Assembly (NCBI GenBank): GCA_902569055.1
Contig: CACFSU010000007.1
Coordinates: 1-52,050, forward strand
DNA: 52,050 nt
DNA from: an uncultured Pelagibacteraceae bacterium
GTDB taxonomy: Bacteria > Pseudomonadota > Alphaproteobacteria > Pelagibacterales > Pelagibacteraceae
Direction of reading: 5' to 3'
In this document: piece after piece, positions 1 through 52,050 of the stretch
Layout of the letters: each line of letters starts with the position of its first letter
Numbering within the stretch: position 1 is the first letter of the stretch
Notes under the pieces: model-generated
The model's database searches: none
Told to the model about the DNA's origin: nothing
What the model saw: only the letters and a program-made list of their open reading frames with translations
Position numbers and translations under genes: made by a program

Positions 1-88
1 TAATTTCATTTTTTGAGTTTAGTACTTCAAATTTAATATTATTTAATCCGAAAATTAAAAAAAAATTATATTCTTTTATTTTACTCAT
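1..88 (-). CDS. ftsA: FtsA-like cell division protein, N-terminal fragment (runs off left edge)
   Basis: Only 29 codons are visible. The ATG overlaps the end of ftsQ (the ftsQ stop lies inside the new reading frame), an arrangement typical of ftsQ-ftsA, and the reading frame is open to the window edge. FtsA is the actin-like protein that tethers FtsZ to the membrane. The visible start reads MSKIKEYNFFLIFGLNN and then IKFEV. Where most FtsA proteins have the phosphate-1 loop (GLDIGTSK-like) this one has GLNN-IKFEV, apparently lacking the Asp-x-Gly. The identity therefore rests mainly on position after ftsQ; the rest of the gene is needed to confirm it. Confidence 0.6.
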   Translation of the reverse strand, partial: MSKIKEYNFFLIFGLNNIKFEVLNSKNEI

Positions 89-752
89 TAACAATAACCT
101 GATTAATTTGGCGCAAATCTATTTCTTTTTTATTTTTAAATTCTTCTTGATTAATAATATTAGACAAAATTTTTAAAGAGACTTCTACTTGTTTTAAGGG
201 TAATTTAATTAATAAACCATCATCAGTTTCAATATCCCATCTTTTAGATCTAAAAAAATATAATTTTTTAATTTTATTAAAACTTAATCCTGAATTATCT
301 ATATGACTTTTTAAAGTTAAAAGATATTTTGGTTCAACTTCACCAAAAATAAATGGTAGTTTTTTTATCGGATCATTTACTAAAATAAAATTCCCATTAG
401 TTCCAATATAAAAATTTTTATTATTTTTTTTTGTAATTGCTAAAAAATTTGCTTTTATTATTTTTATTTCTATTTTTGAAGGATAATTTTTAAAGATGAA
501 TAAATTTTCAACTATTTTATTTGCAAATATTCTTTTTGAAATTTCTTCTTTATCTATAAATAAGATATTCTGATCTTTTAAATAATTTAAATCTTGATAA
601 AAATTTTTTTTTTCAAAATCTTCTAATCCTAAGATATTTAATTCAGAAATTTTTAATAAGTTTAAATTTAAAGAGCCTCTATTATTAATGGTAACTAAAA
701 AAAAAAAAAGAAATAAGCAAAGAATAATTTTTTTACTTATTCGTTGATGCAT
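81..752 (-). CDS. ftsQ: Cell division protein FtsQ
   Basis: A 223-residue bitopic membrane protein. Residues about 9-26 form one Leu/Phe-rich transmembrane helix after a short basic N-terminus; the remainder is a periplasmic region with a POTRA-like FtsQ segment (from about residue 33) and a following beta-rich part. FtsQ links early and late divisome proteins with FtsL and FtsB. Sequence conservation is low in this family, so the call rests on topology, length and position between ddl and ftsA, which is its standard place. The start overlaps the end of ddl by 20 bases, indicating translational coupling. The transmembrane segment is encoded over a 13-base A run (697-709 on the plus strand). 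Confidence 0.85.
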   Translation of the reverse strand: MHQRISKKIILCLFLFFFLVTINNRGSLNLNLLKISELNILGLEDFEKKNFYQDLNYLKDQNILFIDKEEISKRIFANKIVENLFIFKNYPSKIEIKIIKANFLAITKKNNKNFYIGTNGNFILVNDPIKKLPFIFGEVEPKYLLTLKSHIDNSGLSFNKIKKLYFFRSKRWDIETDDGLLIKLPLKQVEVSLKILSNIINQEEFKNKKEIDLRQINQVIVNE

Positions 753-1647
753 CTTTTAAAATAATCTTAATTAAATTAATAAAATTAATACCATTATAAG
801 CAGATATTTCTGGAACTAAAGAAAGTTTAGTCATTCCTGGTTGGGTATTTAATTCTAAAAGATAAAATTTATTTTTATAAAACTTGAAATCTGATCTACT
901 AACACCTCTGCAACCTAATAAATTATGAGCTTTAAGAGTGATTTTCATTAGCTCTTTATATTTTTTTTTATTTAATTTTATTGGAATAATATGTTTCGTT
1001 TTTGCTTTAACATTATATTTAGCTTCATAATCATAAAATTTTCTTTGTGGCTTTAATTCAATGGCGCCAAGTTTTTTTTCACCTAGGATTGCAGCTTGAA
1101 TCTCTCGACCAGGTATAAATTCTTCTAATAAAACCTCCTTATAACTTTTTAATTTCTCTAATTTTTTGTGGATTTCATTTTTTTTACATATAAAAACATT
1201 TACACTAGATCCCTCATTGATTGGTTTAATTACTACAGGAAAATTTAATTTCTTTTTAATTAAATTATTTAATTCTACTTTAGACTTATCAAAACTGTAT
1301 TTAATATATTTTGGGGTTAAAATTTTATTTTTTATAAAAATTTTTTTTGAGATTTCTTTATTCATTGCTTTAGCAGAGGCAATAACTCCTGAATGGGTAT
1401 AAGATATTTTTAAATTTTCTAAAATTGATTGTATATAACCATCTTCTCCAAATTGACCATGTAAAGCATTAAAGATAATTTTAGGTTTAAATGATTTTAC
1501 TGAATTAATTAAATTATTATCTGGTTCACAGTTTTTAACTAAATAACCATTTTTTTTCAGTTCTCTTGCTACTTGTTTACCAGTTTCAAGACTTATTTCT
1601 CTTTCTTTAGATATGCCCCCAGAAATTATTAAAATTTTTTTTTTCAA
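733..1647 (-). CDS. ddl: D-alanine--D-alanine ligase
   Basis: Joins two D-Ala with ATP to make the D-Ala-D-Ala dipeptide used by MurF. The 304-residue protein has the ATP-grasp layout: N-terminal SGGISKEREISL motif, HGQFGEDG at 63-70, the nucleotide-binding KPINEGSSV at 141-149, and the Mg-binding NTQPGM motif from residue 267. The length is normal for DdlB-type enzymes of dcw clusters. It overlaps murB by 4 bases and ftsQ by 20 bases, so it is translated as part of the operon. Cytoplasmic. No unusual residues seen. Confidence 0.96.
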   Translation of the reverse strand: MKKKILIISGGISKEREISLETGKQVARELKKNGYLVKNCEPDNNLINSVKSFKPKIIFNALHGQFGEDGYIQSILENLKISYTHSGVIASAKAMNKEISKKIFIKNKILTPKYIKYSFDKSKVELNNLIKKKLNFPVVIKPINEGSSVNVFICKKNEIHKKLEKLKSYKEVLLEEFIPGREIQAAILGEKKLGAIELKPQRKFYDYEAKYNVKAKTKHIIPIKLNKKKYKELMKITLKAHNLLGCRGVSRSDFKFYKNKFYLLELNTQPGMTKLSLVPEISAYNGINFINLIKIILKDASTNK

Positions 1648-2555
1648 TTTTCTAATATTTTAATTTCTTTTTCTATACTAATACCTGTTTTTTTAAATAC
1701 ACTTTCCGAAACAAAATCTATCAATTTTTTCATATCATTAAATGATGCATTTCCCTTATTAACAAAAAAGTTTGCATGTTTTATCGAAATACATGCATCT
1801 CCAAATCTAATATTCAAAGGAACTGATTCCCTAATCAATTCCCATACTTTTTTTTCTGTTTGTTTAATTGGATTTTTAAAAGTACTACCACTAGTTTTAA
1901 TTTTTGATGGCTGATTAATATCCTTTTGTTTTTTTAATTTCGTCATTTCTTCTTTTATTATTTGAGAATCTTTTATTTTTCCCTTAAATGATGCGCTTAA
2001 AAAGATTAAGTTTTCTGATAAATTATTATTTCTGTAATAAAATCTAACTTTGTCTGCTGGAATAGTTGATATATTTCCTAATTTATCAATTACTTGTATT
2101 GAAATTAAAATATCTTTAATTTCACTTCCAAAACAACCTGCATTCATTTTTATTCCTCCACCAACAGTGCCAGGAATACAATATAAAAATTCAAAACCAC
2201 TTAAAGAATTATTAAAAGCATATTCTGCTAGTTTTTTATCTAAAACTGCTGTCCCTGAAATAATAACATCTTTTCCTAAAAGAGATAATCTATTAAAATT
2301 TTTACCCAGTTTTATTACTACGCCATTGTAAATTTCGTCCGTTATTAAAGTATTTGAGCCTGCTCCAATAATAAAAATATTCTCTCTATTATTTAAGATT
2401 TTAAGAAACTCTATCAAATCTTTTAGATTTTCAGCTTTATAAAAGATTTTTGTTTTGCCTCCAATATTAAACCAATTTTTCTTCTTTAAATCATGATTAA
2501 AACAAATTTTAGGCTCAAAATTTTTAAATAATTCTTTTAATTTATCTATATTCAT
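1644..2555 (-). CDS. murB: UDP-N-acetylenolpyruvoylglucosamine reductase
   Basis: FAD-dependent reductase that completes UDP-MurNAc with NADPH. The 303-residue protein shows the FAD_binding_4 signature (GAGSNTLI, then GIPGTVGGGIKMNAG written here as separate blocks IPGTVGG and KMNAG) and a C-terminal MurB domain with SGSTFKNP at 222-229, where the catalytic Ser lies, followed by IKHANFFVN. It is of the shorter class lacking the extra C-terminal fold of the E. coli enzyme. The ATG overlaps the murC stop by 4 bases. Cytoplasmic; substrate comes from MurA, which is not in this window. Confidence 0.96.
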   Translation of the reverse strand: MNIDKLKELFKNFEPKICFNHDLKKKNWFNIGGKTKIFYKAENLKDLIEFLKILNNRENIFIIGAGSNTLITDEIYNGVVIKLGKNFNRLSLLGKDVIISGTAVLDKKLAEYAFNNSLSGFEFLYCIPGTVGGGIKMNAGCFGSEIKDILISIQVIDKLGNISTIPADKVRFYYRNNNLSENLIFLSASFKGKIKDSQIIKEEMTKLKKQKDINQPSKIKTSGSTFKNPIKQTEKKVWELIRESVPLNIRFGDACISIKHANFFVNKGNASFNDMKKLIDFVSESVFKKTGISIEKEIKILEN

Positions 2556-3952
2556 TGAAGTAAATTTGGTAATTCTCTCATCCAGTTAGAAATTGAACCA
2601 GCACCCATACCTACGATTATTTTTTTTCCATACATGTATCGTTTTAAGAATTTTGCTAATTGAGTCTGATTTTCAATCATAAATAATTTTACTTTAGAAT
2701 TTTTTACAATTTCTTTGGCAAAACCTTTATAACTGAAACCTAGTTCCATTTTTTCTCCTGCATTGTATACTGGACATAAAATTACGGTATCTGCATTTTT
2801 GAAAGCGTATGTAAATTCCTTTTTTAAATCTTTTAATCTTGAAATTCTATGAGGTTGAAAAATACACACTTTATCATATGATTGATAAACTTTCTTAATA
2901 CCTTCAAGCACAAATTTTATCTCTGTTGGATGATGTGCATAATCATCATAAAAATCGATATTTTTATAACTAAAGATCTTGTTAAATCTTCTGTGCACAC
3001 CCTGAAAGTTTTTTAAACCTTTCTTAATTTTTTTAATTGGTATTCCGACTGATAATGCGATCCCTAAAGCTCCTACTGAATTTCTAATATTATGAATACC
3101 AAGTAATGGGATTTTAATTTTTTTAATATTTGAAATTTCTTTATTTGGCAAACTAATCTGAATATCAAATTCAGAGAAAGATTTAAATTGTTGTATATTT
3201 TTTATTCTAAAATTAGAATTTGATCTTTGACCATATGTATAAAAATTTTTATTTTTAATTTTTTTGACTAATTCTCTATTAATTCTATCATCAATACAAA
3301 TAAATGATTTACCAAATGATGGTATTTTTTTAACGAAGTCTAAAAAATAATTTTTTAAATCATCGATCGATTTATAAAAGTCCATGTGCTCTCGATCGAT
3401 ATTGGTAATTATTGAATATGTTGGTGAAATATGAACAAAACTTCCATCTGACTCATCCGCCTCTAAAATAGACCAGTCACTTTTACCTAGTTTAGCTGAA
3501 CTTTTAATAGAATTAATCACTCCTCCATTAATTATTGTAGGGTCCAATTTAGTTTCTTGAAAAATTGAAGCAATTAAAGAAGTTGTTGTAGTTTTCCCAT
3601 GCGAACCAACCACGACTATATTTTTCATCAAGGAAACAGTGCTTGCCAACATTCTTCCTCTTTTAATTATAGGAATTTTTTTCTTTCTAGCTTCTATTAA
3701 TTCTGGATTATTTTTTTTAATAGCTGAAGATATAACTACAATTGTACTTTTTTTTAAATTTTTTTTTGAGTGTCCTAAAAAAATTTTTATTTTTTCTTTT
3801 TTTAATCTTTCTACGTTTTTATTATTTGAAATATCGCTTCCCTGAACATTAAAGCCTTTTCGTTTCATTATTAACGAAAGACCGCTCATACCTATACCCC
3901 CTATTCCAATAAAATGCACTGTTTCTTTTTTTGCTAGTTCAATTTTCATCAA
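2552..3952 (-). CDS. murC: UDP-N-acetylmuramate--L-alanine ligase
   Basis: ATP-dependent ligase adding L-Ala to UDP-MurNAc, the first step of stem-peptide assembly. The 466-residue protein starts with the UDP-binding Rossmann motif GIGGIGMSG (from residue 16), has the Mur ligase P-loop GSHGKTTT at 116-123, and the central and C-terminal Mur ligase domains including DDYAHHPTEI. It starts with two Met codons; either could be used. The start lies inside the 3' end of murG (14-base overlap) and the stop overlaps murB by 4 bases. Confidence 0.97.
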   Translation of the reverse strand: MMKIELAKKETVHFIGIGGIGMSGLSLIMKRKGFNVQGSDISNNKNVERLKKEKIKIFLGHSKKNLKKSTIVVISSAIKKNNPELIEARKKKIPIIKRGRMLASTVSLMKNIVVVGSHGKTTTTSLIASIFQETKLDPTIINGGVINSIKSSAKLGKSDWSILEADESDGSFVHISPTYSIITNIDREHMDFYKSIDDLKNYFLDFVKKIPSFGKSFICIDDRINRELVKKIKNKNFYTYGQRSNSNFRIKNIQQFKSFSEFDIQISLPNKEISNIKKIKIPLLGIHNIRNSVGALGIALSVGIPIKKIKKGLKNFQGVHRRFNKIFSYKNIDFYDDYAHHPTEIKFVLEGIKKVYQSYDKVCIFQPHRISRLKDLKKEFTYAFKNADTVILCPVYNAGEKMELGFSYKGFAKEIVKNSKVKLFMIENQTQLAKFLKRYMYGKKIIVGMGAGSISNWMRELPNLLQ

Positions 3953-5009
3953 TAATTTTATTCAGTTTTTGATTAACATCATTCCATGAATTTTGATAAT
4001 TCAATTTTTTTAAATTATCTTTTTTGTTATTATAATCTGATTTATCTTTTATTATTTTAAATAATAAATTAATTAATATCTCCTGTGTTAAACTTTTTTG
4101 ATTTAGAATCCAACAACAGCCAGCTTTTTCATAAAATTTTGCATTTTCCATTTGATGATTATCTTTTGCTGTAGGTAATGGAATCGCTATAAAAGGTTTG
4201 TTCATGATTGAAATTTCAGCTAAAGAGGTTGCACCTGCTCTGGAAATACACAAATCAGATTCATTAATTAAATCAATAAAACTATTATCAAAATCAAAAA
4301 TTTTATTTTCTATTTTATTTAAGTTATAAAAATTTTTTAAATTTTCAATATTATTATTACTTGTTTGTTGAATAACCTTTATTGGATACTCGTTGTTAAT
4401 ATTAACTATTATTTTATTAATTAATTTATCAAAAATATCTGCTCCTTGACTGCCACCAGATATTAATAGACAAAAATTTTTTTTATTTAAATAATTAGTT
4501 TTTTTTAGTTCATAAAAAGACTTAGAAACTAATGGTCTAATCACCTCTATTTTGTCGACAAATTCATTTGGAAAATTTTTTATATTACTTGAATAACAAA
4601 TAATCCTCTTAGAAAAATTTAAAAAAAACTTATTAGTTCTACCTAAAGTTAAATTTGGCTCTAATAAATAAATTTTTAATCCTATTAATTTTGCTGCTAT
4701 ACATATTGGTAAAGACATGTATCCGCCAGTAGATACCACTTTATTAATTTTTTCTTTTTTCAATAAAAAAAATGAATAGATCGTTAAATAAAATAATTTT
4801 AAGATTTTTAATGGAAAAAAAATATTTATATTTAATTTAGGTGTATCTATGATATTTATTTTACTTTTATCACACTTTAAATATTTATATCCTCTTAAAT
4901 CAGTTGAAAAAATAATTTCATAATTAGTTTTTAAATGTTCAGCAATAATTTCTGCTGGTATTACATGTCCACCTGTTCCACCAGTTGTAACTAATATTTT
5001 TTTTTTCAT
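3939..5009 (-). CDS. murG: Undecaprenyl-PP-MurNAc-pentapeptide N-acetylglucosaminyltransferase
   Basis: Peripheral inner-membrane GT-B glycosyltransferase that converts lipid I to lipid II using UDP-GlcNAc. In the 356 residues the N-terminal TGGTGGHVIPA glycine-rich loop is at about 9-19, a second SGGSQGA loop opens the C-terminal Rossmann domain, and SRAGATSLAE marks the UDP-GlcNAc site. A hydrophobic stretch around 65-85 fits the membrane-contact patch. It overlaps ftsW by 4 bases and murC by 14, in the standard ftsW-murG-murC order. Confidence 0.97.
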   Translation of the reverse strand: MKKKILVTTGGTGGHVIPAEIIAEHLKTNYEIIFSTDLRGYKYLKCDKSKINIIDTPKLNINIFFPLKILKLFYLTIYSFFLLKKEKINKVVSTGGYMSLPICIAAKLIGLKIYLLEPNLTLGRTNKFFLNFSKRIICYSSNIKNFPNEFVDKIEVIRPLVSKSFYELKKTNYLNKKNFCLLISGGSQGADIFDKLINKIIVNINNEYPIKVIQQTSNNNIENLKNFYNLNKIENKIFDFDNSFIDLINESDLCISRAGATSLAEISIMNKPFIAIPLPTAKDNHQMENAKFYEKAGCCWILNQKSLTQEILINLLFKIIKDKSDYNNKKDNLKKLNYQNSWNDVNQKLNKIIDEN

Positions 5010-6139
5010 TTTTTTGAAAAAATTTTCCTTTTTGTTAAATTCAAAATAACTCCAGATAATATTGAAATACTAATAATTGAAGATCCACCATAACTTAAGA
5101 ATGGTAGCGTCATACCAGTTGTAGGAAGTAGTCTTATATTAACACCAATATGAATTATTGCTTGAATTAATATTAAACTTGCTGATCCCACTAAAATTAG
5201 TTTTATTTTATGGTCCTTTTCAATATTAACTTTTTTTAATATCGAAAAAATAAAAACTAAAAATAAAATTAAAATTAAAATTATAACTATCACACCAAAT
5301 TCTTCAGAAATTACTGAAATTATATAATCTGTGTGTGCTTCAGGAACTCTATTTTTAAGAGTACCCTCTCCAATTCCTTTACCAAAAAAACCTCCGCTAG
5401 TAATTGAGTCTATTGCTTTATCTGATTGAAAATTATGTGTACCATTCTCAGAGTTAAAGAAAGATAGCAGTCTATTTTTAATATATTCAAATTTTGGGAC
5501 ATAAAATGTAAAATATAATAGTAAAATTACTCCAATCATAAATACAGATAATAAAAATATTAAATTAACACCAGATATGAAAATTAAAACTATCCAAGTA
5601 AAGCCTACTAATAATGTTTGACCTAAATCGGGCTGAATAATTAAAAAAAAAGCTATAATAAGAGTTAAAAAAAGAGAAAGAATAAATTTCAAAGTAAAAT
5701 GTTCTAATTTATTAGAAGTAATTATTAAACTTAAAACTATAATAAAAAAAGGTTTAACCAACTCTATAGGTTGAAATCTCGGTAAAAAAAAAAAATTGAG
5801 CCATCTTTTCGAGCCTTTAATCTCAACTCCTATAATTGGGACTAAAAACAATAAGAACAATGTAATAAAAAAAATATAAAGTGAAAATTTATAAAGAGTT
5901 TCTTGCTCTATATAAGAAAGAATAAACATTAAAACTAATCCAATAATTACAAAAATTAAATGTTTAAAGAAAAAAAAATAACTATTAGTTTCTAACTTAT
6001 CAGATGCAATTAAAGAGGTAGATACTATTGAAAAAAATAAACCAATTAAAAATAAAGTAATTATTAAACTTAGTATAAATTTATCTAAATTTTTCCACCA
6101 TTGATAATAAGAGAAATAATTAAAAAATTTACTTATCAT
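5006..6139 (-). CDS. ftsW: Peptidoglycan glycosyltransferase / SEDS protein FtsW
   Basis: A polytopic SEDS-family protein (about ten membrane helices) that polymerises lipid II at the septum with FtsI. Conserved SEDS blocks are visible: GSKRWLNF, the PDLGQT loop, PEAHTDYI and SEEFG in the large periplasmic loop, and LPFLSYGGSS near the end. I place the start at the ATG at 6139 (MISKFFNYF), giving 377 residues and an 11-base overlap with murD. The reading frame extends upstream to 6205, but that extension lies inside murD and is not FtsW-like. The stop overlaps murG by 4 bases. Confidence 0.95.
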   Translation of the reverse strand: MISKFFNYFSYYQWWKNLDKFILSLIITLFLIGLFFSIVSTSLIASDKLETNSYFFFFKHLIFVIIGLVLMFILSYIEQETLYKFSLYIFFITLFLLFLVPIIGVEIKGSKRWLNFFFLPRFQPIELVKPFFIIVLSLIITSNKLEHFTLKFILSLFLTLIIAFFLIIQPDLGQTLLVGFTWIVLIFISGVNLIFLLSVFMIGVILLLYFTFYVPKFEYIKNRLLSFFNSENGTHNFQSDKAIDSITSGGFFGKGIGEGTLKNRVPEAHTDYIISVISEEFGVIVIILILILFLVFIFSILKKVNIEKDHKIKLILVGSASLILIQAIIHIGVNIRLLPTTGMTLPFLSYGGSSIISISILSGVILNLTKRKIFSKK

Positions 6140-7400
6140 TAAAATATTTCTTAATAATCTTATTGAAATGATAGCCCCTATCTTCAAAATTTTTAAAAGC
6201 ATCAAATGAAGCTGCGGAAGGACTAAATAAGATAGTTTTTTGATTAGATTGATCTATTTTAATTTCTTTAAAAATTTTATTTAAAGCTTTATTAAGATTA
6301 GTAAATTTAGATAGTCTTATTTTATTTTTTAAATCAAATGAAAACTTTTTTGAATTTTTTCCAAATAGATAACCTCTAATATTTTTAAAATAAATTTTTG
6401 GTAAACTAAATTTATCCCCTTTTTTTGGAATGCCTCCTAATAACCAATAAATATTTTCTGATGTTTTAAGCATTTCTAAAGAAGATGCATAACTTGTCGA
6501 TTTAGAGTCATTAATTATTTTTAAATTTCCTTTATTATAAATAGTTTGTTGTCTATATTTTAAACCTTTAAATTTCTTAATTATTTTAGCTAATAATTTC
6601 TTTTTTATTTTAAATCTTTTAATAATTTCTAAAACAAATAATAAATTTTCCTTATTTGACATTGAAGTAAAATAATCATTTTTAATATTTGACAAATATT
6701 TATTATTTAATTTTGTGTTAACTTTGATAATTTTGCTTTTATAATTATTATTCTTAAGAAACTTAATAGTATTTTCATCAAATTTATTAATAAAAGCAAT
6801 TGAGCCAGATTTCTGATTTTTAATTAGTTTAAATTTAGTTTTAATGTATTCTTTTAAAGTTTTATGTCTTTCTAAATGATCAGCTGTAATATTTAATATT
6901 ACTGAATATTTTGAGTGAAAAATTTTACTATAATCTAATTGATAAGATGAGGCCTCTATTACAAAAATTGATTTAGGTTTGATATTTTTAATAGATAATA
7001 TTGGATATCCTATGTTGCCTCCAATTTTCACGTCATATCCTTGCTTTTTTAAAACTTCATATAATAATTTACTAGTAGTTGATTTACCATTTGTACCTGT
7101 AATAGTTATGCATTTATTATTATAAAATGATTTAAACACATCTAGATCTGTATAAATTATTTTAAAATTTTTTTTTAAAAAATTTTTTAACTTACACTTA
7201 TTTATATTAATCCCTGGACTTAAAATTATTACATCAAATTTTGATTTTTTAATTTTTTTAAACGATTCAATATTTTTATTGTCATCAAATAAAGAAATCT
7301 TATTTTTCTTTTTTAAAAACTTAAATGTAGAAATTCCACTTTTACCTAATCCATAAATCAAAATTTTTTTATCTATAAAAATATTTGAATTGACATTCAT
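6129..7400 (-). CDS. murD: UDP-N-acetylmuramoyl-L-alanine--D-glutamate ligase
   Basis: Adds D-Glu to UDP-MurNAc-L-Ala. From the chosen start at 7400 the protein has 423 residues, with an N-terminal UDP-binding region (LIYGLGKSG), the P-loop GTNGKST at about 102-108, and the C-terminal Mur ligase signature INDSKSTSYASSL. The chosen ATG overlaps the mraY stop as TAATG; an in-frame ATG at 7457 would bury 19 extra residues in mraY. The sequence is very Lys/Asn/Ile-rich, as expected from base composition. Confidence 0.95.
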   Translation of the reverse strand: MNVNSNIFIDKKILIYGLGKSGISTFKFLKKKNKISLFDDNKNIESFKKIKKSKFDVIILSPGININKCKLKNFLKKNFKIIYTDLDVFKSFYNNKCITITGTNGKSTTSKLLYEVLKKQGYDVKIGGNIGYPILSIKNIKPKSIFVIEASSYQLDYSKIFHSKYSVILNITADHLERHKTLKEYIKTKFKLIKNQKSGSIAFINKFDENTIKFLKNNNYKSKIIKVNTKLNNKYLSNIKNDYFTSMSNKENLLFVLEIIKRFKIKKKLLAKIIKKFKGLKYRQQTIYNKGNLKIINDSKSTSYASSLEMLKTSENIYWLLGGIPKKGDKFSLPKIYFKNIRGYLFGKNSKKFSFDLKNKIRLSKFTNLNKALNKIFKEIKIDQSNQKTILFSPSAASFDAFKNFEDRGYHFNKIIKKYFNDK

Positions 7401-8485
7401 TATCTTAATTTCAATGTAGCAAGACCTATCATGGCTAATATTATAGAAATAATCCAAAATCTAATTACTACTGTTGACTCAGGCCAGCCTTTTTTTTCAA
7501 AATGATGATGAATTGGTGCCATTCTAAAAATTCTTTTACCAGTCAATTTGTACGAAATAACTTGAACAATTACAGAAAAAGCTTCAAGAACAAAAAGACC
7601 ACCTGTTATAGCTAATACGATTTCATGTTTTGTAATAATCCCTATCGCACCAAGGGAACCGCCTAATGATAATGACCCAGTATCTCCCATAAAAATTTTT
7701 GCCGGTGGAGCATTAAACCAGAGGAAACCTAAACTCGAACCTATAATTGCACTACAAAAAATCGAAATTTCTCCTGTACCTTCAATGTATGGTATTTGTA
7801 AATAATTTGAAAAAACAATATTTCCAGTTACATAACTTATAAAAGCAAAACAACCAGCAACTAATATTACTGGCACTGTAGCCAAACCATCAAGACCATC
7901 AGTTAAATTAACAGCATTAGAAGATCCTACAATTACAAATACTGAAAAAGGAATAAAAAACCATCCAAGATTTATAATTAAATTTTTAAAAAAAGGAAAA
8001 TATAAATTAGTGATCTCTTGATAATCTACTAAGTAAACAAAATAACTAACTCCTAAAATTGATATTATTATTTGTGCAATTATCTTAAACTTTAATGAGA
8101 TCCCTAGTGAATTACTATGTTTAATTTTTTTATAATCATCAAGTGCTCCAAGTAAACCAAACGAAATAGCAATATAAATACAAAATAAAATATTAATATT
8201 AGATAAATCTGCCCAACAGAAAACAGAAACTAATAAGCCACATAAAATAATTAATCCACCCATAGTTGGTGTGCCTATTTTTTTTATGATATGTTCTTCT
8301 GGACCATCATCTCGTATAGGATTTAAGATTTTTTGATTTGAAAAAAATCTAATAAAAGGACCTCCGATTAACAAAACTATAACTAAAGAAGTAAAAAAAG
8401 ATAATCCTGTTCTAAATGTTATATATTTAAAAACGTTTAAAAAACCTAAAGTATCAACAAAACTTAATAAAAATTGATAAATCAT
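7400..8485 (-). CDS. mraY: Phospho-N-acetylmuramoyl-pentapeptide-transferase
   Basis: Integral membrane enzyme making lipid I from UDP-MurNAc-pentapeptide and undecaprenyl phosphate. The 361 residues carry the family signatures: GTPTMGG at 71-77, the LDDYKK aspartate pair at 115-120, NAVNLTDGLDG at 190-200, FMGDTGSLSLGG at 265-276 and the cytoplasmic HHH motif in APIHHHFEKKGW near the C-terminus. About ten hydrophobic helices separate them. Its ATG directly abuts the murEF stop and its stop overlaps murD by one base. Confidence 0.98.
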   Translation of the reverse strand: MIYQFLLSFVDTLGFLNVFKYITFRTGLSFFTSLVIVLLIGGPFIRFFSNQKILNPIRDDGPEEHIIKKIGTPTMGGLIILCGLLVSVFCWADLSNINILFCIYIAISFGLLGALDDYKKIKHSNSLGISLKFKIIAQIIISILGVSYFVYLVDYQEITNLYFPFFKNLIINLGWFFIPFSVFVIVGSSNAVNLTDGLDGLATVPVILVAGCFAFISYVTGNIVFSNYLQIPYIEGTGEISIFCSAIIGSSLGFLWFNAPPAKIFMGDTGSLSLGGSLGAIGIITKHEIVLAITGGLFVLEAFSVIVQVISYKLTGKRIFRMAPIHHHFEKKGWPESTVVIRFWIISIILAMIGLATLKLR

Positions 8486-11329
8486 TTAATTTAATCCTTT
8501 CAATTGATTAACTATCTTATTGAAACCTGTCGCATTTGAGGCCTTAATCATTAAATAATCATTATTATTTAAATCATTTCTAATCAAATTAATAATTTGA
8601 GATTTATTATTTAAAATTTTCCCTTTTTTAAATTTAGAAATTTTATTAAATATACTAGAAATTCTATTTCCTTTTACAAATACTTTATCAATTTTACTTT
8701 GATTAATTATGGGTACCACAGATTCATGAAGTTTTTTCGAGTGATTTCCAAGTTCTAACATATCCCCAATTAAAAGATATTTTTTTGATTTTTTTGAATC
8801 AATTTTATCAAAATTAAGTATTGCAGATTTAAGGGATAAAGGATTTGAATTATAACTTTCATCAATTAAATTTATACTTTTATTGTTAATTTTAATTTTT
8901 GAAATATCTCCTCTACCTCGAGGTATTTTAAAATTTATAAATAAATCTTTATTTAATCTTAAAATATTAATATAAATACTCATTACTGCTAAAGATGCTA
9001 AAATATTATAAATATTCGTTTGGAAGTTATTAGAAATTAAAAAACATCTATTTATTTTATTTATTTTAATATTTGCTTCAAATTTTTTACCTTTTTTCTT
9101 AATACTAATTAATTTTATGTCTGCTTTTTGACTTTTGACACTAAATGAAATTACATTAAGATTTTTTTTAGTAGCTAAGTTTTTATGAAATTTAAAAAAA
9201 TCATCATCCGCATTTAAAACCATAAAACCGTTAATTTTTGTATTATTAATAATTTCAGCTTTAGCCAAAGCTATATGGTTTATATTTTTGAAATTTTTAG
9301 CATGAGCGTAATTAATGTTTGTGATAACGCTTACATTTGGTTTTATAATTTTTGACAAATAATCTATTTCACCTTTTTTATCCATACCTATTTCTAAAAC
9401 TCCATAATCATCTTTCTGATTTAAATTAAAAAGACTTAAAGGTACTCCATATTTGTTATTATATGATTTTGGAGAAACACTGACTTTTGAAATTTTTCTC
9501 AATGAATTTCCTAATAATTCTTTAAGAGTAGTTTTTCCACTGCTTCCTGTTATGGCAATTATGATAGTATTAATATTTTCTCTAAAAATTTTTGAACTAT
9601 TTGTTAAAAATTTTAATGGATCTTTAGCTTTAATTTGACGTTCAATATTTGAGTTTTTTTGAATTCTATTTACTACAGCCAAGCTTGCTTTTTTTTTCAA
9701 TGATTGCTCCACAAATTTATTTCCATCATTTTTTTTTCCTTTTATTGCAAAAAAAATGTCATTTTTTCTAACCTCTTTAGAGTTAATTCTTGCCATCTTT
9801 AAAGATAAGAAAGGAGATAATTTTTTGTAACCAGATGCCTCTTTAATTATATTCAATTTTAAATTATTAGATAAATTTAAATTCTTCATTTTAATTGCAT
9901 CTAAAATAAATTTTTTATCTGAAAAATAGATTTTTCTTTTACCAATATCTTGAACTTTTTCATGCCCTTTACCTGCAACTAACAAGATATTGCCCGTGCT
10001 TATATTTTTTATTGCTTCTGATATTGCCTTTGCTCTATTTGGAATTTCAATAATTTTTTTTTTGTTTATTCCTTTTTTTATATCTTTTCTAATTTTATCA
10101 GGGTTTTCAAATCTAGGATTGTCATCTGTAAGATATATTTTATCTGAAAAATTCTCAGCTATTTTACCCATTTTTGCTCTTTTATTTTGATCTCTATTTC
10201 CACCACAACCAAACAATAATGAAATTTTTTTATCTGGGAATTGTTCTTTTAAATTTAAAAGACATGTTTTTAAAGCGTCTGGAGTATGCGCATAGTCGAC
10301 AATCACTTTAGATAGATTTTTCAGTTTGCCAATTTTTTGAAATCTACCTTCTACTGATTTAATTTTTGGAATTACTTTTAATATTTTACTTATTTCTATA
10401 TTACTTTGACTAGCAGCAATAATAGCCATTAAAATATTTTTTAATTGAATTTTTCCAATGAGGTTAAAACTTATCTCTTGTATTGATTTTTTATATTTAA
10501 TTTTAAGAATTTGAGACTCTCCTTTAAAAGTATGTGATAAGATATCAAAGTAATTTTTTTTATTATTAAGCGTATAAAGATTTAAACTTTTTTTTAAGGT
10601 AATTTTTTTAATTTTTTTAAACTCAGGTATTTTTTCATCTGTAATAACATTTCCATTTTTTTTGATTAAAGATTCAAACAAATAAAGTTTTGCTTTTAAA
10701 TAATTTTTTAAATTTTTATGATAATCTAAATGATCTTGAGATAAATTTGTAAAAATTCCTGAGTTAAATAACAAACCGTCCAATCTATTTTGCTTAAGGC
10801 CATGACTTGAGGCCTCCATGATAACATTATCTATTTTTTGTTTTTTTAACTTTGTCAAAATTTGACCTAATTTTATTGGATCAATAGTAGTATTAGATAA
10901 ATTTAAATTAGTATTATTTGATTTAACCCCTAAAGTTCCAATTGAAGCTACTTTTTTTTTATTTAATTTTAATATTTGATAATAAAAATCTGCAACTGAT
11001 GATTTTCCATTTGTACCTGTGACAGCTATTAAATTATTTGGTCTTTTATTAAAAATCTTAAAAGAAACTTCTGATAATAATTTTCTAATATTTTTTACAC
11101 GAATAAATAATATTCCATTTAAGAATTTATTTACTTTTCTTTCAGTAACTATAATTTTTGAACCTTTTTTAATTGCTGTTGGTATAAAATTATTACCGTC
11201 ATTATTATTTCCTTTTATAGCAAAAAAAATATGATTTTTTTTTATTTGTTTACTGTCAGAAGAAATGCCTGAAAAAAAAAAACTTTTATAACTTTTATTT
11301 ATATTTTGAAAATAATCTTTTAAAAACAT
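8486..11329 (-). CDS. murE-murF: Bifunctional MurE-MurF fusion (tripeptide synthetase plus D-Ala-D-Ala adding enzyme)
   Basis: A single 947-residue reading frame carries two complete Mur ligases. Residues 1-480 are MurE: P-loop GTNGKS at 105-110, CGGNRDQNKR, and DNPR at 403-406, the motif that selects meso-diaminopimelate. Residues 481-947 are MurF: a second Mur N-terminal region (NDIFFAIKG), P-loop GSSGKTT at 595-601 and ESYNSNP near the C-terminus. There is no stop between them. An in-frame ATG at 9889 could start a separate MurF, but I see no Shine-Dalgarno before it, which favours one polypeptide. It would convert UDP-MurNAc-dipeptide to pentapeptide in two consecutive steps. Confidence 0.95.
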   Translation of the reverse strand: MFLKDYFQNINKSYKSFFFSGISSDSKQIKKNHIFFAIKGNNNDGNNFIPTAIKKGSKIIVTERKVNKFLNGILFIRVKNIRKLLSEVSFKIFNKRPNNLIAVTGTNGKSSVADFYYQILKLNKKKVASIGTLGVKSNNTNLNLSNTTIDPIKLGQILTKLKKQKIDNVIMEASSHGLKQNRLDGLLFNSGIFTNLSQDHLDYHKNLKNYLKAKLYLFESLIKKNGNVITDEKIPEFKKIKKITLKKSLNLYTLNNKKNYFDILSHTFKGESQILKIKYKKSIQEISFNLIGKIQLKNILMAIIAASQSNIEISKILKVIPKIKSVEGRFQKIGKLKNLSKVIVDYAHTPDALKTCLLNLKEQFPDKKISLLFGCGGNRDQNKRAKMGKIAENFSDKIYLTDDNPRFENPDKIRKDIKKGINKKKIIEIPNRAKAISEAIKNISTGNILLVAGKGHEKVQDIGKRKIYFSDKKFILDAIKMKNLNLSNNLKLNIIKEASGYKKLSPFLSLKMARINSKEVRKNDIFFAIKGKKNDGNKFVEQSLKKKASLAVVNRIQKNSNIERQIKAKDPLKFLTNSSKIFRENINTIIIAITGSSGKTTLKELLGNSLRKISKVSVSPKSYNNKYGVPLSLFNLNQKDDYGVLEIGMDKKGEIDYLSKIIKPNVSVITNINYAHAKNFKNINHIALAKAEIINNTKINGFMVLNADDDFFKFHKNLATKKNLNVISFSVKSQKADIKLISIKKKGKKFEANIKINKINRCFLISNNFQTNIYNILASLAVMSIYINILRLNKDLFINFKIPRGRGDISKIKINNKSINLIDESYNSNPLSLKSAILNFDKIDSKKSKKYLLIGDMLELGNHSKKLHESVVPIINQSKIDKVFVKGNRISSIFNKISKFKKGKILNNKSQIINLIRNDLNNNDYLMIKASNATGFNKIVNQLKGLN

Positions 11330-11331
11330 GA

Positions 11332-13017
11332 TTAATTAATTTGTAAATATTTTGTGGCTAAAATAGGCCCAATTTTTTCTATAATTTGTCCAGCTACTTC
11401 AACCGAAGTCCATCCAGCTGTATTAAAAGGTGTGCCTTTGTATTTAATCCCAGAACCATCTCTGTAATGATAAATATATTCACTATTAATTTTTGGCTCA
11501 TCAAGCATGACTACTAAAGAATATTTTGGTTTCGAGATAGGAAAAATAGAAACAAAAGTATTTATTTTATTTCTTGAGTATCCACCAATAGTACTTTTTT
11601 GAGCTGTACCAGTTTTTCCTCCAATCTCATATCCCTCTACATTAGCTAACGATGCTGTTCCTTCTTTTGTCGTTACAATCTTTCTTAGTATTGGAATAAT
11701 TTTATTTGAAACATCTTTTTTTATTACTCTTTCTCGTTTTAAATTTCTATTTACCTTAATTAAAGTTGGATTAATTTGATACCCTCCATTAGCTATAATT
11801 GAATACGCATTTGTTAACTGAAGAATAGTGGTTGTAATTCCATGACCATATGAAACTGTAGCCAATTTACATTTTCCCCAACTAAAAGATACTGGAACCC
11901 CTACTTCTTCAATATCAAAATTGATTGGATTAATTAAATTTAAATCATTAAGAAATATTTTATAATCATTAAGTCCTACTGATTGTCCAATTCTAACAGA
12001 GCCGATGTTACCTGATCTAATAAGAATTTGTTCAGCTGTTAAATCTGATGGTATTTTATTATCGTATTCACTAATAGTATTTTTCCCACATCTAATACTT
12101 TTTTTTAAATTCTTAAATTCAGTTTCAGGTTCAACAGTTCCTTCATTTAATGCGGCCGCAAGTGTAAAAGTTTTAAAAACAGAGCCTAATTCATAAACAC
12201 CTTTTGTTGCTCGATTGATATAATTTATGTCGGTAATTGTATTTCTTTCATTAGGATCAAAGTCTGGTAGAGAAACTATTGAAATAATTTCGCCATTATT
12301 AACATTCATCAATACTGCAGCACTACCGAGTGTTCTAAAAATTTCATTATATTTTAATAATTCTTCTCTAATTAAAAATTGAATATCTTTGTCAACACTT
12401 AATCGAACTGATGTATCATTAATTTTTAATTCTTTATCTAATGATTTTTCAAGTCCGGATATACCTATATTATCATCATCTATTTGACCAATAATATGAC
12501 TAAATAAATTTTTCTGAGGATAAATCCTTCTTAATTTTTCTTCTGACTTAATTGATTTATCTCCAAGTTTCATTAACTTTTCATAGTTTTCTTCAGAAAT
12601 TTTTTTCTCAAACCAAAAAAATTTATTTTTTTTGATATTTAGTTTAACTAGATCATAATTTTTATTTGGAAAAATATATTTTAAATTAAGTATTAATTTT
12701 TTTTGATCAATAATTTCAACAGGATTAATACCTATATCAATTGAGCTAACTGTTTTTGCTAAAAAGGTTCCATTCCTGTCAATAATATCTGCACGTTTAA
12801 TTTGATTCGTTACTTTATACTGATTGATAATTTTTATGTCAGATTTTCTTGAACCCAGATGAATTAAATGAATTGAATATATTAAAGAAATAAAAAAAAA
12901 AATAAAAAATATAAAAGCAACTCTATTAAATTTTATACTTATATTTGATTTATTTTTTCCAAATTGAAATTCATCATTACGTTCCTCCAAAATAAATTTA
13001 GAATTGTTGTTGTACAT
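11332..13017 (-). CDS. ftsI: Septal peptidoglycan transpeptidase FtsI (PBP3)
   Basis: Class B penicillin-binding protein that cross-links septal peptidoglycan with FtsW. The 561 residues comprise a cytoplasmic tail, one membrane helix at about 32-50, a dimerisation domain, and the transpeptidase with all three active-site motifs: SVFK at 279-282, SGN at 335-337 and KTGT at 468-471. Spacing is normal for the family. The gene ends two bases before murEF and starts one base after the ftsL stop. Periplasmic catalytic domain anchored in the inner membrane. Confidence 0.97.
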   Translation of the reverse strand: MYNNNSKFILEERNDEFQFGKNKSNISIKFNRVAFIFFIFFFISLIYSIHLIHLGSRKSDIKIINQYKVTNQIKRADIIDRNGTFLAKTVSSIDIGINPVEIIDQKKLILNLKYIFPNKNYDLVKLNIKKNKFFWFEKKISEENYEKLMKLGDKSIKSEEKLRRIYPQKNLFSHIIGQIDDDNIGISGLEKSLDKELKINDTSVRLSVDKDIQFLIREELLKYNEIFRTLGSAAVLMNVNNGEIISIVSLPDFDPNERNTITDINYINRATKGVYELGSVFKTFTLAAALNEGTVEPETEFKNLKKSIRCGKNTISEYDNKIPSDLTAEQILIRSGNIGSVRIGQSVGLNDYKIFLNDLNLINPINFDIEEVGVPVSFSWGKCKLATVSYGHGITTTILQLTNAYSIIANGGYQINPTLIKVNRNLKRERVIKKDVSNKIIPILRKIVTTKEGTASLANVEGYEIGGKTGTAQKSTIGGYSRNKINTFVSIFPISKPKYSLVVMLDEPKINSEYIYHYRDGSGIKYKGTPFNTAGWTSVEVAGQIIEKIGPILATKYLQIN

Positions 13018-13018
13018 T

Positions 13019-13321
13019 TTAATCTGTTATTTTTAATTTATTTATTAATAATTTATTATTTAAAATTTCAATTTTATTAATCTCATCAATAGATTTTTTT
13101 TGTAAAAAATTTTCAAAATATAATTTTTGATATTCTAATAGTTTTTCGGATGAACTTAGATAATCATACTCTAATTTGGTATCTTTAAATCTATTTTCCA
13201 AAAATCTTATATTTTCTTTTAAAGAATAGATTTCATCATCTACTTTTTTTGTAGAATTTTTAATTAAAGATGTAACAATGATTAATGAAAATATTAGTAT
13301 AAATACAAAGAATTTTTTCAT
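13019..13321 (-). CDS. ftsL: Cell division protein FtsL
   Basis: A 100-residue small bitopic protein: membrane helix at about residues 3-19 followed by a Lys/Glu/Leu-rich coiled coil (about 22-75). FtsL forms a complex with FtsB and FtsQ and helps activate FtsWI. There is almost no conserved sequence in this family, so the call rests on size, topology and location between rsmH and ftsI, its standard place. The ATG overlaps the rsmH stop as ATGA. Confidence 0.8.
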
Positions 13322-14328
13322 AATTTAGAACTTAAATTTTCTATTTCTAACAATTCATGAAATTTATCTATAATATCTGTCTCTACTTCATCTATATTTT
13401 TTTTTTTAACTAAATATCTTAATTTAGCTGATCTTGAAGGTGTATTATCTTTAAGCTCCTTTTCAGAGGGAATTATTGGTTTTTTTAAGGGCATTTCAAA
13501 AAAAAATTTCTTTTGTTCTATTTCAGGTTCATATCTAGAAAAACTTTTTTTTTCAGATAAATTTTTAAAAAAATATTTTACAATTTTGTCTTCTAAAGAA
13601 TGAAAAGTTACTACAGCTAAAATCCCATCTTTTTTTAAAATTTTTGCAGAATTAATTAATCCATGAATTAATTCACTTATTTCTTTGTTGACAAATATTC
13701 TTAAGGCTTGAAATACCTTAGTTGCACTGTGTGTCCTAAAGTTTCTTTTTCTTTTTACTTTTTCAATTATCTTAACTAAGTATTCAGTATTAATTTCTTT
13801 TGTATATCTTTCTTTAACAATATGTTTTGAAATTATTTTTGCTTCTTTTTCATCTCCAAAATATTCAAAGATTTTTTTAAGATCTTTTTCATCTAATTTA
13901 TTAATAACATCACTTGCTGAAAAATCATTATATCCCAATTGCATATTAAGCTTACCAATTGAATTGAAGGATAATCCTTTGTAAGGGTCCTTTATCTGTG
14001 TAAAAGAATAACCTAGGTCAAATATAATACCTTTAATATTCTCATTTTTTAATTTTAAATTATCTAATTTACTAAATTTAATATTCTTAAATAAAAAACG
14101 ATCAGTAAATTCATTTTGAATTTTATTAGCAATATTTTGGCTATTTTTGTCTCTATCAAGTCCTACAACCTTAGTATGTTTATATTTTAAAATTTCTTTA
14201 GTATGTCCACCTTGACCAAAAGTACAGTCAATAAATGTGCCACCATGTTGAGGGGAAATAATGCTAATAATTTCTTTTAGCAACACTGGATAATGTTTTG
14301 CAGTATCCGATGCCATGGTGGCTTCCAT
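13318..14328 (-). CDS. rsmH: 16S rRNA (cytosine(1402)-N(4))-methyltransferase
   Basis: SAM-dependent enzyme (MraW) that N4-methylates C1402 in the ribosomal P site. The 336-residue protein shows YPVLLKEII at the N-terminus, the SAM loop [11 protein letters not shown], the catalytic-domain HSLEDKIVK and the C-terminal [12 protein letters not shown] block. The start is either the ATG at 14328 or the ATG at 14316, which has GGAAG upstream; the protein differs by four residues. It lies 18 bases after the ftsZ stop, whereas in the usual dcw order it follows mraZ directly. Confidence 0.96.
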
Positions 14329-14346
14329 TTATTTTTTTGAAGACCA

Positions 14347-15828
14347 TTAATTTTTTTGTCTTCTTAAAAATGCAGGTATTTCTAGATCATCGTCTTTATC
14401 TTCATTTTCGGATGATAGAAGCTCATCTGAATTAGATGACTCAATATCATTATTAAATAAATCTGGAGCTTGAGAATCTACTCCAAACTCGCTTAAATCA
14501 TTATTTATCACCTCATCATTTTGAGGCTGTTCGCTAGTCATTGCAGCTTCTTCAGTAAATGAAACCTCTTTATCTTTTGAAGTATTCTCTACTATATTCT
14601 CAACATCTTGATTTTTTAATAATTCTTCATGATATTGGTTATTAACTTGATTTATATTATCTTGAACAGTTTGATGACTTATAGTTTCAGGTTCAACTTC
14701 ATTTTCAAGGTTTAATGCATTCGCTCCATGTGAAATAGGGCTAGTATTGCTAGATGCAAAATTAAAAGTTGAACTAGATCCCATATTTGAAAAGTCAGAA
14801 TAACCTGGATTTCTATTTTGAATTCTATGAACCATGTTAATAACCGATTTTGATTCTGGTTGTTGTCCATCTAAGGATGTTGCAACTATTGATACTCTCA
14901 TTTTTCCATCAAGTTCTGAGTCTGTAATTGCGCCAATTATAAGTTCTGCTTCTGGATCTACTTCTTGTCTAACTTTATTCACTGCTTCATCTACTTCAAA
15001 AAGTTTTAGATCTTTGCCGCCTGTAATATTAACTAATAATCCTTTTGCACCTTTTAAAGTATAATCATCAATTAATGGATTACTTACAGCCATATCTGCT
15101 GCTTTAAGCGCTCTACCTTCGCCTTCCGCTTCACCTGTTCCCATCATGGCTTTACCCATAGATGCCATTACTGTTTCAACATCAGCAAAATCTAGGTTTA
15201 TTAAACCTGGTCTAACCATTAAATCAGTTATACTTTGAACACCATGCATTAAAACATTATTTGAAAGATTAAATGACTCTTCAAATGTAGTCTGTTCGTT
15301 AGCAATTTTGAACAAATTCTGATTTGGAATAACAATAATTGTATCAACATGCTTTCTTAGCTCTTCTAATCCTTGCTGTGCTCTTCTCATTCTAGAAGGA
15401 CCTTCATACAAGAAAGGTAAGGTTACAACACCAACAGTTAATATATTTAATTCTTTAGCAGCTCTTGCAATTACATGTGCGGCTCCAGTGCCAGTGCCTC
15501 CACCCATACCAGCAGCAATAAAAATCATGTTTGCTCCTTGCAAAGTATTAATAATTTCATTTAATGACTCATCAGCTGCAGCTTGACCAATATCATGCTT
15601 TGCTCCAGCTCCAAGTCCTTTAGTTAAATTTAAGCCTAATTGAATTTTACTTTTTGCTTTACTTGACTTTAAATCCTGAGCGTCAGTATTTACAGCAATA
15701 AATTCTACTCCTTGAAGATTATTTTGAATCATTTCATTTATTGCATTTCCTCCAGCACCTCCAACTCCCACTACTAATAATCTTGGCTGCAATTCTTTTA
15801 TCTCTGGTGTTTTAAAGTTAATTGTCAT
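14347..15828 (-). CDS. ftsZ: Cell division protein FtsZ
   Basis: Tubulin-like GTPase forming the Z-ring. I start it at the ATG at 15828 ([10 protein letters not shown]), preceded by a strong Shine-Dalgarno AGGGGA; the frame is open 13 codons further up but those lie within mraZ. The 493 residues contain the GTPase domain with GGGTGTG at about 109-115, then an acidic Asn/Glu/Ser-rich linker of roughly 150 residues, and the conserved C-terminal peptide IPAFLRRQ that binds FtsA. It lies 14 bases after mraZ, an unusual position discussed in the findings. Confidence 0.98.
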
Positions 15829-15842
15829 TTTATTATCCCCTG

Positions 15843-16298
15843 TTATTTGTTTAATTGAAGCTCCCATTTAAGACTTGCACGATTTAAATTTGCTTTTTTT
15901 CTTGCATTGACCTTAAATTTTTCAAATATTGTTGGTTCCCAAATCTGGAATGTTTTTCCTTGTCCAACAAACATCATACTATTTTTAATTTTTGCATGTT
16001 TTAATAATTTTGATGTAAGTAAAATTCTCCCTTCACTATCAAATTGCAAATTAATACTTTCAGATAATATTGAAGTTGCAAAAAAGTCTCTTTTTTCCTC
16101 AAATGGATTAAGAGTATCTATAGAATTAGAAATTTTTTCTATTCTATCTTGAGGCCATGCTTCTATTGATTGATTATTAAATGATGGATAACAAATTACT
16201 CCATTGTATCCTAAATTAGATAAATAAGATCTAAAGCTCGCCGGCACCGACACCCTTCCTTTTTTGTCCAATTTGTTTTCGTAACTTGATAAAAACAT
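15843..16298 (-). CDS. mraZ: Transcriptional regulator MraZ
   Basis: First gene of the dcw operon; a ring-forming DNA-binding protein with two SpoVT/AbrB half-domains. Both signature motifs are visible in the 151 residues: DKKGRVSVP at 11-19 and DSEGRILL at 87-94. In E. coli MraZ represses its own promoter through TGGG repeats; three such boxes lie upstream here (16328-16351). A Shine-Dalgarno-like AAAGGA at 16315-16310 precedes the ATG by 11 bases. Followed by ftsZ rather than rsmH. Confidence 0.96.
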
Positions 16299-16327
16299 AA
16301 ACCATAAATTCCTTTATTCCCCTTATT
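16299..16327 (-). promoter_or_regulatory. mraZ leader with Shine-Dalgarno site and 5' stem-loop
   Basis: On the minus strand the predicted mRNA 5' end can fold into TATTCCC (16335-16329), a 7-base loop, and GGGAATA (16321-16315). This is immediately followed by the AAAGGA ribosome-binding site and the mraZ ATG. The stem partly abuts the ribosome site and could modulate translation or protect the 5' end. Seen in sequence; any function is inference. Confidence 0.45.
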
Positions 16328-16351
16328 TGGGAATATTTGGGATATTATGGG
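16328..16351. promoter_or_regulatory. Candidate MraZ operator: three TGGG boxes at 10-base period
   Basis: On the plus strand TGGG occurs at 16328-16331, 16338-16341 and 16348-16351, exactly one helical turn apart. MraZ of E. coli is known to bind three TGGGN repeats separated by 5 bases, which is the same 10-base period. Here the boxes read as CCCA on the mraZ coding strand and bracket the -10 element, so bound MraZ would occlude RNA polymerase. Confidence 0.8.
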
Positions 16352-16370
16352 TTTTTAAGAATAGAGTCAA
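16342..16370 (-). promoter_or_regulatory. Sigma-70 promoter of the mraZ/dcw operon
   Basis: On the minus strand a -35 TTGACT (16370-16365) and a -10 TAATAT (16347-16342) are separated by exactly 17 bases. Transcription would begin near 16335, about 37 bases before the mraZ ATG. This is the best match to the sigma-70 consensus that I found in the window. The -10 is flanked on both sides by TGGG/CCCA boxes. Confidence 0.8.
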
Positions 16371-16392
16371 TACTTACAATTTATATATTAAT

Positions 16393-16422
16393 TAAAGAAA
16401 ATTGATTCTTTGATAGAATCAA
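16393..16422 (-). terminator. Probable intrinsic terminator of rnpB
   Basis: An 8-base-pair perfect stem (16402-16409 with 16415-16422, loop TTGAT) is followed on the minus strand by TTTTCTTT. It lies about 35 bases beyond the mature 3' end of the RNase P RNA and just before the dcw promoter, separating the two transcription units. The stem is AT-rich, so efficiency is uncertain. Confidence 0.55.
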
Positions 16423-16456
16423 AACGTGAACATTCATGTCAGATATTTTATTAAAA

Positions 16457-16819
16457 ATTTGCCAGATAAACTATAAGCCGGGTTCTGTCATTTAAACTTA
16501 TCATTTGTCTAGGCTCAAGATCACTCTTAAGCTCAAGCAACTAACCCTGATGACTAGCCAAGGATGGCTTTTAGTTTTTCAACAACGTCACCTCTACTTA
16601 GTCTTGCTCCCAGTGGGGTTTTCCAGCGTTCATTGTTACCAATTGAACCGGTGTGCTCTTACCACACCTTTTCACCCTTGCCATGTTATGGCGGTATATT
16701 TTCTGTGGCACTGTCCCTAGGGTTTCCCCCGCCAGGTATTACCTGGCACTGTATCCTTGCGGAGCCCGGACTTTCCTCTTTAACAAACGTTAAAGCGATA
16801 AGTCATTTATCTGGCAAAT
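16457..16819 (-). ncRNA. rnpB: RNase P RNA, bacterial type A
   Basis: The catalytic RNA that trims tRNA 5' leaders. On the minus strand it begins with a P1 strand ATTTGCCAGATAAA that pairs perfectly over 14 bases with the 3' end (16457-16470). Hallmark segments follow in order: GAGGAAAGTCCGGGCTCC (P4 5' half), ACAGTGCC, GGGAAACCC, GACAGTGCCACAGAAA, GTGAAAAGGTG, GTAAGAGCACACCG, and ACAGAACCCGGCTTA (P4 3' half). About 363 nucleotides, normal for type A. The reading frames seen inside it are spurious. Confidence 0.97.
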
Positions 16820-16823
16820 ACAA

Positions 16824-16829
16824 TCTATA
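16824..16829 (-). promoter_or_regulatory. Likely -10 element of the rnpB promoter
   Basis: TATAGA on the minus strand, placing the start near 16817, which agrees with the 5' end expected from the P1 helix. No good -35 sits at 17 bases: TTGAAA is 14 away and TTGTCT 19 away. The promoter occupies the 40-base gap after the amidase gene. Confidence 0.4.
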
Positions 16830-16859
16830 ATTTAATAATCAAATTTCAAGACAAAAATT

Positions 16860-17603
16860 TTATGATTTTAAAAGATTTTTACTTATTAGAAGACTTTCTT
16901 GATCTATTTTACCATTAATTAAACTTTGTCTAAATCTTCTCTGAAATGCACTTATAAGATTTTTTTTTTTATTTTTATATTTTTTTCCAAATATTTTAGA
17001 ATATCCTAAACTATATAAATTATTGAAAAATACTTTTTCTTCTTTTTCAGCTAATTTTAAATTTCTATATCTCTTCAATCTACTTTCTCTTAAATTGTGC
17101 CATTTACATAAATTTTTTGAAGCTAATTTTTTCCATGGAAATTTTTCTCCAGGATCTTTTTTTCGATTTGGAGATATATCTGAATGCCCAAGAACATTTT
17201 GTTTTTTTATTTTATATTTTTTTATTAAATATCTTAATAATTTAATAAGAGAATAAATTTGTTTTGATGAAAATTTTTTATATTTATGATTGTGTCCTGG
17301 GTTACTAATTTCAATGCCAATTGAATATTCATTTAATGATTTTAGTTTTCTCCATGAGGACTCTCCTGCATGCCATGCTTTATATAAGTCTGGCACTAAA
17401 TTTAATAATTCTCCATTGCTCTTAATAAAATAATGTGAACTAACATTTGATTTTGAGTCAGAAAGTTTTTTAATTGCTCTACCTTCTCTTTTCATTCCCG
17501 TGTAGTGTATAATTATAAACTTAATCAATTTTTTAGACCGTTTTGGCAAACTAAAATTAATTGAGTAGTTTCTTGTCAAATTTAAGCCAATTTTTAAGCT
17601 CAT
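16860..17603 (-). CDS. AmpD-type N-acetylmuramoyl-L-alanine amidase with peptidoglycan-binding tail
   Basis: An Amidase_2 family Zn enzyme of 247 residues that cleaves the bond between MurNAc (or anhydro-MurNAc) and L-Ala. By comparison with AmpD the Zn ligands are H33 (IIIHYTG), H140 (GHSD) and D150 (KKDPG), with E98 (GIEIS) and K148 as likely catalytic residues. The last roughly 60 residues (AFQRRFRQ, NGKIDQES) resemble a PG_binding_1 domain. There is no signal peptide, which favours a cytoplasmic role in muropeptide recycling. It is divergent from mlaA with a 52-base spacer. Confidence 0.9.
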   Translation of the reverse strand: MSLKIGLNLTRNYSINFSLPKRSKKLIKFIIIHYTGMKREGRAIKKLSDSKSNVSSHYFIKSNGELLNLVPDLYKAWHAGESSWRKLKSLNEYSIGIEISNPGHNHKYKKFSSKQIYSLIKLLRYLIKKYKIKKQNVLGHSDISPNRKKDPGEKFPWKKLASKNLCKWHNLRESRLKRYRNLKLAEKEEKVFFNNLYSLGYSKIFGKKYKNKKKNLISAFQRRFRQSLINGKIDQESLLISKNLLKS

Positions 17604-17655
17604 TTTTATTAAATAGTTAATTTACTTTAATTTTTTATATAATATAAGAACATCA

Positions 17656-18441
17656 ATGATAAAGAAATTTACAATAATTTTAATTACAACCCTTGCGCTA
17701 ACTCTTAATGTTCATGCTGGATCGGATGGAGAGCTCTTATTAAAAAAAAATAAACCATCAGAAGTTAAAGATTGTTTTGAGAGTGTGAACAGGGCAACAT
17801 TTGCATTTAATCAAGCTTTAGACGGTATTATAATTAAACCAGTGTCTAGTGTTTATAAAAAATTACCATCGCCAATAAAAAGTGGAGTTAGCAATTCACT
17901 TGATAACCTATCCAACCTAGTAACTATTCCAAACAATCTATTACAAGGTAATTTTGCCTTAGCAGGACTTAATTCAGGAAGATTTTTAGTAAATACTACT
18001 ATTGGAATACTTGGTTTGGTAGATGTTGCACAACATATTGGTATGAGCGAGTATAAAAAAGAAGATTATGGACAAACGCTAGCTAAAGCTGGAGTAGGTC
18101 CTGGTTGTTATATAGTCTTGCCGGTTTTAGGACCAAGTACAGCTAGAGATACAGTGGCATCTGCAGCAAACTTTCTTGGTGGAGACGCTTGGTACAATGT
18201 GACAGTTAGAAATGACACTCATTACTTTAGGGATATAGATTACTATAGTTCTAAAATTACAGGAGGAGTTGATTTTAGAGCAAAAAATTACGATTCTATT
18301 GAAAATCTCAAAGACAACTCAATAGACTTTTATGCATCAGTTAAAAGCTTGTATTTACAAGATAGACAACAGAAAATTTTAAATGTTAAAAGAATTGTTG
18401 ATACTCAAAATGATAGTGATTGGGAAGAAATAGAAAACTAA
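17656..18441 (+). CDS. mlaA: MlaA/VacJ family outer-membrane lipid-asymmetry protein
   Basis: Part of the Mla system that moves misplaced phospholipids from the outer membrane back inward. The 261-residue protein has a signal peptide (about 1-21, ending VHA) and the MlaA core: CFESVNRATFAFN, a VNTTIGILGL-like segment, and EDYGQTLAKAGVGPG. Unusually there is no lipobox Cys after the signal; the mature protein would begin GSDGE, so it looks like a secreted rather than lipidated form. A TATAAT at 17638-17643 would start transcription only a few bases before the ATG. Followed directly by mlaC. Confidence 0.93.
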   Translation: MIKKFTIILITTLALTLNVHAGSDGELLLKKNKPSEVKDCFESVNRATFAFNQALDGIIIKPVSSVYKKLPSPIKSGVSNSLDNLSNLVTIPNNLLQGNFALAGLNSGRFLVNTTIGILGLVDVAQHIGMSEYKKEDYGQTLAKAGVGPGCYIVLPVLGPSTARDTVASAANFLGGDAWYNVTVRNDTHYFRDIDYYSSKITGGVDFRAKNYDSIENLKDNSIDFYASVKSLYLQDRQQKILNVKRIVDTQNDSDWEEIEN

Positions 18442-18455
18442 AATCAATAAAAATT

Positions 18456-19046
18456 ATGGTAAAAAAATTATTTATAATAATTTTTATATTTTCGACATCA
18501 TTTACGACTAAAATTTTTGCAATAGAACCTGATATATTCGTTCAATCAACTGTTAACAGAGCCTCAAAACTGCTTTCGGAAAATATAAGTAAAGAGGAAA
18601 AAATAGAACAATTAAAATTAATTGCAAAAGACACTGTAGATATTAAAGGCATAGGCTTTTATACACTTGGATCGTTTAGAAAAAATTTAAATGATAATGA
18701 AAAATACGAATATTCAATATTATTCGAACAGTACTTTTTAAAAAGTTTTTCTAGTAGATTGGCGGAATATACTAATCCTAAGATAGATGTTTTCGCAAAA
18801 GAAGTTCTAAGTAAAAACTATACTATTGTTAATAGTACTTTGGAAGCTACTAAAGAAAGACCTGAAATCAAAATTGACTGGAGAATATATACTAAAGATC
18901 CAGAGAAACCACTAATTAGAGATTTGATAATTGAAGGATTAAGTCTAGCTAGAACTCAAAAAGAAGAGTTTGCTTCTGTTTTAAGTTCAAATAATAATGA
19001 CATTAAGGCTTTATTCAAAGTTTTAAAAGAATTTACAAATAAGTAA
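18456..19046 (+). CDS. mlaC: MlaC/Ttg2D family phospholipid-binding periplasmic protein
   Basis: Periplasmic shuttle that carries phospholipids between MlaA and the inner-membrane MlaFEDB complex. I start it at the ATG at 18456 (MVKKLFIIIF), giving 196 residues with a signal peptide of about 22 residues ending KIFA. The frame is open 12 codons upstream, overlapping mlaA. The ABC-type Ttg2D/MlaC fold is suggested by FYTLGSFRKNL, FEQYFLKSFSSRL and IDWRIY. MlaA next to MlaC is a common alphaproteobacterial pair; mlaDEF are not in the window. Confidence 0.9.
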   Translation: MVKKLFIIIFIFSTSFTTKIFAIEPDIFVQSTVNRASKLLSENISKEEKIEQLKLIAKDTVDIKGIGFYTLGSFRKNLNDNEKYEYSILFEQYFLKSFSSRLAEYTNPKIDVFAKEVLSKNYTIVNSTLEATKERPEIKIDWRIYTKDPEKPLIRDLIIEGLSLARTQKEEFASVLSSNNNDIKALFKVLKEFTNK

Positions 19047-19060
19047 TTTTTTATTTTTTG
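19030..19060 (+). terminator. Weak terminator-like hairpin at the end of mlaC
   Basis: AATTTAC and GTAATTT (19030-19036, 19043-19049) can pair with one mismatch around a 6-base loop, and a T-rich tail TTTATTTTTT follows. The mlaC stop codon lies inside the 3' arm. The stem is short and AT-only except one pair, so this is tentative. Confidence 0.3.
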
Positions 19061-19135
19061 GTGGGCCCGCCAGGACTCGAACCTGGGACCAATACATTAT
19101 GAGTGTACTGCTCTAACCAACTGAGCTACAGGCCC
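19059..19135 (-). tRNA. tRNA with CAU anticodon (probably tRNA-Ile2; alternatively elongator Met)
   Basis: A canonical 77-base tRNA with encoded CCA. Acceptor GGGCCTG pairs with CGGGCCC, D-arm GCTC/GAGC with loop AGTTGGTTA, anticodon CAT at 19101-19099 in loop CTCATAA, and T-loop TTCGAGT on a CCAGG/CCTGG stem. The C4-G69 and C5-G68 pairs match known determinants for TilS, which makes lysidine-34 in tRNA-Ile2, and the variable loop TGGTC resembles E. coli Ile2, so I lean to Ile(AUA). Met cannot be excluded from sequence alone. Confidence 0.93.
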
Positions 19136-19191
19136 AAAGTAATTAGTAATTATATCATTTTTTTGGGCTAATCAATCAAAGATAATTTAAA

Positions 19192-19266
19192 TGGTGGGCC
19201 GTGTTGGTTACGCTCCAACTACCCCTGCAATGTCAATGCAGTACTCTACTATTGAGCTAACGGCCC
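19192..19266 (-). tRNA. tRNA-Val(GAC)-like RNA with non-canonical D- and T-loops
   Basis: A 75-base cloverleaf with encoded CCA. All stems pair: acceptor GGGCCGT/ACGGCCC 7 of 7, anticodon CTGCA/TGCAG 5 of 5, T-stem GTTGG/CCAAC 5 of 5, and D-stem GCTC/GAGT with one G-U. The anticodon is GAC (19234-19232) in loop TTGACAT. The T-loop reads AGCGTAA instead of TTCRANN, and the D-loop reads AATAGTA, losing G15 and G18 while retaining G19. Position 48 is A, so the usual 15-48 pair is also missing. It starts 8 bases after the rpoD stop on the same strand. Either a divergent or non-translational tRNA, or a decaying one. Confidence 0.75.
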
Positions 19267-19274
19267 ATTGAATG

Positions 19275-21092
19275 TTAGCTCTCTAAGAAACTTTTTAATT
19301 GTTTAGATCTGCTAGGGTGTTTTAATTTTCTTAAAGCTTTAGCTTCAATTTGTCTAATTCTTTCTCTAGTTACAGAAAACTGTAACCCAACTTCCTCTAA
19401 AGTATGATCAGTATTCATGCCTACTCCAAACCTCATTCTTAAAACTCTTTCTTCTCTTGGTGTTAACGTAGATAAAATTTTTGTGGTTGCTTCGCCTAAA
19501 TTAGATTTAATTGCTTGTTCTAATGGTGCTAGTGCTTTTGTATCTTCAATAAAATCACCCAGACTGCTATCTTCTTCATCACCTACTGGTTTTTCTAGTG
19601 ATACAGGTTCTTTAGAAATCTTAAGAACTTTTCTAACTTTATCTAATGGCATTCTAAGCTTTTGAGCTAATTCTTCTGGTGTAGCTTCTCTTCCAAACTC
19701 ACTTAATATTAATCTTTGAGTTCTTACAATTTTATTTATTGTTTCAATCATATGAACCGGAATTCTTATTGTTCTAGCTTGGTCTGCTATTGATCTTGTA
19801 ATTGCTTGTCTAATCCACCAAGTAGCATATGTTGAGAATTTGTATCCTCTTCTATATTCAAATTTATCAACTGCTTTCATTAAACCAATATTTCCTTCCT
19901 GAATCAAATCTAAGAATTGAAGACCTCTATTTGTATATTTTTTTGCTATAGAGATTACTAATCTTAAATTAGCCTCTACCATTTCTTTTTTCGCAATTCT
20001 AGATTCTTTCTCACCTTTTTGAACTCTACTGACTAATTTTTTAAAATCTGTGACAGATATTCCAAGTTTATTACTCATTTCAATGAGTCTTTCTCTTATA
20101 TCCTTAAATTTATCTTTATTTTTAGCAAAAAATTCTTTCCAAACTAAATTAGTATCTAAGAACTTTTTCAAGTTTGGATTAATTTCATTACCTAAATAAA
20201 ACTTAACAAATTCACTTCTTGAAATTTTATTATTCATTGCAAGTCTTAGCAGATTTCCCTCTAAAGAAATAATTTTTTTATTTTCAGTGTAATGTTTTTG
20301 AACAAGCTCTTCTAAAACTGATGGGGATAATTGAAGAGATTTAATATTTTTTAAAATATCATTAACAATTCTTTCATATCCTTTTTCTTTTGCCAGAGAA
20401 AAGTTTCGAGAATTTAAAACACAATCAAGTTTTTCATTTTGGTATTTAATAAGTTTATTGTATTCTTTAGTTAAAGTATAAACAGTTTTTAATACTTTAG
20501 GTTTAATTTCACTTTCCATTGCGGCAAGTGTAGGATTAAAATCATCGTCATCCTCATTAGAATTTTCCTCTGCTTCACCAGAATTTTTTTGTTTAGCACT
20601 TGGTCCTGTTGACTCGTCTTCCATGTAGTTAGTATCTATATCAATAATTTCTCTAACTAAAATTTCATCTTTTTGTAATTTTTCATTCCACTCAAAGAAC
20701 TGTTGAGCAGTAATAGGACTTTGAGATAATGCAATAAGCATTACATCTTTGCCTGCTTCTATTCTTTTTGCAATTGCAATCTCACCTTCTCTTGAAAGAA
20801 GTTCAACTCCACCCATTTCTCTAAGATACATTCGAATAGGATCATCACTTTTCTCAATCGTTTTACCTTCTTCTTTAAAGCTTGCTTCTTTTTTTCTTAA
20901 AACTTTATAATCTGATTTTTTTTCTACTAAAATTACATGCTCATCCAAAATATGAATAAAGGCTTGAGCTAAATTTTCATCAGATAAATTTCTTTTTCCA
21001 AGAGATTTGCTTAATTCTTCATAAGTTATAAAACCTCTGTGGGTTCCTCGACCCATTAATCTAGCAAATGATTTTGTTATAATTCTTTCCAC
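19275..21092 (-). CDS. rpoD: RNA polymerase primary sigma factor (sigma-70)
   Basis: A 605-residue housekeeping sigma factor. Region 1.1 is at the N-terminus ([11 protein letters not shown]), region 1.2 near 82-115 ([12 protein letters not shown]), then an acidic non-conserved insert, region 2 ([26 protein letters not shown] and the -10-reading [15 protein letters not shown]), region 3 (IRIPVHM) and region 4 with [15 protein letters not shown] and the -35-reading [17 protein letters not shown]. It follows dnaG after a 67-base gap, in the yqeY-dnaG-rpoD order, and is followed at 8 bases by the tRNA-like RNA, which may be co-transcribed. Confidence 0.98.
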
Positions 21093-21159
21093 GACAAATA
21101 AAGTTTGGAAGTCTTATATAATGCTAAATATATAAAAATCCATTATTAATTTAGACTGT

Positions 21160-22935
21160 TTAATTGAGATTCTGCTTTCTTTTTAACTCTTTTAATTCAT
21201 TAAATGTTGTCTCACTCATATCTACAGAGAATTTCGATTCTAATTCTTGAATTCTAAACTCAAGATCATAATTCGTCAGATCTCTTGAAATATCCTCTAA
21301 TAACTCAATAGTTTTTTGATCATCATCAACTTGATTTTTAAGAATATGTTTGATGGGTGCAAATTTGTTTATTTTTTCTAACAATTGATTATCTAGCTTT
21401 AAATTTTTAATTGTAATTTGCTCTCCAGATTTCAGCTTTTCAATTATTAATTCAAATATTTTTTTATTAACTTCTGTAAATAACTTAATATTTTCAATTA
21501 AATGAATATTTGCTCGTAACAAATTTAAATTATTCATTACTAAATATAATAAAGAAAACTCTTTAAGCTCTACACCGGTTAGAGATTGACTATCATTAAA
21601 ATGTTTTTTGGTTATATCTAGTGATTTAGTTCTTTTAACAAAAAATTTTTTCTTATTTTGATTAGAATGTGGTGTTAATTCTGCAATTTTTTCTAAGAAA
21701 TATTCTAATACATATTTTTTTATAAAATCGTCTTTAATTGTATCGGCAATACTTCTTAATTTTTTTTCAAAAATTGCTAAGGAAGAAGGGTTATTTTCTG
21801 TTTGTTTTTTATAATGACTAAAAATAAATTGATGAATAGATAACTTACTTTGTTTTGTAAAATCAATGAAATTAGCTTTACCATTTTTATTTACATAGCT
21901 GTCTGGATCTTCTTTGTCTGGTAAAAATAAAAATGAAATTTGTTTTTCAGGTTTTAATTCTTTAATAGAATTCTCTGCTGCTCTTAATGCTGCTTTATAA
22001 CCACTTTCATCACCATCAAAACAAATAATAATATCTTCAAAAAATTGGTTGAGAGTTAAAATTTGTTTATCTGTCAAAGAAGTTCCAAGATTTGCAACTG
22101 CATTGTTGACTCCATTTTTACTTAAACCGACTACATCCATGTAACCCTCAACTAAATAAATATGATCTATTTTATTAGAAAGTTTTCGAGCTATATCTAG
22201 ATTATATAAATTGGATCCTTTTTTAAAAAAAATTGTTTCAGGTGAGTTTATATATTTGGCTAAATAGTCTAGATTTTCAATTATTCTTCCACCTAATGCT
22301 ATTGGTTGACCTGAGATGTTATTAATTGGAAAAATTAATCTACCTCTAAATCTTTCAACATATATTTGTTTTTTTTCATCCAAGTAAAACAAACCTGTTT
22401 CGACTAAAGTTTTTTCACTGTAATTATTTTTTAATTTTTCAAAGAAATTTGGATTTTTTTCTATATATCCAATTTTAAATTTTTTAACTTCTTCTTTTGT
22501 TAAAGATCTATTTTTTAAATAATCTCTTGCCACAGAATAAATTTCATTTTTTAATAATTCGTTATGATAAAAATCTACATATTGGCTAAAAATTGATTGG
22601 TACTCTTTCCACTTTTTTTCTCTTTCCTCATCTTGTTTTGAAAACGTATAAGGCTGCATCCCGGCTAATTGAGCTAAATGCTTTACTGCCTCACCGAATT
22701 TAAGATTTTGAATTTTCATGATAAAGTCAAAAATATTTCCATGCTCTGACGTTGCAAAACAATGATAAAATTCTTTTTCGTCATTAACAGTAAATGATGG
22801 TGTTTTTTCGTTTTTAAATGGAGACAAACCAACAAACTCTTTGCCCCTTTTTTTTAAGGCAACATTTTTTGATACAACTGTTGATATTTTTAACCTTGTC
22901 TTAATTTCATCTAGGTATTCTTTTGGATATTTCAT
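21160..22935 (-). CDS. dnaG: DNA primase
   Basis: Synthesises RNA primers at the fork. The 591 residues comprise an N-terminal CHC2-type domain, a TOPRIM catalytic core (VEGYMDVVGL, CFDGDESGYKAA) and a C-terminal helicase-interaction region. In the N-terminal domain three of the four Zn ligands known from E. coli DnaG are replaced: the CPFH block reads SPFK and the CFGC block reads CFAT, leaving a single Cys. I recall similar loss in other Alphaproteobacteria, so it is probably lineage-typical and not decay. The start overlaps the yqeY stop by one base. Confidence 0.97.
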   Translation of the reverse strand: MKYPKEYLDEIKTRLKISTVVSKNVALKKRGKEFVGLSPFKNEKTPSFTVNDEKEFYHCFATSEHGNIFDFIMKIQNLKFGEAVKHLAQLAGMQPYTFSKQDEEREKKWKEYQSIFSQYVDFYHNELLKNEIYSVARDYLKNRSLTKEEVKKFKIGYIEKNPNFFEKLKNNYSEKTLVETGLFYLDEKKQIYVERFRGRLIFPINNISGQPIALGGRIIENLDYLAKYINSPETIFFKKGSNLYNLDIARKLSNKIDHIYLVEGYMDVVGLSKNGVNNAVANLGTSLTDKQILTLNQFFEDIIICFDGDESGYKAALRAAENSIKELKPEKQISFLFLPDKEDPDSYVNKNGKANFIDFTKQSKLSIHQFIFSHYKKQTENNPSSLAIFEKKLRSIADTIKDDFIKKYVLEYFLEKIAELTPHSNQNKKKFFVKRTKSLDITKKHFNDSQSLTGVELKEFSLLYLVMNNLNLLRANIHLIENIKLFTEVNKKIFELIIEKLKSGEQITIKNLKLDNQLLEKINKFAPIKHILKNQVDDDQKTIELLEDISRDLTNYDLEFRIQELESKFSVDMSETTFNELKELKRKQNLN

Positions 22936-23396
22936 TATTTGTTCAATAAGTCTTTAATCATTTGACCTGCTTTAGCAAAATCGATTTCATCTGAATGGGT
23001 TTTTTTTAATTCACCCATTACTTTGCCCATATCTTTAATTGAACTAGCACCCAATTTAGCAATTAGATCAGAGCAAATTTTTTTGGTTTCTTCTTCTCCA
23101 AGTTGTTTGGGAAGAAAACCAGTTAAAATTTCATATTCATTTTGCTCAACTTCTAACAAATCTGTTCGGTTATTTTTTTTATAGATATCAATCGATTCAG
23201 CTCGTTGTTTAACCATTTTTTTTAAAAGTTTCTTAATATCTTCATCATCCGTATCTTTTTTATTAGGTCCTGACCGGTTCGCAATATCTACATCCTTGAT
23301 GGAAGACAGTATTAGCCTATAGGTTGATATTTTGTTTTTATCTTTTGATTTAAGAGCGGTTTTGTACTCGTTTTCGATAGTATCTTTTAAGGACAT
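22935..23396 (-). CDS. yqeY: GatB/YqeY domain protein
   Basis: A 153-residue all-helical YqeY protein, homologous to the tail domain of GatB in the tRNA-dependent amidotransferase. The N-terminal block (YKTALKSKDKNKISTYRLI) and the C-terminal block (ASSIKDMGKVMGELKK) are typical. Its exact function is not established; the family is often found beside dnaG-rpoD, as here, which suggests a link to translation or tRNA quality. It is the first gene of the yqeY-dnaG-rpoD unit and diverges from carA. Confidence 0.93.
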   Translation of the reverse strand: MSLKDTIENEYKTALKSKDKNKISTYRLILSSIKDVDIANRSGPNKKDTDDEDIKKLLKKMVKQRAESIDIYKKNNRTDLLEVEQNEYEILTGFLPKQLGEEETKKICSDLIAKLGASSIKDMGKVMGELKKTHSDEIDFAKAGQMIKDLLNK

Positions 23397-23436
23397 AAAT
23401 TTTTAATCTACTGCAAAGAAATAATTCTTCAAAAGA

Positions 23437-23458
23437 AAAATTGTTTTTTTACAATTTT
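23437..23458. repeat. Perfect inverted repeat between yqeY and carA
   Basis: AAAATTGT (23437-23444) and ACAATTTT (23451-23458) flank a run of six T. The arms have dyad symmetry, as a dimeric regulator site would. On the minus strand the hairpin is followed by TCTTTT. It lies in the 126-base divergent spacer, closer to yqeY. Operator or hairpin cannot be decided from sequence. Confidence 0.5.
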
Positions 23459-23472
23459 ATAATACATCTCTG

Positions 23473-23501
23473 TTGCGATATTAAAGCAATTATTGTATTA
23501 A
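23473..23501 (+). promoter_or_regulatory. Possible carA promoter
   Basis: TTGCGA (23473-23478) and TATTAA (23496-23501) are separated by 17 bases, each matching the sigma-70 consensus at 4 of 6 positions. Transcription would start near 23508, about 15 bases before the TTG start. No pyrimidine-type attenuator was seen in so short a leader. Confidence 0.4.
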
Positions 23502-23522
23502 CCTTTAACTCATGAGTTGTAA

Positions 23523-24716
23523 TTGATCAAAAAAGCAAAAAAAACAAACTCAAAAAATTCACAATTTAACACAGGCGTTTTAGTTCTTGAAAATAAGAAG
23601 GTTTTTAAAGGGATTGGAATTGGCTATCAAGGAGAAGCAACTGGTGAAGTTTGTTTTAATACCTCTTTAACTGGTTACCAAGAAATTATTTCTGATCCTT
23701 CCTATGCGGGACAGATTATTAATTTTACATTCCCACATATTGGAAATGTTGGAACTAACAAAGAGGATATTGAGTCTGACAAAATCTGGACAAGAGGTGT
23801 AATTTTTAATTCTGAAATAACTTCTCCTTCAAATTATAGAGCACTTTTACATTTAGATCAGTGGCTCAAAAAAAATAAAATTGTTGGAATTACAGGACTA
23901 GATACTAGAAGTTTAACAAACTTTATTAGAGATAAAGGGGCACCTAAAGGAACAATTTCTTATTCAAAAAACGGAAAATTTAATGTTAGCAAATTAACAA
24001 ACTCAACCATTAAATGGAGTGGATTAAAAAATCTTGATCTTGCAGAAACTGTAACGACCTCAAAAAACTATATTTGGAAAGGTATTAAAACTTGGAAAAA
24101 AGAATTAGGATATAAAAAAAATACAAAAAATTCTTTTCATGTGGTTGCAATTGATTATGGAATAAAAAAAAATATTTTAAGATACTTTTCAGACTTCAAA
24201 TGTAAAGTAACGGTTGTTTCTTGCAAAACTTCTGCAGAAAAAATATTAGATCTTAAGCCGCATGGAATATTTTTATCCAATGGTCCTGGTGATCCAGCAG
24301 CAACAGGAAAATATGCAATAGAAATACTTAATAAATTAATTAAAAAAAATTTACCTATATTTGGGATTTGTTTAGGTCATCAAATTTTAGCATTAGCTTT
24401 GGGTGGAAAAACAAAAAAAATGAAGTTGGGACATAGAGGTGCAAACCATCCTGTTAAAAATTTAGTCCATGATAAAGTTGAAATCACCAGTCAAAATCAT
24501 GGTTTTGTAGTGGTTGAAGAAACTTTACCAAAAAAAATTGAAGTAACTCATAAATCTCTTTTTGATAATACCATTGAAGGAATAAGACTTAAAAACAGAC
24601 CGATATTTTCAGTACAATATCATCCAGAGTCAAACCCTGGACCACAGGATAGTGTCTACTTGTTCAAAGAATTTATTAACAACATGAAAAAAAATGACAA
24701 AAAGAAGAGATATTAA
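23523..24716 (+). CDS. carA: Carbamoyl-phosphate synthase small subunit
   Basis: Glutaminase subunit that supplies ammonia to CarB for carbamoyl phosphate, feeding pyrimidine and arginine synthesis. The 397 residues have the N-terminal CPSase_sm domain ([21 protein letters not shown]) and a class I glutamine amidotransferase domain with nucleophile C283 in GICLGHQ and the His/Glu pair in QYHPES. The start is a TTG codon at 23523; no in-frame ATG lies nearby, and the short ATG frame just upstream closes quickly. The 3' end overlaps carB by 23 bases. Confidence 0.96.
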
Positions 24717-27700
24717 AAAAATATTAGTTGTAGGAGCTGGACCCATTATCATTGGTCAAGCATGCGAGTTTGATTATTCAGGCACACAAGCTTGTAAGGC
24801 GTTAAAAGATGAAGGTTACAAAGTAATCTTAATTAACTCAAATCCTGCAACTATTATGACTGATCCAGATGTTGCAGATAAAACCTATATAGAACCAATA
24901 ACATTAGAAGTTTTAGAAAAAATCATTAAAAAAGAGAAACCAGAAGCAATCCTGCCAACTATGGGAGGTCAGACTGCACTTAATCTTGCAATGGAAGCTG
25001 AGAAAAAAGGAATTTTAAAAAAATATAAGATTGAACTTATAGGGGCAAACTCTAAAGCAATTGCAAATGCAGAGGATAGGAAGAAATTTAGAAAAAATAT
25101 GATCGATATTGGTTTAGATTTACCTAAATCTGAAATTGTCAACAATATCAACCAAGCATCTAAAATTTTAAAAAAAATTGGTCTTCCTGCAATTATAAGA
25201 CCCGCATTTACACTTGGAGGTCTTGGTGGTGGTATAGCTAAAAATAAAAAAGACTACCTTAAAATAATTAAAAGTGGGCTTCACGAGTCTCCTGTTAGCC
25301 AGGTATTAGTTGAAGAATGTTTAGAGGGCTGGAAAGAATTTGAGATGGAAGTTGTAAGAGATAAAAAAGATAATTGTATCATTATCTGTTCTATTGAAAA
25401 TGTTGATCCTATGGGAATTCATACAGGAGACTCGGTTACCGTAGCACCAGCACTAACTCTTACTGATAAAGAATATCAAGTTATGAGAAATGCTTCCATT
25501 GCATGTTTAAGAAAAATTGGAGTAGAAACTGGTGGATCTAATGTTCAATTTGCAATCAATCCAAAAAATGGTCGAATGGTTGTGATTGAAATGAACCCGA
25601 GGGTTTCTAGATCTTCAGCGCTAGCCTCAAAAGCAACTGGTTTTCCAATTGCAAAAGTTGCAGCAAAACTTGCTGTTGGTTACACACTAGATGAATTAAA
25701 AAATGAAATTACTAAAGTTACTCCTGCATCTTTTGAGCCAAGTATTGATTATGTGGTAACCAAAATTCCAAGATTTACTTTTGAGAAATTTTCAACTTCT
25801 CCAGTAACTTTAGGCACGTCTATGAAATCAGTTGGTGAGGCTATGGCAATTGGAAGAAACTTCAAAGAGTCTCTTCAAAAAGCATTGGTATCTCTTGAAA
25901 CTGGTTTTTCAGGATTAGACAGAATATTTGAACTTAATAAAAAACAAATTGAAAAAAAACTTAAAGAAAATATTCCAAATAAAATCTTACTTGTTGCTGA
26001 AGCAATAAGAAAAAAGATAAATTTAATAAAAATTCATAGTTTATCTAAAATTGATCCATGGTTCTTGGACCAAATAAAAGAAATAATAGATAATGAAATT
26101 AAAATTAAAAACAAAGGATTACCTAAAGATTTTAATAAATTTAACCAAATAAAATCTATTGGCTTTTCGGACAAAAAACTTTCTGAATTAACAAATACAA
26201 CCGAAAATATTGTAAGGCAAAAAAGGACTGCACTTAAAATTTTACCAGTATTTAAAAAAGTTGATACTTGTGCTGCTGAATTTAAATCATTTACTCCTTA
26301 TATGTATTCTACATACCAACGAAATTTCTCTATTAATTCAGAATGTGAAGCAAATCCTTCAAACAAAAAAAAAATTATCATTTTAGGTGGTGGTCCAAAC
26401 AGAATTGGCCAAGGAATAGAGTTTGATTATTGCTGTTGTCAGGCAAGTTTTTCCTTAAAAGAATCAGGTTTTGAAACAATAATGGTTAACTGTAATCCTG
26501 AAACTGTTTCAACAGACTATGACACAAGTGATCGACTTTATTTTGAACCTTTAAAGGAGGAATACGTTTTTAACATTATTAAAAAAGAGCAAGAAAGAGG
26601 AAACTTAATTGGTATTATTGCTCAATTTGGGGGTCAAACTCCAATAAAACTAGCTAAATTTTTACACGATAATAAGCTTCCTATTTTAGGAACTCAATAT
26701 CCATCAATTGATTTAGCAGAGGATAGAGATCGATTTAGAAATCTTCTTAACAGGTTAAAATTAAAACAAGCCGAAAGTGGAATTGCTAAAACATTCAATC
26801 AAGCTATCCGAACTGCTACAAAGATTGGTTTACCTTTGATGGTCAGACCTTCATATGTTTTAGGTGGAAGAGCAATGGAAATTGTTCACGAAAAAAGTCA
26901 GCTCAAAAACTTTGTTAAAGAAGCATTTAAAGCTGCAGAGGAAAACCCTGTGCTAATAGATAAATTTATTGATCATGCAATGGAAGTAGATGTAGATGCT
27001 ATATCTGATGGAAAACAAGTGCATGTCGCAGGAATCATGCAGCATATTGAGGAAGCTGGAATTCATTCTGGAGACTCTGCTTGTAGTTTGCCTCCAGTAT
27101 CAATTAAACCTTTCTTAATTAAAGAAATTGAAAATCAAACTAAAAAATTAGCTTTAGCCTTAAAAGTCAAAGGCTTCATGAATATTCAATTTGCCATCAA
27201 AAAAGATGAAATTTATGTAATCGAAGTAAACCCGAGAGCTAGTAGAACAGTGCCATTTGTTTCAAAAGCAAAAGGTCTTCCTCTTGCTAAAATTGCTTCA
27301 AGAGTAATGTCTGGAGAAAAATTATCTAAATTTAATTTAAAAGATAAATCTAAAGGAATGTATGCAGTTAAAGAAGCTGTATTTCCTTTTAATAAATTTC
27401 CTAATAGTGATTTACTTTTAGGCCCTGAAATGAAATCAACTGGTGAAGTTATGGGGTTTGACAAAAACTTTGGAATGGCTTTTGCTAAAAGTCAAATTGC
27501 TTCTGCAAACTCATTGCCAAAAAAGGGACTCGCATTCATATCTTTAAAAGATTCTCATAAAGATGAAGGAATTGATTTAGCAAAAGAACTTATTAAACTA
27601 AATTTCTCTTTATGTGCAACAAAAGGAACTGCTAAATATATTAGAAAACATGGAATGAAATGTAGAATTATTAATAAAGTAAGTAGTGGGTCTCCTCACA

Positions 27701-27918
27701 TAGTTGATGTCTTGGACTCTAAAAAAATTGCTCTAGTTATCAATACTGGTGGAGGAAATACTGAACACCGATTAAATGATGCTATTGCACTTAGAAGAGC
27801 GACACTTAAAAATAAAGTTCCTTACTGCACAAACATGTCAACCGCTCAAGCATGTTTGCAAGCGATCAAATCACTTAAAACCAAAAAATTAGAAGTTATT
27901 TCTCTTCAAGATATTTAA
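24694..27918 (+). CDS. carB: Carbamoyl-phosphate synthase large subunit
   Basis: Makes carbamoyl phosphate from bicarbonate, ammonia and two ATP. The 1074-residue protein is the full tandem form: two homologous ATP-grasp halves (first with [17 protein letters not shown] and [12 protein letters not shown]; second with [17 protein letters not shown] and [12 protein letters not shown]), an oligomerisation segment between them, and a C-terminal MGS-like regulatory domain (from about residue 940). Length equals that of E. coli CarB. It ends with a 4-base overlap against the convergent oxygenase gene. Confidence 0.98.
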
Positions 27919-28580
27919 ATCTGAACTTTCCAGTCAGTTTCAAAAGTCACATAATTTACTTGAATACATCGTCTTTCTTTAACTATTTTCTTCTTTTCCA
28001 TACCATGCCAAGTATTTGGTCCACTAGTAAATAGGTATCCATAATTATGTTTATATGGAACTGTTTTTACTTTTTCTAATTTTTCATTGTAAAAATCTGT
28101 GCCTAAATCCTCTGATTCATTGGCTTTATTTACAAAAATTAACCCTGACATTAATTTTTCTTTAATATCACAATGTGGCTTTAACCAAAAACCTTCTCGA
28201 TCACAAATAACTTCAAGTCGAACATATGAATTGGATAAATCTTTATTAATCATTTTTGAAATAGTTTCATGGGCATCTTTAGACTGAAGTTCGTTAATAA
28301 ATTTTACCAAATATGGAAAATTTGATGCATTCTCATTTGTTATAAAGCATCTAAATTTAATTGCTTCACCTCCAGATGCTATCCCTTCTCTAAACTCAGC
28401 GGCACCTCCGTCTATTGCTCTGGTTCCATCATAATTAAGGTTGTGTTTACTAACATCTGGAATATCAGCTTTGATTACCTCTTCTATTGCACCTTCAGTA
28501 AGAACATTATTGTATTCCCAATGATCAAAAGGATATTCATGTTTTTTAGATTGGTTTTTAATTGAGTTTAAAAATGACAT
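27915..28580 (-). CDS. Putative 2-oxoglutarate/Fe(II)-dependent oxygenase
   Basis: A 221-residue protein with the facial triad of the 2OG-Fe(II) family: H136 and D138 ([10 protein letters not shown]) and H192 (NTWHGME), with a 2-oxoglutarate-binding Arg about 11 residues later (KERRC). The region before the first His contains a prolyl-hydroxylase-like strand pattern ([13 protein letters not shown]). No signal peptide, so cytoplasmic. The substrate is unknown. The ATG overlaps the stop of the upstream ELM1-like gene as TAATG, so the two are very likely translated together and act in one process. Its end overlaps carB by 4 bases. Confidence 0.8.
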
Positions 28581-29518
28581 TAAGCTAATTTATCTTTTAT
28601 TTTTTTTGCTATTCTACTAGTTTCATTAAGACTTTCATAGTGCCAAGACTCTAGTTTCTTATCTAACTTTTTAATAATATTTAGTTGATCAAAGATTTCT
28701 CTGAATTTTTTAATTCTATAGTCGTTTTTTTTTGTTGGTATATCAGCAACATAAATAGGTTTACCCGTTAAGGCAGCTTCAGAAATCATTGAAATTGAGT
28801 CACATGTTACAGAAATATATTTTGCCAAAGATAAAGCTGACAAATAAGCTTTTTTATCAACGGTGTCTATTACTAAACTATTTTCACCTAATTTATTTTT
28901 AGATAATTCTATTACATTTTTCGGGGTTCTCACAGAAGGAATTACAATTCCTTGAAGTTTATATTTTTTGATTAAATCATTAAATAAATTTAAAATATTC
29001 AAAATATTTTCATCTGAATAATCATAATGTTTAGTAGGACCTCCTAAAATTAATAAAAAATATTCTTTCCCAGTTAGCAATCTATCTTTAAGATAATTCG
29101 TATGATTATTAATTTCTTCTTTTGTAAGATAATGAATAGCGCCTTTTGTTGAAAAAACATTTTTGCCTACTAGACCATCATGTTCTGGAGCTATCACATA
29201 ATTAAAATTATTTAAATTTACTTTTGGGTCTTGAATATGAACATTTGTTACTTTTTTTTTGGAATTTTTTTTTAGATAAATAGAAGGTATTACGCTCTTT
29301 CTTCCACACGAAATTATTACATTAAAATCGTCTGTATTAATTTTATTGAAAACTTTTTGAGAAATAGGAGTAAACTTTGGAGGTAATAGTTTCCAAAAAC
29401 TATTAAGTTCAACTTTATGGTGTGTGAACTCTAAATCTAATGCTTTTGCCAAACCTTCTACCTGACTTATCATTCCGTGCATTCCCTCCGTCAATAATAT
29501 CCCTTTTAATTTAGTCAT
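28580..29518 (-). CDS. ELM1/GtrOC1-like family protein (DUF1022)
   Basis: A 312-residue protein that I recognise as the family containing plant mitochondrial-fission factor ELM1 and alphaproteobacterial homologues of unknown function. The sequence suggests a GT-B-like two-Rossmann fold: N-terminal LLTEGMHGMISQ, a central ISCGRKSV, HIQDPK, LLILGGPTKHY at the domain hinge, and VTCDSISMISEA followed by GKPIYV late. These resemble the UDP-sugar side of GT-B enzymes such as MurG, but a glycosyltransferase activity is inference. No membrane segments. Translationally coupled to the downstream oxygenase and divergent from trxB by only 21 bases. Confidence 0.8.
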   Translation of the reverse strand: MTKLKGILLTEGMHGMISQVEGLAKALDLEFTHHKVELNSFWKLLPPKFTPISQKVFNKINTDDFNVIISCGRKSVIPSIYLKKNSKKKVTNVHIQDPKVNLNNFNYVIAPEHDGLVGKNVFSTKGAIHYLTKEEINNHTNYLKDRLLTGKEYFLLILGGPTKHYDYSDENILNILNLFNDLIKKYKLQGIVIPSVRTPKNVIELSKNKLGENSLVIDTVDKKAYLSALSLAKYISVTCDSISMISEAALTGKPIYVADIPTKKNDYRIKKFREIFDQLNIIKKLDKKLESWHYESLNETSRIAKKIKDKLA

Positions 29519-29539
29519 TAATCACTATATAGCTTTCAT

Positions 29540-30484
29540 ATGAGTCAAAATCCAACTAAACACACAAAAGTGTTAATAATTGGATCAGGTCCTGCCGGAT
29601 ACACTGCAGCAGTTTATGCTGCCCGGGCAATGTTAAAACCAATATTAGTTTATGGATCTGAACCTGGAGGACAACTAAGTACAACAACTGACGTTGAAAA
29701 TTACCCTGGTTTTTCAGATGTTATCCAGGGACCATGGTTAATGGATCAAATGAAAGATCAAGCTAAAGCTGTTGGAACAGAAATGATTGAAGATCATATT
29801 AGTTCTGTAAATTTAAAATCAAAACCTTTTGAAGCTGTAGGAAGCAGAGGCCAAAAATATACTGCTGATAGCATAATTATTTCTACTGGTGCTCAAGCAA
29901 GATGGCTTAATTTAAAATCAGAACAAGAATTTAGGGGCTTTGGTGTTTCAGCATGTGCTACTTGTGATGGTTTTTTCTTTAAAGAAAAAGAAGTTGCAGT
30001 TGTTGGAGGTGGTAATGCTGCTGTTGAGGAAGCGATGTTTCTTACAAAATTTGCATCAAAAGTAAAATTAATTCATAGAAGAGATAAATTAAGAGCTGAA
30101 AAATTACTTCAAAAGAAATTAATGGATAATAAAAAAATTGAAATAATTTGGGATTCTGTTGTTGAAGATGTAATCGGAGACAAAAAACCTAAAAACTTAA
30201 AAGGTATTAAAATTAAAAACGTAAAAACAAATAAAACTGAACAAATAAAAGTAGATGGTTTGTTCATAGCTATAGGGCATGATCCTGCAACTTCTTTGTT
30301 CAAAGAACAGCTAGAAATGGATAAGGAGGGCTATTTAATAACCAAACCAGATTCAACTGAAACTAATATTCCTGGAGTTTATGCGGCTGGAGATGTTAAA
30401 GATAAGACTTTTAGGCAGGCTGTAACTGCTGCTGGAATGGGTTGTATGGCTGCACTGGAAGCAGAAAAATTTTTATCTCATTAA
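29540..30484 (+). CDS. trxB: Thioredoxin reductase
   Basis: FAD/NADPH-dependent reductase of thioredoxin. The 314 residues contain the FAD dinucleotide fold IIGSGPAGYTAA, the redox-active CATC at 139-142 followed by DGFFF, the NADPH-binding VVGGGNAAVEEA, and the C-terminal FAD block GVYAAGDVKD. Normal length for the low-molecular-weight class. Its stop is one base away from the stop of the convergent aminotransferase gene. Confidence 0.97.
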   Translation: MSQNPTKHTKVLIIGSGPAGYTAAVYAARAMLKPILVYGSEPGGQLSTTTDVENYPGFSDVIQGPWLMDQMKDQAKAVGTEMIEDHISSVNLKSKPFEAVGSRGQKYTADSIIISTGAQARWLNLKSEQEFRGFGVSACATCDGFFFKEKEVAVVGGGNAAVEEAMFLTKFASKVKLIHRRDKLRAEKLLQKKLMDNKKIEIIWDSVVEDVIGDKKPKNLKGIKIKNVKTNKTEQIKVDGLFIAIGHDPATSLFKEQLEMDKEGYLITKPDSTETNIPGVYAAGDVKDKTFRQAVTAAGMGCMAALEAEKFLSH

Positions 30485-30485
30485 A

Positions 30486-33864
<3,379 letters not shown>

Positions 33865-33883
<19 letters not shown>

Positions 33884-34620
33884 TAATTACTGGTGGAGCT
33901 ACTAGAGTAGGTGCTGCAATCGCTGAGAAATTATCTGGTCCGAATGTAGAAATCACTATCCACTTCAATAAATCAAAATTGAAAGCTCAAAATTTAAAGA
34001 AAAAATTACAAAAATTTGGAACAAAGGTTTATTTAGTAAAAGGTGATTTAAGTAAAGAAAGAGATGTTCACAAAATAATAAAATTCTCAAAATCAAAAAT
34101 GAAATTTTTTGACTGCCTAGTGAATAATGCATCATTATTTGAAAATGATAAATTAGAAAATTTTAGTTCTAAAAGCTGGGAAAAACATATTTCTACAAAT
34201 CTTAAAGCCCCTGCTCTTTTATCAAAAGAATTTTCAAAAAATATAAGAGGCAAAAATAACAATATTATTAATATCGTTGACCAAAGAGTATTTAAGCTTA
34301 CTCCATATTTTTTTTCATACACGTTAAGTAAAACAGGCCTATATTCTTTAACTAAAACAAGTGCGATGAGCTTATCACCAAATGTTCGGGTAAATGGAAT
34401 TGCTCCTGGACCAACAATCAAAAATAAAAGACAGTCAGAAAAACATTTTAAAAGTCAATATTTAGCTACACCACTTAAACAACAAGTTGATGTGAACGAA
34501 ATTTGTAATGCAGTTGACTTTTTTATTAAAAACAGTTCTATTACAGGTCAAGTTTTAGCAATAGACAGTGGTCAGAGTTTAAACTGGCAAACACCAGATA
34601 TTATAAAGGGCAAAGAATGA
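33865..34620 (+). CDS. folM: Pteridine/dihydrofolate reductase of the SDR family (FolM-like)
   Basis: A 251-residue short-chain dehydrogenase whose motifs single out the PTR1/FolM subgroup: the cofactor loop is TGGATRVG (TGxxxRxG, not TGxxxGxG), NNAS follows, and the catalytic Ser is replaced by D139, with Y152 and K156 at the same spacing as D181, Y194 and K198 of Leishmania PTR1. It probably reduces dihydropterins or dihydrofolate with NADPH. The next gene is folB and overlaps by 4 bases, which supports a folate or pterin role. No stand-alone FolA is visible in the window. Confidence 0.85.
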
Positions 34621-35042
34621 AAAAAAATAATCTCAAAATTGTAAAAATAGATAAAAATAAAAGCTTATATAATTATGAGAAAAAAATTCTTATTAATGAA
34701 CTAATTTTAGATTTAAAACTTGGATACTATGATTTTGAAAGAAAAAAATCACAAAAAGTTAAGTTTAGTCTTGAGATTGACTATGAAGATAAAAAACCAA
34801 CTAATGATAAAGATATTAAATCTATCGTAAATTATTCCACAGTAGTTAAACTCATAACAAAACTTGTTAAAAAGAGGCATTATAATTTCCTAGAAACTCT
34901 TGCAGAAGCCGTTTTTGATGAGCTATTCAAAGATAAAAGAATTGGAAAAATAATGCTCAAAATTGAAAAATTAGAGATTTTAAAAGAATGTTCATCAGTT
35001 GGTATACAAATTACCAAAAAAAGAAGTCATGATAAGTTCTGA
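34617..35042 (+). CDS. folB: Dihydroneopterin aldolase (FolB-like)
   Basis: A 141-residue member of the FolB/FolX tunnelling fold. FolB converts 7,8-dihydroneopterin to 6-hydroxymethyl-dihydropterin in folate synthesis. Visible family features are [28 protein letters not shown], and the [13 protein letters not shown] helix with its Glu; the C-terminal [11 protein letters not shown] fits the last strand. The first about 20 residues are Lys/Asn-rich and may be an extension. FolX epimerase activity cannot be excluded. Overlaps folM and uvrC. Confidence 0.88.
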
Positions 35043-36864
35043 TATTGGAAAAGAAATAATTAAAAAACAGCTTCCATTAATTCCTAAACTTCCTGGTGTT
35101 TACAGGATGCTTAGTGGTAAAGGGGAAATTCTATACGTAGGAAAAGCTAGAAATTTACCTAATAGACTTAAAAGTTACGTGACAGAAAAAAACCACATAA
35201 TTAGAACTGACAGAATGCTTTCTCAAACAAGAAAGTTAGAAATCACAACAACTTCAAATGAGAGTGAAGCTCTACTTCTTGAAGCAAACTTAATCAAAAA
35301 ACATAAACCAAAATTTAATATTCTTTTAAGAGATGATAAATCCTTCCCATTTATCTTTATTGGTAATAAAGATGATTGGCCTCAAATTAAAAGACACCGA
35401 GGGAAAAAAACAAAAGAAGGTTTTTATTTTGGTCCATTTGCCTCTGCTGGTTCAGCTAATTGGACAATTAAAATGATTCAGAAAATTTTTCATTTAAGAG
35501 TTTGTGATGATACTGTTTTTAAAAATAGGGAACGTCCGTGTATACTTTATCAAATTAAAAGATGTTCTGGACCATGTGTAGGATATATTGAAAAAAATGA
35601 GTATAAAAAAACAGTTGATGATGCAATAGAGTTTGTTTCAGGTAAGTCGAGAAAAATACAGAAAAGCCTCTCTGATCAAATGGAAAAAGCTAGTGAAGAT
35701 TTAAATTTTGAGAAAGCTGTAATTTTAAGAGATAGAATTAAATCTTTAAATATTATTCAATCATCTCAAAAAATTAATGAGGCAAACTTAATTGAGGCTG
35801 ATGTAATTGCGGGATATAAAGAGTCTGGTAAAACTTGTATTCAAGTTTTCTTTTATCGTTCAAAACAAAATTGGGGTAATCAAGCTTTTTTTCCAAAACA
35901 TGATCCAGAAGATAAATTAAAAGATATACTAAATTCATTTATTTCTCAGTTTTACGAAAATAAAAGTGTTCCTTCGTCAATAATATTATCTGAGGATATT
36001 AAAGAAAAAATTCTAATTGAAAAAACACTTTCTCAAAAAGAAGATAAACAAATTAACATTTCTGTTGCAAAAAAAGGTTCAAAACTAAAAGTAATTAATC
36101 AGGCAATTAAAAATGCTAAAGATAGTTTAAATAGAAAACTTTATGAAAGTCAAAACAACAAAGGATTATTTGAAACAGTATCAAATAAATTTAATCTTGA
36201 AACAAATATCAATCTTATAGAGGTTTATGATAATAGTCATATTCAAGGCACAAATAGTGTGGGAGCCTTAATTGCATATGGTGATGAAGGATTTATTAAA
36301 AAAAGATATAGAAAATTTAATATAAAAGTTCAAAAAAATGCTCAAGATGACTATGGAATGATGAAGGAAGTTTTAAGCAGAAGATTCAAAAGAGCAATTA
36401 AAGAAAAAGATAATTATCTCTCGCTACCCGATTTAGTAATGGTGGATGGTGGAAAAGGACAATATTCTGCTGCAAGAGAGACTTTAAATGAATTGGGTCT
36501 TCATGACATTCCTATTATTGCAATAGCCAAAGGTAAATATAGAAATAGTGGAAATGAAACTTTTTTCCATAATGGAAAAGAATTTAAATTTAGTAAAAAT
36601 GACCCAACTCTTTTCTTCCTTCAAAGAATTAGAGATGAATCTCATCGATTTGCTATTAGTGCTCATAGAGCAAAAAGAAAAAGAGGAATTAGTAAGTCTT
36701 TATTAGATCAAATTGAAGGTATTGGATCTATAAGAAAAAGAGCATTATTAAATCATTTTGGTTCTGCAAGAGCAGTGGAGTCTGCCAGTTTTGATGAAAT
36801 TAAATCCGTTGAAGGTGTAGAAGAAAAAGTTGCAAAAAAGATATATAATTACTTTCATGAATAA
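35029..36864 (+). CDS. uvrC: Excinuclease ABC subunit C
   Basis: Dual-incision nuclease of excision repair. From the ATG at 35029 it has 611 residues: GIY-YIG domain ([16 protein letters not shown]), a Cys-rich patch ([15 protein letters not shown]), a UVR motif ([14 protein letters not shown]), the RNase H-like nuclease ([25 protein letters not shown]) and tandem helix-hairpin-helix motifs at the C-terminus. The frame is open to a TTG at 34999, but the ATG with AAGAAG upstream is the better start. It overlaps folB by 14 bases. Confidence 0.97.
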
Positions 36865-36870
36865 AAAATA

Positions 36871-37455
36871 ATGCTTAAAAAAATTCCAAATTTACTTACT
36901 ATAGGACGGATTATAATTGTTCCTTTTTTTGTTTTAGCTTTTTATTTACCTGGTTTTTATGGAGATTTAACAGCATTAATCCTTTTTATAGTAGCCTCTT
37001 TTACTGACTTTTTAGATGGAATGTTAGCAAGAATGTTAGGTGAAGAGTCTAAGCTTGGAGAGCTCTTAGATCCAATTGCAGACAAAATTATTGTTGCTAC
37101 TGCTCTTATTCTTTTAGTTATGGATGGTACTATTAGAAATTATGAGGTAATTGCTGCAATAATTATTTTAATTAGAGAAATTCTAATTTCTGGATTAAGA
37201 GAATTTCTAGCTGAAGGAAAAATAAGATTACCTGTATCTAATCTAGCTAAACTTAAAACTGTTTTACAGATGATTGCTATAGCTTTGTTATTATCAGGGG
37301 ATACTGGAAATAAAATAATAAATTTTCAAGATTATAATGCTCAAACTATAGGAATTATTTTATTATGGTTATCTGCTGCATTAACTCTTTATACTGGTTA
37401 CGATTATATGCGTAAAGGAATAGATCACGCAATTTCAGAAGATAATAAAAATTAA
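36871..37455 (+). CDS. pgsA: CDP-diacylglycerol--glycerol-3-phosphate 3-phosphatidyltransferase
   Basis: Inner-membrane enzyme for the committed step to phosphatidylglycerol. The 194 residues contain the CDP-alcohol phosphotransferase motif, seen as DGMLAR then G and the aspartates of LLDPIADK, between hydrophobic helices. It begins IPNLLTIGRI, characteristic of PgsA. It follows uvrC by 6 bases; the uvrC-pgsA pairing is common in proteobacteria. Its end overlaps the convergent ilvE by 4 bases. Confidence 0.95.
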   Translation: MLKKIPNLLTIGRIIIVPFFVLAFYLPGFYGDLTALILFIVASFTDFLDGMLARMLGEESKLGELLDPIADKIIVATALILLVMDGTIRNYEVIAAIIILIREILISGLREFLAEGKIRLPVSNLAKLKTVLQMIAIALLLSGDTGNKIINFQDYNAQTIGIILLWLSAALTLYTGYDYMRKGIDHAISEDNKN

Positions 37456-38333
37456 GCTGCTTTTTTCTTTCTTACTAAAGCTTGATAACTTTTATTTAAA
37501 TCAATTATCAAATCACAGACTTTAAATTGATTTTCTGCTATACATGAAACAGGGGTAACCTCTGCGGCAGTACCTGTTAAAAAACAACCAACAAAGTTAG
37601 GTAGTTCTGTTGGTTTGATTTTTCTCTCATGAATTTTTATATTTTTAGATTTTGCGATTTCGATAACTGTCCTTCTTGTGATACCATCTAAAAAAGAGTC
37701 AGGAGTGGGAGTGTGAATTTCACCTTTATTATCTTTAAAAAAAATATTTGCGCCAGTTGCTTCTGCAATGTTACCTTCATGATCTAACATTAAGGAGTCT
37801 TCATAACCTTGCTTTTCCGCTTCATGTTTAGAGAGTGTGCAAATCATATACAGGCCAGAAGCTTTAGTGTCCCATGGTATAGTATTTGGAGCTGGTCTTC
37901 TCCAATTGGAAATATTTAATTTAATTCCTTCAACTTTTAATTTTGGATCAAAATAAGAGCCCCATTCCCAAGTAGCAATAGCCACATGAATTTTTGTTTG
38001 CTGAGCTGATATAGCCATCATCTCACTTCCTCGCCAAGCTACTGGTCTCACATATCCATTTTCTACTTTCTGAGTTGAAATAATTTTATTACATGCAATA
38101 TTTATATGATCTTCAGTATAAGGAATTTCAAAACCCATCCTTCTAGCTGAATAAAAAAATCTAGAAGTATGTTCTTCTAATTTGAAAATAGAACCATCAT
38201 ATACTCGTTCTCCTTCAAAAACACAGCTGGCGTAATGCAATCCATGGCTCAAAACATGAAGTTTTACTTCTGACCAATCTACTAATTCGTCATTGTACCA
38301 TATTTTACCAGATCTTTTGTCGTAAGGTATCAT
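37452..38333 (-). CDS. ilvE: Branched-chain amino acid aminotransferase
   Basis: Class IV PLP aminotransferase for the last step of Val, Leu and Ile synthesis. The 293 residues show HYASCVFEGERVY, the PLP Lys in NTIPWDTKASGLY, and the cofactor-phosphate loop EATGANIFF, with GITRRTVIEIA downstream. Length fits the family. It is divergent from a MarR-type regulator; I recall the same ilvE-marR-response regulator neighbourhood in other Alphaproteobacteria. A good promoter (TTGACA) lies in the spacer. Confidence 0.95.
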   Translation of the reverse strand: MIPYDKRSGKIWYNDELVDWSEVKLHVLSHGLHYASCVFEGERVYDGSIFKLEEHTSRFFYSARRMGFEIPYTEDHINIACNKIISTQKVENGYVRPVAWRGSEMMAISAQQTKIHVAIATWEWGSYFDPKLKVEGIKLNISNWRRPAPNTIPWDTKASGLYMICTLSKHEAEKQGYEDSLMLDHEGNIAEATGANIFFKDNKGEIHTPTPDSFLDGITRRTVIEIAKSKNIKIHERKIKPTELPNFVGCFLTGTAAEVTPVSCIAENQFKVCDLIIDLNKSYQALVRKKKAA

Positions 38334-38351
38334 TTATGAAAAATAAAAATA

Positions 38352-38387
38352 TTACTGAAAAATATCTTTGTATCTATAATATGTCAA
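38352..38387. promoter_or_regulatory. Overlapping divergent promoters, ilvE and marR
   Basis: On the minus strand TTGACA (38387-38382) and TATTTT (38364-38359) are 17 bases apart, directing ilvE. On the plus strand a perfect TATAAT -10 lies at 38375-38380 for the marR operon, without a clear -35. The two promoters occupy the same DNA face, so they probably interfere or share control by the MarR-type protein. Confidence 0.55.
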
Positions 38388-38402
38388 TATAACTTACCAA
38401 TA

Positions 38403-38840
38403 ATGAAAGAACTTCTTTATCTTAAAGACGAACAGCTGAAAGATTTGATAGAAAAACTTTTTATAAGCTATCGAGAAATCTTCGCAGACTCTAAAAAGGT
38501 TTTAAACAAATATTCTATTGGATTAGCACATAATAAAGTCATTCATTTACTATCTATGTATGAGGGTATTTCTATTTCTGAATTGCTCAAGAGACTTAAT
38601 GTTACAAAGCAGAGCTTAAACAGAGTTCTAAAAGATTTAATTAAGCTTGAAGCTATAGATTTTAAAAAAGATAAACAAGATACAAGAGTCAAACATGTAT
38701 TCTTAAACGAAAAAGGTAAAGAAATCTTTAACGAAATTTTTACAATTCAAAAACAAAGGATTTATAATGCCCTTTTAAATTCAAAATCTAATGAAGTTAT
38801 AAATTTTGATAGTGTATTAAATAAAATAATTAATGGATAA
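38403..38840 (+). CDS. MarR family transcriptional regulator (PetP-like position)
   Basis: A 145-residue winged-helix protein. The DNA-binding core is clear: GISISELLKRLNVTKQSLNR as helix-turn-helix and KDKQDTRVKHVFL as the wing with its conserved Asp-x-Arg. The ligand is unknown. It is the first gene of a unit with a response regulator and a kinase, overlapping the regulator by 8 bases. In Rhodobacter a MarR-type protein (PetP) and an OmpR-type regulator (PetR) precede the cytochrome bc1 genes; here petABC lies about 8 kb away. Confidence 0.9.
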   Translation: MKELLYLKDEQLKDLIEKLFISYREIFADSKKVLNKYSIGLAHNKVIHLLSMYEGISISELLKRLNVTKQSLNRVLKDLIKLEAIDFKKDKQDTRVKHVFLNEKGKEIFNEIFTIQKQRIYNALLNSKSNEVINFDSVLNKIING

Positions 38841-39510
38841 TTTTTTAGCTCATATTTTAGTTGTTGATGATGATGAAGGAATTAGATCATTAGTAAAAAA
38901 ATATCTTAATGAAAATAAATATTTAGTTAACACTGCGGAAAATGCGGAAGATGCTTATGAAAAAATTAAACTTATTAAATTTGATTTAATAATTTTGGAT
39001 ATAATGATGCCAGGAAAAAGTGGATTAGAATTTATACAAGAAAATAAAAAAAACCTAGATACGCCTATTATTTTATTAACAGCAAAAGGACAGGTCAATG
39101 AAAGAATTGAGGGACTTGAAATTGGAGCGGATGATTATTTGGCAAAACCTTTTGAACCAAAAGAACTTATTTTAAGAATTAAGAATATGTTATCTAAAAC
39201 AAAAAAAAGTGACTTAAAAAGAGTTATTGAATTTGAAAATATTAAAATTGATCTTAATAAACTATTGATTTTTAAAAATCATCTTGAGTACAAAATTAAT
39301 AATACTGAAAAAATTATTTTAGAAAAAATGATCAATAACCCTGGCAAAACATTCAAACGAATGGAAATTGGTAAGCTAATTGGCTTAGATAAAGAAAGAT
39401 CAATTGATGTGATAATAACAAGGCTTAGAAAAAAAATTGAATTAGATCCTAAAAACCCAAAATTTCTTCAAACTATAAGAGGAGCAGGCTATGTTTTATG
39501 GATTGAGTAA
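38833..39510 (+). CDS. OmpR family response regulator (PetR-like)
   Basis: A 225-residue two-component regulator. The receiver domain has the acidic pair (VVDDDEG), phosphorylation site D56 (LIILDIMMPG), the switch Thr in ILLTAKG, and Lys in DDYLAKPFEP. The C-terminal half is an OmpR/PhoB winged helix (SIDVIITRLRKKIE, IRGAGYVLW). It is coupled to the downstream kinase by a 20-base overlap. The signal and regulon are unknown from sequence. Confidence 0.95.
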   Translation: MDNFLAHILVVDDDEGIRSLVKKYLNENKYLVNTAENAEDAYEKIKLIKFDLIILDIMMPGKSGLEFIQENKKNLDTPIILLTAKGQVNERIEGLEIGADDYLAKPFEPKELILRIKNMLSKTKKSDLKRVIEFENIKIDLNKLLIFKNHLEYKINNTEKIILEKMINNPGKTFKRMEIGKLIGLDKERSIDVIITRLRKKIELDPKNPKFLQTIRGAGYVLWIE

Positions 39511-40810
39511 ATTAATAAAGAATTTATTACCTAAAAGATTATTCTATAGGGCTTTACTAATTGTTGCAGTACCCGTAATCGTATTACAATTAATTATAAC
39601 TATAGTTTTTTTTGATAGTCTTTGGATAAAGACTAACAAAGGAATGACGAGAGCATTAGTAAATGAAATTAAAACTTTTATAGAAGTTTACAATAATGAT
39701 AAATATGACAAAACAGAAATTAAGAACTATTTTTCTATCTACCAAGATTTAAACATAGATTATATAGAAGATAAAAATTTTGAATACATTTATAATGAAA
39801 GATGGTTCAGTCCAATAGATAGAACATTAAGACGAGAATTAAAATCAAGATTTGGATCAAATGAATTTTGGTTTAATACCACAGGTTACAAAGAATTAAT
39901 TGATTTAAGAATTAAATATAAATCTGGTTATTTTAAATTTTTGGTCCCAAAAGATAGACTCTCTAGTTCTTCTGCAAGAATATTTGGTTTATGGATTACT
40001 TTGCCTGCGTTTATAATGGTTATAATATCTCTAATATTTTTGAAGAATCAAACTAAACCAATTACTGCTTTAGCAAAAGCTGCTGAAAGGTTTGGCAAAG
40101 GCGAAGAAATTGAAGAATTTAAACCTTCAGGAGCTGCTGAAATTAGACAGGCAGGCCTAGAGTTTGACAGAATGAGAAAAAGAATTATTAGGCACTTAAA
40201 TCAAAGATCTGAAATGTTATCAGGAATAAGTCATGATCTTAGAACGCCATTAACTAGAATGAAATTACAAACTGCTTTCATTAAAGATGAAGATATTTCC
40301 AGCAAATTAACTGAAGATATTAATGAAATGGAAAAAATGCTAAAAGAATATCTTCAATTTGCAAGCTCTTCATATAAAGAAAAAGATGAATTATTTAATC
40401 TAAGTGAGCTAATTGAAGAAATAATAAAGAAGTATGATAACAAAAATATTTCAAAAAGATTATTTCCAAGAGTCTATCTAAATGGAAGAAAAAATTTAAT
40501 TAAAAGATGCATTAATAATTTAATTGATAATTCAATCAAATATGCAAATAAAGTAAATATAGAACTATCTAAAAAGAATACCAACTTATTTATAAATATA
40601 GAAGATGATGGCCCTGGTATCCCTGAGAAAGAATACGATAATGTTTTTAAACCATTTTATAAAATTGATAAGAGTAGAGCAGACTCTAAATCAAGTGTTG
40701 GACTCGGTCTCTCGATAGCTTCTGATATTATTCGCTCGCATGGTGGAAATATTAAACTGGAAAAATCATCTTTAAACGGATTGAGTGTTAAGATTTTCTT
40801 ACCCGTTTAG
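39491..40810 (+). CDS. EnvZ-like sensor histidine kinase
   Basis: A 439-residue membrane kinase: first membrane helix at about 20-42, a periplasmic sensor region of about 120 residues, second membrane helix near 165-185, HAMP linker (TKPITALAKAAERF), HisKA with phosphoacceptor H248 (SGISHDLRTPLTRMK), and HATPase_c with N box (NNLIDNSIKYA), G1 (EDDGPGIP), F box and G2 (GLGLSIA). It works with the adjacent OmpR-type regulator. The 3' end overlaps the convergent ubiK by 23 bases. Confidence 0.95.
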   Translation: MFYGLSKLIKNLLPKRLFYRALLIVAVPVIVLQLIITIVFFDSLWIKTNKGMTRALVNEIKTFIEVYNNDKYDKTEIKNYFSIYQDLNIDYIEDKNFEYIYNERWFSPIDRTLRRELKSRFGSNEFWFNTTGYKELIDLRIKYKSGYFKFLVPKDRLSSSSARIFGLWITLPAFIMVIISLIFLKNQTKPITALAKAAERFGKGEEIEEFKPSGAAEIRQAGLEFDRMRKRIIRHLNQRSEMLSGISHDLRTPLTRMKLQTAFIKDEDISSKLTEDINEMEKMLKEYLQFASSSYKEKDELFNLSELIEEIIKKYDNKNISKRLFPRVYLNGRKNLIKRCINNLIDNSIKYANKVNIELSKKNTNLFINIEDDGPGIPEKEYDNVFKPFYKIDKSRADSKSSVGLGLSIASDIIRSHGGNIKLEKSSLNGLSVKIFLPV

Positions 40811-41039
40811 TTTTTTTCTTTTTTTGATAAATAAGTTTTTTAATTTGCTTTTCTAAATTTTCTACCCTTTTAGATAAAACATCAAATTCATCCTTGCTAG
40901 TAAGCTTCATTTTAAAGACAATTTCGTCTCTTTTTGATTTTAATATGGTAATTAACTCATTAGTTAAATCTTTTGAGGTAATTAAACCTTTCTCAAATAG
41001 TTTTGCAAATTTATCAAATATAAACTTGGAATTTTTCAT
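40788..41039 (-). CDS. ubiK: UbiK-like accessory factor (BMFP family)
   Basis: An 83-residue coiled-coil protein of the UbiK/YqiC family, which in E. coli assists aerobic ubiquinone synthesis by binding UbiJ. The C-terminal half, SKDEFDVLSKRVENLEKQI, is the family signature, followed by a strongly basic tail. Function in this lineage is inferred from homology. It is divergent from lgt with a 50-base spacer. Confidence 0.82.
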   Translation of the reverse strand: MKNSKFIFDKFAKLFEKGLITSKDLTNELITILKSKRDEIVFKMKLTSKDEFDVLSKRVENLEKQIKKLIYQKKKKTKRVRKS

Positions 41040-41089
41040 ATATTTATTTTATTACATAATATAATTATACCTTAATATTATTTTTTATA

Positions 41090-41872
41090 ATGTTCATTAA
41101 TAATTTTGACCCAATTGCTATAGAAATTTTTTCCCTAGAAATACGATGGTATTCTCTATCGTATATAATAGGAATTTTAATAGGTTTATTATTAATTAAA
41201 AATTTATTTATAAATGACAAGAGCTTAAAAGAACAATTTGATGACTATTTAATTTACTTAATTATTGGAATAATTTTAGGAGGAAGATGTGGTTATATTT
41301 TATTCTATAACCTCAACTATTATCTGGAAAACTTATTTGATATATTTAAGATATGGCAAGGTGGGATGTCTTTTCATGGGGGACTAATCGGAATTATATT
41401 TGCGAGTTATTTTTTTGCAAAAAAAAATAAAAATCATATTTTTAAATATCTGGATTTAATAGCTTTAGTCGCGCCCATTGGTATTTTTTTTGGAAGAATA
41501 GCAAATTTTATAAATTCTGAATTATATGGAAAAGAAACTTCTTTACCCTGGGCAGTTCAATTTATTCAAGTTGATAATTTATATAGACACCCAACACAGC
41601 TTTACGAAGCATTTTTGGAGGGCATATTATTATTTATAATTTTATTATATTTTTGGAAAAAAAATTTTTTAGAAAAAATAGGAAAGCTTTCAGCGCTATT
41701 TTTGATTTTCTATTCTTTTTTTAGATTTATAGTAGAGTTTTTTAAAGTTCCAGACGAACAATTAGGTTATCTAATATTTAATCTAACAATGGGTCAAATC
41801 CTTAGCTTAGTATTTTTTATATTAGGTGTAATCTTAATATTTATTGAAAATGACTCTCAAAAAAAATCATAG
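41090..41872 (+). CDS. lgt: Prolipoprotein diacylglyceryl transferase
   Basis: Inner-membrane enzyme that adds diacylglycerol from phosphatidylglycerol to the lipobox Cys of prolipoproteins. The 260 residues form about seven helices and contain GGRCGYILFYN, MSFHGGLIG with the essential His, the signature GRIANFINSELYG, and RHPTQLYEA. Presence of lgt shows that the cell makes lipoproteins, which is relevant to the missing lipobox in mlaA. The 3' end overlaps the downstream methyltransferase gene by 23 bases. Confidence 0.97.
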   Translation: MFINNFDPIAIEIFSLEIRWYSLSYIIGILIGLLLIKNLFINDKSLKEQFDDYLIYLIIGIILGGRCGYILFYNLNYYLENLFDIFKIWQGGMSFHGGLIGIIFASYFFAKKNKNHIFKYLDLIALVAPIGIFFGRIANFINSELYGKETSLPWAVQFIQVDNLYRHPTQLYEAFLEGILLFIILLYFWKKNFLEKIGKLSALFLIFYSFFRFIVEFFKVPDEQLGYLIFNLTMGQILSLVFFILGVILIFIENDSQKKS

Positions 41873-42896
41873 ATTATCTCTAGATAAATTTATTAATTAC
41901 GCTCTTTATGACAAAAATAATGGTTACTATATGAAAAAAATTCCTTTTGGAAATCTTGGTGATTTTACGACTTCACCAAACATTTCTAGATTGTTCTCTG
42001 AAATGATTGCTATATGGACTGTAAGTTATTGGAAAAACCTAGGTTCACCAAAAAAGTTTAATTTAATTGATTTAGGTGGTGGAAATGGTGAAATGATAAA
42101 AATAATGATTGAAAGTTTTAAAAAATTTCCATTTTTTTTTAATTGTTGTAAGATTTATATTCATGAGATCAGCTCAAAATTAATCAAAATACAAAAAAGT
42201 AAAATTAAAGAAAAAAATATTAAATGGATTAAAAATTTTAACAAATTAAAAAATTCACCTTGTTTGTTTATAGCAAATGAATTTTTTGATGCAATGCCAA
42301 TAAAACAATTTGTTAAAAAAAAAAATGACTGGTTTGAAAAATATGTTCTATTTACTAAAAAAAATAAAGCAAGTTTTATTAATAAAAAAATTAACATTGA
42401 GTCATTAAAAAAAAAATTAAATTTTGATTTACCAAATCAACAAAAATTTTTTGAATATTCTCCACTTGCAATAAAATACTTAGAAAATATCATAAAAATA
42501 ATTGAAAAAGATGATGGTGGCTTGTTAATTCTTGATTATGGATATGACAATGAAAATACAAAAAATACATTAAAAGCAATTCATAAAAAAAAACACTCAG
42601 ATGTTTTAAAAAATATTGGCAATTCAGATATAACTTATAATATAAATTTCAATTTATTTAGAAAAGTTACTAAAAATTTTAAGCTAATAGATATAAATTA
42701 TACTAATCAAAAGAAATTTTTAACAAAAATTGGTATAAAACAAAGAGCGGAAATTATTAGTAAAAACAAAACTTTTAAAGAAAAAGCAAATATTTACTAC
42801 CGTCTTAAAAGACTTATAGATAAAAGAGAAATGGGAAATTTGTTTAAAGTAATGTTGATAAAAAAACTTAATAATAATTTTCAAATAGGATTTTAA
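41850..42896 (+). CDS. NDUFAF7/MidA family SAM-dependent methyltransferase
   Basis: A 348-residue class I methyltransferase of the DUF185 family. Mitochondrial NDUFAF7 methylates an Arg of complex I subunit NDUFS2 during assembly, so an analogous role on NuoD is plausible. The motifs seen are YYMKKIPFGNLGDFTTSP at the N-terminus, SAM loop IDLGGGNGEM, and ANEFFDAMPIKQF; GLLILDYGYD follows later. I use the ATG at 41850; a TTG two codons earlier is also in frame. It sits between lgt and pgeF, a common alphaproteobacterial order. Confidence 0.92.
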   Translation: MTLKKNHRLSLDKFINYALYDKNNGYYMKKIPFGNLGDFTTSPNISRLFSEMIAIWTVSYWKNLGSPKKFNLIDLGGGNGEMIKIMIESFKKFPFFFNCCKIYIHEISSKLIKIQKSKIKEKNIKWIKNFNKLKNSPCLFIANEFFDAMPIKQFVKKKNDWFEKYVLFTKKNKASFINKKINIESLKKKLNFDLPNQQKFFEYSPLAIKYLENIIKIIEKDDGGLLILDYGYDNENTKNTLKAIHKKKHSDVLKNIGNSDITYNINFNLFRKVTKNFKLIDINYTNQKKFLTKIGIKQRAEIISKNKTFKEKANIYYRLKRLIDKREMGNLFKVMLIKKLNNNFQIGF

Positions 42897-42898
42897 TA

Positions 42899-43660
42899 TT
42901 GCTTAAATCAAAAAAACTTTTAAAATTAAAAGAAATAAATCATGGTTTTTTCAATAAGAATGGCGGTGTTTCTAAAGGAATATATAAAAGTTTAAATTGT
43001 GGCATAGGTTCTAAAGATAATAAAAAGAATATTAAAAAAAATCTCAGAATTATAAAAGATAAAATTTGTAAAAAGTCTAAAGAAATTTTTTTAGTAAAAC
43101 AAATTCATAGTAATAAATTTATATTTATAAGTGAAAAAACAAAAATCACTAATAGAAGTAAAAAAGTAGACGCTATTATCACTGATAAAAAAAACTTTCC
43201 AATTGCAATTCTAACAGCTGATTGCGTTCCAATCTTAATTTATGATAATAAAAGAAAAATGATTGCTGCTATCCATTCTGGATGGAAAGGAGCCTATAAT
43301 GGTATTGTTAAAAAAGTTTTAAAATTCATGTTTAAGAAAGGTTGTGTATCTAAAAATATAACTGTTGCTATAGGCCCAAGTATATCTAGGAATAGTTATG
43401 AAGTTCAGAAAGACTTTAAAAATAAATTTATAAAAAAAGATAGAAGAAGTCTTATTTATTTCAAAAATAGTAATAAAAAAATCTATTTCGATTTACCTAA
43501 TTATGTGAAAACCCAAGTTAAACTGCTCAAAATTAAGAATATAGATTTTTTAAATAAAGATACTTTTATAAAAAAAAATAATTTTTTTAGTGCAAGACAA
43601 TCAATAAAGTTTAAACATAATGATTATGGTAGAAATATTTCAATAATTGTGATTAATTAA
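42899..43660 (+). CDS. pgeF: Peptidoglycan editing factor / multicopper laccase-domain protein
   Basis: A 253-residue YfiH/DUF152 protein. E. coli PgeF removes wrongly built UDP-MurNAc-L-Ser; relatives (FAMIN/LACC1-like) act as purine nucleoside phosphorylase/deaminases. Metal-site residues are visible in KQIHSN, LTADCVPI and IHSGWKGAYNGI, with the N-terminal GGVSKGIYKSLN typical. The start appears to be TTG at 42899, two bases after the previous stop, since no in-frame ATG occurs before the conserved HGFFNKNGG block. Confidence 0.92.
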   Translation: MLKSKKLLKLKEINHGFFNKNGGVSKGIYKSLNCGIGSKDNKKNIKKNLRIIKDKICKKSKEIFLVKQIHSNKFIFISEKTKITNRSKKVDAIITDKKNFPIAILTADCVPILIYDNKRKMIAAIHSGWKGAYNGIVKKVLKFMFKKGCVSKNITVAIGPSISRNSYEVQKDFKNKFIKKDRRSLIYFKNSNKKIYFDLPNYVKTQVKLLKIKNIDFLNKDTFIKKNNFFSARQSIKFKHNDYGRNISIIVIN

Positions 43661-43666
43661 ATTTTT

Positions 43667-44599
43667 ATGAAATTATTAACTTGTAATAGTAATAAAGTTC
43701 TCAGTAAAAATATTGCCAAATATTTAAATTCTAAATTAGTAAACTCAAGTATAAGAAAATTTTCTGACGGTGAAATCTATGTCGAAATAAATGAAAATAT
43801 TAGAGGCAATAGTATTTTTATTATTCAATCAATTTCTTCTCCTGCAAATGATAATTTAATGGAATTACTTTTGTGCATAGATGCCCTTAAAAGATCTTCT
43901 GCAAAAAATATAACAACTGTTATTCCATACTTCGGGTATGCTAGACAAGATAGAAAGGTTGTACCGAGAACATCTATATCAGCTAAATTGGTTTCAAATT
44001 TAATTACAAAAGCTGGCGCCGATAGAGTAGTAACTGTCGATTTACATGCAGGTCAAATTCAAGGTTTTTTTGATATTCCTGTAGATAATCTTTTTGCAAC
44101 ACCAATATTTGCTAGACATGTCAAAAAAAAAATTAAAAATAAAAAAATTATTTGTGTTGCACCAGATGTTGGTGGAACAGAAAGAGCAAGAGCTCTTGGA
44201 AAGCTTCTCAATGTTGGTCTCGCTATAGTTGATAAAAGAAGGCCTAAACCGGGTAAATCCCAAGTAATGAACGTTATTGGAGATGTTAAAAATAAAACCT
44301 GTATCATTGTTGATGATATAATTGATTCTGGCGGCACTATCATTAATGCAGCTGAAGCCTTAAAAAAAAGAGGTGCAAAAGAAGTCTATGTTTATATTAC
44401 TCATGGAGTCTTAAGTGGCGACGCAGTTAAAAAAATAAAAAAATCTGTAATTAAAAATTTAGTAATTACAGACACAATTGATAATGGTGAAAAAACAAAA
44501 AATGTTAAAAATATCGAAGTTTTACCAATTTCTGGGCTTATGGGTGAAGCTATAAAAAGAATATCTAATTCAACCTCAGTGTCAGATTTATTTAAATAA
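43667..44599 (+). CDS. prs: Ribose-phosphate pyrophosphokinase
   Basis: Makes PRPP from ribose 5-phosphate and ATP for nucleotide, His, Trp and NAD synthesis. The 310 residues include [25 protein letters not shown], the flexible loop, [11 protein letters not shown] and the PRPP-binding [11 protein letters not shown]. Length matches class I enzymes. It is separated from rplY by a 43-base spacer containing a hairpin. Confidence 0.97.
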
Positions 44600-44617
44600 A
44601 TACCTTGATTATTTACA

Positions 44618-44642
44618 AACATGGGTTAAAAAACCCTGTTTT
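44618..44642 (+). terminator. Hairpin with T tail between prs and rplY
   Basis: GGGTT (44623-44627) pairs with AACCC (44632-44636) over a 4-A loop; the stem extends by three more pairs past a bulged T. TGTTTT follows and the rplY ATG comes at once. It has the form of an intrinsic terminator for prs or of an attenuator for rplY. There is no separate Shine-Dalgarno for rplY between hairpin and ATG. Confidence 0.55.
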
Positions 44643-45386
44643 ATGAATTCATTAGAAGCAAATATCAGAAATAATAAAACTAAAGGTGAATTAAATGCTA
44701 TTAGAAGTAATGGTGAGATTCCAGCTATAATTTATGGTGGAAAAGAGCAAAATGAAAAAATTTCTATATCAAAAAAAGTTTTAAAATCATCTATAGAAAA
44801 AGAAAATTTTTTATCAAGTATTATTATTTTAAATATTAAAGGTAAAAACCAAAATGTTTTACCAAGAGAAGTGATTTACGATATATTGTCTGATGAACCA
44901 ATTCACATAGATTTTTTAAGAGTAGTTCCTGGAGTAAAAATTAGAATAGAAGTTCCTGTAGAATTTATAAATCATGACAAATCACCAGGATTAAAGCGTG
45001 GAGGAGTATTGAATATTGTTAGAAGAAAAGTTGAACTCAAATGTCCAAGCGAAAAAATTCCAGAGAAAATAACTCTTGATCTAGATGGAATAGATATAGG
45101 TGAAAGTTTTAAAATTTCATCAGTTAAATTAGATAGTGATGTTGTTCCAACAATCCAAGGTAGAGACTTTGTAATTGCTACTTTGGCAGCTCCAACTGTA
45201 ATGAAAGAACCAGAAAAACCAGCTGAAGCAGAGTCGGTAGAGGGTGAGGAAGGAGCTGAGGGTGCTGAAACAGTAGCGGCAGATGGAGAAAAACCAGTAG
45301 CTGAAGGTGAAAAAAAAGAAAGTGATGATAAAAAACCAGCTGATAAAAAATCAGCTGATAAAAAACCAGCTGAAGAAAAAAAATAA
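44643..45386 (+). CDS. rplY: 50S ribosomal protein L25 (CTC/TL5 form)
   Basis: 5S rRNA-binding ribosomal protein. The 247 residues contain the N-terminal L25 domain (about 1-90; GEIPAIIYGG), the C-terminal TL5 domain (about 91-180; RIEVPVEFINHDKSPG), and then a low-complexity tail of about 55 residues rich in Glu, Ala, Lys and Pro, ending in near-identical KPADK-type repeats. Such tails are common in alphaproteobacterial L25. A hairpin ends directly before its ATG, so expression may be tuned there. Confidence 0.95.
   Translation: MNSLEANIRNNKTKGELNAIRSNGEIPAIIYGGKEQNEKISISKKVLKSSIEKENFLSSIIILNIKGKNQNVLPREVIYDILSDEPIHIDFLRVVPGVKIRIEVPVEFINHDKSPGLKRGGVLNIVRRKVELKCPSEKIPEKITLDLDGIDIGESFKISSVKLDSDVVPTIQGRDFVIATLAAPTVMKEPEKPAEAESVEGEEGAEGAETVAADGEKPVAEGEKKESDDKKPADKKSADKKPAEEKK
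45333..45377 (+). repeat. Three tandem 15-base units in the rplY tail
   Basis: Three consecutive 15-base units (45333-45347, 45348-45362, 45363-45377) encode KPADK, KSADK and KPAEE. They differ by only a few bases. Unit number could vary between strains by slippage without changing frame. Confidence 0.85.
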
Positions 45387-45423
45387 TCAATTAAGTGGAA
45401 ATATAAATCCCAATAAAAATCAT

Positions 45424-45987
45424 ATGCTTTTATTTGTAGGTCTTGGCAATCCAACGCCCAATAGTGAAAATAATCGTCATAATGTAGGTTTTAAAATTAT
45501 AGATGCAATTAACAAAAAATATAGTTTATCAAAACAAAAACCAAAATTTAAAGGTCTCCTAACTACTGGTAATATTGAAGGTGAAAAAATTTATGCAATT
45601 AAACCTTTAACCTTTATGAATAATTCAGGAATATGTATCAGAGAATTATTAGAATATTTTAAATTTGATGCCGAAGATGTAATAGTTTTTCATGACGATT
45701 TGGATGTTGAATTAGGAAAAATAAAAGCTAAATTTGGTGGATCAAACGCTGGTCACAATGGAATTGCTTCTATAGATAAATTTATTGGGAAAGATTATTC
45801 AAGAGTGAGAGTGGGTGTAGGAAAACCAAAAACAAAAATAGAAATTAGTGATTATGTTTTACAAAACTTTGATGAAGAAGAAATTAATAGTATTGAAAAA
45901 ATTTCAGAAAATATTACTAACTCTATTTCATTCTTAATAAAGAAAAAATTAGATTTATTTTCTAGCACCGTTAACAATAAAAAATGA
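45424..45987 (+). CDS. pth: Peptidyl-tRNA hydrolase
   Basis: Recycles peptidyl-tRNA dropped from ribosomes. From the ATG at 45424 it has 187 residues, with FVGLGNP, the catalytic His in NNRHNVGF, TFMNNSG, and HDDLDVELGKIK followed by GGSNAGHNG. The frame continues 39 codons upstream into rplY, but that Lys/Asn-rich stretch is the rplY repeat in another frame. rplY-pth-ychF is a widespread order. The stop overlaps ychF by 4 bases. Confidence 0.97.
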   Translation: MLLFVGLGNPTPNSENNRHNVGFKIIDAINKKYSLSKQKPKFKGLLTTGNIEGEKIYAIKPLTFMNNSGICIRELLEYFKFDAEDVIVFHDDLDVELGKIKAKFGGSNAGHNGIASIDKFIGKDYSRVRVGVGKPKTKIEISDYVLQNFDEEEINSIEKISENITNSISFLIKKKLDLFSSTVNNKK

Positions 45988-47057
45988 GTTTTAAATGTGG
46001 AATTGTTGGTTTACCAAATGTTGGTAAGTCTACATTATTTAATGCGTTAACAAATTCTACTAAAGCTCAAGCAGCAAATTTTCCTTTCTGTACAATAGAC
46101 CCAAATATTGGGATTGTTTCAGTTCCAGATATTAGATTAAATAATTTGGCCAAGATATCAAAATCAAAAAAAATAATTAATACTACAATATCATTTGTGG
46201 ATATAGCTGGTCTAGTAAAAGGAGCTTCTAAAGGTGAAGGTTTAGGTAACAAATTTTTATCTCATATAAGAGAAGTTGATGCAATTATTCATATGATTAG
46301 GTGTTTTGACTCTGATGATATTCAAAATGTAAATACAACAGTCGATCCCATCCGAGATCTTGAAATAATTGAAACAGAAATGATGTTAGCAGATCTAGAA
46401 TCTATTCAAAAAAGATTAGAAAAAAATAATAAGAAAAATATAGATGAGGAACAATTGAAAATATTAGAAATTGCCCTTGATTGTATTAACAGTAATATAG
46501 ATTTGAAAATCTTAAAAGATAAATTTAACAAAAAACAATTAAACCAAAGTGGATTATTAAACGTAAAACCTAAAATTTTTGTATGTAATGTAGATGAACA
46601 AAGTATCCAAAATGGAAATAAGTACACTAAAAACTTTATCTCTAAATTTGGCGAGGAAAATACGTTAATAGTTTCAGCTGATATAGAAAATCAAATTAAT
46701 GAATTAGAAAATAAGGAGAGAAGAAACTATATGGAAATGATTGGTTTAAAAGAGACTGGTTTAAATCTTTTAATCCAAAAGGGATATAAAATTCTTGAGT
46801 TAGATACTTATTTCACATCTGGCCCCGAAGAAACTAGAGCTTGGACAATTGAAAAAAATTGTACTGCTCCAAAGGCAGCTGGAGAAATTCATACTGATTT
46901 TGAAAAAGGATTTATTAGAGCTGAAACAGTTTCTTATGAAGATTTTATTACAAATAATGGATGGGCAAATTCTAAATCAAATGGTAAAATAAGATTAGAG
47001 GGTAAAGATTATATAGTAAAAGATGGTGATATTTTAAACTTCCGTTTCAACACGTGA
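45984..47057 (+). CDS. ychF: Ribosome-binding ATPase YchF (OLA1 family)
   Basis: Obg-related P-loop protein that prefers ATP and binds ribosomes. The 357 residues show the P-loop GLPNVGKST at 9-17, G3 DIAGLVKGAS, the altered specificity motif NVDE in place of NKxD, a coiled-coil insert, and a C-terminal TGS domain (AWTIEKNCTAPKAAG). Its 3' end overlaps the convergent petC by 24 bases, so both C-termini are encoded on opposite strands of the same DNA. Confidence 0.97.
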   Translation: MSFKCGIVGLPNVGKSTLFNALTNSTKAQAANFPFCTIDPNIGIVSVPDIRLNNLAKISKSKKIINTTISFVDIAGLVKGASKGEGLGNKFLSHIREVDAIIHMIRCFDSDDIQNVNTTVDPIRDLEIIETEMMLADLESIQKRLEKNNKKNIDEEQLKILEIALDCINSNIDLKILKDKFNKKQLNQSGLLNVKPKIFVCNVDEQSIQNGNKYTKNFISKFGEENTLIVSADIENQINELENKERRNYMEMIGLKETGLNLLIQKGYKILELDTYFTSGPEETRAWTIEKNCTAPKAAGEIHTDFEKGFIRAETVSYEDFITNNGWANSKSNGKIRLEGKDYIVKDGDILNFRFNT

Positions 47058-47813
47058 CCATATTTTTTTCATACTAAAATAAACCAATGCAGTTAATATA
47101 ATCAAGTAAACTATTGCTTTAAAACCTAATCGATGTCTAGCTTCTAAATGAGGTTCGGCAGCCCACATCAAAAACGTTGTTACATCTTTTGACATTTGTT
47201 CAATAGAGGCCTCGGTACCATCTCCATATTCAATTAAGCCCTCTGAAAGTGGAGCTGCCATTTTTATTTGGTTACCATACATATACTTATTATAATAAAC
47301 GCCATCGTCTAAAGTCATTCCACTAGGAGGATCTTCATAACCTAGCAGTAAAGAATAAATATAATTCGCACCACCACCTCTAGCTTTTACAAGTACTGAC
47401 ATATCAGGAGGATATGCGCCTCCATTAGCAGCTTGAGCAGCTTTATCGTTTTCATATGGCATTAAAAATTTATCTGACAATTTTCCTGGTCTAGTAAACA
47501 TTTCACCATCAGCATTTGGTCCATCAGTAATTTCAAAAGAAGCAGCTATAGCTTTTGCTTGTTCTACAGAAAATTCAGGGCCACCTTTTTCGCTTAAATT
47601 TCTATAACTTAAATATTTCATTGAATGGCAAGCGGCACACACCTCTGAATAAACTTGATATCCTCTCTGTAAAGATCCACGATCAAATTTTCCGAATAAA
47701 CCATTAAAACTCCAATTAATTTTAATAAGGTCGGTTTTTTCTGCTGCACTTACGTTATAATTTCCTAATGATAATAAAAAAATTAAATAAGTTACTGATA
47801 TAATTTTTTTCAC
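47034..47813 (-). CDS. petC: Cytochrome c1 of the bc1 complex
   Basis: Heme c subunit of complex III, passing electrons from the Rieske protein to cytochrome c. The 259 residues have a signal peptide (about 1-24), heme motif CAACH at 59-63, the Met-ligand region (MAAPLSEGL), and a C-terminal membrane anchor (about 231-250). It is the last gene of the petABC operon, 4 bases after petB, and overlaps the end of ychF. Confidence 0.97.
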   Translation of the reverse strand: MKKIISVTYLIFLLSLGNYNVSAAEKTDLIKINWSFNGLFGKFDRGSLQRGYQVYSEVCAACHSMKYLSYRNLSEKGGPEFSVEQAKAIAASFEITDGPNADGEMFTRPGKLSDKFLMPYENDKAAQAANGGAYPPDMSVLVKARGGGANYIYSLLLGYEDPPSGMTLDDGVYYNKYMYGNQIKMAAPLSEGLIEYGDGTEASIEQMSKDVTTFLMWAAEPHLEARHRLGFKAIVYLIILTALVYFSMKKIWSRVETEV

Positions 47814-47817
47814 AATT

Positions 47818-49077
47818 TTAATTTAAACTTTCTTTGTTTTTAATAATTCCTAGATTTGGAGATCCACCAAGAACTGGTTCTGTAATACTTAGTGGTACAG
47901 GTATAGTTTTCTCTTTATATCCTAAAATTGGTAAAACTATTAAAAAATGTATAAAATAATATGCAGTAGCCACTCTAGCTACTAACAAATAAATTCCTTC
48001 TGCGGGCATAGCTCCTACATAACCTAAAATTAAAACATCAATAACTAAGATCCAATAAAATTGTTTGTACAAAGGTCTAAAAACTGCAGATCTAATTTTT
48101 GAAGTGTCTAGCCAAGGCAAAATTACTAAAACAAAAATTGCTGCAAACATTGCTATAACACCAAATAATTTATCAGGAACAGATCTCAAAATTGCATAAA
48201 AAGGTAATAAATACCACTCTGGAACAATATGAGCTGGTGTTACCATCGGGTTTGCCTCAATATAGTTATCTGCATGTCCTAAAATATTAGGTGAATAAAA
48301 AACAAAAAAAGCAAAAACAATCATAAACATTAACAAAGCAAAACCATCTTTAATAACTATATATGGATGAAATGGAACTGTATCCTTTGAAGGTTTTTTT
48401 ATGTCAATTCCAATAGGATTATTATTTCCAGGTACATGTAATGCCCAAATATGAAGAACTACTAGTCCAAGAATTAAAAAGGGTAATAAGTAATGTAAGG
48501 CATAAAATCTTGTAAGGGTAGGGTTATCTACTGCAAAACCTCCCCATAACCAAGCGACTATACCTTCTCCTACAAAAGGAATTGCACTAAACAAATTTGT
48601 AATTACAGTCGCTCCCCAAAAGCTCATTTGTCCCCATGGAAGCACATAACCCATAAAAGCAGTTGCCATCATTAAGAAATATATAATCATTCCAATAATC
48701 CAAATTACTTCTCTTGGAGACTTATAAGAACCGTAATACAATGATCTAAAAATGTGAATGTAAACTGCAAGGAAAAACATTGAAGCACCATTTGCATGTA
48801 CATATCTTATTAACCACCCATAGTTGACATCTCTCATTATGTGTTCAACACTTGAAAAGGCTAAATCTGAATCAGCGATATAATGCATTGCTAATGTTAA
48901 TCCAGTAACTATTTGAGTAATTAAACAAAAAGTTAATATGCCCCCAAAAGTCCACCAATAATTTAAATTTTTTGGCGTTGGATATTCTTTAAGATGATTA
49001 GAAAGAGTTAATAGAGGTAATCGGTCGTTAAACCATTTTCCTAACTTAGAACTGGGTTGATAGTCATGATCACTCAT
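47818..49077 (-). CDS. petB: Cytochrome b of the bc1 complex
   Basis: Central di-heme membrane subunit of complex III. The 419 residues form about eight helices; heme-ligand His pairs are visible in [10 protein letters not shown] and VYIHIFRSL and, later, in [10 protein letters not shown] and VVLHIWALH. The Qo-site motif [13 protein letters not shown] is intact. Full length, not split. It lies between petA and petC, 16 bases after petA. Confidence 0.98.
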
Positions 49078-49093
49078 AAATTATTCTTTTTCT

Positions 49094-49603
49094 TTATCCG
49101 ATTATAATTGTGTTAGCATTTACAAACTCGTATTTAGGAACTTCCATATTTGTTGGAGCAGGTCCTTTTCTTATTCTGCCTGATGTATCGTAATGAGAAC
49201 CATGACATGGACAAAACCAACCATTATAGTCACCTTTATCATTTAAAGGCACACATCCTAAATGAGTACAAATACCAAGCATCACTAACCACTCTGGGTC
49301 CTTTGCTCTATCCTCGTCTTTTTCAGGATGTTTCAATTCTTCCATTTTAACTGCCTTTGCTTCAGCTATTTCATCTTGAGTTCTTCTTCTAATAAAAACT
49401 GGCTTACCTCTCCAAAGTACAGTTATTGTGTTTCCAGGTTCAACTGAGCTAACATCAACTTCTGTACTTGCCAAAGCCTTGACTGAAGCATCAGGATTCA
49501 TCTGGTCAATCAATGGCCAAGCCACAGCACCAACTCCAACCACTCCTATTGCATATGTAGCTGTAAATAAAAATTCTCTTCTTTTTGGGTTTTTATCTGA
49601 CAT
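49094..49603 (-). CDS. petA: Rieske iron-sulfur subunit of the bc1 complex
   Basis: 2Fe-2S subunit that oxidises ubiquinol at the Qo site. The 169 residues begin with a twin-arginine-like KRREFLF motif and a membrane helix (about 12-31). The cluster ligands are in CTHLGC (112-117) and CPCHGSH (131-137), including the disulfide Cys pair. Typical length. First gene of petABC; divergent from trmL with a 63-base AT-rich spacer in which I see no convincing promoter pair. Confidence 0.98.
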
Positions 49604-49666
49604 GTATAAAATTTAAGTTTTGTTTATTTAATATACATTTTCATATAATAAAATAGTATTTTTTCC

Positions 49667-50155
49667 ATGGATAGAATGACACACAAATACACTTTAGAAG
49701 ACATCAAAATTGCTTTGTTTGAACCAGATATACCTCAAAATACTGCTGCAATTATAAGAACTTGTGCTTGTCTTGGGGCAAAACTAGAAATAATTGAACC
49801 TTGTGGTTTTTTATTATCAGATAAGAGATTTAAAAGAGTTGTCATGGATTACTTCCATAAAGAAGATGTAAAATCTTATCAAAGTATAAATGATTTTTTT
49901 AAAGCCAAAGCTAAAGATAGTCAAAGAATTATATTGATGACTACAAAGGCTTCGGTAAGCTATTATTCTTTCAAATTTAAAAAAGGAGACACAATTTTAT
50001 TTGGGCGCGAAAGCGCAGGCGTACCAGAAAAAATACATAAACTTGTAAAAAATAGATTAAAAATACCTATGGAAAAAAATAAGAGATCACTAAATATTGC
50101 ATCCTCAGTAGCAATAATATTAGCTGAAAGTTTAAAACAGGTTAGATGGATTTAG
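49667..50155 (+). CDS. trmL: tRNA (cytidine/uridine(34)-2'-O)-methyltransferase TrmL
   Basis: SPOUT-class enzyme that 2'-O-methylates the wobble base of tRNA-Leu isoacceptors. In the 162 residues the family motifs are EPDIPQNTAAIIRTC at the N-terminus, LFGRESAGVP, and the knot-forming RSLNIASSVAIILAE at the end. The first Met at 49667 or the Met three codons later may be used. It overlaps hemF by 10 bases. Confidence 0.95.
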   Translation: MDRMTHKYTLEDIKIALFEPDIPQNTAAIIRTCACLGAKLEIIEPCGFLLSDKRFKRVVMDYFHKEDVKSYQSINDFFKAKAKDSQRIILMTTKASVSYYSFKFKKGDTILFGRESAGVPEKIHKLVKNRLKIPMEKNKRSLNIASSVAIILAESLKQVRWI

Positions 50156-50973
50156 ATATTAAAAAAGATTTAGCAAGTAATTGGTTTAAATTATTACAAA
50201 ATACTTTTTGTAACGATATTTATAAATTAGAAAGTAATAGAATAAAATTTGAATCTACTATTTGGAATAGAAACCCAAAAAAGGATGAAGGTGGAGGTGA
50301 ATATCGAATTTTAAGAAATGGAAAAGTATTCGAAAAAGTTGGTGTTAATTTTTCAAAGGTATATGGAAAATTTCCAAAAAGATTTCAAAAGAATATTCCT
50401 GGGGCACAAAAAAATCCAAGATTTTGGGCTTCAGGTATTTCTGTAGTAATGCATATGAAAAATCCATTAATTCCTGCAATGCATTTTAATACAAGATATA
50501 TATGCACTACTCACCAATGGTTTGGAGGAGGTATGGACGTTACTCCATCAAAAAAAGATAATTTTGAGAAAAAAAATTTTCACAAAATCCTTAAAAAAAT
50601 GTGCAATAGACATAATAAAAATTATTATAAAAAATATAAAAAATGGTGTGATGAATATTTTTATTTACCTCATCGTAACGAACCTCGCGGTATTGGTGGA
50701 ATTTTCTTTGACTATAAAAATAATAATTTTGAAAATGATTTCAAATTTGTCAGAGATGTAGGAATAACTTTTCAAATGTTATTTAATCAAATAATAAAAA
50801 GAAAATTAAAAAAAAAATGGACTAAAAAAGATAAAGAATTTCAATATATTAAAAGAGGTAGATATTCCGAATTTAATCTGCTTTATGATAGAGGTACAAA
50901 ATTTGGATTGCAAACTGGTGGAAATGTTGAAGGAATTTTAATGTCACTTCCTCCTATAGCAAAATGGAAATAA
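50146..50973 (+). CDS. hemF: Oxygen-dependent coproporphyrinogen III oxidase
   Basis: Uses O2 to decarboxylate coproporphyrinogen III in heme synthesis, so the organism makes heme aerobically. The 275 residues contain MHFNTRYI, WFGGGMDVTP, the signature HRNEPRGIGGIFFDY, and YSEFNLLYDRGTKFGLQTGG. Slightly shorter than E. coli HemF at the N-terminus. It lies between trmL and greA, tightly packed. Confidence 0.97.
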   Translation: MDLDIKKDLASNWFKLLQNTFCNDIYKLESNRIKFESTIWNRNPKKDEGGGEYRILRNGKVFEKVGVNFSKVYGKFPKRFQKNIPGAQKNPRFWASGISVVMHMKNPLIPAMHFNTRYICTTHQWFGGGMDVTPSKKDNFEKKNFHKILKKMCNRHNKNYYKKYKKWCDEYFYLPHRNEPRGIGGIFFDYKNNNFENDFKFVRDVGITFQMLFNQIIKRKLKKKWTKKDKEFQYIKRGRYSEFNLLYDRGTKFGLQTGGNVEGILMSLPPIAKWK

Positions 50974-50974
50974 A

Positions 50975-51451
50975 ATGGATAAAGAACCGATTACTTTAAA
51001 CTGTTTTCATAAACTAAAAGAAGAATTAGTTTTTTTAAAAGAAAAAAAAAGACCTAGAATCATTACGGCTATATCCGAAGCTAGATCTCATGGTGACCTT
51101 AAAGAAAATGCTGAATACCATGCTGCTAAAGAAGAACAATCTCATAATGAGGGAAGAATAGCTGAAATAATTGATATCATTGCAAGAGCAAATGTAATTG
51201 ATGTAACAAAGATTAATAATGAAGGTAAAGTAATCTTTGGTTCAACAGTATTTTTAGAAAATTTAGATACAGGTGAAAAAATAAACTACAAGATTGTTTG
51301 CAGAAATGAAGCTGATATAAATAAAAAATTAATTTATTTTCAATCTCCTATTGGAAAAGGTTTGATTGGAAAAAATAAAAATAATCTTGTCGAAATTAAT
51401 ACCCCTGCTGGTGTTAAGAACTTTGAAATTAAGGATGTAAAGTATATTTAA
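50975..51451 (+). CDS. greA: Transcription elongation factor GreA
   Basis: Rescues backtracked RNA polymerase by stimulating transcript cleavage. The 158 residues have the N-terminal coiled coil with acidic tip (SEARSHGDLKENAEYHAAKEEQ, quoted here only in part as GDLKENAEYHAAKEEQ) and the C-terminal FKBP-like domain (FGSTVFLENL, SPIGKGLIGK). It starts one base after hemF. The 3' end overlaps the convergent CCA-adding enzyme gene by 4 bases. Confidence 0.96.
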   Translation: MDKEPITLNCFHKLKEELVFLKEKKRPRIITAISEARSHGDLKENAEYHAAKEEQSHNEGRIAEIIDIIARANVIDVTKINNEGKVIFGSTVFLENLDTGEKINYKIVCRNEADINKKLIYFQSPIGKGLIGKNKNNLVEINTPAGVKNFEIKDVKYI

Positions 51452-52050
51452 CGACTTATAATTTTACTAATTTGTTTATCTGATAATTTAAAATCATTGT
51501 TCACCCACTCTTCTTCTATCATCCTAAGCTTATTTCCTAGAATTTTTCCTTCAGGAATATTATAATTAGACATTAATTTTTTTGCACTAAAAGGCATAAT
51601 TGGTATCTTTTTTAACTTAAAAATTTCAAGTAAATCTATTAATTTTTTATCTATTTTTTTCGAAATAAATAATTTATAGCTTAAAATATCTACAACAGCT
51701 TGCTTACCATTATAATAAAATAATTTATTTAAATTTTTTTCCAAAAAAGATTTAGTATATATTTTGTCACTAAAAAAATTATTGATAATTTTTAACCTTC
51801 TTTGGTCCTTTTTAGAAATATTAAATGAATAAATAAAATATTCAAGATTATCAGAATCATCAATAATCAATAATGAAATTAAAAATATAATATCACATTC
51901 ATCTATTTTAGTTTTTGCAAATGAATTAGGGTTTTTAAAAAGTTTTATTTTTTTTAATTGAGGGAAAATAATTTCAATTAATTCAATAGAATATTGATCG
52001 TTAGAAAGACTTTCCAAAACTTTAGATTTTATAAATTTTTTAAGTTCATC
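51448..52050 (-). CDS. CCA tRNA nucleotidyltransferase / poly(A) polymerase family, C-terminal part (runs off right edge)
   Basis: The frame is open from the right edge to the stop, giving at least 200 residues of the C-terminal helical region; the catalytic head domain is outside the window. An internal TTG at 52017 is not the true start. The end is characteristic of the family: IPIMPFSAKKLM, IPEGKILGNKLR and EEEWVNNDFKLS. The family repairs or adds the tRNA 3' CCA end. Both tRNA-class genes here encode CCA, so repair would be the main role. The sequence is strongly Lys/Ile/Asn biased. Confidence 0.85.
   Translation of the reverse strand, partial: DELKKFIKSKVLESLSNDQYSIELIEIIFPQLKKIKLFKNPNSFAKTKIDECDIIFLISLLIIDDSDNLEYFIYSFNISKKDQRRLKIINNFFSDKIYTKSFLEKNLNKLFYYNGKQAVVDILSYKLFISKKIDKKLIDLLEIFKLKKIPIMPFSAKKLMSNYNIPEGKILGNKLRMIEEEWVNNDFKLSDKQISKIISR

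Follow-up and report, generated by a model that had tools for sequence, protein, structure and literature searches.

A conserved SAR11 tRNA-Val(GAC) with a rewired, probably compensated elbow

Background

Laboratory work on suppressor tRNAs by Zagryadskaya et al. in 2003 and 2004 has reportedly, judging by the titles, tested the elbow contacts (18-55 and 54-58) that support tRNA function. In passages of two reviews, pseudouridine-55 and U54 are described as universally conserved (PMC4810234, PMC7912444). Eukaryotic tRNA-Ala is given in part of the account of Westhof et al. 2020 as carrying R15/A48 together with A54/A58, pairs that are stated there not to be observed in bacteria (PMC7566577), and a passage of one of the reviews gives A54-A58 for the eukaryotic initiator tRNA (PMC7912444). 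In searches of an open-access library, no description was found of A18-G55 pairing or of elbow rewiring in tRNAs of SAR11 or phages.

The tRNA-Val(GAC) described here lies next to rpoD in an uncultured Pelagibacteraceae bacterium of SAR11, which is abundant in the ocean. The window, i.e. the whole stretch of DNA that was analyzed, comprises 52,050 nt (contig CACFSU010000007.1, positions 1 to 52,050).

The tRNA-Val(GAC) gene and its elbow

The following features were located, with the source of each in brackets:

19192..19266, minus strand: tRNA-Val(GAC), 75 nt including the encoded CCA (ARAGORN, Rfam, fold)
19247..19253, minus strand: D-loop AATAGTA, i.e. A14 A15 U16 A18 G19 U20 A21 (sequence)
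19252, 19250 and 19249, minus strand: A15, A18 and G19 of the D-loop
19232..19234, minus strand: anticodon GAC, which reads GUU and GUC (ARAGORN)
19220, minus strand: A48, the would-be partner of A15 (sequence)
19208..19214, minus strand: T-loop AGCGTAA, i.e. A54 G55 C56 G57 U58 A59 A60 (sequence)
19214, 19213, 19212 and 19210, minus strand: A54, G55, C56 and U58 of the T-loop
19192..19194, minus strand: 3' CCA, encoded (sequence)
19059..19135, minus strand: tRNA with a CAT anticodon and a canonical elbow, downstream of tRNA-Val(GAC) (ARAGORN, Rfam)
19275-21092, minus strand: rpoD, with its stop 8 nt before tRNA-Val(GAC)

The gene was predicted by ARAGORN as tRNA-Val(gac) at 19192-19266 on the minus strand, and it belongs to the Rfam tRNA family (RF00005) with a full-length match (model positions 1-71) that scores 53.6 bits, the cut-off being 29. 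Its minimum-free-energy fold is a cloverleaf (-28.6 kcal/mol, z -3.3; equalled by 0 of 200 shuffles) with an acceptor stem of 7 bp, anticodon and T stems of 5 bp each, and a D stem containing one G-U pair (G10-U25). The initial annotation, which gave intact stems with one G-U, an encoded CCA and tRNA-Val(GAC) identity, is thereby confirmed, and all of the loop bases it named (AATAGTA, AGCGTAA, A15, A18, A48, A54, G55 and U58, alongside the retained G19 and C56) are correct. The canonical elbow (G18-U55, U54-A58, G19-C56) is absent: A18, G55, A54 and U58 are found instead, and G19 and C56 alone are kept. That annotation had taken the contacts as merely changed; its bases were right, but comparison with other tRNAs points to replacement by matched alternatives. 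An RNase P RNA (class A; Rfam, 289.5 bits) lies some 2.2 kb away from the two tRNAs, at 16458-16814 of the window on the minus strand.

Sequence comparison makes it highly probable that this is a functional elongator tRNA-Val(GAC) of normal L shape, with an elbow held by matched alternative contacts. A18 would pair with G55, replacing G18 with pseudouridine-55; A54-U58 would close the T-loop, replacing U54-A58; and A15 would face A48. The D- and T-loops would still dock through the retained G19-C56, and the tRNA would decode GUU and GUC. Because U55 and U54 are absent, neither pseudouridine-55 nor ribothymidine-54 (the TruB and TrmA-type products) is possible. L-shape geometry, charging by ValRS, use by EF-Tu and co-transcription with rpoD are features that we infer for this tRNA.

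Decoding role and valine identity

The single-contig, complete genome of a relative (G012) has 32 tRNAs, which include one canonical tRNA-Val(TAC) and a single rewired tRNA-Val(GAC) as the only GAC isoacceptor. The second, canonical tRNA-Val(GAC) that the initial annotation suggested seeking is thus absent from that genome, and the window's own assembly, which is 75% complete, has 17 tRNAs with no other Val among them. GUU and GUC make up 393 of the 689 Val codons in 35 window ORFs of at least 200 codons, which were taken mechanically.

According to part of a published account, the main bacterial Val determinants are A35, C36 and A73, and the accessory ones in E. coli are G3-C70, U4-A69, G20 and G45 (PMC9976931). 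All three main determinants are present in tRNA-Val(GAC); G3-C70 and G45 are present as well, while 4-69 is C-G and position 20 is U. The possibility that this is a divergent but working Val tRNA, one of three offered by the initial annotation, is supported by the main determinants together with conservation, covarying stems and the sole GAC isoacceptor of G012. All GUN codons might be readable by the canonical tRNA-Val(TAC), so tRNA-Val(GAC) may not be strictly needed.

Another of the three was a dedicated non-translational tRNA, by analogy with the staphylococcal peptidoglycan tRNA-Gly. Such a role might agree with the altered D- and T-loops and with a second Val isoacceptor free to decode GUN, but no positive evidence for it was found. 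We consider it very improbable, since the anticodon arm and the main Val determinants are kept and the gene is the only tRNA-Val(GAC) of G012. The same T-loop also occurs in viral tRNAs of 23 anticodons and is therefore not tied to one special use, and the amino acids that peptidoglycan most commonly receives from tRNA are, in the same partial source, Gly, Ala and Ser (PMC9976931).

Conservation across SAR11

BLAST matches to tRNA-Val(GAC) were obtained in 82 of 101 genomes sampled from the genus, and the 75 nt are unchanged in 69 of the 101, with the window's own genome included in both counts. All 16 genus genomes that are at least 90% complete have a match, although not all are identical (that of G037 is canonical). 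This conservation across the genus excludes a chance origin of the unusual loops. The nearest named rpoD matches are from uncultured Pelagibacteraceae (best 93%), and of the 14 named Pelagibacteraceae loci whose rpoD is 82-93% identical, 13 have the identical tRNA.

A pattern search found tRNA-Val(GAC) in 124 of 147 sampled genomes of the order, and the loops were tallied by eye. The T-loop is AGC[GA]T in 73 of the 124, namely 71 of the 72 matching genomes of genus g1, G193 (genus g4) and G167 (genus g5), and TTCRA in the other 51, namely G143 (g1), nine genomes from sister genera and 41 from family f2. G205, counted among the 71 rewired g1 genomes, has only the 3' half of tRNA-Val. In a class-wide sample, also tallied by eye, 141 of the 150 matches listed are tRNA-Val(GAC), the remaining nine having been dropped as not tRNA, and among the matches listed the rewired form occurs only in the window's genome.

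The tRNA-Val of G193 (L216, 388-462) is an exact copy of the genus-g1 rewired sequence, as in L164 and L218, which suggests horizontal transfer or contamination. Copies of the 3' half of tRNA-Val were observed near 3021 in L228 (G117) and near 2871 in L214 (G205), each with a different 5' flank, as at the attachment sites of integrating elements; a prophage within a SAR11 tRNA-Val is reported in a passage of PMC7542561.

Allowing up to one mismatch, Val-GAC was not found in the sister-genus genomes G130, G203, G204 and G213, and Val-TAC was found in G130, G203 and G213; in these four genomes tRNA-Val(GAC) may be dispensable and the isoacceptor lost. Dispensability within the genus was considered for G155, G223 and G228, which are without Val-GAC by pattern, and was rejected as a probable assembly gap, since G155 and G228 have no rpoD match and the rpoD of G223 is cut at a contig edge.

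The rpoD neighborhood

The tRNA begins 8 nt past the rpoD stop, a distance so short that the two genes are probably co-transcribed. Among 13 identical named-locus copies, 12 have the tRNA start 3-10 nt beyond the final rpoD codon in the match, a distance that takes in the stop codon. Counted in the same way, the tRNA of most relatives starts within 3-16 nt, a proximity that favors the third earlier proposal, that the tRNA is a structured 3' end of the rpoD mRNA. This proposal was rejected, and we regard it as extremely unlikely, because intact rewired copies do not adjoin rpoD in eight genomes (G009, G017, G034, G042, G075, G117, G193 and G167). In G117 the two genes are on one contig but 455 kb apart, and in each of the other seven they lie on separate contigs and the tRNA has no rpoD beside it. 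In addition, 1.2-1.3 kb separate rpoD and the tRNA in L024 and L113, and the conserved anticodon and identity nucleotides would be unneeded by an mRNA end.

Stem covariation

Ten distinct rewired tRNA-Val sequences were aligned without gaps. In this alignment 99.5% of 210 stem cells are paired, the sole mismatch being in G202; 0 of 500 shuffles reached as high a value, and slid controls did not come near it either. Changes on both sides were found in 11 of the 21 stem pairs, which constitutes covariation in agreement with RF00005; the D stem is invariant in the ten sequences and hence uninformative in this respect. The D-loop is invariant except at alignment columns 16 and 19, and variant loop forms are confined to AATAGAA, AAAAGTA, AGCATAA and AGCGTTA, all of which retain A18, G19, A54, G55, C56 and U58. 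The initial annotation had argued that intact stems with altered loops are not simple decay and had proposed aligning the relatives' locus for stem covariation with fixed unusual loops; the alignment bears this out, with covarying stems and nearly invariant loops.

The same annotation held that canonical relatives at the locus, with independently decaying stems, would indicate a pseudogene or sequencing error. Canonical relatives do occur beside rpoD (G037, G065, G141 and G143), and 3'-half remnants exist in G117 and G205, but the stems are intact bar the one mismatch in G202. Given the double-sided stem changes and the identical copies from separate genomes (69 of 101), i.e. from most sampled genomes of the genus, a pseudogene or sequencing error was rejected and has almost no probability left to it.

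Canonical relatives, switching and origin

In the four canonical genomes of the same genus (G037, G065, G141 and G143) the tRNA lies 256, 5, 12 and 3 nt, respectively, from the rpoD match, and positions 18, 54, 55 and 58 all differ together from those of the window's tRNA. On an rpoD tree of 59 rows, which has a very long outgroup branch and unsettled bootstrap, the two elbow states require seven changes, of which starred branches force five; G143 falls within a starred clade of 11, and G065 and G141 within a starred clade of 26. Either the elbow has therefore changed state repeatedly, or there has been movement of tRNA genes from one genome to another. A48 counts as a change of its own, since canonical loops can accompany it: in G065 it stands with A15 in an elbow that is canonical elsewhere, and the loops of genus g2, which also has A48, are canonical.

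Identity to the window's tRNA among canonical SAR11 Val genes is 65/77 columns for G037, 63/75 for G065, 60/76 for G143 and 59/78 for G141. The best viral tRNA, a Val(TAC) in L300, has 60/78 and also carries GGGTA with A48. A phage tRNA, or its loops by way of gene conversion, might therefore have replaced the native SAR11 elbow, the product still decoding, a history that would be compatible with a compensated elbow. Viral tRNAs often have these loops, L300 is about as close as G143 and G141, and G193 of another genus carries the exact genus-g1 sequence. However, the canonical genes beside rpoD in G037 and G065 are closer, and blastn of tRNA-Val(GAC) against 50,697 phage records gave no match at E 0.01. 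We judge this history possible but on balance unlikely. Wholesale replacement is not the leading idea, because G037 and G065 resemble the window's tRNA more than does any of the viral tRNAs compared, and exchange with phage tRNAs is kept as a possibility because G143 and G141 show little or no advantage over the best viral one in this respect. On 75 nt of sequence, in-place change, loop conversion and phage-tRNA exchange are indistinguishable.

Elbow coupling in other SAR11 tRNAs

The matched replacement of elbow contacts is seen in further SAR11 tRNAs. In the tRNA-Phe of the order, as tallied by eye, A18 occurs with TGCRA (G55) in 55 genomes and G18 with TTCRA (U55) in 74, and none of the 129 is mixed. 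One SAR11 tRNA-Phe considered here is that at G000:C1:64294-64361 (L013); class-wide, 75 of the 76 tRNA-Phe among the matches listed are canonical by eye, and the exception is that of the window's genome. For tRNA-Thr(GGT), A18 is combined with TGCAA in G012, G009 and G134, and AGTA with AGCGTAA in 17 of 22 sampled family-f2 genomes. The tRNA-His of G082 and G103 likewise has AGTA with AGCGTAA; that of G082 (GTG; L276 51-121, C1:1045078-1045148) is missed by ARAGORN and scores 50.6 bits with Rfam.

A tRNA-Thr(GGT) with the T-loop GTCAGTA was also observed in L023 (window's genome) and L275 (G082), having G54/G58 with G18/U55 kept; G54/G58 turns up again in viral tRNAs (16 of 323). When 398 genomes of the phylum, including two from this order, were searched for AGTA with AGCRTNA, no further tRNA was found; the matches in the three other genomes, like a second one in the window's genome, failed the stem test.

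Elbow coupling in viral tRNAs

Viral contigs, partly chosen for carrying such tRNAs, were scanned with paired loop patterns (115-120 loci per scan, 53 for G18 with AGCRTAA), and the counts are uncorrected for relatedness. Among the matches listed, cloverleafs were formed by 88 of 127 for A18 with AGCRTAA (AGTA + AGCRTAA), 90 of 128 for A18 with TGCRANT and 145 of 179 for G18 with TTCRANT. The mixed sets gave 0 of 53 for G18 with AGCRTAA (complete scan) and, among the matches listed, 1 of 120 for G18 with TGCRANT and 9 of 121 for A18 with TTCRANT. In five of these nine, position 18 is probably G, since GG directly precedes the matched AGTA. With a looser filter, 80 of 93 pattern matches passed, among the matches listed.

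When 645 viral loci were searched for cloverleafs without any loop pattern, 1520 distinct tRNA-like sequences were obtained. Pairs were counted in 323 pattern-free viral tRNAs (166 loci) with 7-nt D-loops, the fourth base of which was taken as position 18; 730 of the 1053 pattern-free cloverleafs, having 8- or 9-nt loops, were left out of these counts, which are as follows:

18-55: GU 248, AG 61, GC 8, GG 5, AU 1
54-58: UA 246, AU 38, GG 16, CA 12, AA 6, others 5
19-56: GC 296, AU 14, others 13

Fisher tests on the main 2x2 tables, uncorrected for relatedness, gave 6e-58 for 18-55 and 4e-40 for 54-58. The rule that A18 goes with G55 and G18 with U55 is thus followed in the 129 tRNA-Phe, with no mixed case, and in the viral controls with few exceptions: four A18 cloverleafs with TTCRANT and without GG, one G18 cloverleaf with TGCRANT, and 6 of the 323 pattern-free tRNAs (five GG, one AU). 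Rfam recognized tRNAs in 7 of 7 viral stretches tested, including the tRNA-Met of Acinetobacter phage Ac42 (52.8 bits). The 97 distinct viral tRNAs with A54, G55 and U58 have 23 anticodons, among them CTA, which would recognize a stop codon. A48 is enriched in viral tRNAs with A54 (16/44 vs 79/547), and 15-48 takes many combinations.

Viral 19-56 was seen to covary too (A19-U56 in 14 of 323, U19-A56 in 3, C19-G56 in 1). Some tRNA-rich viral contigs match the permuted and proteobacterial tmRNA families of Rfam (L331 326-670, L349 9340-9577 and L361 3229-3479).

The many 15-48 combinations, and the existence of a second Val tRNA, could fit a loss of elbow contacts without replacement, in which the loops of an AT-rich, streamlined genome drift under relaxed selection and the stems alone carry function. 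Drift would give mixtures, whereas 18 and 55 change jointly in Val, Phe and viral tRNAs, with mixed viral sets of 0/53 and, among the matches listed, 1/120; moreover, the T- and D-loops are conserved as much as the stems. Such a loss therefore seems improbable.

More broadly, and tentatively, the elbow may be a two-switch code, in which 18-55 is G-U or A-G and 54-58 is U-A, A-U, G-G or C-A, around a Watson-Crick 19-56 that is itself changeable. Alternative settings would be used in SAR11 cellular tRNAs and many phage tRNAs, the switch perhaps being driven by phage and host and then fixed in the host. A possible driver would be a phage-host contest, e.g. escape from elbow-reading nucleases or modification enzymes. 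If this is true, alternative-elbow tRNAs do without pseudouridine-55, and also without ribothymidine-54 when position 54 holds a base other than U.

Significance

Replacement of two supposedly universal elbow contacts by matched alternatives would mean that a part of tRNA held to be fixed in textbooks can be rebuilt. Being natural and long conserved in several SAR11 tRNAs, and found in viral tRNAs, the replacements form a ready set of compensated variants, with which one can test what the elbow and the modifications it carries contribute to charging, binding by EF-Tu, processing by RNase P and translocation on the ribosome. Rapid translocation is said, in the title of Pan et al. 2006 (cited in PMC4810234), to depend on the 18-55 pair, and on that account the SAR11 swap would be a natural test of this contact. 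For annotation, it matters that ARAGORN overlooks a SAR11 tRNA-His with the alternative elbow that Rfam detects.

Comparison with known systems

The canonical bacterial tRNA-Val(GAC) of SAR11 family f2 and other Alphaproteobacteria shares with the window's tRNA the cloverleaf, the anticodon loop TTGACAT, A73, C56 and the encoded CCA. It differs in having U54, U55, A58 and mostly C48 (U48 in f2), as against A54, G55, U58, A48 and A18 here. The tRNA-Met of Acinetobacter phage Ac42 (NC_014660.1, Ac42t06) has the same D-loop AATAGTA and T-loop AGCGTAA but is a phage gene of other identity.

Eukaryotic tRNA-Ala, as set out in part of PMC7566577, is alike in combining a purine 54 with A48 and in its altered T-loop closing pair, but there A58 stays and that part describes no 18/55 change, whereas the window's tRNA has U58 and a swapped 18-55. 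The SAR11 tRNAs also depart from the eukaryotic type, in which A54/A58 always accompanies R15/A48, in that A48 occurs without A54 in G065 and G101. The eukaryotic initiator tRNA (passage of PMC7912444) has A54 in common with the present tRNA, which is an elongator with A54-U58 and a swapped 18-55. The non-proteinogenic tRNA-Gly of Staphylococcus aureus, as presented in part of PMC9976931, is likewise a bacterial tRNA with altered T-arm elements; its changes affect base pairs read by EF-Tu and go with use in the cell wall, whereas the elbow described here appears compensated and is found in tRNAs of many identities.
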